Below, one piece after another: positions 1 through 64,000 of a stretch of DNA of 64,000 nt (its first letter is position 1; each line of letters begins with the position of its first letter). This stretch comes from Sphingorhabdus sp. (GTDB lineage Bacteria; Pseudomonadota; Alphaproteobacteria; Sphingomonadales; Sphingomonadaceae): positions 1 to 64,000 of the forward strand of contig NZ_JAAVVZ010000014.1 of NCBI RefSeq assembly GCF_023910635.1, in the 5' to 3' direction. The notes beneath the pieces are model-generated. The model was not told where the DNA came from and did not search any database. It saw only the letters and a program-made list of their open reading frames with translations. A program made the position numbers and the translations under genes.

Positions 1-61
1 GTTCGCACAAAGGCACGAAGGCATAAAGAAGTTGCTTCGGGTCTTCGTGTCTTCGTGCGAA
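1..61. repeat. Imperfect inverted repeat (hairpin) at window edge
   Basis: The first 20 bases and the last 20 bases of this stretch are near-perfect reverse complements built from short AAAGGCACGAAGG-like words. It resembles, without matching, the CGCAAAGGCGCAAAG repeats near 42918 and 43428. No gene is visible in it, and its left end may lie outside the window. Confidence 0.6.
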
Positions 62-92
62 CTAAAATCGTATAGCGTGCGGAAATATGAGA

Positions 93-121
93 CCATGGGT
101 TCCCGCTTTCGCGGGAATGAC
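93..121. repeat. Short palindromic repeat (TTCCCGC..GCGGGAA type)
   Basis: This stretch contains the inverted repeat TTCCCGCtttcGCGGGAA followed by TGAC. Related copies lie at 28163-28205, 33350-33376 and 60002-60031. Read in the prfA frame it would encode the peptide [10 protein letters not shown], so it can falsely lengthen prfA at the 5' end. Confidence 0.8.
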
Positions 122-146
122 AATTTTTGGGTATTGGGGGCGTGAC

Positions 147-1223
147 TTGAAAATCTCCCCACACCGCATCGCGATGATTGAATCGCGCTTTTCCGAACTT
201 GAGGCGCGGATGGCTTCTGGGCAGTTGGAGGGCGACGCGTTTGTCGCCGCCTCGCGCGAATATGCCGAGTTGGAGCCTGTGGCCAAGGCCGCAGCCGAAG
301 TCCGGCGCTTGCGCACGGAAATCGAAACGCTTGGCGCTATGGCGCAGGATAATTCCGACCCTGATTTGCATGCGATGGCGGTTGAGGAGCTGGACGTTGT
401 AACGCAGCAGTTGTCGAACGCGGAGACGTCGCTCGCTATTTCGTTGCTGCCGCGCGATTCTGCCGATGACCGCCCTGCGATGCTGGAAATTCGTGCGGGC
501 ACGGGCGGCGATGAGGCTGCGTTATTCGCAGGTGATCTGTACCGCATGTATGAACGCTATGCCGCGGGGCAGGGGTGGAAGATTGAGCCGATTTCGGTCA
601 GCGCCTCCGATGTGGGTGGCTATAAAGAAGTGGTCGTCGCGATCAAAGGCACGGGCGTATTTGCCAAGCTGAAATATGAAAGCGGCGTCCACCGTGTGCA
701 GCGCGTGCCCGTGACCGAAAGCGGCGGGCGGATTCACACCAGCGCGGCAACGGTGGCGGTTCTGCCTGAGCCGACGGAAGTGGATATCCAGATCGAGGCG
801 CGCGACCTGAAAATCGACGTTTACCGTGCGTCGGGTGCGGGTGGACAGCATGTGAACACGACGGATTCTGCCGTACGCATTACCCACCTGCCGACCGGAA
901 TAGTCGTCACCTGTCAGGACGGACGCAGTCAGCACAAGAACAAGGAACAGGCCATGCAGGTCTTGCGTGCCCGAATGTATGAAAAAGAGCGTGAGGAGGC
1001 GCAGGGGGCCGAAGCAGAGGCACGCAAGGCGATGGTTGGCTCAGGCGACCGATCCGAGCGCATCCGCACCTATAACTTTCCCCAAGGCCGCGTGACGGAC
1101 CATCGGATCAACCTGACGTTGCATAAGCTGCCCGAGATATTGGAAGGCGGTGGATTAAGTGAATTGATCACCGCGTTAATCGCCGAGGATCAGGCCGAAC
1201 GTATGGCGGGATTGGGGGAGTAA
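147..1223 (+). CDS. prfA: Peptide chain release factor 1
   Basis: RF1 recognises UAA and UAG stop codons and hydrolyses peptidyl-tRNA on the ribosome. The protein shows the catalytic GGQ (SGAGGQHVN), the codon-recognition PVT motif (RVPVTESGG) and the usual N-terminal coiled region ([20 protein letters not shown]). I chose the TTG at 147, which gives 358 aa, the normal family length. The open frame extends back to an ATG at 87, but those extra 20 residues are translated palindromic repeat. In many bacteria prfA is followed by the methyltransferase prmC; here it is followed by repeats and a convergent operon. Confidence 0.95.
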
Positions 1224-1457
1224 CCACTTCTCCCCTCCCGCAGGCGGGAGGGGCCGGGGGTGGGGCGAGCCGAAGGCGAGGATGCGACGGTGTTTTTTGG
1301 GAGTGGGTTTTACCTCCTTATCGTCACCCTGAACTTGTTTGTGCAAGCAGGCCTGCGGCTCCAGGGTCCATTTCGCCTCTGCACCCTTTGGTTGATGTGG
1401 CACGATGGATGCTGAAACAAGTTCAGCATGACCAAGTGAGAAAAGAGGTAAGACTTA
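1224..1457. repeat. Intergenic repeat cluster between convergent genes
   Basis: No gene is visible. Positions 1232-1253 hold a GC-rich palindrome (CCCCTCCCGC..GCGGGAGGGG), followed by CCGGGGGTGGGG, the same family as at 39578, 39991 and 34195. Positions 1321-1434 hold an interrupted inverted repeat of the type CACCCTGAACTTG..CAAGTTCAGCATG; a relative lies at 36658-36750. Either structure could act as a bidirectional terminator between prfA and the converging operon, but no clear T-run is present. Confidence 0.65.
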
Positions 1458-2525
1458 CTAAACCGCCAACCGTCCATGTTCCAACCGGGGCAACACATGG
1501 CGCGCGAACATGTCGCATTCGTTGATATGGGGGTAGCCGGACAGAATGAATGCCTCGATACCCACCGCGCGGTAGGCGTTGATTTTGGCGAGCACTTGGT
1601 CTGGGTCGCCAACGATTGCCGCGCCGCAGCCTGAACGGGCCCGGCCAATGCCGGTCCACAGATTATCCTCCAGATAACCATCATTCGCCGCAGCTTGTGC
1701 GCGCAGTTCGGCCTGATGCGCAACGCCGAAGGTTTGGGTGTCGAGCGATTTGTTCCGGATGGCCTCGCCCTGATCGGCATCAAGCTTGGACAGCAAGCGG
1801 TTGGCGTAAGCGCGCGCCTCGGCCTCGGTTTCGCGGACGATGACATGGGCGCGGAAGCCATATTTCAGCGTGCGACCGAATTTGGCTGCGCGCGCGGTCA
1901 TGTCGTCGACCAAGTCCTTGGCACCCTGCAATGTTTCGGGCCACATGAGGTATACGTCGCAACCTTCGGCGGCGGCGTCCTTGGCGGCTGGTGACAGGCC
2001 GCCAAAATAGAGCGGCGGGCATTTACCGCTGACTGTTTTCATGCGCGGAGGGTCGATGTCGATCTTGTAATGCTCGCCGTCAATCGACAGATGTTCGCCG
2101 TTCAGCAGCGTCTTCAATATGTGCATTGCCTCAACCGTGCGGCGATAGCGCGGTTCGGAATCCATCTTGTCACCGGGCAAGTCCGACGAGATGATATTCA
2201 CGTTCAACCGCCCGCCCGAAATCTGATCCAGCGTAGCGATCTGCCGCGCAAGCTGGGGTGGCCAGCTTTCGCCGATACGCACAGCCATCAGCAATTTGAT
2301 CCGCGTGGTTAGCGCCGCAATCGCGCTGGCAAAGGCGGTGGTGTCCAGGCCAAGGGTATAGCCCGATGGCAGCAAGATGTTGTCAAACCCGCCTTTTTCG
2401 GCGGCCAAAACGATATTGCGGCAATGTTCCCAGCTGGAGGCCAAATTGGGGTCGGGGACGCCCAGAAATTCATAGTCGTCATCGCAAAGCGCGGAGAACC
2501 AGCTTACTTCGACAGGCGTGTTCAT
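1458..2525 (-). CDS. SsuD-like flavin-dependent monooxygenase, probable sulfoquinovose monooxygenase (SmoC-like)
   Basis: This LLM-class, FMNH2-dependent monooxygenase is 355 aa. It aligns by eye with SsuD: W195 (YLMWPE), R225 and H227 (FRAHVIVRET), R297 (ARSG) and Y331 (SGYPH) sit where SsuD has its sulfonate and flavin contacts. In the sulfo-SMO pathway SmoC uses O2 to cleave the C-S bond of sulfoquinovose, giving sulfite and 6-oxo-glucose. I chose the ATG at 2525, which overlaps the upstream reductase stop as ATGA; an in-frame ATG at 2582 lies inside that gene. It is last in a four-gene operon headed by a sulfoquinovosidase. A generic alkanesulfonate monooxygenase remains possible. No flavin reductase is nearby. 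Confidence 0.8.
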   Translation of the reverse strand: MNTPVEVSWFSALCDDDYEFLGVPDPNLASSWEHCRNIVLAAEKGGFDNILLPSGYTLGLDTTAFASAIAALTTRIKLLMAVRIGESWPPQLARQIATLDQISGGRLNVNIISSDLPGDKMDSEPRYRRTVEAMHILKTLLNGEHLSIDGEHYKIDIDPPRMKTVSGKCPPLYFGGLSPAAKDAAAEGCDVYLMWPETLQGAKDLVDDMTARAAKFGRTLKYGFRAHVIVRETEAEARAYANRLLSKLDADQGEAIRNKSLDTQTFGVAHQAELRAQAAANDGYLEDNLWTGIGRARSGCGAAIVGDPDQVLAKINAYRAVGIEAFILSGYPHINECDMFARHVLPRLEHGRLAV

Positions 2526-3424
2526 GGCAGCGGCACTCCCCTTGCGGCAACAAGGACGCTGTACCAATCGGCGCGTGTCCATTGAATTTTGAACGCATCA
2601 GCAGCTTCGGTTATGCGCGCCGGGTTTTGCGAGCCGACAATCGGGATGGGCCGGGCGGGGTGCGCCATAATCCAGCTATAGGCCGCCGCCGTGCGCGATA
2701 CACCATGCGCCGTCGCAACCGCCGAAAGGGCAGTAGCAACATTTTGCTCACGCGCATTTTGCGGGTCGCCAATCCGTCCGCCGCCCAATGGCGACCATGC
2801 CATCACCGCAAGGTCCATCGCTATCGCTTGATCTAGCTCGCCATTTTCGACGGTGTCGATCCGCAAGGGCGATAATTCGGGTTGTGTCGAAACGATGGGA
2901 ACCGGGCTAAATTGCGCCAGTGTCGAAATCTGCGCTTGCGTAAAGTTGGACACGCCGAACGCGCGGATCTTGCCTGCTGTATGTGCATCCTCAATGGCGC
3001 GGGCGATTTCCTGGGGATGCGTTAACACGTCTGGCCGGTGAATTTGCCACAGGTCGATGCGGTCAGTGCGCAAACGCGTCAGGCTGTCATTGATCGCTTT
3101 GGTCAGATATTCCACGCTGCTGTCATAAGGCGTTGGCGGGGTGATGCCGCCTTTGGTCGCCAGTATCATGCGGTCGCGATATTCAGGGGCTTGCGCAAAT
3201 ATGTGGCCAAGCAGTTCTTCGGCCTTGCCAAAACCTTGGTCGCCAAAACCGTAAATATCGGCGGTGTCAAACAGGGTGATGCCAGCTTCAAACGCGGCAT
3301 CAATGGCGGCTCTAGCAGCGGACAATTCAAGCCCGGCAAAGCGCCACATGCCCCATGCTAGGGACGAGATTTCTATACCACTTTTGCCCAACGGGCGCGT
3401 GTGCGGAGGGAGGGGAAGCGTCAT
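2522..3424 (-). CDS. Aldo/keto reductase, probable 6-oxo-glucose reductase (SmoB-like)
   Basis: This 300 aa (beta/alpha)8 NAD(P)H oxidoreductase has the canonical tetrad D53, Y58 (FDTADIYG), K91 (ATKGG) and H129 (WQIHRPD). In the Agrobacterium sulfo-SMO pathway the aldo/keto reductase SmoB reduces the 6-aldehyde left after desulfonation to glucose. The gene overlaps both the LacI gene and the monooxygenase by ATGA, so the three are translationally coupled. The specific substrate is inferred from the operon; the family assignment is direct. Confidence 0.82.
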   Translation of the reverse strand: MTLPLPPHTRPLGKSGIEISSLAWGMWRFAGLELSAARAAIDAAFEAGITLFDTADIYGFGDQGFGKAEELLGHIFAQAPEYRDRMILATKGGITPPTPYDSSVEYLTKAINDSLTRLRTDRIDLWQIHRPDVLTHPQEIARAIEDAHTAGKIRAFGVSNFTQAQISTLAQFSPVPIVSTQPELSPLRIDTVENGELDQAIAMDLAVMAWSPLGGGRIGDPQNAREQNVATALSAVATAHGVSRTAAAYSWIMAHPARPIPIVGSQNPARITEAADAFKIQWTRADWYSVLVAARGVPLP

Positions 3425-4452
3425 GATTTTTTGCTCTTTTTTGGATAAGGGGAATAGGGTGGTGCCACGGATTCGCGGCTGATAAGTTCATGAGGCAGGC
3501 GACGATGCTCAATCCCGCCTTCACCAAACAACAGGTCGGCGGCGGTCGAAGCAAGGTCGCGAACCGGCTGGCGCACGGTCGTCAAGGGCGGCCAGACAAC
3601 ACGCGCCAGCGTGGTATCGTCAAAGCCCACAACCGAAAGCTGCTCTGGGATTTGAATGCCGCGCCGATGCGCGACCGCAAGCACGCCCGATGCCATGTCG
3701 TCGTTCGATGCGAAAATCGCGGTTGGCGGGTGCTTAAGCGACAAGAACTGCTCGGTGGCAGATACGCCGCTTTCAAAATCAAACCGTCCTTCGGCAATCA
3801 GGTCAGAATCAACCGATATGCCGACGCGTCCCAATGCACGTTCATAACCCGCTTGTCGTTCCGTACTCGCCTTATGGTTTGGGTGGCCCTTGATAAAGCC
3901 GATCCGCCGATGGCCGATGTTGATGAGCTTCGTCGTCATGTCGTCGGCGGCCTGCATGTCATCCATGAAGACTGAACTGGTCAACGCATGGTTGGTCCCC
4001 GGCGAAATGCGCACAAACGGAATGTTGAGCGCCTCAAGCGCGTTGAGCACAGGCACGCAATCAGTGACGGGGGAGGAGAGTATCGCGCCGTCCACATGCG
4101 TTTGCCGCACCATGCCGCGCACCTGTTCACCGACGTCTGGGTCTGCAACATCGACCGGCTGCGCGATTAAGCGCATGCCCTCTTGATGGCAACGGTCCCA
4201 GCATCCTTGCATGATCTGGTGCATATAATAAGGGCTGTGATTGTCGTAGATCAAAGCGATCTGTCCGGATTTGGTACCTGCTAATATGCGCGCGGCGATG
4301 CTAGGGCTAAAGCCAAGCTCCGACATGGCGGCGTCCACTTTGGCCTTGGTGGACGCGCTCACATAAGGATGGTCGTTGAGCACGCGGCTGACGGTTTTTA
4401 CCGCCACGCCGGCTAGCTTTGCGACATCACGTATATTGGCGCGCGGGTTCAT
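3421..4452 (-). CDS. LacI-family transcriptional regulator of the sulfoquinovose operon
   Basis: This 343 aa protein has an N-terminal LacI helix-turn-helix (residues about 6-30: IRDVAKLAGVAVKTVSRVLN), a hinge ending near SIAARILAG, then a periplasmic-binding-protein-like sugar sensor (GFDDTTLARVVWPPLTTVRQP). It lies inside the operon, overlapping the GH31 gene and the reductase by ATGA. It probably represses the operon and the divergent TonB receptor in response to sulfoquinovose or a sulfoquinovosyl glycoside. SmoD of Agrobacterium is the comparable regulator. No convincing operator was found by eye in the 6462-6676 intergenic region. Confidence 0.88.
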   Translation of the reverse strand: MNPRANIRDVAKLAGVAVKTVSRVLNDHPYVSASTKAKVDAAMSELGFSPSIAARILAGTKSGQIALIYDNHSPYYMHQIMQGCWDRCHQEGMRLIAQPVDVADPDVGEQVRGMVRQTHVDGAILSSPVTDCVPVLNALEALNIPFVRISPGTNHALTSSVFMDDMQAADDMTTKLINIGHRRIGFIKGHPNHKASTERQAGYERALGRVGISVDSDLIAEGRFDFESGVSATEQFLSLKHPPTAIFASNDDMASGVLAVAHRRGIQIPEQLSVVGFDDTTLARVVWPPLTTVRQPVRDLASTAADLLFGEGGIEHRRLPHELISRESVAPPYSPYPKKSKKS

Positions 4453-6461
4453 GCAGCGTACGCCATGTGGATGGACGCAAATAGGTCAGCATAATTGCTG
4501 TCGATGCGGGTGAAGACCGGGGGTTGGCCGTTCGGCGCGGCAATGTCGTGCGTGCCTTTGCCATAGGTCTTGCCCGACCACAGATGGACCCAGTCGCCAT
4601 CGGGTATCACCACCGAGCGGCTGTCTTGGCCTTCCGCAACGACCGGTGCCACGATCATGTCTGCACCATAGAGATATTGGTCCTGAATGTCGTAATATGC
4701 CGGGTCGTCATAATGCAGAAACATAGGCCGTTGCAGCGGCAGGCCAGTTGCCGCCGCTTCGTCGCAAAGCGCACGAACATAAGGCGCAAGCTGCGCATGG
4801 ACTTGGCTCATCCGTGCAAAATGGCTGAGGATTTCCGGGCTACTGTCGAGTTGCAGATTGTCCGCCGGGCGATTGCCTTCATGGCTGCGCATCACTGGGG
4901 CAAATGCGGCAAGGTCGATCCAGCGGTGCATGAGCTCTGCCGTCCGCACAACGCCGTGCAGGCTGGTGTATCCGCCCAAGTCGCTATGGTGATAGGCATT
5001 GCCCAACAAGCCGGACGACAAGGCTGCTGTTATGACCGTGTTGATGCCGTCATGCCGCGTGAAATCGACACATTGGTCGCCCGCCCATAATAAGGGGCAA
5101 TAGGCCTGAACGCCGGAAAAACCTGCACGCATGAAAAAGGTCGCGTCATGCGTTTTGCCGCGCGAGGCGATGGCATCGGCGTTCACCTTCGCCCATAAGA
5201 CGGGCCAGCGATTATGCGCCTCCATCGGGTCGGATCCGTCGAACAAGCGCACATCGGTTGGCAGATATTCGCCAAAATCGGCCATCCATCCTGACAGCCC
5301 GAAATCGAGCATTTCTTGGCCGATGATGCGATCGGCAAACCAGTTCGCGGCGTCGGGATTGGTGAAATCCACTATGCCTGCGTCAAATTCTCCGAAGTCG
5401 ACGGCATAGGCTGTGTCGCTGTCCTGCCGCAATGCGAGATAATTGTTGGCCAGCGCCTCTTGATACAGCGCGCCATCCACTGCCAGATAGGGGTTCACAT
5501 AGCCCAAAAAGCGAATGCCACGTTTGGCCAGCGAAGCGATGTGCGCGGGCAGGTCGGGATAGCGCGCGGCATTCCATTTCCAGTCCCAGAACAGGCGCTT
5601 ACCAAAACTTGTTTGACGGATGCCAACCCAATCCTCGCACCACAGCCCCGTAATCGCCGCGCCAGAGGCAGCTATAGTCTCGAAGCGGTCAAATGTGTCT
5701 GCGCCGTCCTTAAGGCCGACAATTGCCCCAGAAATCGCCCAATCTGGCAAGGGCGGTTGACGCCCGAAACGGTTGGACAACTTTGTCACCAGATCGGGCA
5801 GCGATGGCGCGTCGAATAGCTCCAAATCCATATTGGCCGACCAGCATTCGACACCAACACGGCCCGCTTCGGTCAGATCTAGGACAGTATAGGCTGCCGT
5901 TTCGAGGTGCACCGCATGCAGCGCACTGCTCACCCATGTCGGCTGCGGATAATTGGTCGTCCAATAATCACCGCCCGCCAAGCCATTGGTATCCATGGTC
6001 TGCGTAAGCGCGGTCGACTTATCGCGGCCAACCCCAGGCTCCGACGTCCAGAACGGAAAGCGACGCCCGTTAAGCCGCAAATAAGACATTTGCTCCCCGC
6101 CGCCCCAAAATGCTTCGGACGCTTCGGATTGCATATTTATCCAAAGACGGTTGAAGGCGGGGTCACTGCAACGCAGTTCAAGTGCCGATTGCTGGGCCCG
6201 CTGCGTCAGCTTGAGCGTAACCACCACATCAGGGCGCGCCGCATTCCAAAGGCGGATGATGCCACCTGCTTCGGCACAGCAATCCAGCACTAATCGTGTT
6301 TCAACGATGTCGTCGATGCGAAAATTGCCACGAACCATTTCAAGGTCCGGTGATCCAATTCCCACTTCAATCGCAGGCGCCTTATTGCGATGAGACATCA
6401 TGCAGACGTCATCGCGCAGTAGGTCAAAACCCTCTGATCGCATCATGACCGTGAATGGCAA
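4449..6461 (-). CDS. GH31 sulfoquinovosidase (YihQ/SmoI-like)
   Basis: This retaining glycosidase is expected to release sulfoquinovose from sulfoquinovosyl glycerol or related glycosides. Numbered from the TTG at 6461 (670 aa), it has the nucleophile D395 (GWMADFGEYLP) and acid/base D462 (WAGDQ). The residues matching E. coli YihQ Q262, Q288, R301, W304 and Y508 are K251, E276, R289, W292 and Y498, the K-E-R-W-Y set of the Agrobacterium enzyme. Offsets to the E. coli numbering are constant, so the alignment is secure. The TTG is preceded by AAGGAG at good spacing; the ATG at 6554 has no such site. There is no signal peptide, so it probably acts in the cytoplasm. Confidence 0.9.
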   Translation of the reverse strand: MPFTVMMRSEGFDLLRDDVCMMSHRNKAPAIEVGIGSPDLEMVRGNFRIDDIVETRLVLDCCAEAGGIIRLWNAARPDVVVTLKLTQRAQQSALELRCSDPAFNRLWINMQSEASEAFWGGGEQMSYLRLNGRRFPFWTSEPGVGRDKSTALTQTMDTNGLAGGDYWTTNYPQPTWVSSALHAVHLETAAYTVLDLTEAGRVGVECWSANMDLELFDAPSLPDLVTKLSNRFGRQPPLPDWAISGAIVGLKDGADTFDRFETIAASGAAITGLWCEDWVGIRQTSFGKRLFWDWKWNAARYPDLPAHIASLAKRGIRFLGYVNPYLAVDGALYQEALANNYLALRQDSDTAYAVDFGEFDAGIVDFTNPDAANWFADRIIGQEMLDFGLSGWMADFGEYLPTDVRLFDGSDPMEAHNRWPVLWAKVNADAIASRGKTHDATFFMRAGFSGVQAYCPLLWAGDQCVDFTRHDGINTVITAALSSGLLGNAYHHSDLGGYTSLHGVVRTAELMHRWIDLAAFAPVMRSHEGNRPADNLQLDSSPEILSHFARMSQVHAQLAPYVRALCDEAAATGLPLQRPMFLHYDDPAYYDIQDQYLYGADMIVAPVVAEGQDSRSVVIPDGDWVHLWSGKTYGKGTHDIAAPNGQPPVFTRIDSNYADLFASIHMAYAA

Positions 6462-6676
6462 TGTTTGCTCCTTTAATCTTGTCAGGGTGACCGCTATGAC
6501 AACATTGCAACAGTCCCGACTTAAAAATCGTCGCCATATGACACCGCTAGACATATTGAGTCAATCTGGTAACAACCCGGCCATTGATAAGGCATATCCC
6601 AATGTAGCTTTTATTGCTTGAACGAACTCAAGTGATTTGGTTGAGAAACGGATGGCCATTTTTAGGGAGGTATATG
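6462..6676. promoter_or_regulatory. Divergent control region, sulfoquinovose operon / TonB receptor
   Basis: These 215 bases separate the divergent operon and receptor, so both promoters must lie here. A Shine-Dalgarno for the operon is AAGGAG just above the TTG at 6461, and AGGGAGG at 6664-6670 serves the receptor. The only inverted repeat noticed is weak: CTTGA-6-TCAAG at 6617-6632. No confident -35/-10 pair was identified. Confidence 0.55.
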
Positions 6677-9067
6677 ATGTTCAGTTCTGAATTTAAGAAA
6701 ACGTCTTTCATCCGCGCTTCGTTGTTCGCGAGCGCCGCAATTATGGCCGGTGTCAGCCTGCCCGTAATGGCACAAACCGCCCCGGCAGAAGATGATACGG
6801 CCAATGCAGAAATCATCGTAACCGCGCAGAAGCGTGAAGAGCGTTTGCAGGATATTCCGCTTGCCGTTTCTGTTGTTGGCGGAGAGGCTGTTGCCAATAA
6901 TGGCGGCATTACGCTTGAAAATGCGCAGTATCTTGTTCCAAGCCTGAACTTCCGTAAGGCGGGAACGTCGCTGAATCAGGCATTGTTCCTGCGCGGCGTT
7001 GGCACCATCAACTTCTCGATTGCCGCTGAACCTTCGGTCGCTGCCGTTCTCGACGGCGTTGTTTTGAGCCGCGCGGGCGAAGGCTTTACAGATTTGTTCG
7101 ACGTTGAGCGTATCGAAGTGTTGCGCGGACCGCAGGGCACATTGTTCGGAAAGAATGCATCTGCCGGTGTTGTAAGCATCGTGACGAAGCGTCCAACGGC
7201 TGAATATGGCGCGACGGTTGAAGGTTCATTCTTCACCAAATCCGAATATCGCGGCCGTGCGACGGTGAACTTGCCACTCGGTGCTAATGTGCGTTCGCGC
7301 TTCACCGGATTTTACGGAAGCTATGATGGCAACATTAACAATCTGACCACCGGCAAAAAGGTCAATGGCTATGAACATTACAGTGTTCGTGGCGCGATTG
7401 AGGCCGATGTCGGCGAAAATGTCATGCTGACGTTGCGCGCCGATTACCGCAAAGCCGATGATGATTGCTGTGCCGAAATTATTGGTAACACGCCAACCAA
7501 TGCTGCTGCTCTGGCGCTGGTTGGAACTGGCTTTGATGGTTCGGATTCACGTAACATTCGGCAGAACCTCGTCACCGCGACGAAGGAAGAAAGCTGGGGC
7601 ATTGCGCTGCAAGCAGACGTTGAATTGGGCGAACATAGCCTGACTTCGATCACCAGCTATCGTGGTTGGGATAATACTGAAATCCGCGATGGTGACTGGC
7701 TCGACCGGCCCTATGTTGGTTTGAACCAGTTGCACGATAATGGTCCGCAAACATCGAACACCTTTAGCCAGGAAATTCGGATTGCTTCGCCCACTGGCGA
7801 ATTCCTCGAATATGTTGTCGGGGCATATTATTCGAGGGCGGAATCGGACCGTACATTCACGCGTAATGTGATTACCTGTTCGGCATCAACGCTCGCTGCG
7901 GTTGTACCGGGTCTCGTGCCTTGCTCAACCACTGCGGGTGCATCGACGATCACAACCCCTGCTGGAACGGCAGACTTTGGTTCGATATTCAAAAATATGT
8001 CGGTATTTGGTCAAGCGACGTTCAACCTATCGGACAGCCTGCGTTTGATTGGTGGCTTGCGCTACACACATGACGAGCTGGACGTAAACCATATCCGCCG
8101 TACCTCGCTCGCAGGTCCAGGTGTGCAAGGAAACTTCGACGCTGGCGTTTACAATAATGGTCTTGTGGCAACAGCGCCAGCGACAGGCTTTGTGGCCGGC
8201 ACGTCAAACGGCGTTCCCTTCACCACCAGCACTAGCAACAATAACCTCTCGGGTAAGGCAGCCGTGCAGGCCGATCTCACTGCGAATAACATGGCTTATG
8301 CAAGCTATACCCGCGGTTACAAGGGGCCAGCCTATAACATCTTCTACAACCTAACGACGCTGGGCGCGGGTGTTATCGCACCAGAAACAGTCAACGCGTA
8401 TGAAGTGGGTTTGAAAAATACGTTCCTTGACGGCGATCTGATTGTTAACCTCGCGGCATATTATGCAAAATATAACAATTATCAGGCGAACGGCCCCGAT
8501 TTCGTGGCCGGTGTGCGTACCACGCGCCTGACAAATGCAGGTTCGGTCTCCACCAAGGGCTTCGAACTCGACTTTGTCGCTACCCCCTCGCGTAACTTCA
8601 CCCTTTCGGGGGGCGTTGCTTACAACAAGGCACAGGTTGAGACTTTCCGATTGCCGCCGGGCGCGGATGCATCACAATTGGTTGCCAAGGGCACGCCGTT
8701 GGCGAATGCACCAAAATGGAAAATGTCGCTTGGCGCGCAATATGACATCGAAACTTCGGGCTTTGCGAATATCGAATTGGGAAGCCAGATTGCGATGCAG
8801 TCAGACCAGATTTACGAAGCGAGTGCGAACCCAGCGGTACGCCTTGGTTCAACCGTTGATGGCTACGCGATTGTCGATTTGTCCGCAGCTTTGGTAGATC
8901 CCAATGATGGTTGGCGCCTTGCGTTTCAGGTTAAGAACCTGTTCGATAAAAGCTTTGCCTCTTCGATTGTATCGGGTGGCCCTGGCGGTGCATATCGCTT
9001 CATCATCCCCCGCGAGGCCGATCGTTATTTTGGCGTAACTGCGAAGATCAACTTCGGCGCGAATTAA
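6677..9067 (+). CDS. TonB-dependent outer-membrane receptor, probable sulfoquinovoside uptake
   Basis: This protein of about 796 aa imports a ligand across the outer membrane using TonB energy. It has an N-terminal signal peptide (..ASAAIMAGVSLPVMAQTA), a TonB-box-like EIIVTAQKR, a plug domain (FLRGVGTINF, VLRGPQGTLFGKNASAGVVSIVTKRP) and a 22-strand barrel ending in aromatic-rich strands. Tandem ATGs lie at 6674 and 6677; the second is better spaced from AGGGAGG. It is divergent from the sulfoquinovosidase operon, which suggests the ligand is a sulfoquinovosyl glycoside. The ligand is inferred from position only. Confidence 0.88.
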   Translation: MFSSEFKKTSFIRASLFASAAIMAGVSLPVMAQTAPAEDDTANAEIIVTAQKREERLQDIPLAVSVVGGEAVANNGGITLENAQYLVPSLNFRKAGTSLNQALFLRGVGTINFSIAAEPSVAAVLDGVVLSRAGEGFTDLFDVERIEVLRGPQGTLFGKNASAGVVSIVTKRPTAEYGATVEGSFFTKSEYRGRATVNLPLGANVRSRFTGFYGSYDGNINNLTTGKKVNGYEHYSVRGAIEADVGENVMLTLRADYRKADDDCCAEIIGNTPTNAAALALVGTGFDGSDSRNIRQNLVTATKEESWGIALQADVELGEHSLTSITSYRGWDNTEIRDGDWLDRPYVGLNQLHDNGPQTSNTFSQEIRIASPTGEFLEYVVGAYYSRAESDRTFTRNVITCSASTLAAVVPGLVPCSTTAGASTITTPAGTADFGSIFKNMSVFGQATFNLSDSLRLIGGLRYTHDELDVNHIRRTSLAGPGVQGNFDAGVYNNGLVATAPATGFVAGTSNGVPFTTSTSNNNLSGKAAVQADLTANNMAYASYTRGYKGPAYNIFYNLTTLGAGVIAPETVNAYEVGLKNTFLDGDLIVNLAAYYAKYNNYQANGPDFVAGVRTTRLTNAGSVSTKGFELDFVATPSRNFTLSGGVAYNKAQVETFRLPPGADASQLVAKGTPLANAPKWKMSLGAQYDIETSGFANIELGSQIAMQSDQIYEASANPAVRLGSTVDGYAIVDLSAALVDPNDGWRLAFQVKNLFDKSFASSIVSGGPGGAYRFIIPREADRYFGVTAKINFGAN

Positions 9068-9090
9068 TCTGAACGCGACACATTAAAATG

Positions 9091-9130
9091 AAAAGGCTGG
9101 AATCCACATCGGGTTCCGGCCTTTTTTTTT
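9091..9130 (+). terminator. Rho-independent terminator after TonB receptor
   Basis: The stem AAGGCTGGAA..TTCCGGCCTT, with one G-T pair, is followed directly by a run of T, 27 bases after the receptor stop codon. Confidence 0.88.
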
Positions 9131-9254
9131 GCGATTTTTTTGCGGACGAAAAAATGTGGGAACGCGAGATAATCGGAGAAGTCCGCATCTTCGCAGCGAT
9201 GGTTTTCAAGCGACATGTCGCAACCAGTTCGGCGATTGTCTCACGCATGTTGAC

Positions 9255-9521
9255 TAGGGTCAGGACCTATTAAATCCACCTTCGCGGTTTGAGGCCATAC
9301 TGTTCAGTGCAAGGCGGCAAGCGCAGGACTTAGTGGTTCTAAGTCCAAGCTTGCCAACGTGGCAATGGACAGTATGGGTCAAATCCGAAGGACGCCAAAA
9401 TGGCTTCGATCTCAAAGCAAAATGCCCTTGCAGGCAGAATAACTGCCTGCGGCGGACATTTTCCTTCGATATCTTTGCCATTTTGACGCCGCGAAGGTGG
9501 ATTTAATAGGTCCTGACCCTA
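9255..9521. mobile_element. MITE-like element, copy A (267 bp, 33-bp perfect terminal inverted repeats)
   Basis: The ends are perfect inverted repeats of 33 bases beginning TAGGGTCAGGACC, and the element is bounded by TA on both sides, as expected for a TA target duplication (IS630/Tc1 or IS427 type). It has no credible ORF. The interior holds several hairpins (GGACTTAG/CTAAGTCC, TTGCCA/TGGCAA, GCAGGCAG/CTGCCTGC). Copy B at 43602-43869 is nearly identical. Copy A ends 9 bases before the first BlaI-type operator. The rest of the gap from 9131 to 9254 shows nothing recognisable. Confidence 0.88.
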
Positions 9522-9529
9522 AGGACGTT

Positions 9530-9560
9530 TACAACTGTAATCGAATCAATTACAGGTGTA
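9530..9560 (+). promoter_or_regulatory. Two BlaI/MecI-type operators upstream of the blaI-like gene
   Basis: TACAACTGTA (9530-9539) and TACAGGTGTA (9551-9560) both fit the BlaI/MecI half-site pattern TACA-N2-TGTA. They are spaced 21 bases centre to centre, two helical turns, and lie just upstream of GGAGG (9564-9568) and the ATG at 9576. This predicts autoregulation of the regulator/protease pair. Confidence 0.75.
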
Positions 9561-9575
9561 GTCGGAGGATGAAGA

Positions 9576-9947
9576 ATGTCATCGGAACGTATCAGCGACG
9601 CTGAATTAACGATCATGGAAATATTGTGGGAACGTGCACCGCTGACTGCGACCGACGTGGCCGTGCGGCTGCCGGATGACCGTGAATGGTCCTTACCCAC
9701 GGTCAAAACCTTGCTGTCGCGACTGCTCGGTAAAGCAGCGGTCGAGCACCACGTCGACGGACGACGCTTTCTGTATTCGCCGCTCATCGGTCGTGAGGAT
9801 TATGTGGCGCATGAATCGAAGCGGCTGGTGAACCGACTTTTTGGCGGCAAGTTTATGCCATTGTTCGCGCATCTGGCGGAGCAAGAAAATCTCAGCGCTG
9901 CCGACATATCCGAAATGGAAAGATTGTTGCAGGAGATGAAATCATGA
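9576..9947 (+). CDS. BlaI/MecI-family transcriptional repressor
   Basis: This 123 aa winged-helix repressor begins MSSERISDAELTIMEILWE and has the recognition region WSLPTVKTLLSRLLGKAAV typical of BlaI/MecI, followed by a C-terminal dimerisation helix. In this family the repressor leaves its operator after cleavage triggered by the partner M56 protease. The stop codon overlaps the start of that protease gene as ATGA. Two matching operators lie upstream. No beta-lactamase or PBP2a gene is adjacent, so the signal and regulon are unknown. Confidence 0.92.
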   Translation: MSSERISDAELTIMEILWERAPLTATDVAVRLPDDREWSLPTVKTLLSRLLGKAAVEHHVDGRRFLYSPLIGREDYVAHESKRLVNRLFGGKFMPLFAHLAEQENLSAADISEMERLLQEMKS

Positions 9948-11572
9948 GCACGGACTTCATGGGGGCATGGCTGTTCGACACATTTGTGGTGACCAGTATG
10001 CTGATGCTGCTGGTTTTGCTCCTGCGGCGGCCTGTGGCGCGGCATTTTGGCCCAAGCGTCGCCTATGCACTTTGGTGTATTCCGGCTGCTCGCGTTTTTA
10101 TGCCTTCGCTGGAGGGCGCGCCTGCACCCAATTTGGAGAGCGGGACAGCATTACAGGACAATGTGCGGGACGCGATCTTTGCGGGTATAGCTACGCCGGA
10201 AAATACGGCCTCCGCAACGAGCCAAATGGCGAACATGCCATCGGTCGATTATACCGTGCTTGGTTTGACATTATGGCTTGGCGGCGCAACGTTGTTTTTT
10301 ATCATACAGATGATCCGCTACACCTCTATGCGCGACGAGCTTTTGTCTGAGGCGACTGAAATCGCAAATATCAACGGCATCAGCGTTGTTGCCTCGGATC
10401 AGGTGGCCGGACCGCTCGCCTTCGGCCTGTTCAAACGCTATATTGCGGTGCCGCAGGATTTTACCAAAAGCTATTCTGCTGAGGAGCGCGAACTCGCCAT
10501 TGCGCACGAAATGGCGCATCACCGTTCGGGCGACCTGTTTGCCAATTTGGCGGCGTTCATCTTATTGTGCCTTTCATGGTTCAATCCGGTCGCATGGCTG
10601 AGCTGGAACGCCTTTCGTATTGACCAAGAAGCGGCATGCGACGCGCGCGTCTTGGCGGGGAAGGATACGCAGGACCGCGTCATATATGGAAGGGTATTGG
10701 CGCGCACGGCGTTTGATGGCGTGCCGGCCTTTGCCACTGCGCTAAATTCCCCAAAAACTATTATCGAACGATTGCGGCGGCTCAATATGAAGAATGCCAG
10801 CACAAAAAGGCGCTTGCTTGGTAAAATCGGCATAATTGCTGCCGCTGCTTTGGTCCTGCCACTAACCGCAACGGTCGTGCCTGCGGTGGTCGCGCAGGAT
10901 GAAACTGTTGCCGATGGCAAAGCCGAAACGGTCAAGCGCGACGGCAAAACCGTTGATATCGTCGGCCATGATGGCGATGGCCAAAAGGTCACCAGGGTCG
11001 AACGTGACGGAACGGTCTTCATCTTCCGGACCGACAAGACGCCGACGCGGGGCGAAGTCGAAAAGATGATCGAAGAGGCTGAAACGGATGCCAAGGAGGC
11101 AGAAACCTATGCCAAAGAGGCGGACGAGGCCGTGAGCGAAGCCGATATTGCACAAATTGAGGCCGACACGGCCATGGCATCCGCCGAGTTCGGGCGCGGA
11201 ATGGCACAGGCCACGCGCGGAATGGCACAGGCCAATCGAGTCATCGTAAATGCCGCCGTCGATATAGCGAAGATCGACATTCAGGACATGACCCAAAACT
11301 GCACCGCCGGGCAATACCTATCCACCGATGTTAAAAGCATTGATGGCACGAGCAAGGCGCGCGTTCGCCGTGTGACGTGCGGCGAGCCGTGTGATGTGTG
11401 CGGGAAGCGGCAGGCCAAGATTGCCATGGTCAAAGCTCTAACGGACTTGCGCGCGGCACGCCGTGACATTGTTTCGGCAACAGAAATGCCCAAAGCCGTG
11501 CGCAAAGATGTGATGGGAAGGCTTGATAACGAGATCCGCAAGCTCGAAACGCAAACGGACAATATCAACTAA
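9944..11572 (+). CDS. M56-family (BlaR1/MecR1-like) membrane metallopeptidase with non-PBP C-terminal region
   Basis: This 542 aa integral membrane zinc protease has N-terminal membrane segments (FDTFVVTSMLMLLVLLLRR and one near LGLTLWLGGATLFFII), the HEXXH motif (AIAHEMAHHRSGD, about residue 188), and another hydrophobic segment near 290-310 (LGKIGIIAAAALVLPLTATVV). The outer region is not the penicillin-binding sensor of BlaR1. It has a charged stretch, an Ala/Glu-rich coiled-coil-like stretch (about 365-420) and a C-terminal part with four cysteines (NCTAG, VTCGEPCDVC). It is coupled to the BlaI-like repressor, so it should transduce some envelope signal. Confidence 0.88.
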   Translation: MSTDFMGAWLFDTFVVTSMLMLLVLLLRRPVARHFGPSVAYALWCIPAARVFMPSLEGAPAPNLESGTALQDNVRDAIFAGIATPENTASATSQMANMPSVDYTVLGLTLWLGGATLFFIIQMIRYTSMRDELLSEATEIANINGISVVASDQVAGPLAFGLFKRYIAVPQDFTKSYSAEERELAIAHEMAHHRSGDLFANLAAFILLCLSWFNPVAWLSWNAFRIDQEAACDARVLAGKDTQDRVIYGRVLARTAFDGVPAFATALNSPKTIIERLRRLNMKNASTKRRLLGKIGIIAAAALVLPLTATVVPAVVAQDETVADGKAETVKRDGKTVDIVGHDGDGQKVTRVERDGTVFIFRTDKTPTRGEVEKMIEEAETDAKEAETYAKEADEAVSEADIAQIEADTAMASAEFGRGMAQATRGMAQANRVIVNAAVDIAKIDIQDMTQNCTAGQYLSTDVKSIDGTSKARVRRVTCGEPCDVCGKRQAKIAMVKALTDLRAARRDIVSATEMPKAVRKDVMGRLDNEIRKLETQTDNIN

Positions 11573-11616
11573 CAGGGAAACTATAGCAGAACCCCCAGCA
11601 TCCCTTTTCGGTTCTG

Positions 11617-11647
11617 CCGGGGCGGTTTTTACGGGCCGCCCCTTTTT
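11617..11647 (+). terminator. Rho-independent terminator after the M56 gene
   Basis: The stem GGGGCGG..CCGCCCC (11619-11625 with 11636-11642) is followed by TTTTT. It ends the blaI/M56 transcript just before the metallo-hydrolase gene. Confidence 0.8.
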
Positions 11648-11659
11648 CTTTTGTACGTT

Positions 11660-12592
11660 ATGCGCCATATCGCCGGGATGAAATGGCCCGACACCATCAC
11701 AGCAGGCGAGATTGAGCAGCATGAGCCGCTCGTGCGGCGCGTTCTGGCACCCAATGCTTCGCCTTATACCTATACGGGCACGCAGACGTGGATTGTCGGC
11801 AATAGGACAGACGTCGCCGTTATCGACCCGGGACCTGTCGGGAGTGGCCAAAGCATGGGTGACCCGGCAGACATTCATGGCGAGGGCCATGTGGAGGCGA
11901 TCTTGCGCGCAGTGGGCGATGCCAAGGTAACTGCCATCCTATGTACGCATACCCACCGCGACCATTCGCCCGCCGCCGCGCCATTGAAAGCCGCAACGGG
12001 CGCGCCGATCATTGGCTGTGCGCCCTTGGTGCTGCGCGATGATGGTCCGCGCGCCGATAGCGCCTTTGACCCTGATTACCACCCAGATCGCATCCTGCAG
12101 GACGCAGAGGCCATTTCAGGCGATGGCTGGACCATTGAGGCCGTGGCGACGCCGGGACACACAAGTAACCATCTCTGCTTTGCTTTACGTGAAAGCGGCG
12201 CTTTGTTCACCGGCGACCATGTGATGAAATGGTCGACAAGCGTTGTCAGCCCGCCAGACGGCGATATGCGCGATTATCTGGCGAGCTTGCAAAAGCTATA
12301 TGAACGCGATGACCGCATTTATTACCCGGCCCATGGCCCGGCGGTAAACAACCCGCGTCAATTGGTGCGCGGGATGATCGGTCATCGCCGCCAGCGCGAA
12401 CGCCAGATTGTGACCTTGCTGGAGGGCGGCGAGGGACACATTCCCAATATGGTGGCCGTGATGTATAAAGGCTTAGACCCACGCCTTATTGGCGCCGCAG
12501 GTCGCTCGGTTCTTGCGCACCTTATCGATTTGCAAAATCAGGGGCGTGTGGCGGCGCAAGGCGATGGCTGGCATCTCGTAACGGAGAAGTGA
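11660..12592 (+). CDS. MBL-fold metallo-hydrolase (LACTB2-like)
   Basis: This metallo-beta-lactamase-fold hydrolase has the metal motif THTHRDHSP (HxHxDH), further ligands in ATPGHTSNH, FTGDHVM and YPAHGP, and a C-terminal winged-helix-like region (ALDPRLIGAAGRSVLAHLIDL type). This layout matches the LACTB2 / glyoxalase II-related group; the substrate is unknown. The start is uncertain: TTG 11651, ATG 11660 and ATG 11678 are in frame, with weak ribosome-binding sites. Confidence 0.82.
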   Translation: MRHIAGMKWPDTITAGEIEQHEPLVRRVLAPNASPYTYTGTQTWIVGNRTDVAVIDPGPVGSGQSMGDPADIHGEGHVEAILRAVGDAKVTAILCTHTHRDHSPAAAPLKAATGAPIIGCAPLVLRDDGPRADSAFDPDYHPDRILQDAEAISGDGWTIEAVATPGHTSNHLCFALRESGALFTGDHVMKWSTSVVSPPDGDMRDYLASLQKLYERDDRIYYPAHGPAVNNPRQLVRGMIGHRRQRERQIVTLLEGGEGHIPNMVAVMYKGLDPRLIGAAGRSVLAHLIDLQNQGRVAAQGDGWHLVTEK

Positions 12593-12706
12593 AGCCATCA
12601 TAATGATATGGCATGGCCTTGCGCACCCAACGCGAAAAAACCGATAAGAGCCCGAAGCTAGCCTTGTTTCGCGAACCCAAATCGACCACATAGGCATTCA
12701 GTAAAG

Positions 12707-12727
12707 ATGCCGGAACAGGTCCGGCAT
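12707..12727. repeat. Short palindrome upstream of nadA
   Basis: ATGCCGGA-5-TCCGGCAT is a perfect inverted repeat with 8-bp arms. It resembles a short dispersed palindrome common in alphaproteobacterial intergenic regions. It lies 17 bases before nadA and may be in its leader. The surrounding 12593-12744 gap holds no gene. Confidence 0.6.
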
Positions 12728-12744
12728 GGCAAAGGTAGTACCGC

Positions 12745-13737
12745 ATGAACGCCCCAACGCCCCGCGAAAACTTGCAAGGCCTTGATCTGCTCGCAGAAAT
12801 CACACGGCTGAAAAAAGAACGCAATGCCGTCATTCTCGCGCATTATTATCAAAAGCCCGAGATTCAAGACTTGGCAGACTTCGTGGGCGATAGCCTTGAG
12901 TTGAGCAAGCGCGCGGCAGAGACCGACGCCGACGTAATCGCCTTTTGCGGCGTGAAATTCATGGCGGAAACCGCAAAGATTTTAAGTCCGCAAAAAACCG
13001 TCATACTGCCGGACATGGCCGCTGGCTGTTCATTGGAAGATGCGTGCCCGCCCGGTAAGTTCAAGGCGTTTCGGGAGGCCCACCCTGACCATATCGCGCT
13101 GACCTACATCAATTGTTCCGCCGAAGTGAAGGCGCTGTCCGATATCATCGTGACCAGCAGCAGCGCCGAAACGATCCTGAACCAAATTCCGCCAGAGCAG
13201 AAAATCATTTTTGGTCCTGACCGGCATTTGGGCGGCTATCTTGCCCGCAAGTTCAACCGCGACATGCTCTTGTGGCCGGGCGTATGTATTGTGCATGAGG
13301 CATTTTCGGAAACCGAACTTTTGAAGCTTAAGGCCCAATATTCCGGTGTTCCCGTTGCCGCCCACCCCGAATGTCCGCCGCATATTATCGACCATGCGGA
13401 TTATGTCGGCAGCACGAGTGGCATATTGCAATATGCGCAGACGATGGAGGGCGATACCTTGATCGTCGCTACTGAGCCGCACATCATCCACCAGATGGAA
13501 AAGGCGGAGCCGAGCAAGACATTTATCGGCGCGCCCGGTGCAGACGGCAACTGCGCGTGCAATATCTGCCCTTATATGGCGCTCAATACGATGGAGAAAC
13601 TCTACCTCGCTTTGCGCGATCTGACGCCGCAGATTGAGCTTGATGAAACAGTACGTTTGGCCGCGAAAAAGAGCCTCGACCGGATGTTGGAGATGGCGAG
13701 CGGAACCGTCGGCAAGGGCGATCTCGGTCGGGCATGA
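12745..13737 (+). CDS. nadA: Quinolinate synthase
   Basis: NadA condenses iminoaspartate with dihydroxyacetone phosphate to quinolinate, the second step of de novo NAD synthesis. The 330 aa protein has the three conserved 4Fe-4S cysteines C95 (AAGCSLED), C210 (AHPECPP) and C275 (CNICPYMALN), plus the conserved N-terminal AHYYQKPEIQDLADFVGDSL. nadB (40029) and nadC (20992, minus strand) are also in this window but not in one operon. Confidence 0.96.
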   Translation: MNAPTPRENLQGLDLLAEITRLKKERNAVILAHYYQKPEIQDLADFVGDSLELSKRAAETDADVIAFCGVKFMAETAKILSPQKTVILPDMAAGCSLEDACPPGKFKAFREAHPDHIALTYINCSAEVKALSDIIVTSSSAETILNQIPPEQKIIFGPDRHLGGYLARKFNRDMLLWPGVCIVHEAFSETELLKLKAQYSGVPVAAHPECPPHIIDHADYVGSTSGILQYAQTMEGDTLIVATEPHIIHQMEKAEPSKTFIGAPGADGNCACNICPYMALNTMEKLYLALRDLTPQIELDETVRLAAKKSLDRMLEMASGTVGKGDLGRA

Positions 13738-13807
13738 TTGGCTGATGACGAGGACTATCAAATATATACTCGCCTTAACCGTTACATCGATATAATACAG
13801 CCACGCG

Positions 13808-15913
13808 ATGCTTTTCCGGCGCTCTTCTTCCGATAAAAATACGGATATCGACAGTCGGCTTGCCGCTTTCGATGATAGCTATGCGCAGCGTTTTCCCGAC
13901 GATCCGCAGCCATGGAATGAAGCTACCCCCGCCCCGGCCAAGCGACTGTTTTTAGGCAAGACGCGCTGGTGGTGGTTCGGACGAACGATCGCGGGCATGA
14001 TCGCAATGTTCGTTCTCCTGTTGCTTTGGCTAGCGGTCACCGCACCATTGTCAAAATCGCTTCAGCCGATTGCGCCGCCGCGCATTACATTGCTTGCGTC
14101 AGACGGCACACCCATCGCGCGCAACGGGGCAATCGTTGATAGACCCGTCGACGTCACCCAATTGCCCCCGCATGTGGTGCAGGCTTTTTTGTCGATCGAG
14201 GATCGCCGTTTCTATTCGCATTGGGGCATCGATCCGCGCGGCCTGGCGCGGGCCGCATGGTCGAACGCCTTCGGCAGCGGCATGACTCAAGGCGGCAGTA
14301 CGATTACGCAGCAGCTTGCCAAATTCACCTTTCTCACGCCCGAACGTAGCCTTACCCGCAAGGCGCGTGAAATGCTCATTGCCTTTTGGCTTGAGGGGCG
14401 CCTTACAAAGGACGAAATCCTCGGACGGTATCTGTCGAACGTCTATTTTGGTGACAATGTCTACGGTTTGCGCGCCGCATCCCTGCATTATTTTTATCGC
14501 CAGCCGGAGCGTTTAACGCTTAGCCAATCAGTCATGCTGGCTGGCCTTGTGCAGGCACCGTCACGTCTGGCCCCGACCAAGAACCCCGAACGTGCCGCAA
14601 AGCGGGCTGGGCTCGTGCTCAGGGCCATGGTGGCCAATAAGGCCATTACCCAAGCCAAAGCTGATGCCACCCGCGTAGCGCGGCTGGACGTGCGTGTCCG
14701 CGAGACATTGCCAACCGGTACGTATTTCGCCGACTGGGCCATTCCGCAGGCGCGGCTTCTAACCGAAAGCGGATATTCCGACGTGCGGATAACCACGACC
14801 CTTGATGCCCGCTTGCAGAATATTGCCCGAAAGGTTGTCGCCCGCGCGGGCGTTGGTGATGCGCAAATCGCGTTGGTCGCGATGCGTCCAAATGGTGAGG
14901 TCGTCGCGATGGTTGGTGGCAAAAGCTACAAACAATCCGCCTTTAACCGTGCAACGCAGGCCAAACGGCAGCCCGGATCGACCTTCAAACTGTTTGTGTA
15001 TCTGGCGGCACTTCGTTCGGGCATGACGCCGCAGTCGATGATTGCCGATACGCCCATTAACGAAGGCAGTTATCGCCCGAAAAACGCCGGGTTGCGCTAC
15101 CGGGGCGATATCACGTTGGAGCAAGCCTTTGCCCAATCGAGCAACGTCGCTGCCGTGCGGCTGTACCAAAAAGTAGACGGCAAACAGGTGGAGAAAGCTG
15201 CGCAAGACCTTGGCATCCTTAGTCCGCTCACTTTGGACCCCAGCCTTGCGCTTGGCAGTTCAGGCGTTACCTTGCTAGAATTGACGGCGGCTTATGCGGG
15301 CGTGGCGGGCAACCAATGGCCTGTTGAACCGCACGCCTTTAAACAAGAGGAACAAGGCTGGATTGAGTGGTTGTTCTCCGGACCGCGTTCTTTCAGTGGG
15401 CGAATGCACGGGATGCTGCTGGATTTATTGGAGGCATCGGTGAAGCAAGGCACGGGAAGGGCCGCGCGGCTTTCGATTCCGGCCTATGGGAAAACCGGTA
15501 CCAGTCAGGATAATCGCGATGCCTTATTTGTCGGCTTTGCTGGCGATTTGGTGGTTGGGGTGTGGATCGGTAATGACGACAACAGGCCGCTAAAGGGCAT
15601 TAACGGCGGCGGGTTGCCAGCGCGGATCTGGCGGGATTTCATGTCGCAGTCTATCCGCAATGCAGCGCCGGTGAACAGACAAAAAACCCCTCAGACGCCA
15701 GACCCAGAAGGTCCGATTGAACAGCTTGACCTGCCTGAATTGCAGGAATTGCCGATCGACATCGGCAATTCGGACATTCGCATTGACCAAAAACAGGGCG
15801 TCACCGTGAACACAGATGTCAACGGCGTTCCGTTTGAAATTACACTTGATCGCGATGGTGCCAATATTCAGACTACCCCATCTGCGGAACGCCCCGCGCC
15901 GGAACCCAGATGA
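13808..15913 (+). CDS. Class A penicillin-binding protein (PBP1-type transglycosylase/transpeptidase)
   Basis: This bifunctional peptidoglycan synthase is 701 aa. It has a short cytoplasmic N-terminus, one membrane segment (about 55-76), a GT51 glycosyltransferase domain (catalytic Glu in EDRRFYSHWGID; GGSTITQQLAK) and a transpeptidase domain with SXXK (PGSTFKLF), SXN (QSSNVAA) and KTG (YGKTGTSQDNRD). A C-terminal tail of about 60 residues is Pro- and Asp-rich. It overlaps the next gene, a secreted serine protease, by ATGA. Confidence 0.93.
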   Translation: MLFRRSSSDKNTDIDSRLAAFDDSYAQRFPDDPQPWNEATPAPAKRLFLGKTRWWWFGRTIAGMIAMFVLLLLWLAVTAPLSKSLQPIAPPRITLLASDGTPIARNGAIVDRPVDVTQLPPHVVQAFLSIEDRRFYSHWGIDPRGLARAAWSNAFGSGMTQGGSTITQQLAKFTFLTPERSLTRKAREMLIAFWLEGRLTKDEILGRYLSNVYFGDNVYGLRAASLHYFYRQPERLTLSQSVMLAGLVQAPSRLAPTKNPERAAKRAGLVLRAMVANKAITQAKADATRVARLDVRVRETLPTGTYFADWAIPQARLLTESGYSDVRITTTLDARLQNIARKVVARAGVGDAQIALVAMRPNGEVVAMVGGKSYKQSAFNRATQAKRQPGSTFKLFVYLAALRSGMTPQSMIADTPINEGSYRPKNAGLRYRGDITLEQAFAQSSNVAAVRLYQKVDGKQVEKAAQDLGILSPLTLDPSLALGSSGVTLLELTAAYAGVAGNQWPVEPHAFKQEEQGWIEWLFSGPRSFSGRMHGMLLDLLEASVKQGTGRAARLSIPAYGKTGTSQDNRDALFVGFAGDLVVGVWIGNDDNRPLKGINGGGLPARIWRDFMSQSIRNAAPVNRQKTPQTPDPEGPIEQLDLPELQELPIDIGNSDIRIDQKQGVTVNTDVNGVPFEITLDRDGANIQTTPSAERPAPEPR

Positions 15914-17478
15914 TGCACACATTTTTTTCCATGGTTAGCTTCATGCGATATCTTGCGGCGTTGTGCCTCTTTCTGTCTCCGTTATTGGTTGCTCCCGCAC
16001 TTGCCGATGCAAGTGACATCAGCGCCGCATCACGCAGCGTGGTGCGGGTCATCGTATACAGTTCTGCCGAAGGACAGCAGAGCATCGTCAGCATCGGGTC
16101 TGGCGTGGCTGTTGCGCGCGACAAAATCGTTACCAATGCCCATGTCGTTGAAATGGCCAGCGTGGACGACAGCGTGCAGATCGTCATCGTACCCTCCGAT
16201 GGCACGCAAAGCTATCGCGCAAGAGTTTCTGCCAGCATGCCGGGTAAAGACCTTGCCTTGTTGCAACTGACATCTGGCGCGCTTGTCCCTGCAAGCATTT
16301 TCGCAGGAACGCCAGAGGATGGCGCGGACGTCTTTGCCATTGGTTATCCCGCTAGCGTCGATGTGGCCTTGGAGCAGAGCGAAGCCGATGTGCTCCGCCC
16401 GCAGCAACCCGTCAAAACGCGGGGAACGGTCTCATCCGGACGGACGTCGAAGTCCGTAGAATCGCTTTTGCATACGGCACCCATTGCTCCGGGTAATAGC
16501 GGCGGGCCCATCGTTGATGCCTGCGGACGGGTGCTGGGTATCAACAGTTTCGGTTCCGTGCCCACCGACGGCGGCGCTGAATTTTACTTCGCCATATCGG
16601 CGCGCGAATTGTCGGCATTTCTTGTCAATCGCGGTGTCACGTTCCGTTCTGTGCGGGGTGATTGCCGGTCCGTCGCCGAATTGACGCGCGCCGAGGCGGA
16701 ACTTGAGGCATCCACACGCGCCAAGATGGAGCAAGAGGCGCGTGTTGCCTCCGAACTGCAACGCAGCCGTGAAGGCAAAGTACGCAGCGACGCCGAACAT
16801 GCCGTCATTGGAGAGCGGGAAAACCATCTGGCACTGGCCGGGCTGTTGCTGGTGTTAAGCGCGGTCGCAGGTGGCGCTGCGTGGCAGTTTTCCGAACGTG
16901 GCCAGCGCGACCGCTTTAAAGGCGCAACCGCCGCCGGCGCCGTGCTTTTTGTAATGGCAGTAGGGATTTTTGCGGCCCGCCCGTCTTTCGATGAAGTCGA
17001 TGATCGGGTCCGGGCTGCATTGACTGCCGATATGCCAGACGATGCGATTGCCGAAAAGAAGACCGCTGCTGCCGAACCGCGGTCGAAAATCTGCGTATTG
17101 CAACCCGAACGTAGCCGCGTCACGATGTCTGATACTGCGGACGTTGAATTTACGTGGCAGCCCAATGGTTGCATCAACGGGCGCACGCAATATCTCGAAA
17201 GCGGCGGCCGGTGGGTCCGAAGCTTTGTGCCCAACAATGACGCGCAAATTTCCGTCATAAGCTACACACCAGAAACCGATATTTACCGTATTGAGCGTTT
17301 CTTGCCGGGCAATGATGCCATGCAATCTGCACGTGAGGCACGGCAACTCTACGACGTAAAAACCTGCACCGCGGACCAGAGCCAGCTAACCAACATTGAG
17401 AATATGAATAAGACGATTGCCATGCAATTACCGCCCGCGCCGAACGAGATATTGCTGTTCTCATGCTCTGACCGCTGA
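15910..17478 (+). CDS. Trypsin-like serine protease with C-terminal membrane region
   Basis: This 522 aa protein has a signal peptide (MRYLAALCLFLSPLLVAPALADA), then an S1C-like protease domain with His in VTNAHVVEM, Asp in GKDLALLQL and Ser in APGNSGGPIV. A charged coiled-coil-like stretch (about 255-305), two hydrophobic segments (HLALAGLLLVLSAVAGGAAW and GATAAGAVLFVMAVGIFA) and a C-terminal domain follow. There is no PDZ domain, unlike HtrA. It overlaps the PBP gene, which suggests a role in envelope or peptidoglycan processing. The C-terminal domain is not recognised. Confidence 0.82.
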   Translation: MMHTFFSMVSFMRYLAALCLFLSPLLVAPALADASDISAASRSVVRVIVYSSAEGQQSIVSIGSGVAVARDKIVTNAHVVEMASVDDSVQIVIVPSDGTQSYRARVSASMPGKDLALLQLTSGALVPASIFAGTPEDGADVFAIGYPASVDVALEQSEADVLRPQQPVKTRGTVSSGRTSKSVESLLHTAPIAPGNSGGPIVDACGRVLGINSFGSVPTDGGAEFYFAISARELSAFLVNRGVTFRSVRGDCRSVAELTRAEAELEASTRAKMEQEARVASELQRSREGKVRSDAEHAVIGERENHLALAGLLLVLSAVAGGAAWQFSERGQRDRFKGATAAGAVLFVMAVGIFAARPSFDEVDDRVRAALTADMPDDAIAEKKTAAAEPRSKICVLQPERSRVTMSDTADVEFTWQPNGCINGRTQYLESGGRWVRSFVPNNDAQISVISYTPETDIYRIERFLPGNDAMQSAREARQLYDVKTCTADQSQLTNIENMNKTIAMQLPPAPNEILLFSCSDR

Positions 17479-17520
17479 ATCTTGGATTGTGCGTCGGGAC
17501 TTAGGGCTTATGGTGGCGGC

Positions 17521-18981
17521 ATGATCCGCTCGCTGTCGATGTTGTTGTTGTTATTGTTATTGTCCGCAACACTTGCCGGATGCTCCGAAGGCGTCGACAA
17601 TGAACGCGTCCGGGTTGACGTTATCGAAGATCGTCCCCGGCCTTTGAATGTATCCGCAACGCCGCTGCCGTTGGCGTCTGCTTATCTGCGCGCTGCCACG
17701 GCCCAAGGACTAGTCACTTTCGATGAAAAAGGACGCGTTGCGCCCGGCCTCGCCAATCGCTGGATCGTGACCGAAGACGGCATGAGTTATATCTTTCGCC
17801 TGAATAAAGCGCTCTGGAATGACGGGCGTGAGGTAGAGTCAAGGGAGGTTGCACGTCTTCTGACTGCCCGCATCCGGGAATTGCGCAAGGGGCGCCTTGG
17901 TGCCGAACTGGGTGTCATTGACCGTGTCGTCGCGATGACGGGTAAGGTGGTGGAAATCAGGCTGAAGGCCCCTATGCCCTATCTGTTGGAATTGCTCGCT
18001 TTGCCGGAGTTCGGGTTACTCAGCAAGGGCGCTGGATCGGGTCCGATGCAGGCCAAGAAATTTGGACCGGTTATGCAGTTGCGGCGCAATGAAATCGACG
18101 ATGAAGGCGCGCAATTCCAGGGCAATGCAATGGTAACATTACAACGCGGCGCGGCCTCAACGGTGCTTGCCCGTTATGCACTTGGACAAAGCGACCTTGT
18201 CGAAGGCGGACGGTTTGACAGCTTTCCCTTGCTCGATGCGGCAAACATACGGGCTGATCAAATCCAATTTGACGCGGTCCCGGGATTATTCGGTTTGCAG
18301 GTGGTTAATGACGGACCCTTTCTGTCCGACACGGCAAATCGAACGGCGATTGCTATGGCTATTGATCGCCCCAAATTATTGACGGCGTTTGATATTGTGG
18401 CGTGGCAGGAAACGGTTACCTTGGTTCCCGAAAGCTTACCAAATCGTGCGCGTATAGCCCGGCCTGCTTGGTCAGCGCCATCAATGGAAGAACGCAGGGC
18501 GATGGCAGCTGCGACGGTCGCCAATTGGAAAAATGCGAATGGCGCGCTCCGCGCATTACGGGTTGCTTTACCGCGTGGTTATGGCAGCCGGATATTCTTT
18601 GCGCGTTTGCGGGCTGACCTTGCAACAATCGGCATTGATATTGAACGGGTGACAATGGACCGACCGCATGACTTGCTGCTCGTTGACCGTACCGCGCAAC
18701 AATCGAGTCCGGCATGGTATCTGGATCAGCTATCGTGCACATTTGCTACGATCTGTAGCGCACGGGCGGACGAGATTGTGGCCGAAGCGCGCCGAACGAC
18801 CGATAGCGCGAAGCGCGCGCAGTTATTGGGGGAGGCAGAGGCCGAGTTGCAGACCACCGTTGCCTTCATCCCTATTGCAAATCCTTTGCGTTGGTCGGTC
18901 GTCCGGCCCGGCCTACTGGGGCATTTTGCCAATGGTCGTGGGTGGCACCTGTTGCAATATCTTGGACGTGACCCGACATAG
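17521..18981 (+). CDS. Extracellular solute-binding lipoprotein (peptide/nickel type, SBP_bac_5)
   Basis: This protein of about 486 aa has a lipoprotein signal (MIRSLSMLLLLLLLSATLAGC, lipobox LAGC) and the family 5 solute-binding pattern (APGLANRWIVTEDGMSYIFRLNKALWNDGREV). ABC permease and ATPase genes are absent, so it is either an orphan binding protein or a receptor with another partner. I chose the ATG at 17521 because it starts the lipoprotein signal; 17482 would add 13 unlikely residues. It follows the protease gene in the same direction. Confidence 0.8.
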   Translation: MIRSLSMLLLLLLLSATLAGCSEGVDNERVRVDVIEDRPRPLNVSATPLPLASAYLRAATAQGLVTFDEKGRVAPGLANRWIVTEDGMSYIFRLNKALWNDGREVESREVARLLTARIRELRKGRLGAELGVIDRVVAMTGKVVEIRLKAPMPYLLELLALPEFGLLSKGAGSGPMQAKKFGPVMQLRRNEIDDEGAQFQGNAMVTLQRGAASTVLARYALGQSDLVEGGRFDSFPLLDAANIRADQIQFDAVPGLFGLQVVNDGPFLSDTANRTAIAMAIDRPKLLTAFDIVAWQETVTLVPESLPNRARIARPAWSAPSMEERRAMAAATVANWKNANGALRALRVALPRGYGSRIFFARLRADLATIGIDIERVTMDRPHDLLLVDRTAQQSSPAWYLDQLSCTFATICSARADEIVAEARRTTDSAKRAQLLGEAEAELQTTVAFIPIANPLRWSVVRPGLLGHFANGRGWHLLQYLGRDPT

Positions 18982-19000
18982 GCACAAAGGAGTAGCTTCA

Positions 19001-19423
19001 GTGCCGATTTCGCAGGAAGAATTTGCGCGTATTGCCAAGGATTTGCCGGGCATGGGTAATGACCCGCATGCCGTGCGCGCCCGTGTCGAAGCGCTTGAGA
19101 AGATATTGGAGCGTGCCTTCTTTATTCCGGGCACGAAAATTCCATTTGGGCTGGATAGTGTGATTGGCCTTGTCCCTGTGCTGGGTGACCTCGTTACCGC
19201 GGCCATGGGCGCTTATATGGTATGGGAAGCCCGCAATCTGGGCATGTCCAAATGGCAGTTAATTCGCATGACTGCCAATATCGGTATTGATACCGCCATT
19301 GGCGCAATTCCTTTTGTCGGCGACGCGTTCGACCTTGTCTGGCGTTCGAACAGCAAGAATTTGCGGATTATCAAGAAACATCTCGACAAACATCATCCTG
19401 CGACGCGGATTATTGAGGGCTAG
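19001..19423 (+). CDS. DUF4112 domain-containing small membrane protein
   Basis: This 140 aa protein matches the DUF4112 pattern by eye: a central FIPGTKIPFGLDSVIGLVPVLGD, a hydrophobic stretch LVTAAMGAYMVW, then IGAIPFVGDAFDLVWRSNSKNL. I chose the GTG at 19001 because AAAGGAG lies 8 bases upstream; the open frame extends back into the previous gene without support. The function is unknown. Confidence 0.82.
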   Translation: MPISQEEFARIAKDLPGMGNDPHAVRARVEALEKILERAFFIPGTKIPFGLDSVIGLVPVLGDLVTAAMGAYMVWEARNLGMSKWQLIRMTANIGIDTAIGAIPFVGDAFDLVWRSNSKNLRIIKKHLDKHHPATRIIEG

Positions 19424-19425
19424 GT

Positions 19426-20157
19426 CTAACGCCCGCGCCAGATTTTTATCTGCGCTGTGGCCGGGGCGCGGCGCGTAAATGCCGGACATCGCCGGGGCTT
19501 GAAATCCTTGCCAAGACACATGCGCACTTCTTGTAGCCAGCCTTTGCTGTTGGTCTGCACGGCAATGGCATATGCGGGCAGGCCATCATTGAGATCAGCA
19601 AATCTTTCGGCCAGTGTTGCTGCCGTCAGGTGTGTCCCGCGTTCGGGTTCGCGGGACAGCCGCGCCATGTCGGGAAATTCAATCGCTTCGAACAGCAACC
19701 GAGCTGCCGCGAAATAGGCGTCGGGCGTTGCCGCCATGCAACTGCCATGCTTTGCCCATTGATGCTGCAGCAATTGGGGGGACGGGCTGAGGCAGATATT
19801 ATCTGAGACCGACCGCCGGGGCAGAACGCCAACCGCGCGGCAATATTGCGGGTAATTGGCCCCTTTGGCCTCAGGCCACAGTCCATGCAGGACAAAACCG
19901 AAGTCCCCAATTTCACCCGAACATTGGAACCGCGCCGCAGGATCGCGCATCCGCCCGCGGCAATATTCCGGGCTCCAACTGAGTGCCAGCATATAGCCAT
20001 CTATGGCCGTACGCCTTATTTGACCGGACGGCGGCAATTCCAAGGCCGGGCGCGGAAGAAATCGGGGTGGTTGGCATTGCCAAGCTTGCGCCATGGTCGG
20101 TGCAGGCTGGAAAGCTGCCACGACACCTAAAAATATGAAAAGCTTAAGCCTGCGCAA
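19426..20157 (-). CDS. Ribonuclease T2 family protein
   Basis: This secreted endoribonuclease is 243 aa. It has a signal peptide ending near PTMAQA and both active-site segments: CAS I FVLHGLWPE and CAS II QHQWAKHGSC, supplying the catalytic histidines, plus several cysteines for disulfides. The start is a TTG at 20157, the only in-frame start that gives the signal peptide. It overlaps the 3' end of nadC by 14 bases, so the two are probably co-transcribed. Periplasmic RNA scavenging is the usual role. Confidence 0.88.
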   Translation of the reverse strand: MRRLKLFIFLGVVAAFQPAPTMAQAWQCQPPRFLPRPALELPPSGQIRRTAIDGYMLALSWSPEYCRGRMRDPAARFQCSGEIGDFGFVLHGLWPEAKGANYPQYCRAVGVLPRRSVSDNICLSPSPQLLQHQWAKHGSCMAATPDAYFAAARLLFEAIEFPDMARLSREPERGTHLTAATLAERFADLNDGLPAYAIAVQTNSKGWLQEVRMCLGKDFKPRRCPAFTRRAPATAQIKIWRGR

Positions 20158-20992
20158 AGTCCAGCCCGATGTCGGCAGCAGGCGCGCTTTGGGTCAGGCG
20201 GCCAACCGAGATATAGGTGACGCCAGTTTCCGCTTTGGCGCGGATCGTTTCCAACGTCACCCCGCCCGATGCCTCAGTCGGCACCCGGCCAGCGATCAGC
20301 TTTACCGCCGCGCGCAACATATCTGCGTCCATATTGTCGAGCAGCAAATGGCTTGCCCCTGCCGCCAGGCCGGGTTCAATCTGCGCAATGCTGTCTACTT
20401 CAAGGATGATGCGTTCAACCCCTGCATTTTTCGCGCGGGCGACAGCTTCAGCTACGCCGCCTGCAACGGCAACATGATTGTCCTTGATCATGGCTGCATC
20501 CCAAAGGCCCATGCGATGGTTTGTAGCACCGCCTATGCGCGTCGCGTATTTTTCAAGCAGCCGAAGGCCGGGAATCGTTTTTCTTGTGTCCAAAAGGATG
20601 CAACCCGTTCCTGCGATAGCATCGACATATTGCCGTGTCATTGTCGCAATGCCCGACAGATGCTGCACAGTATTCAGCGCCGAGCGTTCCGCGGTGAGCA
20701 TGGCCCGTGCATGACCCTTTAAGCGCATGAGGTCAGTGTCAGCGGGCACTTGCGCGCCCTCCTCGACTAACAGCTCTATCTCCATCGACGGATCGAGCGC
20801 ATGAAAAAACGCGACTGCGATGGGTAAGCCTGCCACGGTTATGGCATCGCGACTGTCCATGACCCCGTTGAAACGGACATCAACCGGAATGACGCTTTCA
20901 GACGTGACATCTTTGCCAGTCGGACCCAAATCTTCGGCAAGCGTCGCACGGACGAAAGCGTCCATATCAAATGAGGGAATGTGAAAAGGCAT
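20144..20992 (-). CDS. nadC: Nicotinate-nucleotide pyrophosphorylase (carboxylating)
   Basis: NadC converts quinolinate and PRPP to nicotinate mononucleotide, the third step of de novo NAD synthesis. The 282 aa protein has the family landmarks ALNTVQHLSGIAT, LDTRKTIPGLR, GGATNHRMGLWDAAMIKDNH and VEVDSI-like IILEVDS, ending in the Rossmann-like ASGGVTLETIRAKAETGVTYISVG. I prefer the ATG at 20992 (MPFHIPSFDMDAFVRATLAEDLG); another ATG is at 21016. Confidence 0.95.
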   Translation of the reverse strand: MPFHIPSFDMDAFVRATLAEDLGPTGKDVTSESVIPVDVRFNGVMDSRDAITVAGLPIAVAFFHALDPSMEIELLVEEGAQVPADTDLMRLKGHARAMLTAERSALNTVQHLSGIATMTRQYVDAIAGTGCILLDTRKTIPGLRLLEKYATRIGGATNHRMGLWDAAMIKDNHVAVAGGVAEAVARAKNAGVERIILEVDSIAQIEPGLAAGASHLLLDNMDADMLRAAVKLIAGRVPTEASGGVTLETIRAKAETGVTYISVGRLTQSAPAADIGLDFAQA

Positions 20993-21089
20993 ATTGCTGT
21001 TATCCGGCCTGAACATGATTGGCGACTATGCCCCAAATATGGGTAAGTTCGCTATCGCCAACAATAACTGAAAACCTTTTATCGAGTGA

Positions 21090-21725
21090 TCAATAGCCCA
21101 TCAGGCTCATGACTTCCTTGCGGCTCGATTGATCGTCCAGGAAACAGCCAATGAGTTTTGACGTTACCATGCCAACGCCGTGCACCTTCACACCGCGTCC
21201 AGTCATACAACCATGCTGCGCCTCAATAACAACCGCAACGCCCTCTGGCTTGAGATTTTCCCAGATGCAGTTTGCAACTTCGGCCGTCAGGCGTTCCTGC
21301 ACCTGAAGCCGCTGGGCAAAGCCATGCAAAACGCGCGCAAGTTTCGAAATGCCCACAACCTTGTCGGTTGGCATATAAGCAATCGACGCCTTGCCGATGA
21401 TGGGTGCCATGTGATGCTCACAATGCGACTGGAACGGAATGTCCTTGAGCAAGACGAGCTCATGATAACCGCCAACCTCCTGAAAGGTGCGCGACAAATG
21501 CGCCGCGGGATTTTCGGCATAGCCAGCGCAATATTCGCGCCATGCGCGGCCAACGCGCGCGGGCGTATCGAGCAGGCCCTCCCGCTCCGGATTATCGCCT
21601 GACCAACGGATTAGGGTGCGAATGGCGTCTTGAACGTCATCAGGAACGACAATTTTGCCGTTCTCACCGATTTCGTCTTCATAATGGATCTGGGCCATGG
21701 GAAATACCTTCTCGGGCTTGTTCAT
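21090..21725 (-). CDS. folE: GTP cyclohydrolase I
   Basis: FolE converts GTP to dihydroneopterin triphosphate, the first step of folate synthesis. The 211 aa protein has the zinc ligands in SHCEHHMAPI (C102, H105) and QHGCMTGRGVK, and the conserved GVGMVTSKLIGCF. The ATG at 21725 has GGAG at good spacing; the ATG at 21698 (MAQIHYEDE) also has an AGAAGG upstream. Confidence 0.95.
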   Translation of the reverse strand: MNKPEKVFPMAQIHYEDEIGENGKIVVPDDVQDAIRTLIRWSGDNPEREGLLDTPARVGRAWREYCAGYAENPAAHLSRTFQEVGGYHELVLLKDIPFQSHCEHHMAPIIGKASIAYMPTDKVVGISKLARVLHGFAQRLQVQERLTAEVANCIWENLKPEGVAVVIEAQHGCMTGRGVKVHGVGMVTSKLIGCFLDDQSSRKEVMSLMGY

Positions 21726-21862
21726 CTTTAGGCTCCGGCAGGCGAAGTGCCCGCTTCTTCAAACGTAAAGATATGTCTACCCGTCTTTAAAAACTATACG
21801 GACAATAGCCCATAGGGACTGCATCGCAAACTATGGTGATATAGCCCCCGACGCTGAAATGC

Positions 21863-21877
21863 TAGGTCCTGGCCCTA
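21863..21877. repeat. Solitary MITE-end tag
   Basis: TAGGTCCTGGCCCTA differs by one base from the 15-bp outer end of the element at 9255-9521 (TAGGTCCTGACCCTA). No second end or interior is present. It lies 18 bases past the end of the transaldolase gene. Confidence 0.5.
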
Positions 21878-21894
21878 ATTTATTGCTCAAAAAA

Positions 21895-22548
21895 TTAGCC
21901 AATCGCCTGACCAGTTTTGGCCCAATCAGCCAAAAAGCCCTCAATGCCCTTCTCCGTCAGGATATGCTTGAACAGGCCCTTGATAACCGACGGCGGTGCA
22001 GTCATCACGTCAGCACCAATTTTTGCGGCTTCAAGTACGTGGATACCGTGACGGACGCTGGCGACTAGGATTTCGGTACCAAAAGCGTAATTGTCATAGA
22101 TCAGGCGAATGTCGCTGATAAGCTGCATACCATCAAAGCCATTGTCGTCATGGCGGCCAACAAAGGGCGATACGAATGTCGCACCAGCCTTTGCGGCCAA
22201 TAGCGCCTGATTGGCAGAGAAACATAAGGTCACATTGACCAGTGTGCCTTCAGACGTAAGTGCCTTGCACGTCTTTAGGCCGTCGATGGTCAATGGCACC
22301 TTGATGCAGACATTGTCGGCAATCTTCCGCAGGATTTCGGCTTCCTTCATCATTGTCGCATGATCGAGCGCAACGACTTCTGCCGACACCGGGCCATCGG
22401 TCAAGGCGCAGATTTCACGCGTGACTTCAATGAAATCCCTGCCGGATTTGGCGATCAACGATGGGTTGGTGGTCACGCCGTCGAGCAAACCAGTCGCCGC
22501 CAGATCCTTTATATCGGCAATGTCAGCGGTATCGGCAAAGAATTTCAT
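21895..22548 (-). CDS. tal: Transaldolase / fructose-6-phosphate aldolase family
   Basis: This 217 aa protein belongs to the short (MipB/TAL-C) transaldolase type. It has the Schiff-base lysine in VCIKVPLT, the N-terminal [27 protein letters not shown], and the C-terminal [14 protein letters not shown]. The ATG at 22548 gives the standard family length; the much longer open frame upstream runs through the priA promoter region and is not coding. It is divergent from priA. Confidence 0.92.
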
Positions 22549-22695
22549 GGGACTGTTTCCTGATTGGAGATTCGGTTTCATGTCTCTTGGCAAAATATCG
22601 GCCAAAACAACAGACCTATTGGAACCAGAACTGCGATGGTGCGAGATGATCATCCAGATGGTGACGTTCGCCGCATCATTGCCTATACCCGCGTC

Positions 22696-24873
22696 ATGAG
22701 CTTGCCCAATAACCGCGTCCGTGTTGTCTTGTTGACGCAAGCGATTGGTCCGCTCGATTATCGGCTGCCCGATGATATGATCGCAGGGCCGGGCAGCGTT
22801 GTGATGGTGCCACTTGGCCCTCGCAAATTGCCTGGCGTGATCTGGGATGATGATGTTTTCGGCGATGCGGCGGTAGATGCCAGCAGACTTCGCGCGGTAC
22901 TTGAAATTGTTGATTGTCCGCCGGTTGCGCTGGGCTTGCGTCGCCTGGTCAACTGGGTAGCGGATTATTATCTCACGAGCCATGCGGCGGTCTTGCGCAT
23001 GGTATTGTCGTCTTCGGCTGCGTTCACGGCGACGGGAACCATTACCGAATATCGCCGTACCGGGTTTGAGCCTGCGCGGCTGACACCACAACGCGCGGCT
23101 GCGCTCGACGCTTTGGAGGGCGCGCAAGGTCTTGTGCGCGAGCTAGCGGCAGAAGCTGGCGTCAGCGACGCCGTCATTCGCGGGCTGATCAAAGCCGGCG
23201 CGTTTGAAACGGTTACCATCAGCGTCGATTCGCCGCTGCCCGAACCACTGGCAGACTTTGACACGCCAAAATTGAACGATGCGCAGCAATTGGCAGCAAA
23301 CAGCATGGTCGATGCGGTTCGCAAAGGCGGCTTTGACACATTCGTCCTCGATGGCGTCACAGGATCAGGCAAAACCGAAACCTATTTTGAGGCGGTGGCC
23401 GAGGCGTTACGGCTAGGCAAACAGGTTCTGGTGCTTCTTCCCGAAATCGCGCTAACCGCGCCATTCCTTGCCCGCTTCGAGGCCCGCTTTGGCGTCGAGC
23501 CAGCGGTCTGGCACAGCAATTTGCGATCCACCCAGCGCCGCCGTGTCTGGCGTGCTGTCGCCGATGGCAGCGCAAAGGTGCTGGTGGGCGCCCGCTCGGC
23601 GCTTTTCCTTCCCTTTGCCAATTTGCGCCTGATTATCGTTGATGAGGCGCATGAGACCAGTTTTAAACAGGAAGATGGCGTGCGCTATCATGCCCGCGAT
23701 GTTGCCGTCATGCGGGGCCATTTTGAAGGATTTCCGGTGGTGCTGGCATCGGCAACGCCAGCGTTGGAATCGCGGCATATGGTGGCCATTGGCCGCTACA
23801 AAGCCCTCGAAATTCCGTCGCGCTTTGGCGCGGCCAAGATGCCCGAGATCAAGGCCATCGACCTGACGCTCGACGCGCCCGAATCACAGCATTGGATCGC
23901 GCCGACTTTGCTAAAGGCATTGGAAGAACGCGTCGAACGCGGCGAACAGAGCCTGTTGTTCCTGAACCGTCGTGGCTATGCGCCTTTGACCTTGTGTCGG
24001 ACCTGTGGCCACCGGTTCCAATGCCCCAACTGCACAAGCTGGATGGTCGAACACCGCCTCGTGCGACGGCTTGCCTGCCACCATTGCGGCCATGTCATGC
24101 CGCCGCCGGAGGAATGTCCTGAATGCGGCGAAAGCGATACTCTGGTTGCCTGTGGCCCGGGCGTTGAACGCATCAGTGACGAGGTGAACCGCCTGCTGCC
24201 GAATGCGCGGACCATCGTTGCGACATCGGACACTTTATGGTCGCCGGAGAAGGCGGCGGAGTTTGTGTCACGTGTCGAGAATAAGGCGGTGGACATCATC
24301 ATCGGCACGCAATTGGTGACGAAGGGCTATCATTTTCCCGAACTGACTTTGGTCGGGGTGATCGACGCCGATCTAGGGCTTGAGGGCGGGGATTTGCGGG
24401 CCGCCGAACGCACCTTCCAGCAAATTGCGCAGGCCGCTGGCCGGGCAGGGCGCGGCGAAAAGCCGGGCGAGGTGTTCATCCAGACACGCAATCCCAATCA
24501 TCCCGTCATCGCCGCCTTGGTCGCCGGTGACCGCGATGCATTTTATGATGCCGAAACCGAGCAACGCAAATCCGCTGGTGCGCCACCGTTCGGGCGTTTT
24601 GCGGCGATCATTATTTCGTCCGAAGATGAACGCGAAGCCATTGAGGCGGCGCGCGCCGTGGGTGGGGCTGCACCGCAGGTGGACGGAATGCATGTCTACG
24701 GCCCTGCGCCAGCACCGCTCGCCATGTTGCGTGGTCGTTATCGACAGCGCCTTTTGGTGCATGCCCAGCGCTCGGTCGAGGTGCAGAATATCATCCGTGA
24801 ATGGCTTGGCGGCTTACAATTCCCACGCGGCGTGCGGGTTGGGGTCGATGTCGATCCTTACAGTTTCCTGTGA
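22696..24873 (+). CDS. priA: Primosomal replication restart helicase PriA
   Basis: PriA reloads the replicative helicase at stalled forks. The 725 aa protein has an N-terminal 3'-DNA-binding domain, Walker [10 protein letters not shown], Walker B DEAH, and the zinc-binding cysteine array [24 protein letters not shown] between the helicase lobes. I chose the ATG at 22696 ([13 protein letters not shown]); the open frame continues upstream to 22564 with a non-homologous sequence. Confidence 0.95.
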
Positions 24874-24955
24874 TGGGATGTTTGAAACTTAAATAGCGGA
24901 TTTACCCGCAGCGTCTAATGCTGCATCGTGCCGTCAAAATATGGGGGAGAACAAG

Positions 24956-26902
24956 ATGCACAAGATTTTATGGGCAGCGTTATTGAGCACGGCGTCGGCA
25001 ACAGGCGCGTGGGCACAAGACGCAAAGCCAGCATCTGATGCGACGGTCGCCGCGCAACGCAGCGTCGCGGCGCAGCTTCCTACCGAAGATGGCCGTGATC
25101 TCGATTTTGCGGACAGGGGTTTTATCGGCACTTTGTCCGACCCCGTCATCACCAACAAAGACGGCAAGCCTGTCTGGAACCTTGGCGCTTATGACTGGAT
25201 GGTGGATGGCCAATCACCCGATACGGTGAACCCAAGCCTGTGGCGGCATATGGGCCTGTTGCGTAAACATGGGTTGTATGCGCTGACGGACAATGTCTGG
25301 CAAGTGCGCGGCTTTGACGTGTCGAACATGACGGTGATCAAAGGCCAAACGGGTTGGATCATCATCGATCCGCTGACCAGCCGGGATACTGCGGCGGCGG
25401 CGCTGAAACTGGTGAATGAAAAGCTGGGCGTGCGGCCAGTCACTGCGGTCATCTATAGCCACAGCCATGGCGACCATTTCGGCGGTGTGCGCGGGATCAT
25501 CAATGAGGCCGACGTAAAGGCGGGTAAGGTTGCGATCCTTGCGCCGGAGCATTTCCTTGCCGAGACGGCGTCTGAAAATGTCATGGCCGGTCCTGCAATG
25601 GGCAGGCGCGCGACGTTTCAATTTGGCAGTAACCTGACGCCTGGTCCGCAAGGGCAAATGGGCAGTGGCATCGGCAAAGGCATTGGCGGGGGTGACATCA
25701 CGCTGATCCCGCCCACAATCGACATTCGCAAAACTGGCGAACAACGCGAAGTCGACGGCGTGACGTTGGAGTTCCAAATGGTGCCGAACACGGAAGCACC
25801 GGCCGAAATGAACGTCTATCTGCCAGCGGCGCGTACGTTTCTGGCCGCTGAAATCGCAACATGCACCCTGCACAACATCCTGACCCCGCGCGGCGCGAAA
25901 GTGCGTGATACGTTGAGCTGGTCCGGGTTTCTGAACGAAGCTGTCAACCTATATGGCGAGCGGAGCGACGTTATTGCCTCAAGCCATTGCTGGCCGCGCT
26001 TTGGCCAGTCGGAGGTCAAGGGCTGGCTGGCGGGGCAGCGCGACAATTATCGGTATATGCACGACCAAACGGTGCGCATGATGAACAAGGGCATGACTCA
26101 AGCCGAGATCGCGGAAGTTTTAAAGGCACCGCCAGCGATTGGCGACCAATGGTTTAACAAGGGCTATTACGGCACCTACAGCCATAATTCGAAGGCGATC
26201 TATCAATATTATCTGGGTTGGTATGATGCCGTCCCCGCCAATCTTAACCCGCATCCGCCGGAGATTCGCGCGGGCAAAATGGTCGCGGCTATGGGCGGCG
26301 CGAAGAAGGTTTTGGCAGAGGCGAAAAAGGCGATGAAAGCGGGGGACTATCGCTGGTCATCCGACCTGTTGAACCAACTCGTCTTTGCCGAACCCAAAAA
26401 TGCCGAGGGGCGGGCTTTGCTTGCCGACAGCTATGAACAGCAAGGCTATCAGTCGGAATCCGCGATCTGGCGCAACATGTTCCTGACGGGCGCGCGCGAA
26501 CTGCGTGCAGGCATGAAGGCAGGCATTAACGCGCAAAGCATCGACATGATTTCGGCGATACCAACTGGGTTGTTGTTGGATTCGGTGTCGACCCGGCTGG
26601 ACCCGAATGTCATTGGCAATGCCGCGCTGACCCTGAATTTCGTGATTTCGGACCGAAAAGAGACCGCGAAAGTAACCGTTGGCAATTCGGTGATGTTCAG
26701 TGAAATGGGTAAGGTCCACGCTGCGCCTAATGTGACGGTCACTGGCCCGCGCCAATTGTTTCTGGCCTTATTGTTCCTGAAAATGCCGGCAGCGCAGTTG
26801 CAGGCCGCTGGTCTGAAAATCGACGGCGACAGGGCGGCGATTGAAAAGCTTCAGGCGGCGCTTGACCCGATGCCGGGTGCATTCAACATTGTGGAGCCTT
26901 AA
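24956..26902 (+). CDS. Alkyl sulfatase (SdsA1-like, MBL fold)
   Basis: This exported metallo-hydrolase is expected to cleave primary alkyl sulfates such as SDS to alcohol and sulfate. The 648 aa protein has a signal peptide (MHKILWAALLSTASATGAWAQ), the zinc motif SHSHGDHFGG, AEIATCTLHN and SSHCWPRFG, an alkyl-sulfatase dimerisation domain (about 400-510), and a C-terminal SCP2-like domain that binds the alkyl chain. I chose the second ATG (24956), because the first (24941) overlaps the ribosome-binding site GGGGGAG. Confidence 0.92.
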   Translation: MHKILWAALLSTASATGAWAQDAKPASDATVAAQRSVAAQLPTEDGRDLDFADRGFIGTLSDPVITNKDGKPVWNLGAYDWMVDGQSPDTVNPSLWRHMGLLRKHGLYALTDNVWQVRGFDVSNMTVIKGQTGWIIIDPLTSRDTAAAALKLVNEKLGVRPVTAVIYSHSHGDHFGGVRGIINEADVKAGKVAILAPEHFLAETASENVMAGPAMGRRATFQFGSNLTPGPQGQMGSGIGKGIGGGDITLIPPTIDIRKTGEQREVDGVTLEFQMVPNTEAPAEMNVYLPAARTFLAAEIATCTLHNILTPRGAKVRDTLSWSGFLNEAVNLYGERSDVIASSHCWPRFGQSEVKGWLAGQRDNYRYMHDQTVRMMNKGMTQAEIAEVLKAPPAIGDQWFNKGYYGTYSHNSKAIYQYYLGWYDAVPANLNPHPPEIRAGKMVAAMGGAKKVLAEAKKAMKAGDYRWSSDLLNQLVFAEPKNAEGRALLADSYEQQGYQSESAIWRNMFLTGARELRAGMKAGINAQSIDMISAIPTGLLLDSVSTRLDPNVIGNAALTLNFVISDRKETAKVTVGNSVMFSEMGKVHAAPNVTVTGPRQLFLALLFLKMPAAQLQAAGLKIDGDRAAIEKLQAALDPMPGAFNIVEP

Positions 26903-27157
26903 TCTAGGTCCTGACCCTAGGCAGTGAAGGCAACAAGGGCAGCGCCAAAAGTCACACTAAGGTCTCACCTAAAACGCATGCAAAAGCAGGCTAAAGTGGC
27001 TGATTGCATGCCCTTGCAGCCTCTGGGCGGTTCACGATATCTGTGGGATAAGGTGACTCGCCAAATCCTACATTGCAAGTCAAAATGCGCGGAACGTTTC
27101 GTCATATTGGTGTAAAGCGGGGTCAAAGACGAAATATTTTGCCTTTCAATTGAAGCT
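26903..27157. other. Intergenic gap with a solitary MITE-end tag
   Basis: TAGGTCCTGACCCTA at 26905-26919 is identical to the 15-bp outer end of the 9255/43602 elements and sits two bases after the alkylsulfatase stop codon. The rest of the gap shows no gene or clear terminator. Confidence 0.6.
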
Positions 27158-28156
27158 TTACATTTCCCCACGCTGGCGGCGCAGGGCATACCATTTTGCG
27201 ACATTGGCATTATGTTCTTGCAACGTGTCGGCGAAAATATGTCCGCCCTTGCCATCGGCAACGAAGTATAAAGCGGTCGTCCTTTGCGGGTTTAGAACGG
27301 CGGCAATGGCGGCGCGTGACGGGTTGGCGATTGGCCCTTTCGGCAGGCCAGCCATAGCGTAAGTGTTATAGTCGTTCACGTCCCGGATTTCGGATTTGCG
27401 AATGCGTCGGCCAAGCGACTTGCCCTTTGTGATCGGGTAAATAATAGTCGGGTCGGCCTGCAGCCGCATCCCAATACGTAAACGATTGGAATAGACACCG
27501 GAGACAATGCGCAATTCGGATTTGAGCGCCGTTTCCTTTTCGACAATCGACGCAAGCGTAAGCGCCTCTAATGGCGTTTTAACCATCGTGTTCGGGCTGC
27601 GCTCTGGCCACAACTCGGCCATTGTTTTTGTCATGGCGTCCTGCATGCGTTTCAGGACAGCAGCGCGCGGTTCGTTTTTGTCAAAGGCGTAGCTATCGGG
27701 CAAAACCGAACCCTCGGCGGGTATGGAAATGTTCCCGGTGAGCTGGTCATTGGCCATAAGGCGTTCGTACACCATGATCGAAGGCATGCCTTCGGGAATG
27801 GTGACCATGCGTTGCACGGTTTTCCCATCTGTCAGGATGGACAATATATCGGAATTGGAGGCCTTTGCCGGAATGACAAATTCGCCTGCCTTGATGGTGT
27901 TAGACGCGCCAAATATCTTTGCCCGGCTCACAAATGCGTCCGCGGATTTGACCGCACCGCTTTTCTCAAGCTGCCGTGCAGCCGACATCATGCTTGACCC
28001 CGGCTTAATGATTACAGTCGCCGCGCGCTCCAGCGGCCCGGGCGCAGTCCATCCGTAAATAAAGTTACCAGCGATTACCGCCAGCAGCAGCGCCGCCGCA
28101 ACGACCGCCCATTTGGCGAGGCGGTGATTGGCCTGTTTCCCATACCGTTTCGCCAC
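27158..28156 (-). CDS. mltG: Endolytic murein transglycosylase MltG
   Basis: MltG cleaves nascent glycan strands in the periplasm, probably setting chain length. The 332 aa protein has one N-terminal membrane segment (WAVVAAALLLAVIAGNFIYGW), a LysM-like linker and the YceG catalytic domain with Glu in LASIVEKET, plus NTYAMAGLPKGPIANPSRAAIAA. It lies downstream of fabF, as is common in proteobacteria. Confidence 0.94.
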   Translation of the reverse strand: MAKRYGKQANHRLAKWAVVAAALLLAVIAGNFIYGWTAPGPLERAATVIIKPGSSMMSAARQLEKSGAVKSADAFVSRAKIFGASNTIKAGEFVIPAKASNSDILSILTDGKTVQRMVTIPEGMPSIMVYERLMANDQLTGNISIPAEGSVLPDSYAFDKNEPRAAVLKRMQDAMTKTMAELWPERSPNTMVKTPLEALTLASIVEKETALKSELRIVSGVYSNRLRIGMRLQADPTIIYPITKGKSLGRRIRKSEIRDVNDYNTYAMAGLPKGPIANPSRAAIAAVLNPQRTTALYFVADGKGGHIFADTLQEHNANVAKWYALRRQRGEM

Positions 28157-28162
28157 AATTAA

Positions 28163-28205
28163 CCCTTCTCATTCCCGCCGTCAGTGCCCGCGTGCGCGGG
28201 AATGA
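28163..28205. repeat. Short palindromic repeat between mltG and fabF
   Basis: CATTCCCGC..GCGGGAATGAC forms an inverted repeat of the same family as 93-121 and 60002-60031. No T-run follows it on the minus strand. Confidence 0.7.
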
Positions 28206-28242
28206 CAAAATGAGAGATATGCGATTGGGCTATCACGTTCGT

Positions 28243-29502
28243 TTATTCAGCCAATTTCATGATGAGGCTGGCGTTCGTCCCGCCAAAGCCGAAGCTGTTG
28301 TTCAAAACCGCCTTCACTTCGCGTTTCTTGGCGACATGTGGGACAAGGTCAACGCCTTCTGTGCCTTCATCTGGGTTGTCGAGATTGAGCGTCGGCGGCA
28401 CAATTTGGTCACGCAGCGCGAGGATGCAGAAAATGCTCTCCACCGCGCCAGCGCCGCCCAGCAAATGGCCGATGGCGGATTTGGTCGAGCTCATCGACAC
28501 ATTTGCCATGGCGTCACCAAATAAGCGCTTTACCGCGCCTAGCTCGATTGTATCGGCCATGGTCGATGTGCCATGCGCGTTGATATAATCAATATCAGCG
28601 GGCGTCATGCCGGCTTTTTTCAGCGCCATCTGCATGGATCGAAACGCGCCGTCACCTTCGGGATGCGGCGCAGTTACGTGATAGGCATCGCCCGACAAGC
28701 CATAGCCGACGACTTCGGCGTAGATCTTCGCGCCGCGCGCCTTGGCATGTTCATATTCTTCCAAAACAACGACGCCTGCGCCTTCACCCATCACGAAACC
28801 GTCGCGGTCCTTGTCATAAGGGCGGCTGGCGGCCTCTGGACGGTCGTTATAGCTCATATTGAGAGCGCGAGCCTGTGCAAAGCCTGCGATGCCCAGCGGG
28901 TTGATGGTGCCTTCTGAACCGCCAGCGACCATGATGTCGGCATCATCATCGCGGATCATGCGGGCGGCATCACCAATCGAGTGTGCGCCTGTGGAGCAAG
29001 CGGTGACGACTGCGTGATTGGGGCCTTTTAGGCCATATTTTATGCTGACTTGGCCCGAGATCAGGTTGATCAAGCGGCCATGCACGAAATGCGGGCTCAC
29101 GCGGCCAGGGCCTTTTTCCGCCAGCAGCAATGCTTCGCTTTCAATGCCGGGTAGACCGCCGATCCCGGACCCGATGGAGCAGCCAGCGCGCACTTTTTGT
29201 TCTTCGGTCAATTCGGTGAGGCCAGCATCTTCCAATGCTTGGCCAGCGGCATCAATGCCATAAATGATAAAGGGGTCGACCTGACGTTGGACCTTGTGGT
29301 CCACGCGCTTATCGGGGTCAAAGCCCCATGGATGGTCCTTGCCCTTCACCTCGCATGCGATCAGGCATTTCTGGTTGCTGGCGTCGAAATGCGTAATCAT
29401 GCCAGCACCGGATTTTCCGGCAATGAGGTTGGACCAAGTGGTTTCAACATCTGCACCCAAGGGTGTAACCAGACCTAATCCAGTGACCACGACACGACGC
29501 AT
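28243..29502 (-). CDS. fabF: 3-oxoacyl-[ACP] synthase II
   Basis: FabF elongates acyl-ACP by Claisen condensation with malonyl-ACP. The 419 aa protein has the Cys-His-His triad in VVTACSTGAHS, YINAHGTST and KSAIGHLLGGAG, and the C-terminal NSFGFGGTNASL. It is in line with acpP, fabG and fabD on the same strand. Confidence 0.96.
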   Translation of the reverse strand: MRRVVVTGLGLVTPLGADVETTWSNLIAGKSGAGMITHFDASNQKCLIACEVKGKDHPWGFDPDKRVDHKVQRQVDPFIIYGIDAAGQALEDAGLTELTEEQKVRAGCSIGSGIGGLPGIESEALLLAEKGPGRVSPHFVHGRLINLISGQVSIKYGLKGPNHAVVTACSTGAHSIGDAARMIRDDDADIMVAGGSEGTINPLGIAGFAQARALNMSYNDRPEAASRPYDKDRDGFVMGEGAGVVVLEEYEHAKARGAKIYAEVVGYGLSGDAYHVTAPHPEGDGAFRSMQMALKKAGMTPADIDYINAHGTSTMADTIELGAVKRLFGDAMANVSMSSTKSAIGHLLGGAGAVESIFCILALRDQIVPPTLNLDNPDEGTEGVDLVPHVAKKREVKAVLNNSFGFGGTNASLIMKLAE

Positions 29503-29554
29503 TGCGTTATCTCCAAAAGCTAATCTTTACGGCCCATTACTGCGAACAGGGGCC

Positions 29555-29617
29555 AAAAAGCAAACGGCTTTCCGACAGAAGCGCACTTAACGCCGGTCGG
29601 AAAGCCGTTTGATTTTT
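29555..29617 (-). terminator. Strong hairpin between acpP and fabF
   Basis: A perfect 15-bp stem (29562-29576 with 29596-29610, arms AAACGGCTTTCCGAC) is followed by TTTTT on the minus strand and by TTTTTT on the plus strand. It probably terminates or attenuates the abundant acpP message before fabF. Confidence 0.8.
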
Positions 29618-29648
29618 TATCTGACCGCGCATCATCGCGCGTAACGGC

Positions 29649-29882
29649 TTAGCCGTTGCTGTTGATGAAATCGATCGCGTCCTTGACGGTCGCAATCTTT
29701 TCAGCAGCATCGTCGGGGATTTCGACGTTGAATTCTTCTTCAAACGCCATAACCAATTCAACGATATCAAGGCTATCTGCGCCCAGATCATCAATGAAGC
29801 TTGCAGCTTCTGTGACCTTATCGGCTTCAACGCCCAGATGTTCGACGACGATTTTTTTGACCCGTTCTGCGGTATCGCTCAT
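29649..29882 (-). CDS. acpP: Acyl carrier protein
   Basis: This acidic 77 aa carrier has the phosphopantetheine serine S37 in [11 protein letters not shown]. It lies between fabG and fabF, the usual arrangement. A strong hairpin follows it. Confidence 0.96.
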
Positions 29883-29974
29883 TTTTGTGCCCCTTATTGG
29901 TTGGGAGGATGAATTTCAGATATCGCCCTAATGTGCAGAATAGCCGCTGGCAAGTGGCAAGCGACGCTTATGCA

Positions 29975-30712
29975 TTAAAGCATCGCCATGCCGCCATTTA
30001 CATGGATTGTCTGGCCCGTAACATAACCCGCTTCTCTTGACGCGAGATAAGCAACGGCGGTACCAATGTCTGCGCCTTCGCCCATACGGCCCATCGGAAT
30101 ACGCGCATTCAGCGCCTCTTTTTGCGCTTCAGGTAGGCTTTCGGTCATTGCGGTGGCGATGAAGCCTGGTGCGACGCAGTTGGCCGTCACATTGCGGCTG
30201 GCGAGTTCCTGCGCGATTGCTTTTGTCATCGCCGTAAGGCCGCCTTTGGACGCGGCGTAATTGGCCTGGCCAGGGTTGCCCGTGGTGCCGACGACGCTGG
30301 TGATGCTAATGATACGGCCAAAGCGCGCTTTCATCATTGGTTTCGAAGCGGCGCGTATCAGACGAAATGTTGCCTCAAGGTTGATGCGGATGACGTCTTC
30401 CCATTCCTCATCCTTCATACGCATCGTCAAATTGTCGCGTGTAACGCCGGCGTTGTTCACAAGAATGTCGATCTGGCCGAGTTTCTGGAGCGCAGCGGGA
30501 ACCAACGCCTCAACGCTGTCCTTGTCACCCAAGTCGCAGGGAACCGCAACATGATCGCCACCTAAGGATGCTCGGAATGCTTCAAGCTTTTCCACGTTGG
30601 AGCCGGACACCGCAAGCCGCGCGCCTTGCGCCGCCAGCGCGTGACAGATGGCACTGCCAATCCCGCCCGAAGCGCCAGTAACAAGCGCAGTCATGCCGGT
30701 TAGATCAAACAT
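29975..30712 (-). CDS. fabG: 3-oxoacyl-[ACP] reductase
   Basis: This 245 aa SDR reduces 3-oxoacyl-ACP with NADPH. It has TGASGGIG (cofactor loop), NNAG and the triad S139, Y152, K156 (NYAASKGG). The ATG at 30712 has GGGAG upstream; the longer open frame to 30793 runs into the crotonase gene and is not supported. The start lies next to the crotonase stop codon. Confidence 0.95.
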   Translation of the reverse strand: MFDLTGMTALVTGASGGIGSAICHALAAQGARLAVSGSNVEKLEAFRASLGGDHVAVPCDLGDKDSVEALVPAALQKLGQIDILVNNAGVTRDNLTMRMKDEEWEDVIRINLEATFRLIRAASKPMMKARFGRIISITSVVGTTGNPGQANYAASKGGLTAMTKAIAQELASRNVTANCVAPGFIATAMTESLPEAQKEALNARIPMGRMGEGADIGTAVAYLASREAGYVTGQTIHVNGGMAML

Positions 30713-30713
30713 A

Positions 30714-31517
30714 TCATTCTCCCTTAAATTCGGGTGCGCGCTTTTCCAGAAACGCGGTGATCGCTTCGTCATTGTCCGCGGTGGCGTGGGCAAGGCTTTG
30801 CATCGCGGCGGACATTTCGAGGATATTTTTAAGGTCCGCCGTCTGCCCTTCGCGCAACAGGCGCTTCGTCATGCGGACGGCATGTGGCGGGTTTGCGGCA
30901 ATTTTGTCCGCAATGGCGCGCGCGGCGGTCATCAGGTCGGCATCATCCACCACTTGCGTAACCAGCCCGATACGCAACGCTTCGGCAGCGTCGATGGTTT
31001 CGCCGGTCAAGGCAAGTTCTGTCGCTTTTGAAAAACCGACGATGCGCGGCAACAGCCATGCGCCACCGTCGCCCGGCGTAATGCCCAACCGCACAAAGCT
31101 TTCGGCAAATTTGGCCGAAGACGCGGCAATCCGGATGTCGCACATCGTGCTAAGGTCAAGCCCTGCACCAATGGCCGCGCCGTTGACCGCCGCGATGACC
31201 GGAACCTCAAGCGCTTGGAGCATCAGCGGCAGACGCTGGATACCATATTTGTAGTTGCGCCGGGTTTCTGCGGGCAATCCTGCACGCAAGCCACCGCTAT
31301 CCGGACGCATTTGTTTTAAGTCACCGCCGGAGGAAAACACCGTTCCTGCGCCTGTCAGGATGACGCAGCGCACGGACATGTCCTGATCCGCTGCCATGAA
31401 TGCATCGCACAACTGTTCGACGACAGACACATCCGAAATCGGGTTACGCTTTTCGGGCATATTCAGCGTGATGGTCAATATGCCACCATCGCGCGACTGG
31501 AGAATTTGGTCGTTCAT
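30714..31517 (-). CDS. Crotonase-family enoyl-CoA hydratase/isomerase
   Basis: This 267 aa crotonase-fold protein has the oxyanion-hole segments SSGGDLKQM and AAIGAGLDLSTMCDIRIA, and the acidic position GITPGDGGAW rather than the common PEAG, so one of the two usual catalytic glutamates may be absent. It is inserted between fabD and fabG, coupled to fabD by TAATG. A CoA-dependent enzyme inside an ACP-dependent cluster is unusual; the substrate is unknown. Confidence 0.88.
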   Translation of the reverse strand: MNDQILQSRDGGILTITLNMPEKRNPISDVSVVEQLCDAFMAADQDMSVRCVILTGAGTVFSSGGDLKQMRPDSGGLRAGLPAETRRNYKYGIQRLPLMLQALEVPVIAAVNGAAIGAGLDLSTMCDIRIAASSAKFAESFVRLGITPGDGGAWLLPRIVGFSKATELALTGETIDAAEALRIGLVTQVVDDADLMTAARAIADKIAANPPHAVRMTKRLLREGQTADLKNILEMSAAMQSLAHATADNDEAITAFLEKRAPEFKGE

Positions 31518-32455
31518 TAAATCGCTTTCAATAAGGCTTCGATGTCATCCATGCTGATGACGCTTGATGTGGTGATGTCTTCGCCCGCGCTGCGCTTTAC
31601 CATGGGCGACAGTATCTTCCCGCCAAACTCTGCAAAATGGGTAACGCCGGCCTCCGCCATGGCAATCGCCGACTCGCGCCAGCGGACCCGGCCAGTGACC
31701 TGCTGCACCAATTGCCGGGATATGGTGTCGGGGTCGGATACCGGCGCAGCGGTGACGTTAGCGAATAACGGCACCAATGGCGCGTGGATGGTCGTCGTCG
31801 CAAGTGCGCTTGCCATGTCATCGGCGGCGGGTTGCATCAACGGACAGTGAAAGGGTGCAGATACGGGCAACAATATGCCGCGTTTGATGCCATGGTCCTT
31901 CGCCAATGCAATCGCCCGGTCAATCGCGCCTTTGTGGCCGGAAATAACGACTTGCGACGGGTCATTGTCATTGGCGACGGTGCAGGTTTCCCCTTCGGCA
32001 GCCGCAAGGGCAAGGCTTTCGGCTTTTTGTATATCCGCGCCGAGCAAAGCGGCCATCGCACCGACGCCGACGGGCACAGCCGCCTGCATCGCGCGCCCGC
32101 GCAGCTTCAGCAGCGCAGCGGTCACCGACAAAGGCAATGCGCCAGCGGCGCAGAGTGCGGTATATTCGCCCAAGGAATGGCCAGCGACGAAATTACATTT
32201 TTCCGATAGGCGAACGCCGCCTTCCTTTTCCAAAACGCGCAAGGTGGCGATGGCATTGGCCATGATCGCGGGCTGCGCATTCTCGGTCAGTATGAGGTCG
32301 CTCTCTGGTCCTTCGCACATCAGGCGGAAAAGATGCTGGCCCAACGCCTCATCGACTTCCTCAAACACGGCGCGCGCAATTGGGCTGGCTTCGGCGAGCG
32401 CTTTGCCCATGCCAACGGCTTGGCTGCCTTGTCCGGGGAAAATAAATGCGCGCAT
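31517..32455 (-). CDS. fabD: Malonyl-CoA:ACP transacylase
   Basis: FabD loads malonyl groups onto ACP. The 312 aa protein has the nucleophile S94 in AGHSLGEYTA, the PGQGSQAVGMG start, and the histidine in SAPFHCPLM. The ATG at 32455 (MRAFIFPGQG) is preferred over 32485. Confidence 0.95.
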   Translation of the reverse strand: MRAFIFPGQGSQAVGMGKALAEASPIARAVFEEVDEALGQHLFRLMCEGPESDLILTENAQPAIMANAIATLRVLEKEGGVRLSEKCNFVAGHSLGEYTALCAAGALPLSVTAALLKLRGRAMQAAVPVGVGAMAALLGADIQKAESLALAAAEGETCTVANDNDPSQVVISGHKGAIDRAIALAKDHGIKRGILLPVSAPFHCPLMQPAADDMASALATTTIHAPLVPLFANVTAAPVSDPDTISRQLVQQVTGRVRWRESAIAMAEAGVTHFAEFGGKILSPMVKRSAGEDITTSSVISMDDIEALLKAI

Positions 32456-32490
32456 AGCTGCTCCTGTTCGTCCGTGTTCCGGCAATTCGC

Positions 32491-33327
32491 CTATGGCGCG
32501 GCGTTGAATGTTGCAAGCCCGAACGGCACGATGCGATTGTCAGCATCATGACCAATATCCGCGCGGCCCAGATAATCGATCCCCGTTTTTGCGCACCAGC
32601 GCCTGGCGATTTCCTCGGTATCTTCGCCAAAGGGGCGGTCATTGACAGGCACATCGCTGACGCGGCCAAGCCGCAATCCGGCCAATCGGGCGTTTTGCAA
32701 ATGGCTGGTGACATGGAAAAACGCGCGATCATAGCCATAAAGATATTCGCTGATTTCCTCGACCATCAACACATGGTCTTTCAGGTCGGGCATTAACGGC
32801 GTGCCGACCATCATCGCCAAGGTCATCAGATTGAAAGCCGCATATTTTGTGCCTGCTTGCAGTTGCGGTTCAAGCGCCTGCGGCGACGCGTGCAGCATCC
32901 AGTCGAGTGCGCGCAGGACGGCGGCCTCACCGCCAACGCGCCTGATATCGGCTGGCATTGGCCCATGGCAGACATGGCCGATTTTTGCGGCGTACAATGC
33001 GCCAAGCAGATTGCCGGCGTCGCTATAGCCCATATAGATTTTATCCGCCGCCGCCGATGTTAGCGCCGCGACGGCGTCTTGGGCGATTCGGCACGCCCCA
33101 TAGCCACCGCGCGCGAACCAGACCGCATCAAAGCTGGTGTCATTGGCAAGGTCCACAAACGCGGCGCAGCGCATATCGTCTGGACCGGCGAAATGGCCAG
33201 CCTCTGCAAAACTTTGGTCGTGAAAGTTGAGTTCAGCGGTCGGGTGCGTGGTTGCGGCAAGCGCAATAACGCGCGCCGCGTCCTCCCGCGTAAATGGCGT
33301 TGATGGCGCGCAGATAGCTATCCGCAT
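32491..33327 (-). CDS. ldcA: LD-carboxypeptidase (S66 family)
   Basis: LdcA removes D-Ala from the murein tetrapeptide in the cytoplasm during peptidoglycan recycling. The 278 aa protein has the nucleophile S102 in MGYSDAG, ARGGYG, and candidate Glu and His residues in MVEEISEY and DIGHDADN. It lies 35 bases upstream of fabD and is divergent from a Mpl-like Mur ligase, which would use its tripeptide product. Confidence 0.88.
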   Translation of the reverse strand: MRIAICAPSTPFTREDAARVIALAATTHPTAELNFHDQSFAEAGHFAGPDDMRCAAFVDLANDTSFDAVWFARGGYGACRIAQDAVAALTSAAADKIYMGYSDAGNLLGALYAAKIGHVCHGPMPADIRRVGGEAAVLRALDWMLHASPQALEPQLQAGTKYAAFNLMTLAMMVGTPLMPDLKDHVLMVEEISEYLYGYDRAFFHVTSHLQNARLAGLRLGRVSDVPVNDRPFGEDTEEIARRWCAKTGIDYLGRADIGHDADNRIVPFGLATFNAAP

Positions 33328-33349
33328 ATATTACGTGCCTCTCTAATAC

Positions 33350-33440
33350 GCGTCATTCCCGCATCGGCGGGAATCCAACGCCGGGCTGTTACGTTTCGAC
33401 GGGTCGGGCATTGGTCCCCCGCCTTCGCGGGGGTGACGCA
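33350..33440. repeat. Two short palindromic repeats between ldcA and the Mur ligase
   Basis: CATTCCCGC-3-4-GCGGGAATCC (about 33353-33375) is the family seen at 93 and 60002. A second, CCCCCGCcttcGCGGGGG followed by TGACGCAG (about 33417-33440), resembles the one at 60070-60095. Confidence 0.7.
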
Positions 33441-33495
33441 GTTTTGTATATATAGGACCATTGCCAAAATCATCTTCCGGCCATAACCGCCACTG

Positions 33496-35058
33496 ATGCA
33501 CAAAAACAAATCCTATTTCTTCTGCGGCATTGGTGGTTCGGGCATGTTGCCCTTGGCCAATATCGTCCGTGATGCGGGCGCAAGTGTCGCCGGTTCCGAT
33601 CGCGCGCTGGACCAAGGCCGATTGGGACCGAAGTTCAAATGGTTACAAAGCTTGGGCATTGACCTGTTTCCGCAAGACGGCAGCGGCCTTGTTGGCGGCG
33701 ACCATATCCTCATTGCCTCCGCCGCAATTGAAGACAGCGTGCCCGATATTGCAAAGGCCAAGGCGCTTGGCTGCACCCGCATGACGCGCGCGCAATTGCT
33801 CGCCGACCTGTTCAACGCCGCCCCGCGCAGCGTTGCGGTTGGCGGAACCAGCGGCAAATCGACGGTGACAGGCATGATCGGCTGGATATTGACCGATGCT
33901 GGACGTGACCCGACGATCATGAACGGCGCGGTGATGAAAAATTTCGTCGCCGATGATGCGCCCTTCGCCAGCGCGCGCGTGGGGCAGGGCGGTGTCTTTG
34001 TTTCGGAGGTCGACGAAAGCGATGGCTCCATCGCTTTGTTCACGCCCGAGGTCGCGGTCCTCAACAATGTCAGCCTTGATCACAAAAGCTTAGAAGAATT
34101 GCGGCAGTTGTTCGGCGACTTTGCGCGCAAGGCGAAAGTCTGTGTCTGGAACGCCGATGATGCGGAGACTTTGGCGTTGATGACCCTGCTATCGCCCCTC
34201 CCCTTCAGGCGTGGAGGGACCAGTCCCCCGGACTGGTCCGAGAGGCTCCACGGGGACGGGGGTGGGGTTTGTCCGTCAGGCACCGTGCCCGACTGGAACA
34301 CCCCACCCGGCTCGCCCTTTTGCTCTGTCCGGGGGACAGAGCTGGCGAGCCCCCCTCCCCTGAAGGGGAGGGGAGTAAGCTTCGGTTTTTCCCCTCACGC
34401 CGACTTCCGTGCAACAGACATCACCGACCTCCCGCTCGGCAGCCGCTTCAACCTCCACGCAGAGGGCGAAACACATGCCGTGACGTTGATCGTGCCGGGC
34501 AGACACAATATCGCTAACGCGCTTGCCGCGATTGCCGCAAGCGTCGCACTTGGCGTGTCCGTTGCGCAAGCCGTGCGCAGCGTAGAGAGCTTCTGCGGCC
34601 TTGCCCGCCGTTTCGACATTGTCGGCTCGGCCAATGACATCACCGTCATCGACGATTTTGGCCATAACCCGGACAAAATTGCCGCGACACTGGCAACGTT
34701 GAGGGCGTTTCCAGGCCGCATCATCGCCTTCTTCCAACCGCATGGCTACGGCCCCATCCGCGTCATGGGCGCGGAACTTGCTGGCGTGTTTGCGGACATG
34801 CTTGGCGCGGACGACCATCTGCTCCTCTGCGACCCCGTCTATTTTGGCGGCACCGTGGACAAAAGCATCGGCAGCCAAAGCATCACCGACGCAGTGGCCA
34901 AAGCTGGCCGTAACGCCGAATATATCCCTTCGCGCGAAGACTGCGGGGAGCGTATTTTGGAAATCGCAAGGCCCGGCGACCGGATTGTGATCATGGGGGC
35001 ACGGGATGATACGTTGAGCGGGTTTGCGGTCGACATATTGCAGGAGCTGGGGCGCTAG
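33496..35058 (+). CDS. Mur ligase family protein (MurC/Mpl-like) with an inserted repeat peptide
   Basis: This ATP-dependent amide ligase has N-terminal CGIGGSGM, P-loop GGTSGKST (K121), SEVDESDGS, and NNVSLDHKSLEE, then FGHNPDKI and FQPHGYGPIR. It is 520 aa. About 60 residues (roughly 233-293) are translated from a palindromic repeat, inserted between DDAETLALM and ADFRATDI. Without that insert it would be near the usual size of about 460 aa. Its position opposite ldcA suggests Mpl-type recycling (tripeptide to UDP-MurNAc), but a second MurC-like role is possible. Confidence 0.85.
   Translation: MHKNKSYFFCGIGGSGMLPLANIVRDAGASVAGSDRALDQGRLGPKFKWLQSLGIDLFPQDGSGLVGGDHILIASAAIEDSVPDIAKAKALGCTRMTRAQLLADLFNAAPRSVAVGGTSGKSTVTGMIGWILTDAGRDPTIMNGAVMKNFVADDAPFASARVGQGGVFVSEVDESDGSIALFTPEVAVLNNVSLDHKSLEELRQLFGDFARKAKVCVWNADDAETLALMTLLSPLPFRRGGTSPPDWSERLHGDGGGVCPSGTVPDWNTPPGSPFCSVRGTELASPPPLKGRGVSFGFSPHADFRATDITDLPLGSRFNLHAEGETHAVTLIVPGRHNIANALAAIAASVALGVSVAQAVRSVESFCGLARRFDIVGSANDITVIDDFGHNPDKIAATLATLRAFPGRIIAFFQPHGYGPIRVMGAELAGVFADMLGADDHLLLCDPVYFGGTVDKSIGSQSITDAVAKAGRNAEYIPSREDCGERILEIARPGDRIVIMGARDDTLSGFAVDILQELGR
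34195..34373. repeat. Nested palindromic element inserted in frame in the Mur ligase gene
   Basis: The outer arms are a perfect 15-bp inverted repeat (CCCCTCCCCTTCAGG at 34195-34209, its complement at 34359-34373). Inside are GGACCAGTCC/GGACTGGTCC, GCTCTGTCC/GGACAGAGC, GGGTGGGGT/ACCCCACCC and GGCTCGCC/GGCGAGCC. It shares its CCCCTCCC and GGGGTGGGG words with the repeats at 1232 and 39578, and it contains no stop codon in the ligase frame. Confidence 0.88.
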
Positions 35059-35219
35059 GGCGTTCACCCCTATTCGCAATCCGGCGAATCGCTTGCATTC
35101 CGCACCAATCCCCCCTAAGCGCCCCACTTCGCTCAGGTTCGCCTGAATGAAATCGAAGAAGGCCGGAGGGGCGTATGCATGGTGCTGCGTCAGCGATCGG
35201 TAGGAACAAGGAAACGCCC

Positions 35220-35669
35220 ATGTCTCTGTACGAGCATGTATTTTTGGCGCGTCAGGACCTTTCACAGGCCCAAGTTGATGCGCTGGCTGAAAACGCCACC
35301 AAGATTGTAGAAGACAATAAGGGCAAGGTCGTAAAGACCGAAACCTGGGGTCTTCGTACATTGACCTATAAAATTCAGAAAAACCGCAAAGCGCATTTCG
35401 TGATGCTCGACATCGATGCTTCGGGCGATACCATCGCTGAGCTTGAGCGTCAGACACGTATGAATGAAGATATCATTCGTTACATGACTGTCCGCGTTGA
35501 CAAGCATGAAGTCGGCCCGTCGGTCATGATGCGCAAGAGCGACCGTCCAGAGCGCAGCGAACGCAGTGAGCGTGGCGGCTTTGGCGGTGGCGACCGTGAT
35601 CGCGGTGCCCCTCGTCCAGATCGTGGCGACCGTCCAGACCGCGCACCGCGCGCAGAGCAGGAGGCTTAA
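35220..35669 (+). CDS. rpsF: 30S ribosomal protein S6
   Basis: The S6 core ([35 protein letters not shown]) is followed by a long Arg/Asp/Gly-rich tail from about residue 105, typical of alphaproteobacteria. It is 149 aa. The ATG at 35220 follows AAGGAA. It is the first gene of rpsF-rpsR-rplI. The 35059-35219 leader may hold the S6:S18 autoregulatory site known in other bacteria, but I could not confirm it. Confidence 0.95.
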
Positions 35670-35672
35670 ATC

Positions 35673-35897
35673 ATGGCACGTCCGTTTTTCCGTCGCCGCA
35701 AGTCCTGCCCATTTCAGGGTAAGGACGCGCCGCAAATCGATTATAAAGATGTACGCCTGCTTCAGGGGTATATTTCAGAGCGCGGCAAGATTGTCCCATC
35801 GCGCATCACCGCCGTTTCGGCAAAGAAGCAGCGTGAGCTGGGCCAAGCTATCAAGCGCGCCCGTCACATCGGCCTTCTGCCGTACATCGTGAAGTAA
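35673..35897 (+). CDS. rpsR: 30S ribosomal protein S18
   Basis: The 74 aa protein begins [14 protein letters not shown] and contains the S18 core [23 protein letters not shown], followed by a basic helix ([21 protein letters not shown]). It lies three bases after rpsF. Confidence 0.96.
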
Positions 35898-35908
35898 GGA
35901 GCCGAAAC

Positions 35909-36586
35909 ATGGATATCATACTTCTCGAACGCGTTGAAAAGCTGGGTGCAATTGGTGACGTTGTCACCGTGAAGGACGGCTATGCCCGTAACTTCTTGCT
36001 GCCAAACAAAAAAGCGCTCCGTGCAAACGAAGCCAATCGCAAGGTTTTCGAAGCCAATCGCGCGAAAATCGAAAGCGATAACGCAAGCCGCCGTGATGAA
36101 GCGCAAAAAGCGTCGGGCAGTGTCGAAGGCAAGCAGATCGTTCTGATCCGTGCGGCTTCGCAAACTGGCCAGCTTTACGGTTCGGTCTCGGTCAAGGATA
36201 TCGTGGACGGTCTGGTCGCCCAGGACGCCAAGGTTTCCAAGAACATGATCGTGCTTGAACGCCCAATCAAAACGCTTGGCGTATTTGGCGTCAAGGTTGT
36301 TCTGCACCCCGAAGTTACCGTCAATGTTCAGGTCAATGTGGCCCGTTCGGACGACGAAGCCGAGTTGCAGAAGGACGGCGTTAACGTTCTTGACCAGATG
36401 TTCGAAGCCGAACAGGCCGAGATCGCTGCTGAAGTCATTGAAGCGCAGGTTGAAGCCGAAGTTGCCTCTGACGCAGCCGATGCTGCCGAAGCGGCTGCCA
36501 ACGCAAAGCGCCGCGAAGAGCAAGCGGCTGCCAAGGCTGCTGCAGAAGCTGCTGGCCTTTCGGCTGAGGCAAGCGACGACGCATAA
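35909..36586 (+). CDS. rplI: 50S ribosomal protein L9 with extended C-terminus
   Basis: The N-terminal L9 domain is clear (MDIILLERVEKLGAIGDVVTVKDGYARNFLLP), with the connecting helix and C-domain up to about residue 150. The protein is 225 aa, while E. coli L9 is about 149. The extra C-terminal 65 or so residues are Ala/Glu-rich and helix-forming. A terminator follows. Confidence 0.95.
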   Translation: MDIILLERVEKLGAIGDVVTVKDGYARNFLLPNKKALRANEANRKVFEANRAKIESDNASRRDEAQKASGSVEGKQIVLIRAASQTGQLYGSVSVKDIVDGLVAQDAKVSKNMIVLERPIKTLGVFGVKVVLHPEVTVNVQVNVARSDDEAELQKDGVNVLDQMFEAEQAEIAAEVIEAQVEAEVASDAADAAEAAANAKRREEQAAAKAAAEAAGLSAEASDDA

Positions 36587-36610
36587 AGCGTGCGATTGCT
36601 GCATACAAAA

Positions 36611-36642
36611 CGCCGCCTTGTTGCAAGACAGGGCGGCTTTTT
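36611..36642 (+). terminator. Rho-independent terminator after rplI
   Basis: GCCGCCTTGT-6-ACAGGGCGGC (one G-T pair) is followed by TTTTTT, 24 bases after the rplI stop. Confidence 0.9.
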
Positions 36643-36657
36643 TGTGCCTCCACTGCA

Positions 36658-36750
36658 CGTCATTCTGAACTTGTTTCAGGATCCATTCATGCTCCTCAAC
36701 CGATGGCTTAGGGGGCACGATGGACCCTGAAACAAGTTCGGGGTGACGTC
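36658..36750. repeat. Interrupted inverted repeat (GTCATTCTGAACTTG type)
   Basis: CATTCTGAACTTGTTTCAGG at the left pairs imperfectly with CCTGAAACAAGTTCGGGGTG at the right, with a 50-base centre. A related, more diverged copy is at 1321-1434. No gene is visible in the 36643-36801 gap. Confidence 0.75.
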
Positions 36751-36801
36751 TGGTTTTAATGTGCTGTTTCATTGCTATGAACACGTGCTAGCAGCCACCC
36801 C

Positions 36802-37308
36802 ATGACCGCACCCATCATCATCACCGCCGACATGGGCAAGGCCGATCAAGCATGGGCAAACGGCCTACGCCGCGCGCATTTTCCCGCAGAGCGCAACCAT
36901 GTCGATGCGCACATCACCCTGTTCCTCCATTTGCCGCCAAGCCATTTGCCCGAAATCAAATCGCGCTTGGCGGGGCTTGTTGCGGATTATCCAGCGCCTG
37001 TGGCCTTTCTGGGCGATATCATGCTGCTGGGTAAGGCGGTCGCATTTCGTGTCGATAGTCCTGAATTGCTTAGCCTGCGGGAGGAGTTGGCCGACAGTTT
37101 TCGCGGGCTGTTGATCCCGCAAGATCAGGCGCAGCCCCGATTGCACATCACGGTCCAGAACAAGGTGGAGCCGCCCGTCGCAAAGGCACTCCACGCGCAT
37201 CTGTTGGACAACTTCCGTCCGCGTCCGCTCACCATTTCGGGGCTATCCGCGCATTATTATCGCGATGGACCATGGGAGCATATCGCAAGATGGTCATTTC
37301 GTGGCTGA
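36802..37308 (+). CDS. 2'-5' RNA ligase family protein (2H phosphoesterase, LigT-like)
   Basis: This 168 aa protein has the two HxT motifs of the 2H phosphoesterase superfamily: DAHITLFLHLP and RLHITVQNK. Such enzymes act on 2',3'-cyclic phosphates or 2'-5' linkages in RNA; the actual substrate is not known. It stands alone just upstream of a tRNA gene. Confidence 0.82.
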   Translation: MTAPIIITADMGKADQAWANGLRRAHFPAERNHVDAHITLFLHLPPSHLPEIKSRLAGLVADYPAPVAFLGDIMLLGKAVAFRVDSPELLSLREELADSFRGLLIPQDQAQPRLHITVQNKVEPPVAKALHAHLLDNFRPRPLTISGLSAHYYRDGPWEHIARWSFRG

Positions 37309-37384
37309 CAATGCTTGACCCATATACCCCCCGCGCTTATAGCGCCGCGTGCTTCCCCGCAAATGCTGGGAATCACGCTAGGAT

Positions 37385-37461
37385 GGCGAAGTAGCTCAGC
37401 TGGTTAGAGCGGTGGAATCATAATCCATAGGTCGGGGGTTCAAGTCCCTCCTTCGCTACCA
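37385..37461 (+). tRNA. tRNA-Met (CAT), elongator type
   Basis: The 77-nt cloverleaf includes the encoded CCA. The acceptor GGCGAAG pairs with CTTCGCT (G-T at the end pair), the D arm is GCTCAGCTGGTTAGAGC, the anticodon loop is ATCATAA with CAT, and the T arm is GGGGG-TTCAAGT-CCCTC. The regular 1-72 G-T pair argues against initiator tRNA. A tRNA-Ile2 (lysidine-modified CAT) cannot be fully excluded. Confidence 0.93.
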
Positions 37462-37588
37462 TATTTCTTGTGCGATATTGGGGTCGAACCCCGACAGCAG
37501 CACGATCCGTAAAAGAGCAACAGACTGACGTTAAGCAGACGTGCTTTGAGCAGTTGCCGCGCTTTGCAGCATTGGCTATGATAAGAGC

Positions 37589-38290
37589 ATGGAAGATTGC
37601 TCCCAATGTATTGTAAGGAACCGCGCAATTTGCGCCGGGCTCGAAACAGACGAGCTTGATCTACTGGGTCGACTGGGCCGAAAGCAAAAAGTTTCCAAGG
37701 GGCAAACCATATTTTGGGAAGGTGATGACGCCGTCGTCGTCGCCAATGTCATCGAAGGCGTGCTGAAGGTTTCGATGAGCATGTCCAATGGCCGCGAGCA
37801 GATTGTAGGGATTGTTTTTTCATCGGACTTTATTGGTCGGCCCTTTGGCCAGCAAAGCCCGTATAGCGTGACCGCGCTAACCGACGCCGAATTGTGCATT
37901 TTCTCGCGATCTACCTTTGACAGCTTCGCGCGTCAGCATCCAGATCTGGAGCATAAGTTGCTGCGCCGGACGTTGAATGAACTTGATCGTGCGCATGCAT
38001 GGATGCTGCTGCTCGGCAAGAAAACCGCGACGGAACGGATCGCGACTTTGTTGCTCGAAATGTCTGTTCGGCTCGGCGAAACGGGCTGCAAGGTTGACAA
38101 AGGTGCATTGGACGCATTTGAATTGCCGCTTGATCGCCAGCAAATTGGCGACGTTCTAGGGCTAAGGATTGAAACCGTAAGCCGTCAGTTTTCCAGATTA
38201 AAAGCCGATGGTGTCATCCATCTGCCAGACCGCCGGACCGTTTCCATACGCGACCGTGCGCGGCTTCAGGATCTTTCGGATGCTGCCTGA
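37589..38290 (+). CDS. FNR-type Crp-family transcriptional regulator
   Basis: This 233 aa regulator has a cyclic-nucleotide-binding-like fold and a C-terminal helix-turn-helix (PLDRQQIGDVLGLRIETVSRQFSRLKADG). Cysteines C4, C7, C15 and C103 (CSQC..AIC, ELCIF) give the four-cysteine set of FNR/FnrN proteins, which bind an oxygen-labile 4Fe-4S cluster. It probably controls the switch to microaerobic or anaerobic respiration. No target operon is adjacent. Confidence 0.9.
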   Translation: MEDCSQCIVRNRAICAGLETDELDLLGRLGRKQKVSKGQTIFWEGDDAVVVANVIEGVLKVSMSMSNGREQIVGIVFSSDFIGRPFGQQSPYSVTALTDAELCIFSRSTFDSFARQHPDLEHKLLRRTLNELDRAHAWMLLLGKKTATERIATLLLEMSVRLGETGCKVDKGALDAFELPLDRQQIGDVLGLRIETVSRQFSRLKADGVIHLPDRRTVSIRDRARLQDLSDAA

Positions 38291-38320
38291 ACGGCGGTTT
38301 AAGAACGCTTTGGGTGGGGT

Positions 38321-38515
38321 TTAACCGGGAATATCATCCGCCGGGCCACCGATAAGCACAAAATGCCGGTCGCAATAGCCGCAATCGACATAGCCCTTTT
38401 CATCAATTTGAAGCCAGACCCGGGGGTGGCCCAATGCGGCGGGAATATCTCCACTGCCGTCGCAAGCGACGCGCGATTCGCGGACTCGGATTGTTTCGGG
38501 GGCGTAATTGTTCAT
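38321..38515 (-). CDS. Small zinc-finger protein (NDUFS6-like, zf-CHCC)
   Basis: This 64 aa protein has the zf-CHCC pattern: VACDGSG, then HPRVWLQIDEKGYVDCGYCDRHFVL. It resembles the zinc-binding domain of the complex I accessory subunit NDUFS6, which alphaproteobacteria encode as a separate small gene. It is convergent with the FNR-like gene. Confidence 0.85.
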   Translation of the reverse strand: MNNYAPETIRVRESRVACDGSGDIPAALGHPRVWLQIDEKGYVDCGYCDRHFVLIGGPADDIPG

Positions 38516-38653
38516 GTGCGCCGCTTAGCAAAGCCGCAACGTGGCTGCAACGGCTGAGAAATAGGGAAGTAACGATAATCGCGCGGTCACGAAATTCCAG
38601 CGGATGGGTTCCATGTGATTGCGCTGGCACCATGCGTTCGCTATCGAACAGAC

Positions 38654-39571
38654 ATGTCTGAACAAGCTATCTCAATCCATAACCTTTCCAAAAAATATGC
38701 AGGGGGAAAACAAGCGTTAAGCGATGTCAGTTTTGACGTTGCGCAAGGGTCGATTTTCGGCCTTCTTGGGCCCAATGGCGCTGGCAAATCTACGTTGATT
38801 AACATCTTGGCCGGGCTGGTGATGAAGACATCGGGCAGCGCGTCGATATGGGGGTTCGACATCGACGCCCATCCGCGCAACGCGAAGGCGTCCATTGGTA
38901 TTGTGCCACAGGAAATTATGTTCGACCCGTTCTTTACACCCAAAGAAGCGCTTGAATTGCAAGCGGGGCTTTATGGTGTGCCCAAGTCAAAGCGGCGGAC
39001 GATGGAATTGTTGAAAGCCGTCAGGTTGGAGGACAAGGCCGATGCCTATGCGCGGACCCTGTCGGGCGGCATGAAGCGTCGCTTGCTGGTCGCCAAAGCC
39101 ATGGTTCATGCGCCGCCCGTGATCGTACTTGATGAACCGACGGCGGGTGTTGATATCGAACTGCGTCAGCAATTATGGGATTATGTGCAGGAACTGAACC
39201 GCCAAGGCGTAACGGTTGTGCTCACCACCCATTATCTCGAAGAAGCCGAGCAATTGTGCGACCGTATTGCGATCATCAACCATGGGCAGTTGATTGCCAA
39301 CAAGCCGACGCGCGAACTGGTCGGCATGGCGCGTGAGAAGGCGGTGGTTTTAACGCTGGACCGCGATGTAACCAGTGCGCCAACGCATGAAGCCTTTGAA
39401 AAGACAGAGCTGCTTGGCGAACGCACGGTTGAGATTACCTACAATAAAGACCGCATGAATGCAGGCGAAGTGCTTTTAGTGATCCAAGGCCTTGGGTTGG
39501 GCATCGTCGACGTAACCACCAAGGAGGCTGACCTAGAAGACGTCTTCCTCCGCCTGACAAGCGCCGCATAA
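38654..39571 (+). CDS. ABC transporter ATP-binding protein
   Basis: This 305 aa ATPase has Walker A GPNGAGKS, the signature LSGGMKRRL, Walker B VIVLDEPTAGVD, and the switch histidine TTHYLEEAEQ. It is of the CcmA/DrrA type, usually paired with an ABC-2 permease, often for drug or polysaccharide export. No permease gene lies next to it here; the next gene is a repeat-bracketed nuclease. The ATG at 38654 (MSEQAIS) is chosen. Confidence 0.9.
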   Translation: MSEQAISIHNLSKKYAGGKQALSDVSFDVAQGSIFGLLGPNGAGKSTLINILAGLVMKTSGSASIWGFDIDAHPRNAKASIGIVPQEIMFDPFFTPKEALELQAGLYGVPKSKRRTMELLKAVRLEDKADAYARTLSGGMKRRLLVAKAMVHAPPVIVLDEPTAGVDIELRQQLWDYVQELNRQGVTVVLTTHYLEEAEQLCDRIAIINHGQLIANKPTRELVGMAREKAVVLTLDRDVTSAPTHEAFEKTELLGERTVEITYNKDRMNAGEVLLVIQGLGLGIVDVTTKEADLEDVFLRLTSAA

Positions 39572-39577
39572 CATGTT

Positions 39578-39610
39578 CCCCTCCCGCCTGCGGGAGGGGT
39601 TAGGGGAGGG
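39578..39610. repeat. Left inverted repeat of the DUF559 cassette
   Basis: This 33-base unit contains the palindrome CCCCTCCCGC..GCGGGAGGGG plus TTAGGGGAGGG. Its reverse complement recurs at 39991-40023 with two mismatches. The palindrome core is shared with 1232-1253. Confidence 0.9.
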
Positions 39611-39636
39611 CCAGAGCGGTTCAGGAGGACAGGTAG

Positions 39637-40029
39637 TTGGACAATCCAATTTTCAGAACCAGAAACACCGAACGATCGCGGGAACTACGCCGGGCATCTC
39701 CACCGGCTGAACGCAAATTATGGTCTCAATTACGGGCTGGTCAGTTAAACGGGCACCGATTTACCAAACAATTTCAAGTCGGCAGCTATTTCGTCGATTT
39801 TGTTTGTCGTGAGAAAAAGTTGGTTGTTGAAGTGGACGGATGGTCACATGACGCACGGCAAGGATATGATGGCCAACGCGACAAATTTATTCGGTCAAAA
39901 GGCTTTGAAGTGCTACGTTTTACGAATGAGCAAGTAATGCTTAATTTGGAGGGGATCTTGGTAATGATATGCGAGCGCTTGGCGGCGATACCCTCCCCCA
40001 ACCCCTCCCGCACGCGGGAGGGGAGTTGA
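39637..40029 (+). CDS. DUF559 endonuclease-domain protein bracketed by inverted repeats
   Basis: This 130 aa protein has the DUF559 pattern (ERKLWSQLRAGQLNGHRFTKQFQVG, then YFVDFVCREKKLVVEVDGWSHD), a PD-(D/E)XK-like, Vsr-related nuclease fold with D and E-x-D residues visible. It starts at TTG 39637. The last 12 or so residues (PSPNPSRTREGS) are encoded by the right-hand repeat, and its stop overlaps the nadB ATG by one base (TGATG). Its biological role is not known; see the cassette finding. Confidence 0.82.
   Translation: MDNPIFRTRNTERSRELRRASPPAERKLWSQLRAGQLNGHRFTKQFQVGSYFVDFVCREKKLVVEVDGWSHDARQGYDGQRDKFIRSKGFEVLRFTNEQVMLNLEGILVMICERLAAIPSPNPSRTREGS
39991..40023. repeat. Right inverted repeat of the DUF559 cassette
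   Basis: This is the reverse complement of 39578-39610 at 31 of 33 positions. Its GGGAGGGG also serves as the likely Shine-Dalgarno for nadB (ATG 40029). Confidence 0.9.
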
Positions 40030-41603
40030 TGGAAGCGGATGTACTGATCATTGGGTCGGGCGCGGCGGGGTTGACGGCGGCGTTGCAACTGGCGGCAACG
40101 CGCAAGGTTGCGGTGCTGGCCAAGGGTTCCATTTCCGATGGCGCAACTGCTTGGGCGCAGGGTGGGATTGCCGCCGTGCTTGAACCCGGCGACAATTTTG
40201 CGAACCATATCGAGGATACGATGGTTGCAGGCGCGGGGCTGAATAACCGCGCCACGGTTGAATTTGTCGTGGAGAATGCGCCGCTCGCGATTGAACGACT
40301 GGCACAGCTGGGCGTGCCGTTCAATCTGGAGGGCAATGACTGGCACTTGACCCGCGAAGGCGGACATAGCCACCGGCGTATCGTCCATGTTGACGACGCC
40401 ACCGGTTGGGCGGTCCAGCAAGCGTTGGAAGCGGCGGCCAGAGCGCATCCGAATATCAGTTTGGTTCCGGACATGGTCGCCGTTGACCTGATCTTGGGCC
40501 GGCATCAGGAACGCTTTTCAACCTCAGGCCGTATCCACGGCGTTTATGCGCTCAACCGCAAAACGGGCCAGGTCGAGACCTTTACTGCGCGCGCGACCAT
40601 TCTCGCGAGCGGCGGCGCTGGCCGGACTTATCTATACTCCACGGCTCCGCGCGGTGCGACTGGTGACGGCATTGCCATGGCGTGGCGCGCCGGATGCCGC
40701 GTGTCGAATATGGAGTTCATGCAATTCCACCCGACCTGCCTTTACAATCTTGAGGTCAAGAATTTCCTGATAACAGAGGCGGTGCGCGGCGAGGGCGGAA
40801 TCCTGAAAAATCCGAAAACGGGGCATCGTTACATGCCCGATTATGATGATCGCGCAGAGCTAGCGCCACGTGACATTGTTGCCCGCGCCAATGACGCCGA
40901 AATCAAGCGCGACGGTCTGGATTATGTCCATCTGGACATCAGCCACAAGCCACCCGAATTTGTAAAAACGCATTTCCCGAACATTTATGAAAAGTTGCTT
41001 GGCCTTGGCATCGACATCACGCGGGAGCCGATCCCGGTGGTGCCAGCGCAGCATTATACCTGCGGCGGTGTGATTGTGGATATGGATGGCCGAACCGACG
41101 CGCCGGGTCTGTATGCCGCAGGCGAAGTGACGCAAAGCGGCCTGCATGGTGCAAACCGTCTGGCATCTAACTCCTTACTTGAATGCTTCGTCTTCGGTGA
41201 TGCTTGCGCCCGCCATATCGACGCCAATTGGGACAGCCTGCCGCCCCCGCCAAAAATTCGGCAATGGGATGAAAGCCGCGTTACCGACAGCGACGAAGAG
41301 GTCGTGATTGCACAATGCTGGCGCGAAATCCGGCAGTTCATGTGGAACTTTGTGGGCATCGTCCGTACGACAAAAAGGTTGGAGCGCGCGCAGCATCGCA
41401 TTGATTTGCTGCGCAGTGAGGTTGAGGATTATTACAGCCATTTCCGCGTCACGCCGGACCTGATTGAACTGCGCAACTTGGTCGAGGTTGCCGCCTTGAT
41501 TATCCGGTCTGCGCTGGCACGGCATGAAAGCCGGGGGCTGCACTTTACGCTCGATTATCCCAAAATGGCAGACGAAGCGGTCGACACGATTTTGATGCCA
41601 TAG
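40029..41603 (+). CDS. nadB: L-aspartate oxidase
   Basis: NadB oxidises L-aspartate to iminoaspartate with FAD, the first step of de novo NAD synthesis. The 524 aa protein has the FAD motif LIIGSGAAGLTAALQLA, AWAQGGIAAVL, the active-site EGGHSHRRI, QHYTCGGV and GLYAAGEV, GANRLASNSLLECFVFG. The ATG at 40029 is preceded by the repeat-derived GGGAGGGG. Confidence 0.95.
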   Translation: MEADVLIIGSGAAGLTAALQLAATRKVAVLAKGSISDGATAWAQGGIAAVLEPGDNFANHIEDTMVAGAGLNNRATVEFVVENAPLAIERLAQLGVPFNLEGNDWHLTREGGHSHRRIVHVDDATGWAVQQALEAAARAHPNISLVPDMVAVDLILGRHQERFSTSGRIHGVYALNRKTGQVETFTARATILASGGAGRTYLYSTAPRGATGDGIAMAWRAGCRVSNMEFMQFHPTCLYNLEVKNFLITEAVRGEGGILKNPKTGHRYMPDYDDRAELAPRDIVARANDAEIKRDGLDYVHLDISHKPPEFVKTHFPNIYEKLLGLGIDITREPIPVVPAQHYTCGGVIVDMDGRTDAPGLYAAGEVTQSGLHGANRLASNSLLECFVFGDACARHIDANWDSLPPPPKIRQWDESRVTDSDEEVVIAQCWREIRQFMWNFVGIVRTTKRLERAQHRIDLLRSEVEDYYSHFRVTPDLIELRNLVEVAALIIRSALARHESRGLHFTLDYPKMADEAVDTILMP

Positions 41604-41669
41604 GCACAAAACACTTTCCTGCCGATAGAAACTTCAGGCAGTGTCTCATCTTGTTATTTGGAGGCTATT

Positions 41670-42917
41670 ATGATCGTTCGAAATCAAGTCGCAGCTTTTC
41701 ACGTCCGTAAATTCTTGCATGTGTCTGTCCTGGCGCTGCTGGCGGCAATGGCGGTCCCTGCCGCCGCCGCAACGCCAGAGGAAACCGCGCGCGAAGTGCT
41801 CGCCAAATCGCCCATCATCGACGGCCATAATGACACACCGCACCAGATTGCCGAACTGTTTGCGCGTGATTTTTCGAAATTCGACCTGACTGCATTGCCG
41901 GCGGACGTGCTCGCCAAAACCCATACCGACATAAAAAATGCGCGCGCAGGATATTTGGGCGGGCAATATTGGTCGGTCTATGTTGATGCCGCTTTGCCCA
42001 AGCATGAGGCGGTGACCCGCAATATTCAGCAGATCGATGTCGTCCGGCAAATGATGGCGCGATATCCCGAAACATTCACGTATGCCGCAACGGCTGCAGA
42101 GGTTGAGGCGGCGATGAAAAAGGGCAAAATCGCCTCGCTTATTGGTATGGAGGGTGGGCATTCCATTGGCAGTTCTCTGGAAATCCTGCGGCAGACCTAT
42201 GCGCTTGGCGCGCGTTACATGACCCTCACACACAGCCTGACCACCGATTGGGCGGACAGCGCAACGGACGCGCCAAAGCATGACGGATTGTCGCCCTTTG
42301 GCTTTGAAGTGCTCGCGGAAATGAACCGTCTGGGGATGATTGCCGACATCAGCCATGTGTCAGAGGCAACGATGCACGATGTGTTGGATAAGAGCACTGC
42401 GCCGGTCTTGTTCACGCACAGCAACGCCCGCGCAATCACACCGCACCCGCGCAACGTGCCCGATTCGATCCTGAAGCGTCTGCCGCAAAATGGCGGCGTG
42501 GTGATGGTCACCTTCGTGCCGGGCTTCACCTCGGCGGCCCGGCGTCAGTGGGAATATGAACGTTCCGCCGTTGCAGGGAGGGCCAAGACCGAATTTTCCG
42601 GCAATCCCGCCGACGAAAAGGCGGCTGTTGACGCATGGATTGCCGCCAACCCGCAGCCCAAGGCTACGCTGGCGCAAGTGGCCGACCATATCGACCATAT
42701 CCGCAAGGTGGCAGGCATCGACCATATCGGCATTGGCGGTGACTTTGGCGGCGTGGACGAACTGCCGGTTGGCCTAGAAAATGTCTCAACCTATCCCGCC
42801 TTATTCGCCGAACTCGTCCGCCGTGGCTATGCGAAGACGGACCTCGCCAAAATTGCCCAAGGCAATGTCCTGCGCGTGATGCGCGGCGTGGAGAAAGCGG
42901 CGGGTAAGTCATTTTAG
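41670..42917 (+). CDS. Membrane dipeptidase (M19 family), exported
   Basis: This zinc dipeptidase of about 415 aa has a signal peptide (VSVLALLAAMAVPAAAA) and metal ligands in DGHNDTP, IGMEGGH, LTHSLTTDW and FTHSNAR, plus DHIGIGGDFGG. M19 enzymes cleave diverse dipeptides, including D-amino-acid peptides. The ATG at 41670 follows GGAGG; TTG 41658 would be four residues longer. The CGCAAAG repeat begins directly after its stop codon. Confidence 0.9.
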   Translation: MIVRNQVAAFHVRKFLHVSVLALLAAMAVPAAAATPEETAREVLAKSPIIDGHNDTPHQIAELFARDFSKFDLTALPADVLAKTHTDIKNARAGYLGGQYWSVYVDAALPKHEAVTRNIQQIDVVRQMMARYPETFTYAATAAEVEAAMKKGKIASLIGMEGGHSIGSSLEILRQTYALGARYMTLTHSLTTDWADSATDAPKHDGLSPFGFEVLAEMNRLGMIADISHVSEATMHDVLDKSTAPVLFTHSNARAITPHPRNVPDSILKRLPQNGGVVMVTFVPGFTSAARRQWEYERSAVAGRAKTEFSGNPADEKAAVDAWIAANPQPKATLAQVADHIDHIRKVAGIDHIGIGGDFGGVDELPVGLENVSTYPALFAELVRRGYAKTDLAKIAQGNVLRVMRGVEKAAGKSF

Positions 42918-42945
42918 CACGCAAAGACGCAAAGGCGCAAAGAAG
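42918..42945. repeat. Left repeat of the GxxExxY cassette (CGCAAAG type)
   Basis: The unit CACGCAAAGACGCAAAGGCGCAAAGAAG starts at the M19 stop and is matched as a reverse complement at 43520-43547 with two mismatches in 28. Confidence 0.85.
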
Positions 42946-42955
42946 GGACATAAGA

Positions 42956-43351
42956 ATGCGTGATCTTGAGGACTTGGCGCGCATTGCAGTGGATTGTGGC
43001 TTTCAAATCCACAGTAGCTTGGGCCCTGGACTTCTTGAGAGCGTTTATGAAGTGATCTTAGCAGACTCGCTGGCAGAGCGTGGTCTTTCGGTGCAACGGC
43101 AGAAGCCAATCGCAATTCATTTCAACGGTCGATATTTTGATGAAGGTTTCAAGGCGGATTTGCTTGTCGAGGATAGGCTGCTGATCGAGTTGAAATCTAC
43201 TGAGCGATTGCTTGCGGTTCACGGTCGCCAAGTTTTGACTTATCTCAAATTGTTAGACTTGCCTCTTGGGCTGCTCATGAACTTCGGCGGTGCAACCTTC
43301 AAAGAAGGCGCAAAACGCGTTGTTAACAATTACCGGCCAGCCGATGCTTAG
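42956..43351 (+). CDS. GxxExxY family protein, predicted PD-(D/E)XK nuclease fold
   Basis: This 131 aa protein has the motif GLLESVYE (GxxExxY) and a nuclease-like core FKADLLVEDRLLIELKSTE, with D and E-x-K visible. The family is widespread and often in multiple copies. It is expressed in line with the M19 dipeptidase, starting at ATG 42956 after AGAAGGG. It is bracketed by CGCAAAG-type repeats on both sides. Its function is unknown. Confidence 0.85.
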   Translation: MRDLEDLARIAVDCGFQIHSSLGPGLLESVYEVILADSLAERGLSVQRQKPIAIHFNGRYFDEGFKADLLVEDRLLIELKSTERLLAVHGRQVLTYLKLLDLPLGLLMNFGGATFKEGAKRVVNNYRPADA

Positions 43352-43425
43352 CTCCTTCTTTGTATTTCTGTCCTTGCTATTCCCTTCGTGCGGACAAAAA
43401 ACCGAAGCGCAGATTCATAATTTTT

Positions 43426-43549
43426 ATCACGCAAAGCCGCAAAGGCGCAAAGGAAGTAAAAAAGAAAAAACGCACCGGCTTCCGCTGTGTTCAAGATTAC
43501 AGGTCGACCGTAACGACTTCTTCTTTGCGCCTTTGCGGCTTCGCGTGAT
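43426..43549. repeat. CGCAAAG inverted repeat pair (long hairpin)
   Basis: ATCACGCAAAGCCGCAAAGG.. at the left (43426-43452) is the complement of ..CCTTTGCGGCTTCGCGTGAT at the right (43523-43549), with one mismatch over 27 bases and about 70 bases between. The 43352-43601 gap shows no gene. Confidence 0.85.
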
Positions 43550-43601
43550 AAAAAACTATTTAAATGCCCCATCTTATTGTCAGGCGACAACGCCGACTTT
43601 C

Positions 43602-43869
43602 TAGGGTCAGGACCTATTAAATCCACCTTCGCGGTTTGAGGCCATTTTGTTCAGTGCAAGGCGGCAAAGCGTAGGACTTAGTGGTTCTAAGTCCAAGCTT
43701 GCCAACGTGGCAATGGACAAAATGGGTCAAATCCGAAGGACGTCAAAATGGCTTCGATCTCAAAGGAAAATGCCCTTGCAGGCAGAATAACTGCCTGCGG
43801 CGGCCATTTTACTTCGATATCTTTGCCATTTTGACGCCGCGAAGGTGGATTTAATAGGTCCTGACCCTA
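43602..43869. mobile_element. MITE-like element, copy B (268 bp)
   Basis: The same element as at 9255-9521, with the same 33-bp perfect terminal repeats bounded by TA and one extra base. It differs at a dozen or so sites. At two base pairs of an inner stem the change on one side is compensated on the other. Confidence 0.88.
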
Positions 43870-43878
43870 AGCAAAAAC

Positions 43879-45081
43879 CTAGGCAAACCCGTCGGCCAGG
43901 TACCGCTCCGCGATGGCGGCGTGGAGGGCGGCGCCTTTGGCCATGACGCTGTCGTCGAGGACCATGCGGTTGGAGTGCAGGCCGCAGCAGGTGCGCCAGT
44001 CGTCGCCTTCGTGTGACGCGCCTAAGAAGAACATCGCGCCGGGGACTTTTTCGAGGACATAGGCAAAATCCTCTGCACCCATGATGGGCGTGTCGAGCGT
44101 GATCCAGCTTTCGGGGCCGAACATATCCTCGACCACCGCCTTGCCAAACTGAACGGCGCGGTCGTCGCAGACGGTGACGGGGAAGCCCTGTTCAATATGC
44201 ACCTGCGCGCTGCAACCATGGGCGGCGGCGATGCCGGGGGCAAGGCGGTGCAATTCCTCGGCCACGCGTGCGCGAGATTGTGCCGACAATGTGCGGATGG
44301 TGCCTAGCAAAACTGCGGTTTCGGGAATGATATTGTCGGTGGTGCCCGCCGATATTTTGGCGATGGTGACAACGGCAGGATTGAATACCGAAATCTTGCG
44401 CGTCACCATTGTCTGGATAGCCGAAACGATTTCGCAAGCGACGGGGATGGGGTCGATGGCGTCATGCGGCATGGAGGCGTGACCGCCAGCGCCCTTGACG
44501 GTGATGGTCAGCACATCGGACGATGCCAGTAACGGACCACTTCGCCCACTAAACACCCCGCGCGGCGCGTTGGGCATGATGTGCAAGGCAAAGGCGGCAT
44601 CGGGTAGGGGGTCAATCAGGCCGTCATCCAGCATGAAGCGTGCGCCATGATGGCCTTCTTCGCCCGGTTGGAACATGAACTGCACCGTACCCGACAGTTG
44701 ATCGCGTTTGGCACATAGCATTTTGGCTGCACCCACCAGCATCGCGACATGGGTGTCATGCCCGCACGCATGCATCGCGCCTTCGGTCAGCGAGCTATAT
44801 GCAAGGCCGGTATCCTCATGCAGCGGCAGTGCATCCATATCGCCGCGCAGCAACACCGTGCGGCCATTTGCAGGGCCTTTGAGGGTCGCAATGAGGCCCG
44901 TGGTCGATGGCCCCTCACGCAGCTCCAGCGGAAGGCCAGCAAGCGCGGCCTTTATTTTTGCCAATGTCTTGGGATTTTGCAGGCCAAGCTCAGGCTCGCG
45001 ATGAATATCGCGGCGTAGGTCGATAAGGTCGGGAAGGATATGTTCGGCGTCGGCGCGCCAGTCGGTGCTGATTAAGTCCAT
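43879..45081 (-). CDS. M20 family amidohydrolase (hippurate hydrolase / N-acyl amino acid type)
   Basis: This 400 aa metallo-amidohydrolase has LLRGDMDALPL, MHACGHDTHVAMLVGAA, MFQPGEEGHHGA and a dimerisation domain (GGHASMPHDAIDP). It would remove acyl groups from amino acids; the substrate is not certain. It has no signal peptide. Confidence 0.9.
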   Translation of the reverse strand: MDLISTDWRADAEHILPDLIDLRRDIHREPELGLQNPKTLAKIKAALAGLPLELREGPSTTGLIATLKGPANGRTVLLRGDMDALPLHEDTGLAYSSLTEGAMHACGHDTHVAMLVGAAKMLCAKRDQLSGTVQFMFQPGEEGHHGARFMLDDGLIDPLPDAAFALHIMPNAPRGVFSGRSGPLLASSDVLTITVKGAGGHASMPHDAIDPIPVACEIVSAIQTMVTRKISVFNPAVVTIAKISAGTTDNIIPETAVLLGTIRTLSAQSRARVAEELHRLAPGIAAAHGCSAQVHIEQGFPVTVCDDRAVQFGKAVVEDMFGPESWITLDTPIMGAEDFAYVLEKVPGAMFFLGASHEGDDWRTCCGLHSNRMVLDDSVMAKGAALHAAIAERYLADGFA

Positions 45082-45121
45082 AGCTTAACTAGCACCAGCC
45101 TGGCGCGCCCGACAACAGTCT

Positions 45122-46618
45122 TTAGTCTTCCAAACGGACCGCCACATATTGCGTGGCTGCTCCACGCCGTTTGACGCCCAGCAGGATCGCGCTGCGACCG
45201 GCTGCCTTTGCATCCTTAACGGCAGCGGCGAGTCCGGCCGCTGTGCTCAAGGCCCGGTAATTTGCGGACACGATCACGTCACCGCGCCGCAAACCAACCT
45301 GCACACCAGTGCCAGCGCCCGGAACGTCGATGACAACGCCCTTTACGTCGGCTGTCATGCCAAGCGCACGTCCGATTTCGGCGTCGAGCGGGATGACGCT
45401 AAGGCCGAGCGCGTCACGAATGACTTTGGCGTCGGGCGTATCGGTTTGCTTATCGAAGTCTTTATTTTCTTCTGGGTTGAAGTTCGCCTGCGCCAGCTTC
45501 TCTTCCGGTGGACGCGCGCCTACCGTAGCGGTCAGCTTCATAGGCTTGCCTTCGCGCAAGATGTCGAGCGGAATACGCGTGCCGGGTTTGATGTTGGCGA
45601 CGATGTAGGACAATGTCGCTTCAGGCGTCACTTCACGGTCATTAACGCGCAGCACAATGTCGCCTTCTTTCAGGCCAGCCTTGTCTGCGGCCTCACCCGC
45701 AACAATACGTGCAACAAACTCGCCACGGTTCTTTTCAAGACCAAGAGCATCGGCAACTTCTTCGCTAACCGGCTGGATGCTTATACCAAGATAGCCACGC
45801 TCTGGACGAACGCCTTTTTTCAAGGACTCAACAACGGGGATGGCTTCATCGGCTGGAATTGCAAATCCGACACCAATATTCGCGCCGACGGGCGAAATCA
45901 GGCGGTTATTGATGCCAACAACTTCACCCTTCAGGTTAAACAAAGGGCCACCGGAATTGCCGGGGTTAATTGCGGTGTCGGTCTGAATGAAGCGGTCATA
46001 GGCGCCGCCAGCGCCGATGTTACGCTGAAGCGCGGAGATGATTCCCGCAGTCACCGTGTTGCCAAGGCCAAGCGGGTTGCCGATTGCGATGACCCAGTCA
46101 CCCACGCGGCTTTTCTTGGAATCTGCCATTTTGACAAAGGGCAGGTCGGAAGCGCGGATCTTGAGCAAAGCAATATCCGATGATGGATCGCGGCCAACGA
46201 TTTCGGCTTGATACTCTTTGCCGTCGAAAAGCGTCACCGTCACACGGTCAACGGCTTCGCCAGCCGGGCCACCGGCCACAACATGATTGTTCGTCACGAT
46301 GTAACCGTCGCTTGAAATAAGAAAGCCTGAACCGCCACTGGCTTGTTCCTGCGTGACGGGGCGGCGTTCGCCCGTCAGCGGGTTCAGGCTGGTGGCAACC
46401 TGCACCTTTTGACGTGTCGCGATGTTGACGACCGCTGGCTGCAATTGCGCGGCAAGATCCGCAAAGCTCGATGGCGCGCCGCCGGGGGCGAGGTTGATCT
46501 GTTCGGAAACCGCCAGTCCGGTTTGCGCGGTGACGGGGTTGCCATTGACTAAAGCAACTGTGCCGCCAGCCATCAAAAGCGCGGTGGTAACTGCATAAGC
46601 GTAACGCACGGATAACAT
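45122..46618 (-). CDS. Do-family periplasmic serine endopeptidase (HtrA/DegP-like)
   Basis: This 498 aa protease/chaperone has a signal anchor (MLSVRYAYAVTTALLMAGGTVALV) and the triad H112 (VTNNHVV), D148 (SSDIALLKI) and S222 (NPGNSGGPLF), followed by two PDZ domains (about 265-355 and 400-490). It is downstream of hflC/hflK in the same direction, a usual pairing for envelope protein quality control. Confidence 0.93.
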   Translation of the reverse strand: MLSVRYAYAVTTALLMAGGTVALVNGNPVTAQTGLAVSEQINLAPGGAPSSFADLAAQLQPAVVNIATRQKVQVATSLNPLTGERRPVTQEQASGGSGFLISSDGYIVTNNHVVAGGPAGEAVDRVTVTLFDGKEYQAEIVGRDPSSDIALLKIRASDLPFVKMADSKKSRVGDWVIAIGNPLGLGNTVTAGIISALQRNIGAGGAYDRFIQTDTAINPGNSGGPLFNLKGEVVGINNRLISPVGANIGVGFAIPADEAIPVVESLKKGVRPERGYLGISIQPVSEEVADALGLEKNRGEFVARIVAGEAADKAGLKEGDIVLRVNDREVTPEATLSYIVANIKPGTRIPLDILREGKPMKLTATVGARPPEEKLAQANFNPEENKDFDKQTDTPDAKVIRDALGLSVIPLDAEIGRALGMTADVKGVVIDVPGAGTGVQVGLRRGDVIVSANYRALSTAAGLAAAVKDAKAAGRSAILLGVKRRGAATQYVAVRLED

Positions 46619-46735
46619 TCCTCTCGTCTATTCAACTGGGCAAGCGCCCTAAAAATCTGTTCATCGTTGGCGTGGCAAAGCTGAACGCCGATTGAATGGA
46701 CGCCATCCAACCGACCAACATCATATATCCGTCGA

Positions 46736-47581
46736 TTAAATGCCTTTACGGAATTTTTCCAGATAGGCGTTTTGCGGCGACAGGATGATATTGGTTGCGC
46801 CTTCACCATTCTGGAACGTCTGACGATAGCTTTGCATCGCACGGTAGAAATCGTAGAATGCCGGATCCTTGCCATAGCTTATGGCGTAGATGCGGGCGGC
46901 CTCGGCCTCAGCGTCAGCACGGATAATTTGTGCTTCCTTTTGGCCTTCGGCGTCGATGGCGATCGCCTCCTGATTTCGGGCGCTGCGCATGCGGTTATAC
47001 GCCGATTGCAACGTTGCAGCCGGCAAGTCGGCACGCTTGATGCGCACGTCAATGACTTCTGCGCCATATTTTTTGGCTTCGCGATTAAGCGCTGTTTGGA
47101 TATTCTCCATGACTTCGCCGCGTTCCGCGCTCAGCAAGGCGACAAAGGTCCGCTTACCAAGTTCGTTGCGCAGCGATGAACCCAAAATCGTCCGCAATTG
47201 GTCACGCAGGCGATCTTCGGTGCGGATTGTGCGGTACATCACGGCGGGCTTGGTGATACGGAAACGGGCAAAGGCATCAACCTGAAGGCGCAATTGGTCC
47301 GTCGAGAGCACTTCTTGTTGCTCCATCTGAACGCTCAAGACGCGCTTGTCGATCATCTGGATTTGTTCGACAAGGGGTATGCGGAAGGTAAGCCCAGCAC
47401 GTGTTTCGCCGAATTTTTCGCCGGGTTTATAGGGGTTTACGATCCGGTCGACCTTACCATAGCTGCTGATAATGGCCTGTTGCGTTTCGGGTACGACGTT
47501 CACCGACATGCTCATCAATATGAGCGCACCGATCGCGCCAATCGCGAGATAAATCGGATTGCGAAGAAGGCTGCTGGTCAT
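46736..47581 (-). CDS. hflC: HflC, FtsH protease modulator (SPFH/band 7)
   Basis: This 281 aa protein has one N-terminal membrane segment (YLAIGAIGALILMSMSVNVV) and a band-7 domain ending in an Ala/Glu-rich helix. HflK and HflC form a membrane cage around FtsH. The start overlaps hflK by ATGA. Confidence 0.94.
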   Translation of the reverse strand: MTSSLLRNPIYLAIGAIGALILMSMSVNVVPETQQAIISSYGKVDRIVNPYKPGEKFGETRAGLTFRIPLVEQIQMIDKRVLSVQMEQQEVLSTDQLRLQVDAFARFRITKPAVMYRTIRTEDRLRDQLRTILGSSLRNELGKRTFVALLSAERGEVMENIQTALNREAKKYGAEVIDVRIKRADLPAATLQSAYNRMRSARNQEAIAIDAEGQKEAQIIRADAEAEAARIYAISYGKDPAFYDFYRAMQSYRQTFQNGEGATNIILSPQNAYLEKFRKGI

Positions 47582-48696
47582 TGCTTGGTCCCTGTCACGG
47601 TCACGGGCTCGGCCTTTGGAGCCGTTCTTTTCTGAAATTCGGGAATGGGAAGGTAAGGCGTGACACCGCCCGTTTCGACAATCGTCTTGTCGACCTTCCC
47701 AAGTACTTGCTCCATCGTTTCATAATAAAGCCGCCTTTTGGTCACTTCGGGCGCTTCACGATATTGCACATAAATTTTGTCAAATTCGGCGGTTTCACCC
47801 AATGCAAGCTCGGTCACGCGGCTGGCATAAGCGCGGGCATCGTTCAGATAGCTTTCGCGCCGTTGTTGCGCCGCGTTCACTTCACGGAAGGCGTCATTAA
47901 CCTCCGCTGGTGGGTCCGATTGGCGAATCGAGATACTCTGGATCAGCACACCAGCCCGATATTCATCGAGCACCTGCTGCATCCGGCGACGCACCTCAAT
48001 CTCGATTGCACCTCGGCCCGGGCCTATGGCCTGCGTCAGATCATAATTGGCAACCGCAGCGCGCATCGCGCTTTCGGCGACTTCTTTGACTGTTTCCTGC
48101 GGGCTGTCGAGTTGGAACAGGTACAGCTCCGGCTCTTTAATTGACCAGCGGACGTCATAAGCCATGTCGATGATGCTTTGGTCCTTCGTCAGAACCAGAT
48201 TCTCGCTGCTTGCCTTTGGCGAGCCTACAGATGTTGTCTGAATCTGTTGGGTGTCAATTTTCGTCACGCTTTGCAGTGGCGCAGGTAAAGTGAACTGGAT
48301 TCCAGGTGGCAATGTACGCGAATATTTACCTAATTGCGTCACGACGCCTTCTTGTTCGGGGCCAATGCGATGAATACTTGTCCACACCAGCCACAGCGCC
48401 ACCAAGGCGCCAATGATAAGCGGGAACCAGCTTTTGCCATCGGGGCGTTGCGGCAAGCCACCAAATCCGCCGCCTTTTCTGCGCAGCAGATCCTCAAGCG
48501 ATGGGCCGCGCGAACGGGTGCGTCCGGCGGGTTCGGGTGTTGGGTCCCACGGGTTAACGGGATCGGGCTTCGATCCGCCTCCACGTCCGGTTGGGTTGCT
48601 TGTGCCGCTTGTTTCCCCGGTATCGGGCGAATCCCACGGTCCTTTGCCATCTGCTGCCAAAATTACGGGTCCCTGCTTGTCAAATTTGGTGCTCAT
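47578..48696 (-). CDS. hflK: HflK, FtsH protease modulator (SPFH/band 7)
   Basis: This 372 aa protein has a Gly/Pro-rich cytoplasmic N-terminus (about residues 1-85), a membrane segment (FPLIIGALVALWLVWTSI), then a band-7 domain. It is translationally coupled to hflC and divergent from mrp. Confidence 0.94.
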   Translation of the reverse strand: MSTKFDKQGPVILAADGKGPWDSPDTGETSGTSNPTGRGGGSKPDPVNPWDPTPEPAGRTRSRGPSLEDLLRRKGGGFGGLPQRPDGKSWFPLIIGALVALWLVWTSIHRIGPEQEGVVTQLGKYSRTLPPGIQFTLPAPLQSVTKIDTQQIQTTSVGSPKASSENLVLTKDQSIIDMAYDVRWSIKEPELYLFQLDSPQETVKEVAESAMRAAVANYDLTQAIGPGRGAIEIEVRRRMQQVLDEYRAGVLIQSISIRQSDPPAEVNDAFREVNAAQQRRESYLNDARAYASRVTELALGETAEFDKIYVQYREAPEVTKRRLYYETMEQVLGKVDKTIVETGGVTPYLPIPEFQKRTAPKAEPVTVTGTKQ

Positions 48697-48767
48697 AAAA
48701 CCTTTATAAGAACGGTTTTTCAGAAAAACAGTGTCAATCCCGCAATTCTGAATCTATTCCGCAAGTC

Positions 48768-49742
48768 ATGTCCGATTTTGCTATAATTTCCGATGCCATT
48801 TTTGCTGTCGTAGGAAGCCGCGCAAGCGGTTTGAAGGTCGCAGATAAAGCCACTTCGCTGATGCTTGACGTGTCCGGCCTAAATGCAGAGCAGCGTGTGG
48901 AGATCGAAGCCGATGTCCGCACGGCAGCCACGCAGGCCGGCGCGCAATCGGTGCGTATCATGCTAACCGCCGAACGCATCACGCCGCGCCTAATTGCGGT
49001 TGCGAGCGGCAAAGGCGGGGTGGGCAAATCTACGCTGTCGACAAACCTTGCCATTGCCATGGCGCGCGCTGGCCGTTCGGTTGGTCTGGTGGACGCAGAT
49101 ATCTATGGCCCGTCGCAGCCGAGGTTGATGGGTGTGGAGGGGGTGAAGCCCGAAGCGGAAGGCAAGATGATGATCCCTGTCATGGGCGCAGGCGGCGTGC
49201 CGTTTCTGTCGATGGGGCAATTGGTTAATCCGGGCCAGGCCATTGCGTGGCGCGGGCCAATGGCGGGTAATGCGCTGTCGCAACTTGTCGATGCCAAATG
49301 GGGCAATGTCCGCGACATCGTCGTCGATATGCCGCCCGGCACAGGCGACATTCAATTGTCGATGGTCCAAAAGCACAAGCCCATCGGTGCTGTGATTATC
49401 TCCACGCCGCAGGACCTTGCCCTGATTGACGCGATGCGCGCCATCAGCTTTTTCGACACCGCAAAAGTGCCCATCATTGGACTTGTTGAAAACATGGCCG
49501 GATATCTGTGTCCACATTGCGGAGAGATGAGCGATCCTTTCGGTTCGGGTGGCGCAGAGGCGGCGGCGAAGGAATTGGGCATTCCGTTCTTGGGGCGGAT
49601 ACCACTCGACATCAAAATTCGCGTCGAAAGCGACGCTGGCACGCCGCCTGCATTAGGTGAAGGCCCGATCAGCAACGCTTATGCTGCGATAGCGCGGCAG
49701 GTCGCCACTTGGATCGATTCGCCGAAAGAGACCGCTGCATGA
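48768..49742 (+). CDS. apbC: Mrp/NBP35-type Fe-S cluster carrier ATPase
   Basis: This 324 aa P-loop ATPase has the deviant Walker A SGKGGVGKST, the DUF59-like N-terminal region (about 1-65), and the CxxC of AGYLCPHCGEM that bridges a 4Fe-4S cluster. It delivers Fe-S clusters to targets. It overlaps the next gene, a molybdenum hydroxylase, by ATGA, which suggests it may mature that enzyme's Fe-S partner. Confidence 0.92.
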   Translation: MSDFAIISDAIFAVVGSRASGLKVADKATSLMLDVSGLNAEQRVEIEADVRTAATQAGAQSVRIMLTAERITPRLIAVASGKGGVGKSTLSTNLAIAMARAGRSVGLVDADIYGPSQPRLMGVEGVKPEAEGKMMIPVMGAGGVPFLSMGQLVNPGQAIAWRGPMAGNALSQLVDAKWGNVRDIVVDMPPGTGDIQLSMVQKHKPIGAVIISTPQDLALIDAMRAISFFDTAKVPIIGLVENMAGYLCPHCGEMSDPFGSGGAEAAAKELGIPFLGRIPLDIKIRVESDAGTPPALGEGPISNAYAAIARQVATWIDSPKETAA

Positions 49743-52015
49743 ATGAAGCGCCAGCAGCAAAGGACGGATTAAGCCGCCGGAAACTGCTGGTTGGCGGCGG
49801 CGCAGGCGTGGGACTTTTGGTGGCATGGGGCCTGTGGCCGCGTCGCTATGCGCCAAACATGCGTGCGGCGGATGGTGAGCATCTTTTCGGCCCATGGCTC
49901 AAAATTGCGGAGGATGGCAAAGTCATTATCGCTATCCCGCAGAGCGAGTCTGGCCAAGGGGTATACACCGCGCTGGCGCAGATCGTGGCTGGTGAATTGG
50001 GGGCGGACTGGCGCTCGGTCGCGGTGCAGCCGGTTTCGGCTAGCCCGATCTTTGCCAATACGCTTTTGGCGCGCGCGTGGGCGACTGCATTCTTGCCAGA
50101 AAATATCGCGCTCGATGTGGATGTTGGTCCCGTTGCCAGCAGCATAAACGAAATCGCCCGTCGCGACACCTTCGTGGTGACTGGCGGGTCGTCCTCGATC
50201 CGGCAGTTCGAAAGACCGTGCCGCGAAGCTGGCGCTGCGGCGCGGACTATATTGTGTCAGGCAGCAGCAGCCCGCTGGGGCATTGCATGGGAGCAATGCC
50301 GGACCGAACGTGGCTTTGTCATTGCCGGCAAACGGCGCTTGCCCTTTGCAGAATTGGTGGTTGAGGCATCGGCGCTTGATGCGCCGTCGCCCATTCCACT
50401 CAACCCGTCGGCGCGCAACCGCCTTTCCGGACGCGATGCACCGCGCCTTGACCTTTCGGCTAAGGTTGACGGCAGTGTGAGTTTTGCAGGCGATGTCCGT
50501 TTGCCCGATATGTTGTTTGCGTCGGTTCGCGCCGGTCCAGCCGGTAACACCAGCCTGTTGTCTGTGGATGAGAAGGCTGCGCTGAACATGCGTGGCGTCG
50601 TTCAGGTGGTGAAGACCGATAGCTGGGTCGCGGCGGTCGCAAGCAATTGGTGGGCGGCAAACAATGCCCTTGATGCCATGGCACCCGTGTTCCGCACCAA
50701 GGGCCAGATGGCAGACAGCACCGAAATTGCGCAGTCTTTGTCCAACGCAATTGCCGAAGGTCCCGGTTTTCGCGCGACCAAATTGGGGGATGTTGATGCC
50801 GCCATGGCACCGGAGGCGGGCGCGCGCATATTCAAAGCGGAATATACCGTCGGCGCTGCCGTGCACGCACCGATTGAGACACGCTCGGCAACCGCATATT
50901 TTCACGATCAGCGCTTGCAATTATGGCTCGCGACCCAAGCGCCATCTGCCGCGCGACTGGCTGCTGCGCAGGCCATTGGGATTAGTGCGGATGATGTTGT
51001 TCACTATCCCGTGATGGCCGGTGGCAGCTTTGACCGCAATTTCGACAACAGCATATCCGCGCAAGTGGCGGTGATTGCCAAGACAGTTGGCAGACCCGTC
51101 CAATTGACGTGGTCCCGGCCAGAAGATTTCGTCCGCGATCACGTCCGTAGCCCCGCTTTGGGCAGGCTTTCGGCGGCCATGAATGCGGATGGCGCGGTGA
51201 CGGGCCTTGCGGTTCGTGTCGCCGCAGCGTCCAGTATGCGTGAGTTGGCCTACCGGATCGATGGACAGAAGGCCGACAAGGCGCGTAAATCGGCATCCGG
51301 CCAATATGATGTGCTTGCGCTGGAAGGCGCGCAAATTCCTTATGCCATACCAAATATCAGTATCGACCATTTCCCAGTGTCCATGCCCATGCCGACCGGC
51401 CCATGGCGCGGCCTTGCCAACAGCTATAACTGCTTCTTCGTTGAAGGATTTATCGATGAACTGGCGCATAAGGCAGGGGTTGAACCATTGTCGTTCCGTA
51501 TGCAGATGCTGGTTGGTCAGACGCGCTTGGCGCGATGCTTAACAGGTGTGGCAACCATGGCTGGCTGGGATGGCGGCGTGTCGGGCAGCGGGCGTGGCAT
51601 CGCTTGTCATAGCATGCGCGGCAGCCATATTGCCGTCATTGTGACTGCGCGCAATAGTGAGACCGGCGTGCGTGTTGACCGCATTCACGCGATGGCCGAT
51701 TGTGGCCGCTTGATTAACCCAGACCTTGCGCGCCAGCAGATTGAAGGCGGCATACTGTTTGGATTGGCGCAAGCCTTGGGATCTGCTACGAACTTTGAAA
51801 GTGGGCTTCCCACCGCGCGGCGGTTGCGCGATATCGACCTGCCCAAATTGTCTGATGTGCCCGAAATTACGGTGGAACTTGCGCGCAATGATGAAGCGCC
51901 GGGCGGCGTTTCCGAATTGGGCGTTCCCGCCGTGGCACCCGCGATTGCCAATGCCCTTTTCTCCGCAGCCGGTATCAGGCTGCGTGAATTACCCTTATTG
52001 TCCAGAGGACTATGA
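49739..52015 (+). CDS. Molybdopterin-dependent hydroxylase large subunit (isoquinoline 1-oxidoreductase beta type)
   Basis: This 758 aa enzyme of the xanthine dehydrogenase family has a twin-arginine signal (SRRKLLVGGGAGVG), the molybdopterin-binding region and the catalytic Glu in GGVSELGVPAVAPAI. IorB-type enzymes oxidise N-heterocycles or aldehydes and pair with a small 2Fe-2S subunit; none is adjacent. It is coupled to mrp and to hemH by overlapping starts. Confidence 0.86.
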   Translation: MNEAPAAKDGLSRRKLLVGGGAGVGLLVAWGLWPRRYAPNMRAADGEHLFGPWLKIAEDGKVIIAIPQSESGQGVYTALAQIVAGELGADWRSVAVQPVSASPIFANTLLARAWATAFLPENIALDVDVGPVASSINEIARRDTFVVTGGSSSIRQFERPCREAGAAARTILCQAAAARWGIAWEQCRTERGFVIAGKRRLPFAELVVEASALDAPSPIPLNPSARNRLSGRDAPRLDLSAKVDGSVSFAGDVRLPDMLFASVRAGPAGNTSLLSVDEKAALNMRGVVQVVKTDSWVAAVASNWWAANNALDAMAPVFRTKGQMADSTEIAQSLSNAIAEGPGFRATKLGDVDAAMAPEAGARIFKAEYTVGAAVHAPIETRSATAYFHDQRLQLWLATQAPSAARLAAAQAIGISADDVVHYPVMAGGSFDRNFDNSISAQVAVIAKTVGRPVQLTWSRPEDFVRDHVRSPALGRLSAAMNADGAVTGLAVRVAAASSMRELAYRIDGQKADKARKSASGQYDVLALEGAQIPYAIPNISIDHFPVSMPMPTGPWRGLANSYNCFFVEGFIDELAHKAGVEPLSFRMQMLVGQTRLARCLTGVATMAGWDGGVSGSGRGIACHSMRGSHIAVIVTARNSETGVRVDRIHAMADCGRLINPDLARQQIEGGILFGLAQALGSATNFESGLPTARRLRDIDLPKLSDVPEITVELARNDEAPGGVSELGVPAVAPAIANALFSAAGIRLRELPLLSRGL

Positions 52016-53013
52016 TGACATTACCGATTGATCACCCCCCTGTGGCAACGCCAAAAATAGGGGTGTTGCTTGTAAATTTGGGGACGCCGGACGCGCCGAC
52101 GACGTCTGCTGTGAAACGCTACCTTAAGCAGTTTCTATCCGACCGCCGCGTCGTCGAAATTCCGCCGATCATCTGGCAGCCGATCTTGCGCGGCATCATT
52201 TTGAATACGCGTCCCCAGAAATCTGCCAAGGCTTATGCAAAGGTGTGGACTGACAAGGGTTCGCCTCTGGCGTTTTTTACCGCCGGACAGGCTGACGCGC
52301 TTCAGGCGCGCATGGGCGATAGTGCCGATGTCCGCTACGCTATGCGCTATGGCAACCCGTCGGTTTCTGATCAGCTTGCCGCCATGAAGGCAGCCGGTTG
52401 CAACCGCATCTTGATCGCGCCGATGTATCCGCAATATTCCGGCGCAACGACGGGGACTGTTTTGGATGAGGCCTATGCCGCGCTGACCGCTATGCGCTGG
52501 CACCCGGCGATACGGACGTTGCCGGCCTATCATGATGATGCGGCCTATATCATTGCACTGAAAACGTCGATTGAGGCTTCGCTCGCCGGGCTTGATTTCG
52601 AACCCGACGCTATCGTCATCAGCTTCCACGGAATGCCCGAACGCACGTTGCAATTGGGGGACCCCTATCATTGCCATTGCCAGAAAACGGCGCGTTTGCT
52701 GTCTGAGGCTATGGGGCGCGCATTGGTCGTCAGTTTCCAGTCACGTTTCGGTCGTGCAAAATGGCTTGAACCCGCAACCGACGACACGCTGATGCGGTTG
52801 GCGCGCGAAGGCACCAAAAAGGTCGCAATTTTCGCGCCCGGTTTTTCCGTCGATTGCCTCGAAACGCTCGAAGAATTAGCCATGCAGGGCCATGAGCAGT
52901 TCGAAGAAGCAGGCGGCACGCATTACGCTTATCTGCCATGCCTGAACGACAGTGATGTCGGCATGGACATGGTAGAACGCATCATCCGTCGTGAACTGGC
53001 TGGCTGGATTTAA
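52012..53013 (+). CDS. hemH: Ferrochelatase
   Basis: Ferrochelatase inserts iron into protoporphyrin IX. The 333 aa protein has LLVNLGTPDAPT, the catalytic His in VISFHGMPERT, and AIFAPGFSVDCLETLEE. It overlaps the previous stop as ATGA, with a second ATG three bases on. It is followed by a weak MITE-end-like tag (53015-53028). Confidence 0.94.
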   Translation: MMTLPIDHPPVATPKIGVLLVNLGTPDAPTTSAVKRYLKQFLSDRRVVEIPPIIWQPILRGIILNTRPQKSAKAYAKVWTDKGSPLAFFTAGQADALQARMGDSADVRYAMRYGNPSVSDQLAAMKAAGCNRILIAPMYPQYSGATTGTVLDEAYAALTAMRWHPAIRTLPAYHDDAAYIIALKTSIEASLAGLDFEPDAIVISFHGMPERTLQLGDPYHCHCQKTARLLSEAMGRALVVSFQSRFGRAKWLEPATDDTLMRLAREGTKKVAIFAPGFSVDCLETLEELAMQGHEQFEEAGGTHYAYLPCLNDSDVGMDMVERIIRRELAGWI

Positions 53014-53138
53014 GTGGTCCTGATCCTAACATCTGATCCAGCGGCTTATGAATTCTTTTGACTAACGTTAACGGCAACTTGCGCTTGCGGACATGAGCGG
53101 TAATCATCGTCAAGAATATTGAACGAGGAGAGCGGCAC

Positions 53139-53861
53139 ATGACAAGAGTGGCAGTGGTTACAGGGGGGACCAGAGGCATTGGGGAGGCGATTAGCCTAAA
53201 GTTGAAAGAAAAAGGCCGCTTGGTCATAGCCAATTACGGCGGCAATGATGCCGCAGCCCACGCCTTTGCAGAGCGTAATGGTATCGCCGTTCGAAAATGG
53301 GACGTAGGCGACCATAAAAGTTGCATTGATGCCTGCGCCGCTATTGAGGCCGAATATGGCCAGATTGACATCATGGTCAACAATGCGGGCATTACGCGGG
53401 ACGCGACAATGGTTAAAATGACGTTTGAACAATGGGATGAGGTTATCCGCGTTGACCTGACTGGCTGCTTCAACATGGCCAAGGCAGTGTTTGCGGGCAT
53501 GCGTGAGCGCAAATGGGGACGCATCGTCAACATCGGCTCCGTCAACGGCCAAGGAGGGCAAATCGGCCAGGTGAACTATGCCGCGGCCAAATCGGGCATT
53601 CATGGCTTTACAAAATCCCTTGCGGCGGAGGGCGCACGACATGGCGTGACCGCGAATGCCATCGCGCCGGGATATATTGGCACGGAAATGCTGTCGACCA
53701 TTCCTGAAAATGTGATGGAGAAGATTGTCGCGCAAATTCCCGTTGGCCGCCTCGGTCAACCCGAAGAAATTGCGCGTGGCGTTGAATTTCTCACCAGCGA
53801 CAATGCAGGGTTTATCACCGGATCGACCTTGTCGATCAATGGTGGCCAGCACATGTATTGA
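53139..53861 (+). CDS. phbB: Acetoacetyl-CoA reductase (PhbB-like SDR)
   Basis: This 240 aa SDR is expected to reduce acetoacetyl-CoA to (R)-3-hydroxybutyryl-CoA for PHB synthesis. It has TGGTRGIG, NNAGITRD and VNYAAAKSGIHGFTK, and ends in STLSINGGQHMY, a typical PhaB ending. phaP and phaC are some 5-8 kb downstream. No phaA is visible. A ribosome-binding site GAGGAG precedes it. Confidence 0.9.
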   Translation: MTRVAVVTGGTRGIGEAISLKLKEKGRLVIANYGGNDAAAHAFAERNGIAVRKWDVGDHKSCIDACAAIEAEYGQIDIMVNNAGITRDATMVKMTFEQWDEVIRVDLTGCFNMAKAVFAGMRERKWGRIVNIGSVNGQGGQIGQVNYAAAKSGIHGFTKSLAAEGARHGVTANAIAPGYIGTEMLSTIPENVMEKIVAQIPVGRLGQPEEIARGVEFLTSDNAGFITGSTLSINGGQHMY

Positions 53862-53874
53862 TGGCCATTTGAGC

Positions 53875-54102
53875 TTGAGCGAGTTGTATCACCCACCTGT
53901 CAAACGCAGCATGACCGTAGCCGGGCATCAGACGTCAATCAGTCTTGAGCCCTTATTTTGGGACCGGCTTCGGACGGTTGCGGAGGCCGATGGCCTGCCG
54001 GTCAATGCTTTGGTCGCGCGGATTGATGTCGCGCGGCTTGAATCGCGAACGCCCTGTGGTCTTGCAAGCGCCATCCGCCTCTGGCTTATGGCGCGGGCAT
54101 AA
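53875..54102 (+). CDS. Ribbon-helix-helix domain protein
   Basis: This small protein of about 75 aa has the pattern PPVKRSMTVAGHQTSISLEP followed by FWDRLRTVAEADGLPVNALVARID, matching the RHH_4 family found in alphaproteobacteria. I chose TTG 53875 because homologues begin MSEL-; TTG 53869 is two codons earlier. It follows phbB after 13 bases. Its DNA target is unknown. Confidence 0.75.
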   Translation: MSELYHPPVKRSMTVAGHQTSISLEPLFWDRLRTVAEADGLPVNALVARIDVARLESRTPCGLASAIRLWLMARA

Positions 54103-54204
54103 AGAACCGCCACATGCGTGATGTGACGGGTTGAAACAGACTGCGTCTTAGGGCCTGCGTTGTTAGCGCAAATATGGCTGGTAGTTTGGACCAATAAGGT
54201 CAGT

Positions 54205-54837
54205 TCAAAGACCTGCTTCGACAGCAATTCTCACCGCGTCTGCGGCGTTTGAAGTTGCAAGCTTCTTAAACATCAACATGCGGTGCATTTGAACCGTTTT
54301 TTCACTGAGTGAAAGACGGTAGGCTATTTCCTTTGTGCGGAAACCACGCGCCATTTGCTGCAATATTTCGCGCTGGCGTGGTGAAAGGCGATCGACAATT
54401 TGTGCCGCTTTCTGCTGCCGCACGAGGCCAATGCTTTCTTCTTCCGGCAGAACCTCAATTTGCGATCCGACGAAAAGCTCCAGCTTTCCGTCTTCATCAA
54501 ATAATGGCGCAATAATTACCGCGTTGCGAAAGGGTGACCCGTCTTTGCGATAGTTGATAAGCTCAGCCAAAGCAGGGCGTTGTTCATAGACCGCCGAGCG
54601 CAATTTCTCGGTCTGACCATTTTCCGTGTCAGGACCACGCAAAAACCGGCAGTTTCGCCCAATCACTTCTGACTCAGTATATCCCGTAAGTGCGCAGAAC
54701 GCAGCGTTAACAGCAATCAGGGGATTGTCGGTTCGAGTGGGATCGCTGACGACTGTTGCAATCGGGCTAAAACGAATCGAATCCAAAACCGGATGGTTGC
54801 TGGCTTTATGTGCCTTCGAGAAAAGTTCAGATTTCAC
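54205..54837 (-). CDS. LOV-HTH (EL222-like) blue-light-responsive transcription factor
   Basis: This 210 aa protein has a LOV photosensor (GRNCRFLRG with adduct cysteine C63, N95, N105, Q126) and a C-terminal LuxR-type helix-turn-helix (about 148-205). The layout and many segments, such as VVSDPTRTDNPLIAVN, NYRKDGSPFRNAV and SLSEKTVQMHR, match Erythrobacter EL222. In that protein light forms a Cys-FMN adduct that frees the HTH for dimerisation and DNA binding. Its targets here are unknown. Confidence 0.92.
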   Translation of the reverse strand: MKSELFSKAHKASNHPVLDSIRFSPIATVVSDPTRTDNPLIAVNAAFCALTGYTESEVIGRNCRFLRGPDTENGQTEKLRSAVYEQRPALAELINYRKDGSPFRNAVIIAPLFDEDGKLELFVGSQIEVLPEEESIGLVRQQKAAQIVDRLSPRQREILQQMARGFRTKEIAYRLSLSEKTVQMHRMLMFKKLATSNAADAVRIAVEAGL

Positions 54838-54915
54838 TGGGCTTTAAGATGTCGCACAAATCGACAGTTGGCAACTGTTCCGGCGTTACATGCGCCAATA
54901 TATGCCGATTATATC

Positions 54916-56196
54916 TCATTCGGTTCCGACGCGTTCGACGTCCGCGCCGACCAACTGAAGCTTCTCCTCCAGCCGTTCATAGCCACGGTCAAGGTGATAG
55001 AGTCGGCTGACATGCGTCTCGCCCTCTGCGACCAATCCAGCGATCACAAGGCTCATCGACGCGCGCAGGTCGGTTGCCATGACAGGCGCGCCAGTAAGTT
55101 TTTTGACGCCATGGACAATTGCCGTGCGGCCCTTCGTCTCGATATGCGCGCCCATCCGATTGAGTTCGGGCACATGCATATAGCGGTTTTCAAATATGGT
55201 CTCGGTAAGCACGCTAGCGCCATCTGCCATGCAGAGCATTGCCATGAACTGCGCCTGCATATCGGTGGCAAAGCCGGGATAAGGCGCGGTGGAAATGGTA
55301 AGCGGCTTAAGCTTGCCGTCTGAAGCTACGCGAATACCGGTTCCGGTATCTTCGACCTTCACGCCCGCCTGACGCAATGCATCAAGCGTCGCGTCCATCT
55401 CGCTGGCCTTTGCGCCTACAAGCTCGACATCACCGCCAGTGATAGCGGCGGCACAGGCGTAGCTACCTGCCTCGATTCGGTCGCTCATCACGCGGTAAGT
55501 CGCGCCATGCAAGCGGTCCTTACCCTGAATGATGAGATCGGATGTGCCGATGCCTTCGATCTGAGCGCCCATGGCCACGAGCATATTACACAGATCAACA
55601 ATTTCCGGCTCCCGCGCGGCATTGTGCAATACGCACGTGCCTTTGGCCAGACTGGCCGCCATCAGGGCGTTTTCGGTCGCACCGACGGAAACGACGGGGA
55701 AGGTATATGTGCCGCCCGGAATGCCCTTTTTGGCAATGGCTTTGACATAGCCCGCAGCGACCTCGATCTCGACGCCAAAGGCCTCCAGCGCCTTTAGGTG
55801 AAGGTCAATCGGCCGGTTGCCGATCGCGCATCCGCCGGGCAGCGAAACGGTCGCTTCACCAGCGCGTGCCAGCATTGGGCCAAGTACCAGGATGGAGGCG
55901 CGCATTTTACGCACAAGGTCATAAGGCGCGACGTTGCTGGTAATCCGCGTAGCTTCCAAGGTCATAACGCGGCCGAAATCTTCGGGGCGCGACCCTGCAA
56001 CCGTTGTCGAAATGCCGAACTGGTTCATCAAATGCTGAAACCCGTCAATGTCGGCCAAGCGGGGTAAATTACGCAACGTCAGCGGTTCATCCGTCAACAG
56101 CGCGCAGGGGATCAGCGTCAATGCGCTGTTCTTCGCACCTGAAATCGGAATTTTGCCTTTGAGTGCGTTGCCGCCACGTACGATTATCTTATCCAT
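54916..56196 (-). CDS. murA: UDP-N-acetylglucosamine 1-carboxyvinyltransferase
   Basis: MurA transfers enolpyruvate to UDP-GlcNAc, the first step of peptidoglycan synthesis. The 426 aa protein has the active-site C123 ([14 protein letters not shown]), the fosfomycin target, plus KNSALTLIP and TDMQAQFMA. It lies beside the LOV-HTH gene on the same strand but with a gap of 78 bases. Confidence 0.96.
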
Positions 56197-56232
56197 CGCA
56201 GCGTATTTAGCGGGAATTGGATGCGGCGCAAC

Positions 56233-56835
56233 TTAGGATTTGGTGAGCGCCGCCTCAACCTGCCCAAGCCGTTCCTTTCCCCAGAACATCTCTTCACCCA
56301 CAAAGAAGGTCGGTACGCCAAATGCGCCCCGTTTTGCGGCGGCTTCGGTATTGGCTATCAACTCTGCCTTCACCTGTGGATCATCGGCCAATGCAAGCAA
56401 AGCAGCGCTGTCGAGGCTCGCCTTGTCCAAGACATCGCGCACAACATCCGGATCGCTTATGTCCGCCCCGTCATGCCACATCGCCGCCATGACCGCGTCG
56501 GCATAAGACGCGAGGCAAGCAAGGCGCTGGGCCGCAATTGCGCCGCGCATCACGTGAAGTGTGTTGAGGGGAAAACGTGGGTTCATCTTAAACGGTATCG
56601 CGTGCGCTTTTACGAAGCGGTCAAATTCGAGCATTTCGTATTTCTGTTTAGCGGGCGTTTCGGCATAGCGCATCATTGGCGCTTGGTTGTTTGTCAGCTT
56701 GAACAGGCCACCGAGCAGGATCGGTACATACACAACTTCCGCGCCAGTTCGGGCACACAGGTCCGGCAACATTTTGTGCGCCAAATAGCTATTCGGTCCG
56801 CCAAAATCGAAGAGAAATTCGAAAATTTTGGCCAT
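56233..56835 (-). CDS. 2-hydroxychromene-2-carboxylate isomerase family protein (DsbA/kappa-GST fold)
   Basis: This 200 aa protein has the DsbA-like fold with FLFDFGGPNSYLAHK in place of a CxxC, as in the glutathione-dependent HCCA isomerase and kappa-class GSTs, and GAFGVPTFFVGEEMFWGKERL at the end. The substrate is unknown. The start is directly after the SDR gene stop on the minus strand. Confidence 0.88.
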   Translation of the reverse strand: MAKIFEFLFDFGGPNSYLAHKMLPDLCARTGAEVVYVPILLGGLFKLTNNQAPMMRYAETPAKQKYEMLEFDRFVKAHAIPFKMNPRFPLNTLHVMRGAIAAQRLACLASYADAVMAAMWHDGADISDPDVVRDVLDKASLDSAALLALADDPQVKAELIANTEAAAKRGAFGVPTFFVGEEMFWGKERLGQVEAALTKS

Positions 56836-57564
56836 CTAAAAATGCTCCGTCCAGGGGCGCAAATCCATTTCATGCGTCCACGCGCTTCGGTGTTGCTTGT
56901 GCAAGGCAACATATTGCAGCGCAATTGCGTCGGGCGACAATATGCCATCTGCTGCCTTTGCCGCCTCGAAATCCGGGCGGATACCGCGGATGAAGGCCGT
57001 ATCGATGCCGCCGTCGATGATGACGTGCGCGACATGAATGTTTTGCGGCCCCAGCTCGCGCGCCATAGACTGCGCCAGCATCCGCAACGCGCCCTTTGCA
57101 CTGGCAAAGGCGGAGAAGCCTTTGCCGCCGCGCATACTTGCCGTTGCGCCTGTGAAGATGATGGTACCCGATTGGCGCGCGACCATTCGGCGCGCGGCCT
57201 CACGCCCCATAAGGAAGCCAGCGAATGCCGCCATTTCCCATACCTTGCGGTACACTTGCGCGGTCATATCGAGTATGGAAAAATTGACGTTCGCGCCGAT
57301 GTTAAAAACTGCGACCTCTATTGGCCCGACGTCGCGCTCAATCGCATCGACTATCGCCACGACTTCGTCTTCGATACGGGCGTCCGCAGGGTAAGCGCGG
57401 GCTTCATTTCCCTCAGCGCGAATCGATTGCACGAGCGCCTCCAACTGATCCGCATGGCGCGGGCGGCGATTGACGCAGGCCACATAACCTTCACGCGCAA
57501 AGGCCTTGGCGACGGCGCCGCCTGTGGCGTCACCTGCGCCCACGATCAGGGCTGCCTTACTCAA
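56836..57564 (-). CDS. SDR-family protein with Phe in place of the catalytic Tyr
   Basis: This 242 aa SDR has a modified cofactor loop ([12 protein letters not shown]) and the sequence F153-ASA-K157 where active members have YxxxK. It may be inactive as an oxidoreductase or use another residue. It starts at TTG 57564, overlapping clpS by TTGA, and abuts the isomerase gene, so clpS, this gene and the isomerase form an operon. Confidence 0.85.
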
Positions 57565-57902
57565 TCTTTCTCAAGCGTGCATTGCAGCGGATGCTGATTC
57601 TTCTGCGCGAAGTCCATGACTTGCGTGACCTTGGTTTCGGCCACTTCATAGGTGAAAATGCCACAAACGCCGACGCCTTTTTGATGAACATGAATCATAA
57701 CCCGCGTAGCCTGATCCGTATCCATTTGAAAAAACGCCTTGAGGACATGCACGACAAATTCCATCGGCGTGTAATCGTCGTTCAGCAGTAGCACCTTATA
57801 CAGGCTTGGCTTTTGGGTTTTCGGGCGCGTGCGCGTGGCGAGGCCGACCCCGGGTCTGCCGCCATTTTTATCGTCATCATCTTGCGCCATGAAAATCTGC
57901 AT
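57561..57902 (-). CDS. clpS: ClpS, adaptor of the ClpAP protease
   Basis: ClpS hands N-degron substrates to ClpA. The protein is about 113 aa with the core [24 protein letters not shown] and [17 protein letters not shown]. The ATG at 57902 ([11 protein letters not shown]) is chosen; 57890 is also possible. The larger open frame upstream extends across the phaP terminator and is not coding. clpA is not adjacent. Confidence 0.93.
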
Positions 57903-57966
57903 GCGCCTAAAATAGGGTAGAGGAGGGGGACTCTGCAAGCCCCGTTCGTCATCTATTCTCTTGCAC

Positions 57967-58004
57967 CAAAAAGAAACCGCCCTTTCCTTAACGGAAAGGA
58001 CGGC
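57967..58004 (-). terminator. Rho-independent terminator after phaP
   Basis: On the minus strand, CCGTCCTTTCC-GTTAA-GGAAAGGGCGG is followed by TTTCTTTTT. It lies about 100 bases past the phaP stop. The remaining 57903-58107 sequence shows no gene. Confidence 0.8.
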
Positions 58005-58107
58005 TCCTTTGTGGAATTGCACCGGTTGATCGCGTCGTCCTGCCACCAAAAGGAGGAGAGAGAAAGTGGCAGGTGCATGACCCACCGGTGCAATATCGTT
58101 CGAAAGC

Positions 58108-58740
58108 TTATGCAGCTTTCTTGAAGAGTTCAGTCGTCGCCGCGATGCGGTTCGAGATTGGCTGAAACATTTCGCTGACCAGCTTGACCATCGCTTCAGT
58201 GTTCTTCGAACCTTGTGCAACGGCAGTGTCGAAACCCTTACGGGCCAGTTCACCCTGAAGCTTGACGAAATCCGTTGGGGACTTGACCGAAGTCAGTTCC
58301 TTCACAGCAACCTGGACTTCTTCGAAATTCTTCTTGGCGAATTCCATGTTGGTCTTGCCGATTTCCTGCGCGCCCTTGGCAACAATCTTGCCAGCTTCAA
58401 CGACGGCTTCAACATTTGCCTTGTTGAACTCAACGGCTTCAGCTGCAAACTTTTTGCCCTTTTCAGCGGCCTCGGTTGCCTTTTCACGGATGTCAGCGAA
58501 AAACTCAGTCGCCTTTTCAGCGGTTTTTTCTGCGGTGGCTTTAACAGTGTCAGTCATGTTGGATACTCCTTGAGCAAAGGGTGTTGTTTCAACAGACACG
58601 GCATGGGGAGCCGACGAAGCCACAGGTGTTTCAACCTTTGTCTTCGCAACGGTGCTCTGAGCAGTTTTCACAGCCACATCCTTTGGCGCTGCAACTTTTG
58701 CAGCCTTCACCGGGACATTAGTTTCTGTTTTACTCGTCAT
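58108..58740 (-). CDS. phaP: Phasin family protein
   Basis: Phasins coat PHA granules. The 210 aa protein has a Lys/Ala/Val-rich N-terminal third (about 1-65), then an amphipathic helix region ([43 protein letters not shown]) and ends [24 protein letters not shown], typical of the phasin_2 group. The ATG at 58740 (MTSKTETNV) is chosen. TGCA-type repeats lie in its promoter. Confidence 0.92.
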
Positions 58741-58763
58741 GTGTAAGCACCATTTCTGTTGTG

Positions 58764-58825
58764 TTGCACTGCACAATAAAGCAAATGCAAACTATGTCAA
58801 CAAAAAATGGTGCAGTGCACAATAA
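58764..58825 (-). promoter_or_regulatory. Paired TGCA-palindrome sites upstream of phaP
   Basis: TTGCACTGCACAATAA (58764-58779) and GGTGCAGTGCACAATAA (58809-58825) share TGCACAATAA 46 bases apart, each containing TGCA(C/G)TGCA. The PHA repressor PhaR of Paracoccus and Rhodobacter binds TGC/GCA-rich sites in phaP promoters, so these are candidate PhaR operators. Confidence 0.6.
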
Positions 58826-58840
58826 CTATCTTCGGGCGGC

Positions 58841-59980
58841 TTAATCCGCCAGTGTCAGCCGTTCAAAGCGATCATAATGGTGATCGGCGGAACCAAATTG
58901 GTTTTCGATCATCGTTGCCCGCTTAAAGAAATGGCCAATCGCCAGTTCTTGCGTGATGCCAATACCGCCATGCGTTTGAATGGCGTTCTGCCCGACAAAC
59001 TTTGCGGAACGCGACACCTTCGCCTTGCATGCCGATACTGCCGCCATACGTTCCGCGGCTGGCAGATCGAGCTTTAGCGTCGCCATCGTGGTCATGGACT
59101 TTGATTGCTCAACCTCCATGAACATGTCGACCATGCGATGCTGAAGCACTTGGAAGCGCGAGATCGGTTGGCCAAACTGGTTACGCTGACGCGCATATTC
59201 CAACGTGCCCTGATGCAGCTTGGCCGTCACACCGCAGGATTCTGCGCAAACTGCAACGGTTGCTTCATCAACGATGCGTTCAATAAGCGGAAGGCCGGCA
59301 CCTTCGTCACCCAATAACGCGTCCGCAGGGATTGCCGCGTTCTCGAAATAGATTTCGGATGCTTGGAACCCGTCAACCGTCGGGTAATCGCGGCGCACAA
59401 TGCCCTTTGCGTTGGCGTCAATCAGGAACAAGGACACGCCGTTGACATCGCTGGTCGCGCCGCCCGTGCGCGCGGTGACGAGCAAATGCGTTGCCCATGG
59501 CGCGGCGTATACGACGCTTTTGTGGCCGTTCAGCACATAGCCCGCGCCGTCCTTCTTTGCGGTCGTGCGGATATTGGCGAGGTTGTAGCGGCCCTGTGGT
59601 TCAGCATATGCAAAGGCGATGATGACATTGCCATTGATAATTTCTGGGATGACGGCATCCGCAACTGCGCCGCCGACTGCCTTCAACGCGCCGCCGCCTA
59701 GAACGACGGTCTGGAGATAAGGCTCGATCGCGATGACCTTGCCAAGCTCTTCCATGATCAAAGCGTTTTCGAGATGACCACCACCCAGGCCGCCCTGGTC
59801 TTCGCTGAACGAGGCGCCCAGCATGCCGAGGTCTTGCGCCAAAGCTTTCCAGATGCCGGGGTCACGCCCCGAGCTGCTGGCAATCATCTTGCTACGGCTA
59901 TCGAAATCATACGTGTCCGCCAAAAAACGGCTCAGGGTTTCGCGGATCATGTCCTGCGTTTCGGTGTAGCTGAAATCCAT
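58841..59980 (-). CDS. Acyl-CoA dehydrogenase (PimD/small-subunit-like)
   Basis: This 379 aa FAD-dependent acyl-CoA dehydrogenase has the N-terminal helical domain, FAYAEPQGRYN in the middle domain and QTHGGIGITQELAIGHFFKR at the C-terminus. Together with the 398 aa paralogue upstream it resembles heteromeric acyl-CoA dehydrogenase pairs (pimeloyl-CoA or steroid side-chain type). It ends 16 bases after the last TGCA site. Confidence 0.88.
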   Translation of the reverse strand: MDFSYTETQDMIRETLSRFLADTYDFDSRSKMIASSSGRDPGIWKALAQDLGMLGASFSEDQGGLGGGHLENALIMEELGKVIAIEPYLQTVVLGGGALKAVGGAVADAVIPEIINGNVIIAFAYAEPQGRYNLANIRTTAKKDGAGYVLNGHKSVVYAAPWATHLLVTARTGGATSDVNGVSLFLIDANAKGIVRRDYPTVDGFQASEIYFENAAIPADALLGDEGAGLPLIERIVDEATVAVCAESCGVTAKLHQGTLEYARQRNQFGQPISRFQVLQHRMVDMFMEVEQSKSMTTMATLKLDLPAAERMAAVSACKAKVSRSAKFVGQNAIQTHGGIGITQELAIGHFFKRATMIENQFGSADHHYDRFERLTLAD

Positions 59981-60001
59981 TATAGGCCTCTCTCAATTTT
60001 T

Positions 60002-60096
60002 TCGTCATTCCCGCGAAAGCGGGAATCCATGGCCTGACCATCATGTTTGGACAAAGGCTCAGACCATGGACCCCCGAGCGGGTCGGGGGTGACACA
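60002..60096. repeat. Two palindromic repeats between the acyl-CoA dehydrogenase genes
   Basis: CATTCCCGCGAAAGCGGGAATCC (60005-60027) and GACCCCCGAGCGGGTCGGGGGTGACACAG (about 60066-60096) correspond to the families at 93-121 and 33417-33440. They may lower read-through between the two genes. Confidence 0.75.
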
Positions 60097-60116
60097 GTTT
60101 TTGTTTCCAAGCGGGA

Positions 60117-61313
60117 TTAAATCCCCAACACCATCTTGGCGATGATGTTGCGCTGAATCTCATTCGATCCACCGTAAATCGTCGTCTTGCGGGTGTTGAA
60201 ATAGGTCGGTGCAGCGCGGTGTGCATAATCTGGACCGATCGGGTGTTCATTGTCGCCTTCGCCAAAGCCACGGAAATATGGCGCGCCATAATGGCCGACC
60301 GCTTCGAGAGCGAGTTCGGTAATGCGTTGCTGGATTTCCGAACCCTTGATTTTCAACAAGCTCGACTCAGGGCCGGGACCCTTGCCGGATGCTTCGCCGG
60401 CAAGGCTGCGCAATTCGGTGAATTCAAGCGCAGTGAGGTCAATTTCAAGTTCCGAAATCTTGCGCTTGAAGAATGGATTGGCAATCAACGGGCGGTCGCC
60501 GTCTTGTTCAGTGCGGGCTATCGCCTTGATCTTTTCAACGCCGCGCTTTGAACGGGCAACGGCAGCAATGCCGGTGCGTTCGTGCGCCAATAGGAACTTG
60601 GCACAGGTCCAGCCTTTATTTTCTTCATAAACGCGGTTTGCAACGGGTACGCGCACTTCTTCCAACCAGACTTCGTTGACTTCATGCTCGCCGCCCAGGG
60701 TGATGATTGGACGGACGGTGACGCCGGGAGACTTCATGTCAATTAACAAAAAGCTGATGCCTTCTTGTGCCTTGGCATCGGAATCGGTGCGGACAAGGAA
60801 GAAGCCCCAGTCGGCATGTTGCGCCATTGTGGTCCAAGTTTTCTGGCCATTCACGACATAATCGTCGCCGTCACGCACGGCCTTTGTCCGCAAAGATGCA
60901 AGGTCGGAACCAGCGCCGGGTTCGGAATATCCCTGACACCACCAATCATCGCCCGACAAAATACCGGGGAGGAACTTGGCTTTCTGCTCAGGCGTGCCAA
61001 ATGTGTAGATGACTGGGCCGACCATCGACAGGCCGAAGGGCATTGTGCCAACGCAGTCTGCTGCAGCGAGTTCCTCGGACCAGATGAAACGCTCGGTCGC
61101 GGTCCAACCAGTGCCGCCATATTCGACGGGCCAAGCCGGCGCGATCCAGCCCTTTTTGGCGAGAATGCGATGCCATGACAGGAAATCTTCCTTCGAAAGA
61201 TCATGCCCTTCGTCCTGCACCGAACGGAGATTCTCGGGGTAATTTTCGGCGATGAAACTACGCACTTCCTTCTGAAAGGCGATTTCTGCGGGGCTGAATT
61301 CGAGTTGCATCAC
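60117..61313 (-). CDS. Acyl-CoA dehydrogenase (PimC/large-subunit-like)
   Basis: This 398 aa protein has GYSEPGAGSDLASLRTKA, NGQKTWTT, and C-terminal YFNTRKTTIYGGSNEIQRNIIAKMVLGI. With the 379 aa gene downstream it is likely one half of a heteromeric enzyme. A perfect 18-bp palindrome lies 33 bases upstream of the start, suggesting regulation. Confidence 0.9.
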   Translation of the reverse strand: MMQLEFSPAEIAFQKEVRSFIAENYPENLRSVQDEGHDLSKEDFLSWHRILAKKGWIAPAWPVEYGGTGWTATERFIWSEELAAADCVGTMPFGLSMVGPVIYTFGTPEQKAKFLPGILSGDDWWCQGYSEPGAGSDLASLRTKAVRDGDDYVVNGQKTWTTMAQHADWGFFLVRTDSDAKAQEGISFLLIDMKSPGVTVRPIITLGGEHEVNEVWLEEVRVPVANRVYEENKGWTCAKFLLAHERTGIAAVARSKRGVEKIKAIARTEQDGDRPLIANPFFKRKISELEIDLTALEFTELRSLAGEASGKGPGPESSLLKIKGSEIQQRITELALEAVGHYGAPYFRGFGEGDNEHPIGPDYAHRAAPTYFNTRKTTIYGGSNEIQRNIIAKMVLGI

Positions 61314-61345
61314 GATTCTCCTAAAAAGCTAAATCTGAACTAGTC

Positions 61346-61363
61346 GACGTTTACGTAAACGTC
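61346..61363. promoter_or_regulatory. Perfect 18-bp palindrome upstream of the acyl-CoA dehydrogenase pair
   Basis: GACGTTTACGTAAACGTC is fully self-complementary, and two bases further out one side matches again. It lies between the dehydrogenase start (61313) and the phaC stop. It has the look of an operator for a TetR or MerR (LiuR-like) regulator of acyl-CoA breakdown; the regulator is not in the window. Confidence 0.75.
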
Positions 61364-61372
61364 AATTGAATC

Positions 61373-63025
61373 TCATCGCGCCTTCACATAGCTGCCCGGA
61401 GCCGATTCAAGCGCCTTCAGAGCGCCTTGGCCGGGTTGGCGTGGCCCGGTTGCCGGAACGCGTGCGTCGCCCTTGTCTGTTAGCCAGACGAGCCAATCGG
61501 GCCACCAGCTTCCCTTGGTCTCCGTGGCACCTTCAATGAATGCCTCAAGCGAGGTCGGCGCGGCCTCATTGGTCCAATATTGGTATTTTATTTGCGCAGG
61601 CGGATTAACCACACCCGCAATATGGCCGCTGCCCGCCAACACGAATTTGGTTGGGCCAGTGAAATGGTCCTGCAGTTTCCAGACGCTCTGGGCTGGCGCA
61701 ATATGATCCTCGCGGCCGGCCTGGATATATGTCGGCGTTTTCACACGGCGCAGGTCAATTGGGGTGCCGAGTGCTGACAAATCATTTGGCTTCACGAGCC
61801 GGTTATCGCGATAGAGGTCGACGAGATAGTTGCGGTGCCACTTGGCCGGCAGGTTGGTGACGTCACCATTCCAATGCAGCAAATCGAACGCAGGATAGTC
61901 TTCACCCAGCAGATAATTTTTGACGACGGTGGACCATATCAAATCCTTGCCGCGCAGCATGTTGAAGGTCAGCGCAAGGAAACGGCCATCCAAATAACCC
62001 TGCGGTGCACTTAGCGCCTCCATCATCGCAATCTGTTGATCGTCAATAAAATGCAGCAGTTCGCCACCTGTGCTGAAATCTACCTGCGCGGTGAAAAATG
62101 TCGCGCTGCGCACCTTGTCGGCGGCGTCGGTTGCCGCGAGGATCGCAAGCGTTGCCGCCAAGGTCGTGCCTGCTACGCAATAGCCAATCGTATGGACATC
62201 TGGCACATCAAGGGCGCTGCGCACGGTATCAATCGCGTCGATCTGCGCCGCGATATAATCGTCCCAGATGACGTCCTTCATCGAAGCGTCTGCCGATTTC
62301 CAAGATACGACAAAAACCGTGATGCCTTGGTCCACGCAGTATTTGATGAAGCTTTTTTCCGTCGTCAGATCGAGAATATAAAAGCGGTTGATCCACGGCG
62401 GAAAAATGATGAGCGGCGTTTCCAGCACATTTTCGGTTGTCGGGTCATATTGGATGAGCTGGTACAAAGGCGTTTGGTGCACAACCTTGCCAGGCGTTGC
62501 CGCGATGTTTTCGCCAAGGGTAAACGCGCTTGAATCGGTATGGGTCAACTGCCCGCGCTGCATGTCCTGCATCAGGTGCTGCATACCGGACATCAGGCTC
62601 GCGCCCTTGGACTCCAAGGCGCGTTCCAATGCAACCGGATTGGTAAAGGGCGAATTTGCCGGGCTCATGGCCTCAATGATGCTGCGCAGGGCAAAGCCCA
62701 TTTTTGCTTTATCATGTTCGGGCAAGCCATCCAATTGGTCGGCTGCGGCCAACATATGTTCGGACATGACCTGATAGCTTTGCCGGACCAAGTCGAATAC
62801 CGGATGTTCCCATTGCGGCGCGGCAAAACGGCGGTCGGTCGTATCGACCTTGTCCCGGCCAGCTTTGGCCAGCGGTTCCAATACCGTTCCCCAGGCATCC
62901 AACGCCGCGCGATAGGCCTTTAACGGGTCGGTCGTGGCTTTGGCGTTTTGCTCAAACAACTTCATGAACTGTGTGGGGTCCATAAAGGGCGGGATTTCGG
63001 ATGAGTCGGCCATATTGACAGGCAT
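61373..63025 (-). CDS. phaC: Class I poly(3-hydroxyalkanoate) synthase
   Basis: PhaC polymerises 3-hydroxyacyl-CoA. The protein of about 550 aa has the lipase-like box GYCVAG with catalytic Cys near 283, IIFPPWINRFYILDL, and late D and H residues (AGREDHIAP, AGSGHIAG). Start ATG 63025 or 63013 (MADSSE) is uncertain, as neither has a strong ribosome-binding site; the open frame runs much further upstream but that part overlaps the helicase gene on the other strand. Confidence 0.94.
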   Translation of the reverse strand: MPVNMADSSEIPPFMDPTQFMKLFEQNAKATTDPLKAYRAALDAWGTVLEPLAKAGRDKVDTTDRRFAAPQWEHPVFDLVRQSYQVMSEHMLAAADQLDGLPEHDKAKMGFALRSIIEAMSPANSPFTNPVALERALESKGASLMSGMQHLMQDMQRGQLTHTDSSAFTLGENIAATPGKVVHQTPLYQLIQYDPTTENVLETPLIIFPPWINRFYILDLTTEKSFIKYCVDQGITVFVVSWKSADASMKDVIWDDYIAAQIDAIDTVRSALDVPDVHTIGYCVAGTTLAATLAILAATDAADKVRSATFFTAQVDFSTGGELLHFIDDQQIAMMEALSAPQGYLDGRFLALTFNMLRGKDLIWSTVVKNYLLGEDYPAFDLLHWNGDVTNLPAKWHRNYLVDLYRDNRLVKPNDLSALGTPIDLRRVKTPTYIQAGREDHIAPAQSVWKLQDHFTGPTKFVLAGSGHIAGVVNPPAQIKYQYWTNEAAPTSLEAFIEGATETKGSWWPDWLVWLTDKGDARVPATGPRQPGQGALKALESAPGSYVKAR

Positions 63026-63112
63026 ATCAAAGCAAATGAAATTGTCGAAGATTGTTTTGTTGTGCGGCGCAGCATGGACATTACGTAAAAAAGAGCGCAA
63101 AGGCGCGCTATA

Positions 63113-64000
63113 ATGACATTTGAAAATATTCCCCCGCTTCTCGATGAAGCGCTCACCGCGCGTGGATATACTACGCTCACCCCTGTTCAGGACGCTGTTA
63201 TTGCAGAGGAAGCCGTAGGACGCGATTTGGTCGTGTCGGCACAAACCGGCTCGGGCAAGACCGTGGCCTTTGGCCTTGCTATGGCACCCCAAATCCTTGA
63301 TGGCGGGCTAGTTAGCCTCGCACGCGAGCCTGCTGCGCTCATCATCGCCCCGACCCGCGAGCTTGCTTTGCAGGTGAGTCGCGAATTGATGTGGCTTTAT
63401 GGTAAAGCAGGCGTGCGCATTGCGACCTGCGTTGGCGGCATGGATGCCTCGAAAGAACGGCGCACTTTGAACCAAGGCGCGCAGATTGTTGTCGGCACCC
63501 CCGGACGGCTGCGCGACCATTTGGAACGTGGCGCGCTTGACCTGTCGGCTTTGAAAGTCGCCATCCTTGATGAAGCGGACGAAATGCTCGACATGGGCTT
63601 TCGCGAAGAGCTTGAGGAAATATTGAACGCTACGCCGGAAGGCCGGCGGACATTGCTGTTCTCTGCCACTATGCCGAAACCGATTGTTTCGCTGGCAAAA
63701 CGTTATCAGCGCGATGCTTTGCGGATCTCGACCGTTGGCGAAGATCGCGGCCATGGTGACATCAGCTATCAAGTGGTCACGGTCGCTCCACCGGACATTG
63801 AAAACGCAGTGGTCAATTTGCTGCGTTTGCATGAGGCGGAAACGGCTATCCTGTTCTGCGCGACGCGCGAAAATGTTCGCCGCTTGCACGCCAGTCTGAC
63901 CGAACGCGGCTTTAACGTCGTTGCCTTGTCGGGCGAGCATTCGCAATCCGAGCGGAACCAGGCGCTTCAGGCTTTGCGTGACCAGCGGGCGCGGGTTTGC
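63113..64000 (+). CDS. DEAD-box RNA helicase, N-terminal part (runs off window)
   Basis: The open frame from ATG 63113 continues past the window end with 296 codons visible and no stop. It shows the Q-motif region (YTTLTPVQDAVI), AQTGSGKT, APTRELA, TPGRL, DEAD, SAT and the start of the second RecA-like lobe (TAILFCATRENVRRL). It could be DeaD- or DbpA-like, but the C-terminal domain is not visible. It is divergent from phaC. Confidence 0.92.
   Translation, partial: MTFENIPPLLDEALTARGYTTLTPVQDAVIAEEAVGRDLVVSAQTGSGKTVAFGLAMAPQILDGGLVSLAREPAALIIAPTRELALQVSRELMWLYGKAGVRIATCVGGMDASKERRTLNQGAQIVVGTPGRLRDHLERGALDLSALKVAILDEADEMLDMGFREELEEILNATPEGRRTLLFSATMPKPIVSLAKRYQRDALRISTVGEDRGHGDISYQVVTVAPPDIENAVVNLLRLHEAETAILFCATRENVRRLHASLTERGFNVVALSGEHSQSERNQALQALRDQRARVC

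Follow-up and report, generated by a model that had tools for sequence, protein, structure and literature searches.

The gene cluster near the left end of the window (here, the whole 64,000-nucleotide stretch analysed) raises the question of how an apparent sulfoquinovose (SQ) operon is served by functions that its own genes do not encode. Four minus-strand genes run from a GH31 sulfoquinovosidase (4449–6461, 670 aa), through a LacI-family regulator (3421–4452, PF00356/PF13377) and a SmoB/SquF-like aldo/keto reductase (2522–3424, PF00248), to a predicted SmoC/SquD-like flavin-dependent SQ monooxygenase (1458–2525, 355 aa, PF00296). A TonB-dependent outer-membrane receptor (6674–9067, plus strand, 797 aa, PF07715/PF00593) is divergent from them. 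All five genes are present with open reading frames in an ORF and domain check of the window, and every operon junction is a 4-bp ATGA overlap, confirming the initial annotation of four tightly overlapping genes faced by a receptor. Gene starts were corrected from homologue lengths and upstream sequence; the GH31 frame as listed extends to 6554, and its corrected start is a TTG at 6461, after AGGAG, while the SmoC-like start is the same in most close homologues. A domain search of the window found neither of the in-cluster components of the Agrobacterium type, a flavin reductase and an SQ-glycerol ABC importer, among the genes of the cluster. An SBP_bac_5 solute-binding protein is encoded at 17482–18981, outside the cluster.

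Between the divergent receptor and GH31 genes lies an odd-centre imperfect palindrome, ATATGTCTAGCGGTGTCATAT (6536–6556, minus strand), in a block conserved in relatives, and we propose from the sequence that this 21-bp site is bound by the local LacI protein. At up to three mismatches the site occurs three times in the 3.05-Mb genome, and a reversed-pattern control gave none. The other two copies lie between MFS and YeiH-like genes (contig C88) and upstream of a PF01613 flavin reductase (contig C36), so that a putative operator stands upstream of every transcription unit proposed here, as expected of a LacI-family regulon. Our preferred reading, to which we give a probability of about 0.7, is that a sulfolytic SQ regulon is distributed over three loci under one LacI repressor. 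In the draft assembly each locus is on a different contig, with the window beginning at the start of contig C5 and the C88 locus a few kb from the end of its contig, and their separation is therefore judged from relatives with long contigs, where the three sites are far apart (2.01, 2.13 and 2.42 Mb in the one-contig genome G004; 0.11, 0.39 and 0.47 Mb in G044).

At the second locus the site separates an MFS permease from a YeiH-like exporter, which is followed by GlpD. The MFS protein is the genome's best match to the permease of the Novosphingobium cluster (238 bits, the next scoring 52), and is a candidate for the inner-membrane permease. GlpD clears its NCBIfam cut-off and YeiH falls below it (107 versus 232.6 bits); the C88 site extends into the 5′ portion of the YeiH frame, for which the start codon is uncertain. 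The arrangement is found again across the genus. All eight separate second-type loci that were fetched (L158–L163, L165 and L167) have the site flanking an MFS gene, with YeiH-GlpD on the other side in seven and GlpD in one. In G005 the GH31-LacI genes, receptor, MFS and YeiH-GlpD are contiguous, with two sites, and in a Sphingopyxis locus (L085) the site separates MFS from a gene whose family representative is an FMN reductase, PF03358.

The genome has a single PF01613 flavin reductase, fused to an alpha/beta-hydrolase-like domain, and the third site lies a short way upstream of its gene. The initial annotation's absent flavin reductase thus holds for the cluster but not for the genome, where the fusion gene apparently lies in trans. 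It follows the site in all ten third-type regions that were fetched. The 15-mer core of the operator lies 33–34 bp before the ATG in 23 of 25 testable orthologues (up to three mismatches), the other two having poor sites (four mismatches in L184, seven in L177), and it is missing from four distant paralogues. An AlphaFold2 model of the fusion from a 23-row alignment had a mean pLDDT of 50.7, too low for interpretation.

Since the HPPD gene adjoins the fusion gene, in this genome and in six of ten fetched regions, the fusion could serve tyrosine catabolism. It is thus conceivable, if unlikely, that MFS, YeiH and GlpD belong to the SQ regulon while the fusion acts mainly in aromatic (tyrosine/homogentisate) metabolism and is merely co-regulated; the closest relatives of its reductase domain, the HsaB/HpaC-type reductases of aromatic monooxygenases, point the same way. 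This alternative partly overlaps the three-locus explanation. However, the other four regions keep the operator although no HPPD was found in them, and a match to the fusion protein is present in 27 of the 37 genus genomes with SmoC against one of the eight without it (p 0.003, kinship ignored). Two of those 27 (G007 and G019) hold only a distant paralogue, and ten of the 37 gave no match.

The same 45 genus genomes were scanned for the operator, which was present in 31; the control gave zero in all 45. Two cultured relatives, S. wooponensis and S. contaminans, have the sites in their genomes. SmoC and the site occur together in 30 genomes, SmoC alone in seven (which lack the site at strict stringency), the site alone in one and neither in seven, an association with a Fisher p of 5e-4 when kinship is ignored. 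Presence of the site also follows LacI identity, with 30 of 39 loci positive where LacI is at least 60% identical and two of 18 below that value; at up to two mismatches, it was found in none of five GH188-type loci whose LacI is 62–66% identical. Novosphingobium, Erythrobacteraceae and Sphingopyxis loci carry the site both between receptor and GH31 and before an MFS gene, and some loci (L228, L229, L231 and L234) have it instead before a remote YeiH–MFS locus. A relaxed operator pattern was never used alone because it is nonspecific: six of ten remote places examined held no regulon gene, save a distant receptor-like ORF in one, and its control gave 0–2 per genus genome among the matches listed.

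These distributions bear on a simpler explanation, that there is only an ordinary sulfo-SMO operon, with a Novosphingobium-like core and a housekeeping reductase, the distant sites being coincidental or those of another LacI-type regulator. A 2022 review presumes, in the part available, that general or 'other flavin reductases' serve Sphingomonadales clusters without SsuE (PMC9594981), and a profile search found three PF03358 proteins in the genome; by inspection these seem to be of the WrbA, quinone-reductase and flavodoxin types, not SsuE. Against this, the strict pattern has a control of zero and every such site fetched precedes the same two gene sets, and the MFS set with its site shares a locus with the core in G005 and outside the genus. 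We regard the operon-only explanation as quite improbable.

That the core operon itself encodes a sulfo-SMO/ASMO pathway is well supported by comparison of its enzymes. The GH31 protein matches sulfoquinovosidase entries 5ohy (835 bits) and 5ohs (833), and the SmoC-like protein matches 7olf (370) and 7oh2 (364) ahead of SsuD (1nqk/1m41, 197). For the SmoB-like protein 7bbz is the best match (157 bits), and as YdhF entries come close behind (149–150) its assignment is mainly from synteny, a SmoB homologue being labelled in at least 67 of 80 smoC loci. We take 5ohy, 7olf/7oh2 and 7bbz to be structures of SmoI, SmoC and SmoB. With residues identified from motifs and checked against the PDB alignments, GH31 keeps R289/W292/Y498 and D395/D462, presumably sulfonate-binding and catalytic respectively; SmoC keeps W195, R225, H227, R297 and Y331, which we take to be in its active site; and SmoB keeps the AKR tetrad D53/Y58/K91/H129, the reference numbering too being assumed. 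Thus an SQ monooxygenase, an adjacent SmoB-like reductase and a sulfoquinovosidase occur together, in line with the sulfo-SMO-type assignment made initially. An operon for an unrelated alpha-glucoside and an alkanesulfonate is hardly credible, for although SmoB-like and SmoC-like proteins come from broad families, GH31 retains the residues for sulfonate binding, and its 835 bits to the sulfoquinovosidase compare with 147 for the highest-scoring other GH31 (YicI); in at least 20 of the 80 loci a Gfo/Idh/MocA family, its representative closest to 8qc2/8qc3 (presumably GH188 sulfoquinovosidases), stands close to smoC, and in none of the listed gene orders is it accompanied by a labelled GH31.

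Binding, induction and activities in the three-locus regulon are inferred from sequence, and would fit together as follows. SQ-glycerol (or SQ) would enter through the receptor in the outer membrane and then pass the inner membrane by way of the MFS protein. GH31, in which no signal peptide was apparent on inspection by eye, would act in the cytoplasm, splitting SQ-glycerol into SQ and glycerol, with GlpD aiding the burning of the glycerol. SmoC, supplied with reduced flavin by the fusion protein, would desulfonate SQ to sulfite and 6-dehydroglucose, which SmoB would reduce to glucose. YeiH, by predicted export, would remove sulfite or sulfate, and LacI would keep all three loci repressed through the 21-bp site in the absence of SQ or a derivative of it. 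Sulfite oxidation is left unassigned, since a search of the genome for a SorA-type sulfite dehydrogenase gave a sole PF00174 match, a 257-aa protein encoded next to a membrane protein gene, which falls far short of the 411 aa of the SorA-like protein in related loci.

The initial annotation correctly recorded no ABC importer in the cluster, but its view that the TonB receptor stands in place of one was rejected: the two cross different membranes, and the candidate MFS permease lies elsewhere behind the same operator. Related smoC loci (the best 80 of at least 558) had their genes called mechanically; SmoC itself was called in 67 of 80 in a first pass and in all 80 when ORFs were ranked by homology, and counts of other genes are lower bounds, many loci being cut by contig ends. 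A homologue of the window's receptor is labelled in at least 62 of these 80. Loci of Novosphingobium, Sphingopyxis and Erythrobacteraceae show the same order (receptor, GH31-LacI-SmoB-SmoC), which is thus not special to this genome. In a receptor tree limited to receptors longer than 600 aa, above 38% identity and within 9.5 kb of smoC, deep receptor types are swapped at this locus among relatives; the window's belongs to clade A, and the long-branch row L094 was counted in neither clade. The exchange takes the receptor gene as a cassette, with its break at the operator. We see roughly even odds for a further proposal, that the fusion, a flavin reductase whose attached hydrolase-fold domain has no catalytic His, serves as the SQ monooxygenase's dedicated partner in the three-locus regulon and is the missing SmoA of SsuE-less clusters, that receptor and permease are exchangeable cassettes round a constant enzyme core, and that the shared operator is the breakpoint of receptor exchange.

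SQ is made on a gigaton scale, and the part available of one study reports that Novosphingobium dominated its assimilation in a mangrove stable-isotope experiment and that genomes with SmoB and SmoC were scored for matches within 10 ORFs (PMC13372026). The operator gives a handle on SQ uptake genes invisible to surveys limited to such windows, and the candidates now named, one particular flavin-reductase gene, one permease and one exporter, can be tested. Where the receptor has been exchanged, nature also provides a side-by-side comparison of different receptors serving one enzyme set.

Like the Agrobacterium smo cluster, reportedly described by Sharma et al. in 2022, the operon combines a GH31 sulfoquinovosidase, SmoC, SmoB and a LacI-type regulator; that cluster contains an ABC importer and a flavin reductase, whereas the operon here has a TonB receptor next to it, with the MFS permease and flavin reductase apparently in trans. 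A local repressor gene, an odd-centre pseudo-palindrome (as lacO1 is) and distant targets are features shared with LacI-family sugar regulons, although the literature searched yielded no LacI-family SQ regulon in Sphingomonadales. GH188 clusters, described in the available text as having an NAD+-dependent sulfoquinovosidase (PMC10755693), are likewise sulfo-SMO-like and from Sphingomonadales, with a Gfo/Idh-type protein where GH31 is absent; the window, unlike them, has GH31. A close relative is the sulfo-ASMO cluster of Novosphingobium aromaticivorans, also of the Sphingomonadales (SquD/SquF, Liu et al. 2021), which in the available descriptions (PMC9594981, PMC12890257) has a YihQ-type sulfoquinovosidase, the SquD monooxygenase, the SquF reductase and no in-cluster SsuE. 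An in-cluster flavin reductase is optional for sulfo-SMO/ASMO in the part of the review available (PMC9594981), and the core operon belongs to this already described pathway, clusters without flavin reductase included. The available text on N. aromaticivorans makes no mention of a distant locus for permease, exporter and GlpD, of a fused flavin reductase or of a common operator; what is new here is the conserved 21-bp site and its two distant copies, with MFS/YeiH/GlpD and with the fusion.

The core of the system is a minus-strand operon in the window, in which GH31, lacI, smoB-like and smoC-like genes are joined by a 4-bp ATGA overlap at every junction, with a TonB-dependent receptor (TBDR) gene divergent from it. 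The GH31 protein scores 835 bits against the sulfoquinovosidase (SQase) structure, versus 147 bits for the best non-SQase GH31, and retains R289, W292, Y498 and both catalytic Asp, residues to which we assign SQase roles. The monooxygenase likewise matches 7olf and 7oh2 (370 and 364 bits) far better than SsuD (197 bits), and the nearest named relatives of this SmoC-like protein, among the matches listed, are from Sphingorhabdus and unclassified Sphingomonadales; on this ground the genome holding the window is treated as Sphingorhabdus-like. For the aldo/keto reductase the top match is 7bbz (157 bits), but YdhF follows so closely (149–150 bits) that its substrate is not fixed by sequence alone. 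Elsewhere in the window lies an alkyl-sulfatase-like protein (PF14863/PF14864/PF00753; 24941–26902), another organosulfur enzyme.

In an alignment of relatives' receptor–GH31 intergenic regions (15 rows, with row L028 empty), TATGTCTAGCGGTGTCATAT stands out as a block retained amid changed surroundings, from which L042 departs at two positions (left edge and core). A scan of the genome holding the window (a 3.05-Mb assembly of 89 contigs, listed as 100% complete) with the 21-mer, allowing up to three mismatches, gave three matches, and none with the reversed-pattern control; if bases are taken as equally frequent, the strict scan should yield ∼0.05 matches per genome. The relaxed pattern TGTCNNNCGNTGTCA found the same three places, again with no control match. 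The three copies of this putative operator are on three contigs of the draft: the window site between receptor and GH31, a second at the MFS/YeiH junction (C88:80877–80897, two mismatches) and a third (C36:2894–2914, three mismatches), whose end is 16 bp upstream of the likely start ATG of a PF01613 gene, the only PF01613 match in this genome.

The second locus was also reached from gene content. Related loci were sampled as the 80 top-ranked of at least 558, with genes labelled by homology. In 38 of these 80, smoC has an MFS permease of family f5 no more than 9 kb away; the window has none. Searching the genome with the Novosphingobium resinovorum member gave one strong match, on C88 (238 bits; runner-up 52). 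Adjoining and divergent from this MFS gene is a YeiH-type gene (PF03601; TIGR00698 at 107 bits, under the cut-off of 232.6), followed by glpD (721 bits, cut-off 360). Two transposase-like reading frames were seen by eye right beside the MFS gene (L109:6810–8992).

The gene at the third site encodes a 411-residue fusion, with an alpha/beta-hydrolase fold in its N-terminal half and PF01613 at 263–408, this reductase domain being nearest to HsaB/HpaC types. Orthologues of at least 79% identity occur in 26 of the 45 genus genomes. Upstream sequence was available for 25, and the operator core lies 33–34 bp before the ATG in 23 of them at up to three mismatches (19 at up to one); it is missing before four distant paralogues (65–69% identity). 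The nucleophile-elbow position is Ser in 24 of 25 orthologues, Thr in one and Gly in three paralogues, and the stretch expected to hold the catalytic His, as we placed it, lacks His in all 28 intact rows. We infer from these residues that the hydrolase domain probably has no hydrolase activity. A family represented by a PF03358 FMN reductase (f25) is found up to 9 kb from smoC in five of the best 80 loci. In one of these, the Sphingopyxis locus L085 (near 2106), the operator itself sits between an f25 gene and an MFS gene, so the fusion is not the only flavin reductase placed under this operator; it would then be a non-homologous replacement.

Across the 45 genus genomes, SmoC was found in 37 and the strict site in 31, with no control match in any. 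As raw counts, with kinship ignored, 30 have both, seven SmoC only (G001, G007, G008, G009, G018, G022 and G034), one the site only (G031) and seven neither. Twenty regions around selected sites were fetched and inspected. The fusion gene is directly behind the site in 10/10 third-type regions (L148–L157); seven regions have MFS facing YeiH–GlpD (L159–L163, L165, L167), L158 has MFS facing GlpD, and L166 is a core locus. In L164 (from G005) a single stretch carries LacI–GH31, site and receptor, then MFS, site and YeiH–GlpD. In G003, G004 and G044, which have long contigs, the three sites either fall on different contigs or have 80 kb to 450 kb between them. The second locus has two MFS types, 92–96% (L159–L162) or only 38–39% (L163, L167) identical to that on C88; despite the other MFS type, the neighbours in L163 and L167 are conserved (YeiH 88–89%, GlpD 79–84%). 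In 20 genomes behind named or metagenome-assembled loci, TGTCNHRCGNTGTCAY gave one to four matches per genome (control 0 in 20/20). Four of ten remote sites fetched lie between YeiH and MFS (L228, L229, L231, L234); at the other six no regulon protein was matched, save a distant receptor-like ORF in L230.

In the 80 top-ranked loci (of at least 558), SmoC is present in all 80 and, as lower bounds, SmoB in 67, the window TBDR homologue in 62, the window LacI in 57 and GH31 in 44; the order TBDR, GH31–LacI–SmoB–SmoC recurs in Novosphingobium, Sphingopyxis and Erythrobacteraceae. A Gfo/Idh/MocA family is near smoC in 20 of these 80, and no labelled GH31 appears in the tabulated gene rows of any of the 20; its representative is closest to 8qc2 and 8qc3 (373 and 367 bits), which we take to be GH188. 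Among the 57 loci with a LacI homologue (raw counts, kinship ignored; up to two mismatches), the site occurs in 30/39 whose LacI is at least 60% identical, compared with 2/18 below that level. For GH31 loci the figures are 30/32 and 1/8. In GH31 clusters, this joint variation favours the local LacI as the candidate operator binder. GH188-type clusters (0/5 and 1/8) do not fit the pattern.

The receptor position is occupied by two deep clades and further types. In a tree of 60 receptors from the best 80 loci, all 18 clade B rows have GH31 only, and the 41 clade A rows have GH31 (20), a GH188-type gene (18) or neither (3). Assigning the receptor in each of 28 genus genomes to the nearest of three query receptors gave type A in 16 (including the window), B in 10, some just 65–68% identical, and C in two. 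G032, the nearest relative by SmoC (99%), has type B; the window's DNA match to it and to G028 ends at 6555 and 6574, the operator edge, with long alignment resuming near 9514–9520, whilst the match to type A G016 is unbroken over 1458–9128. In close relatives (L035/L036, L238, L240; window 6555–9514) the receptor gene is swapped for one 41–45% identical; L035 and L036 share 98% identity in SmoC and 44% in the receptor. The breakpoint of the swap lies at the operator, and the enzyme genes remain similar. A penicillinase-repressor and M56 (BlaR1-type) peptidase pair adjoins the window receptor (9576–11572), and a family 5 solute-binding protein of the ABC-importer kind (PF00496; 17482–18981) lies ∼8 kb from it.

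These loci, with their gene content and common site, suggest a pathway under putative repression. Sulfoquinovose (SQ)-glycerol or SQ would enter through the TonB receptor and then the MFS permease, and GH31 would yield SQ and glycerol. SmoC would release sulfite, using reduced flavin supplied by its presumed partner, the fusion, and SmoB would produce glucose. GlpD would handle the glycerol branch, and YeiH may export sulfite or sulfate.

Our literature search, which covered few subscription journals, found no publication naming both sulfoquinovose and Sphingorhabdus, and no description of such a regulon or fusion. A sulfo-ASMO pathway without SsuE has been published for N. aromaticivorans (PMC9594981, PMC12890257), as has SQ assimilation by Novosphingobium with a predicted sulfo-SMO pathway (PMC13372026). 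We rate the core as already known and the proposed regulon as newly assembled here.
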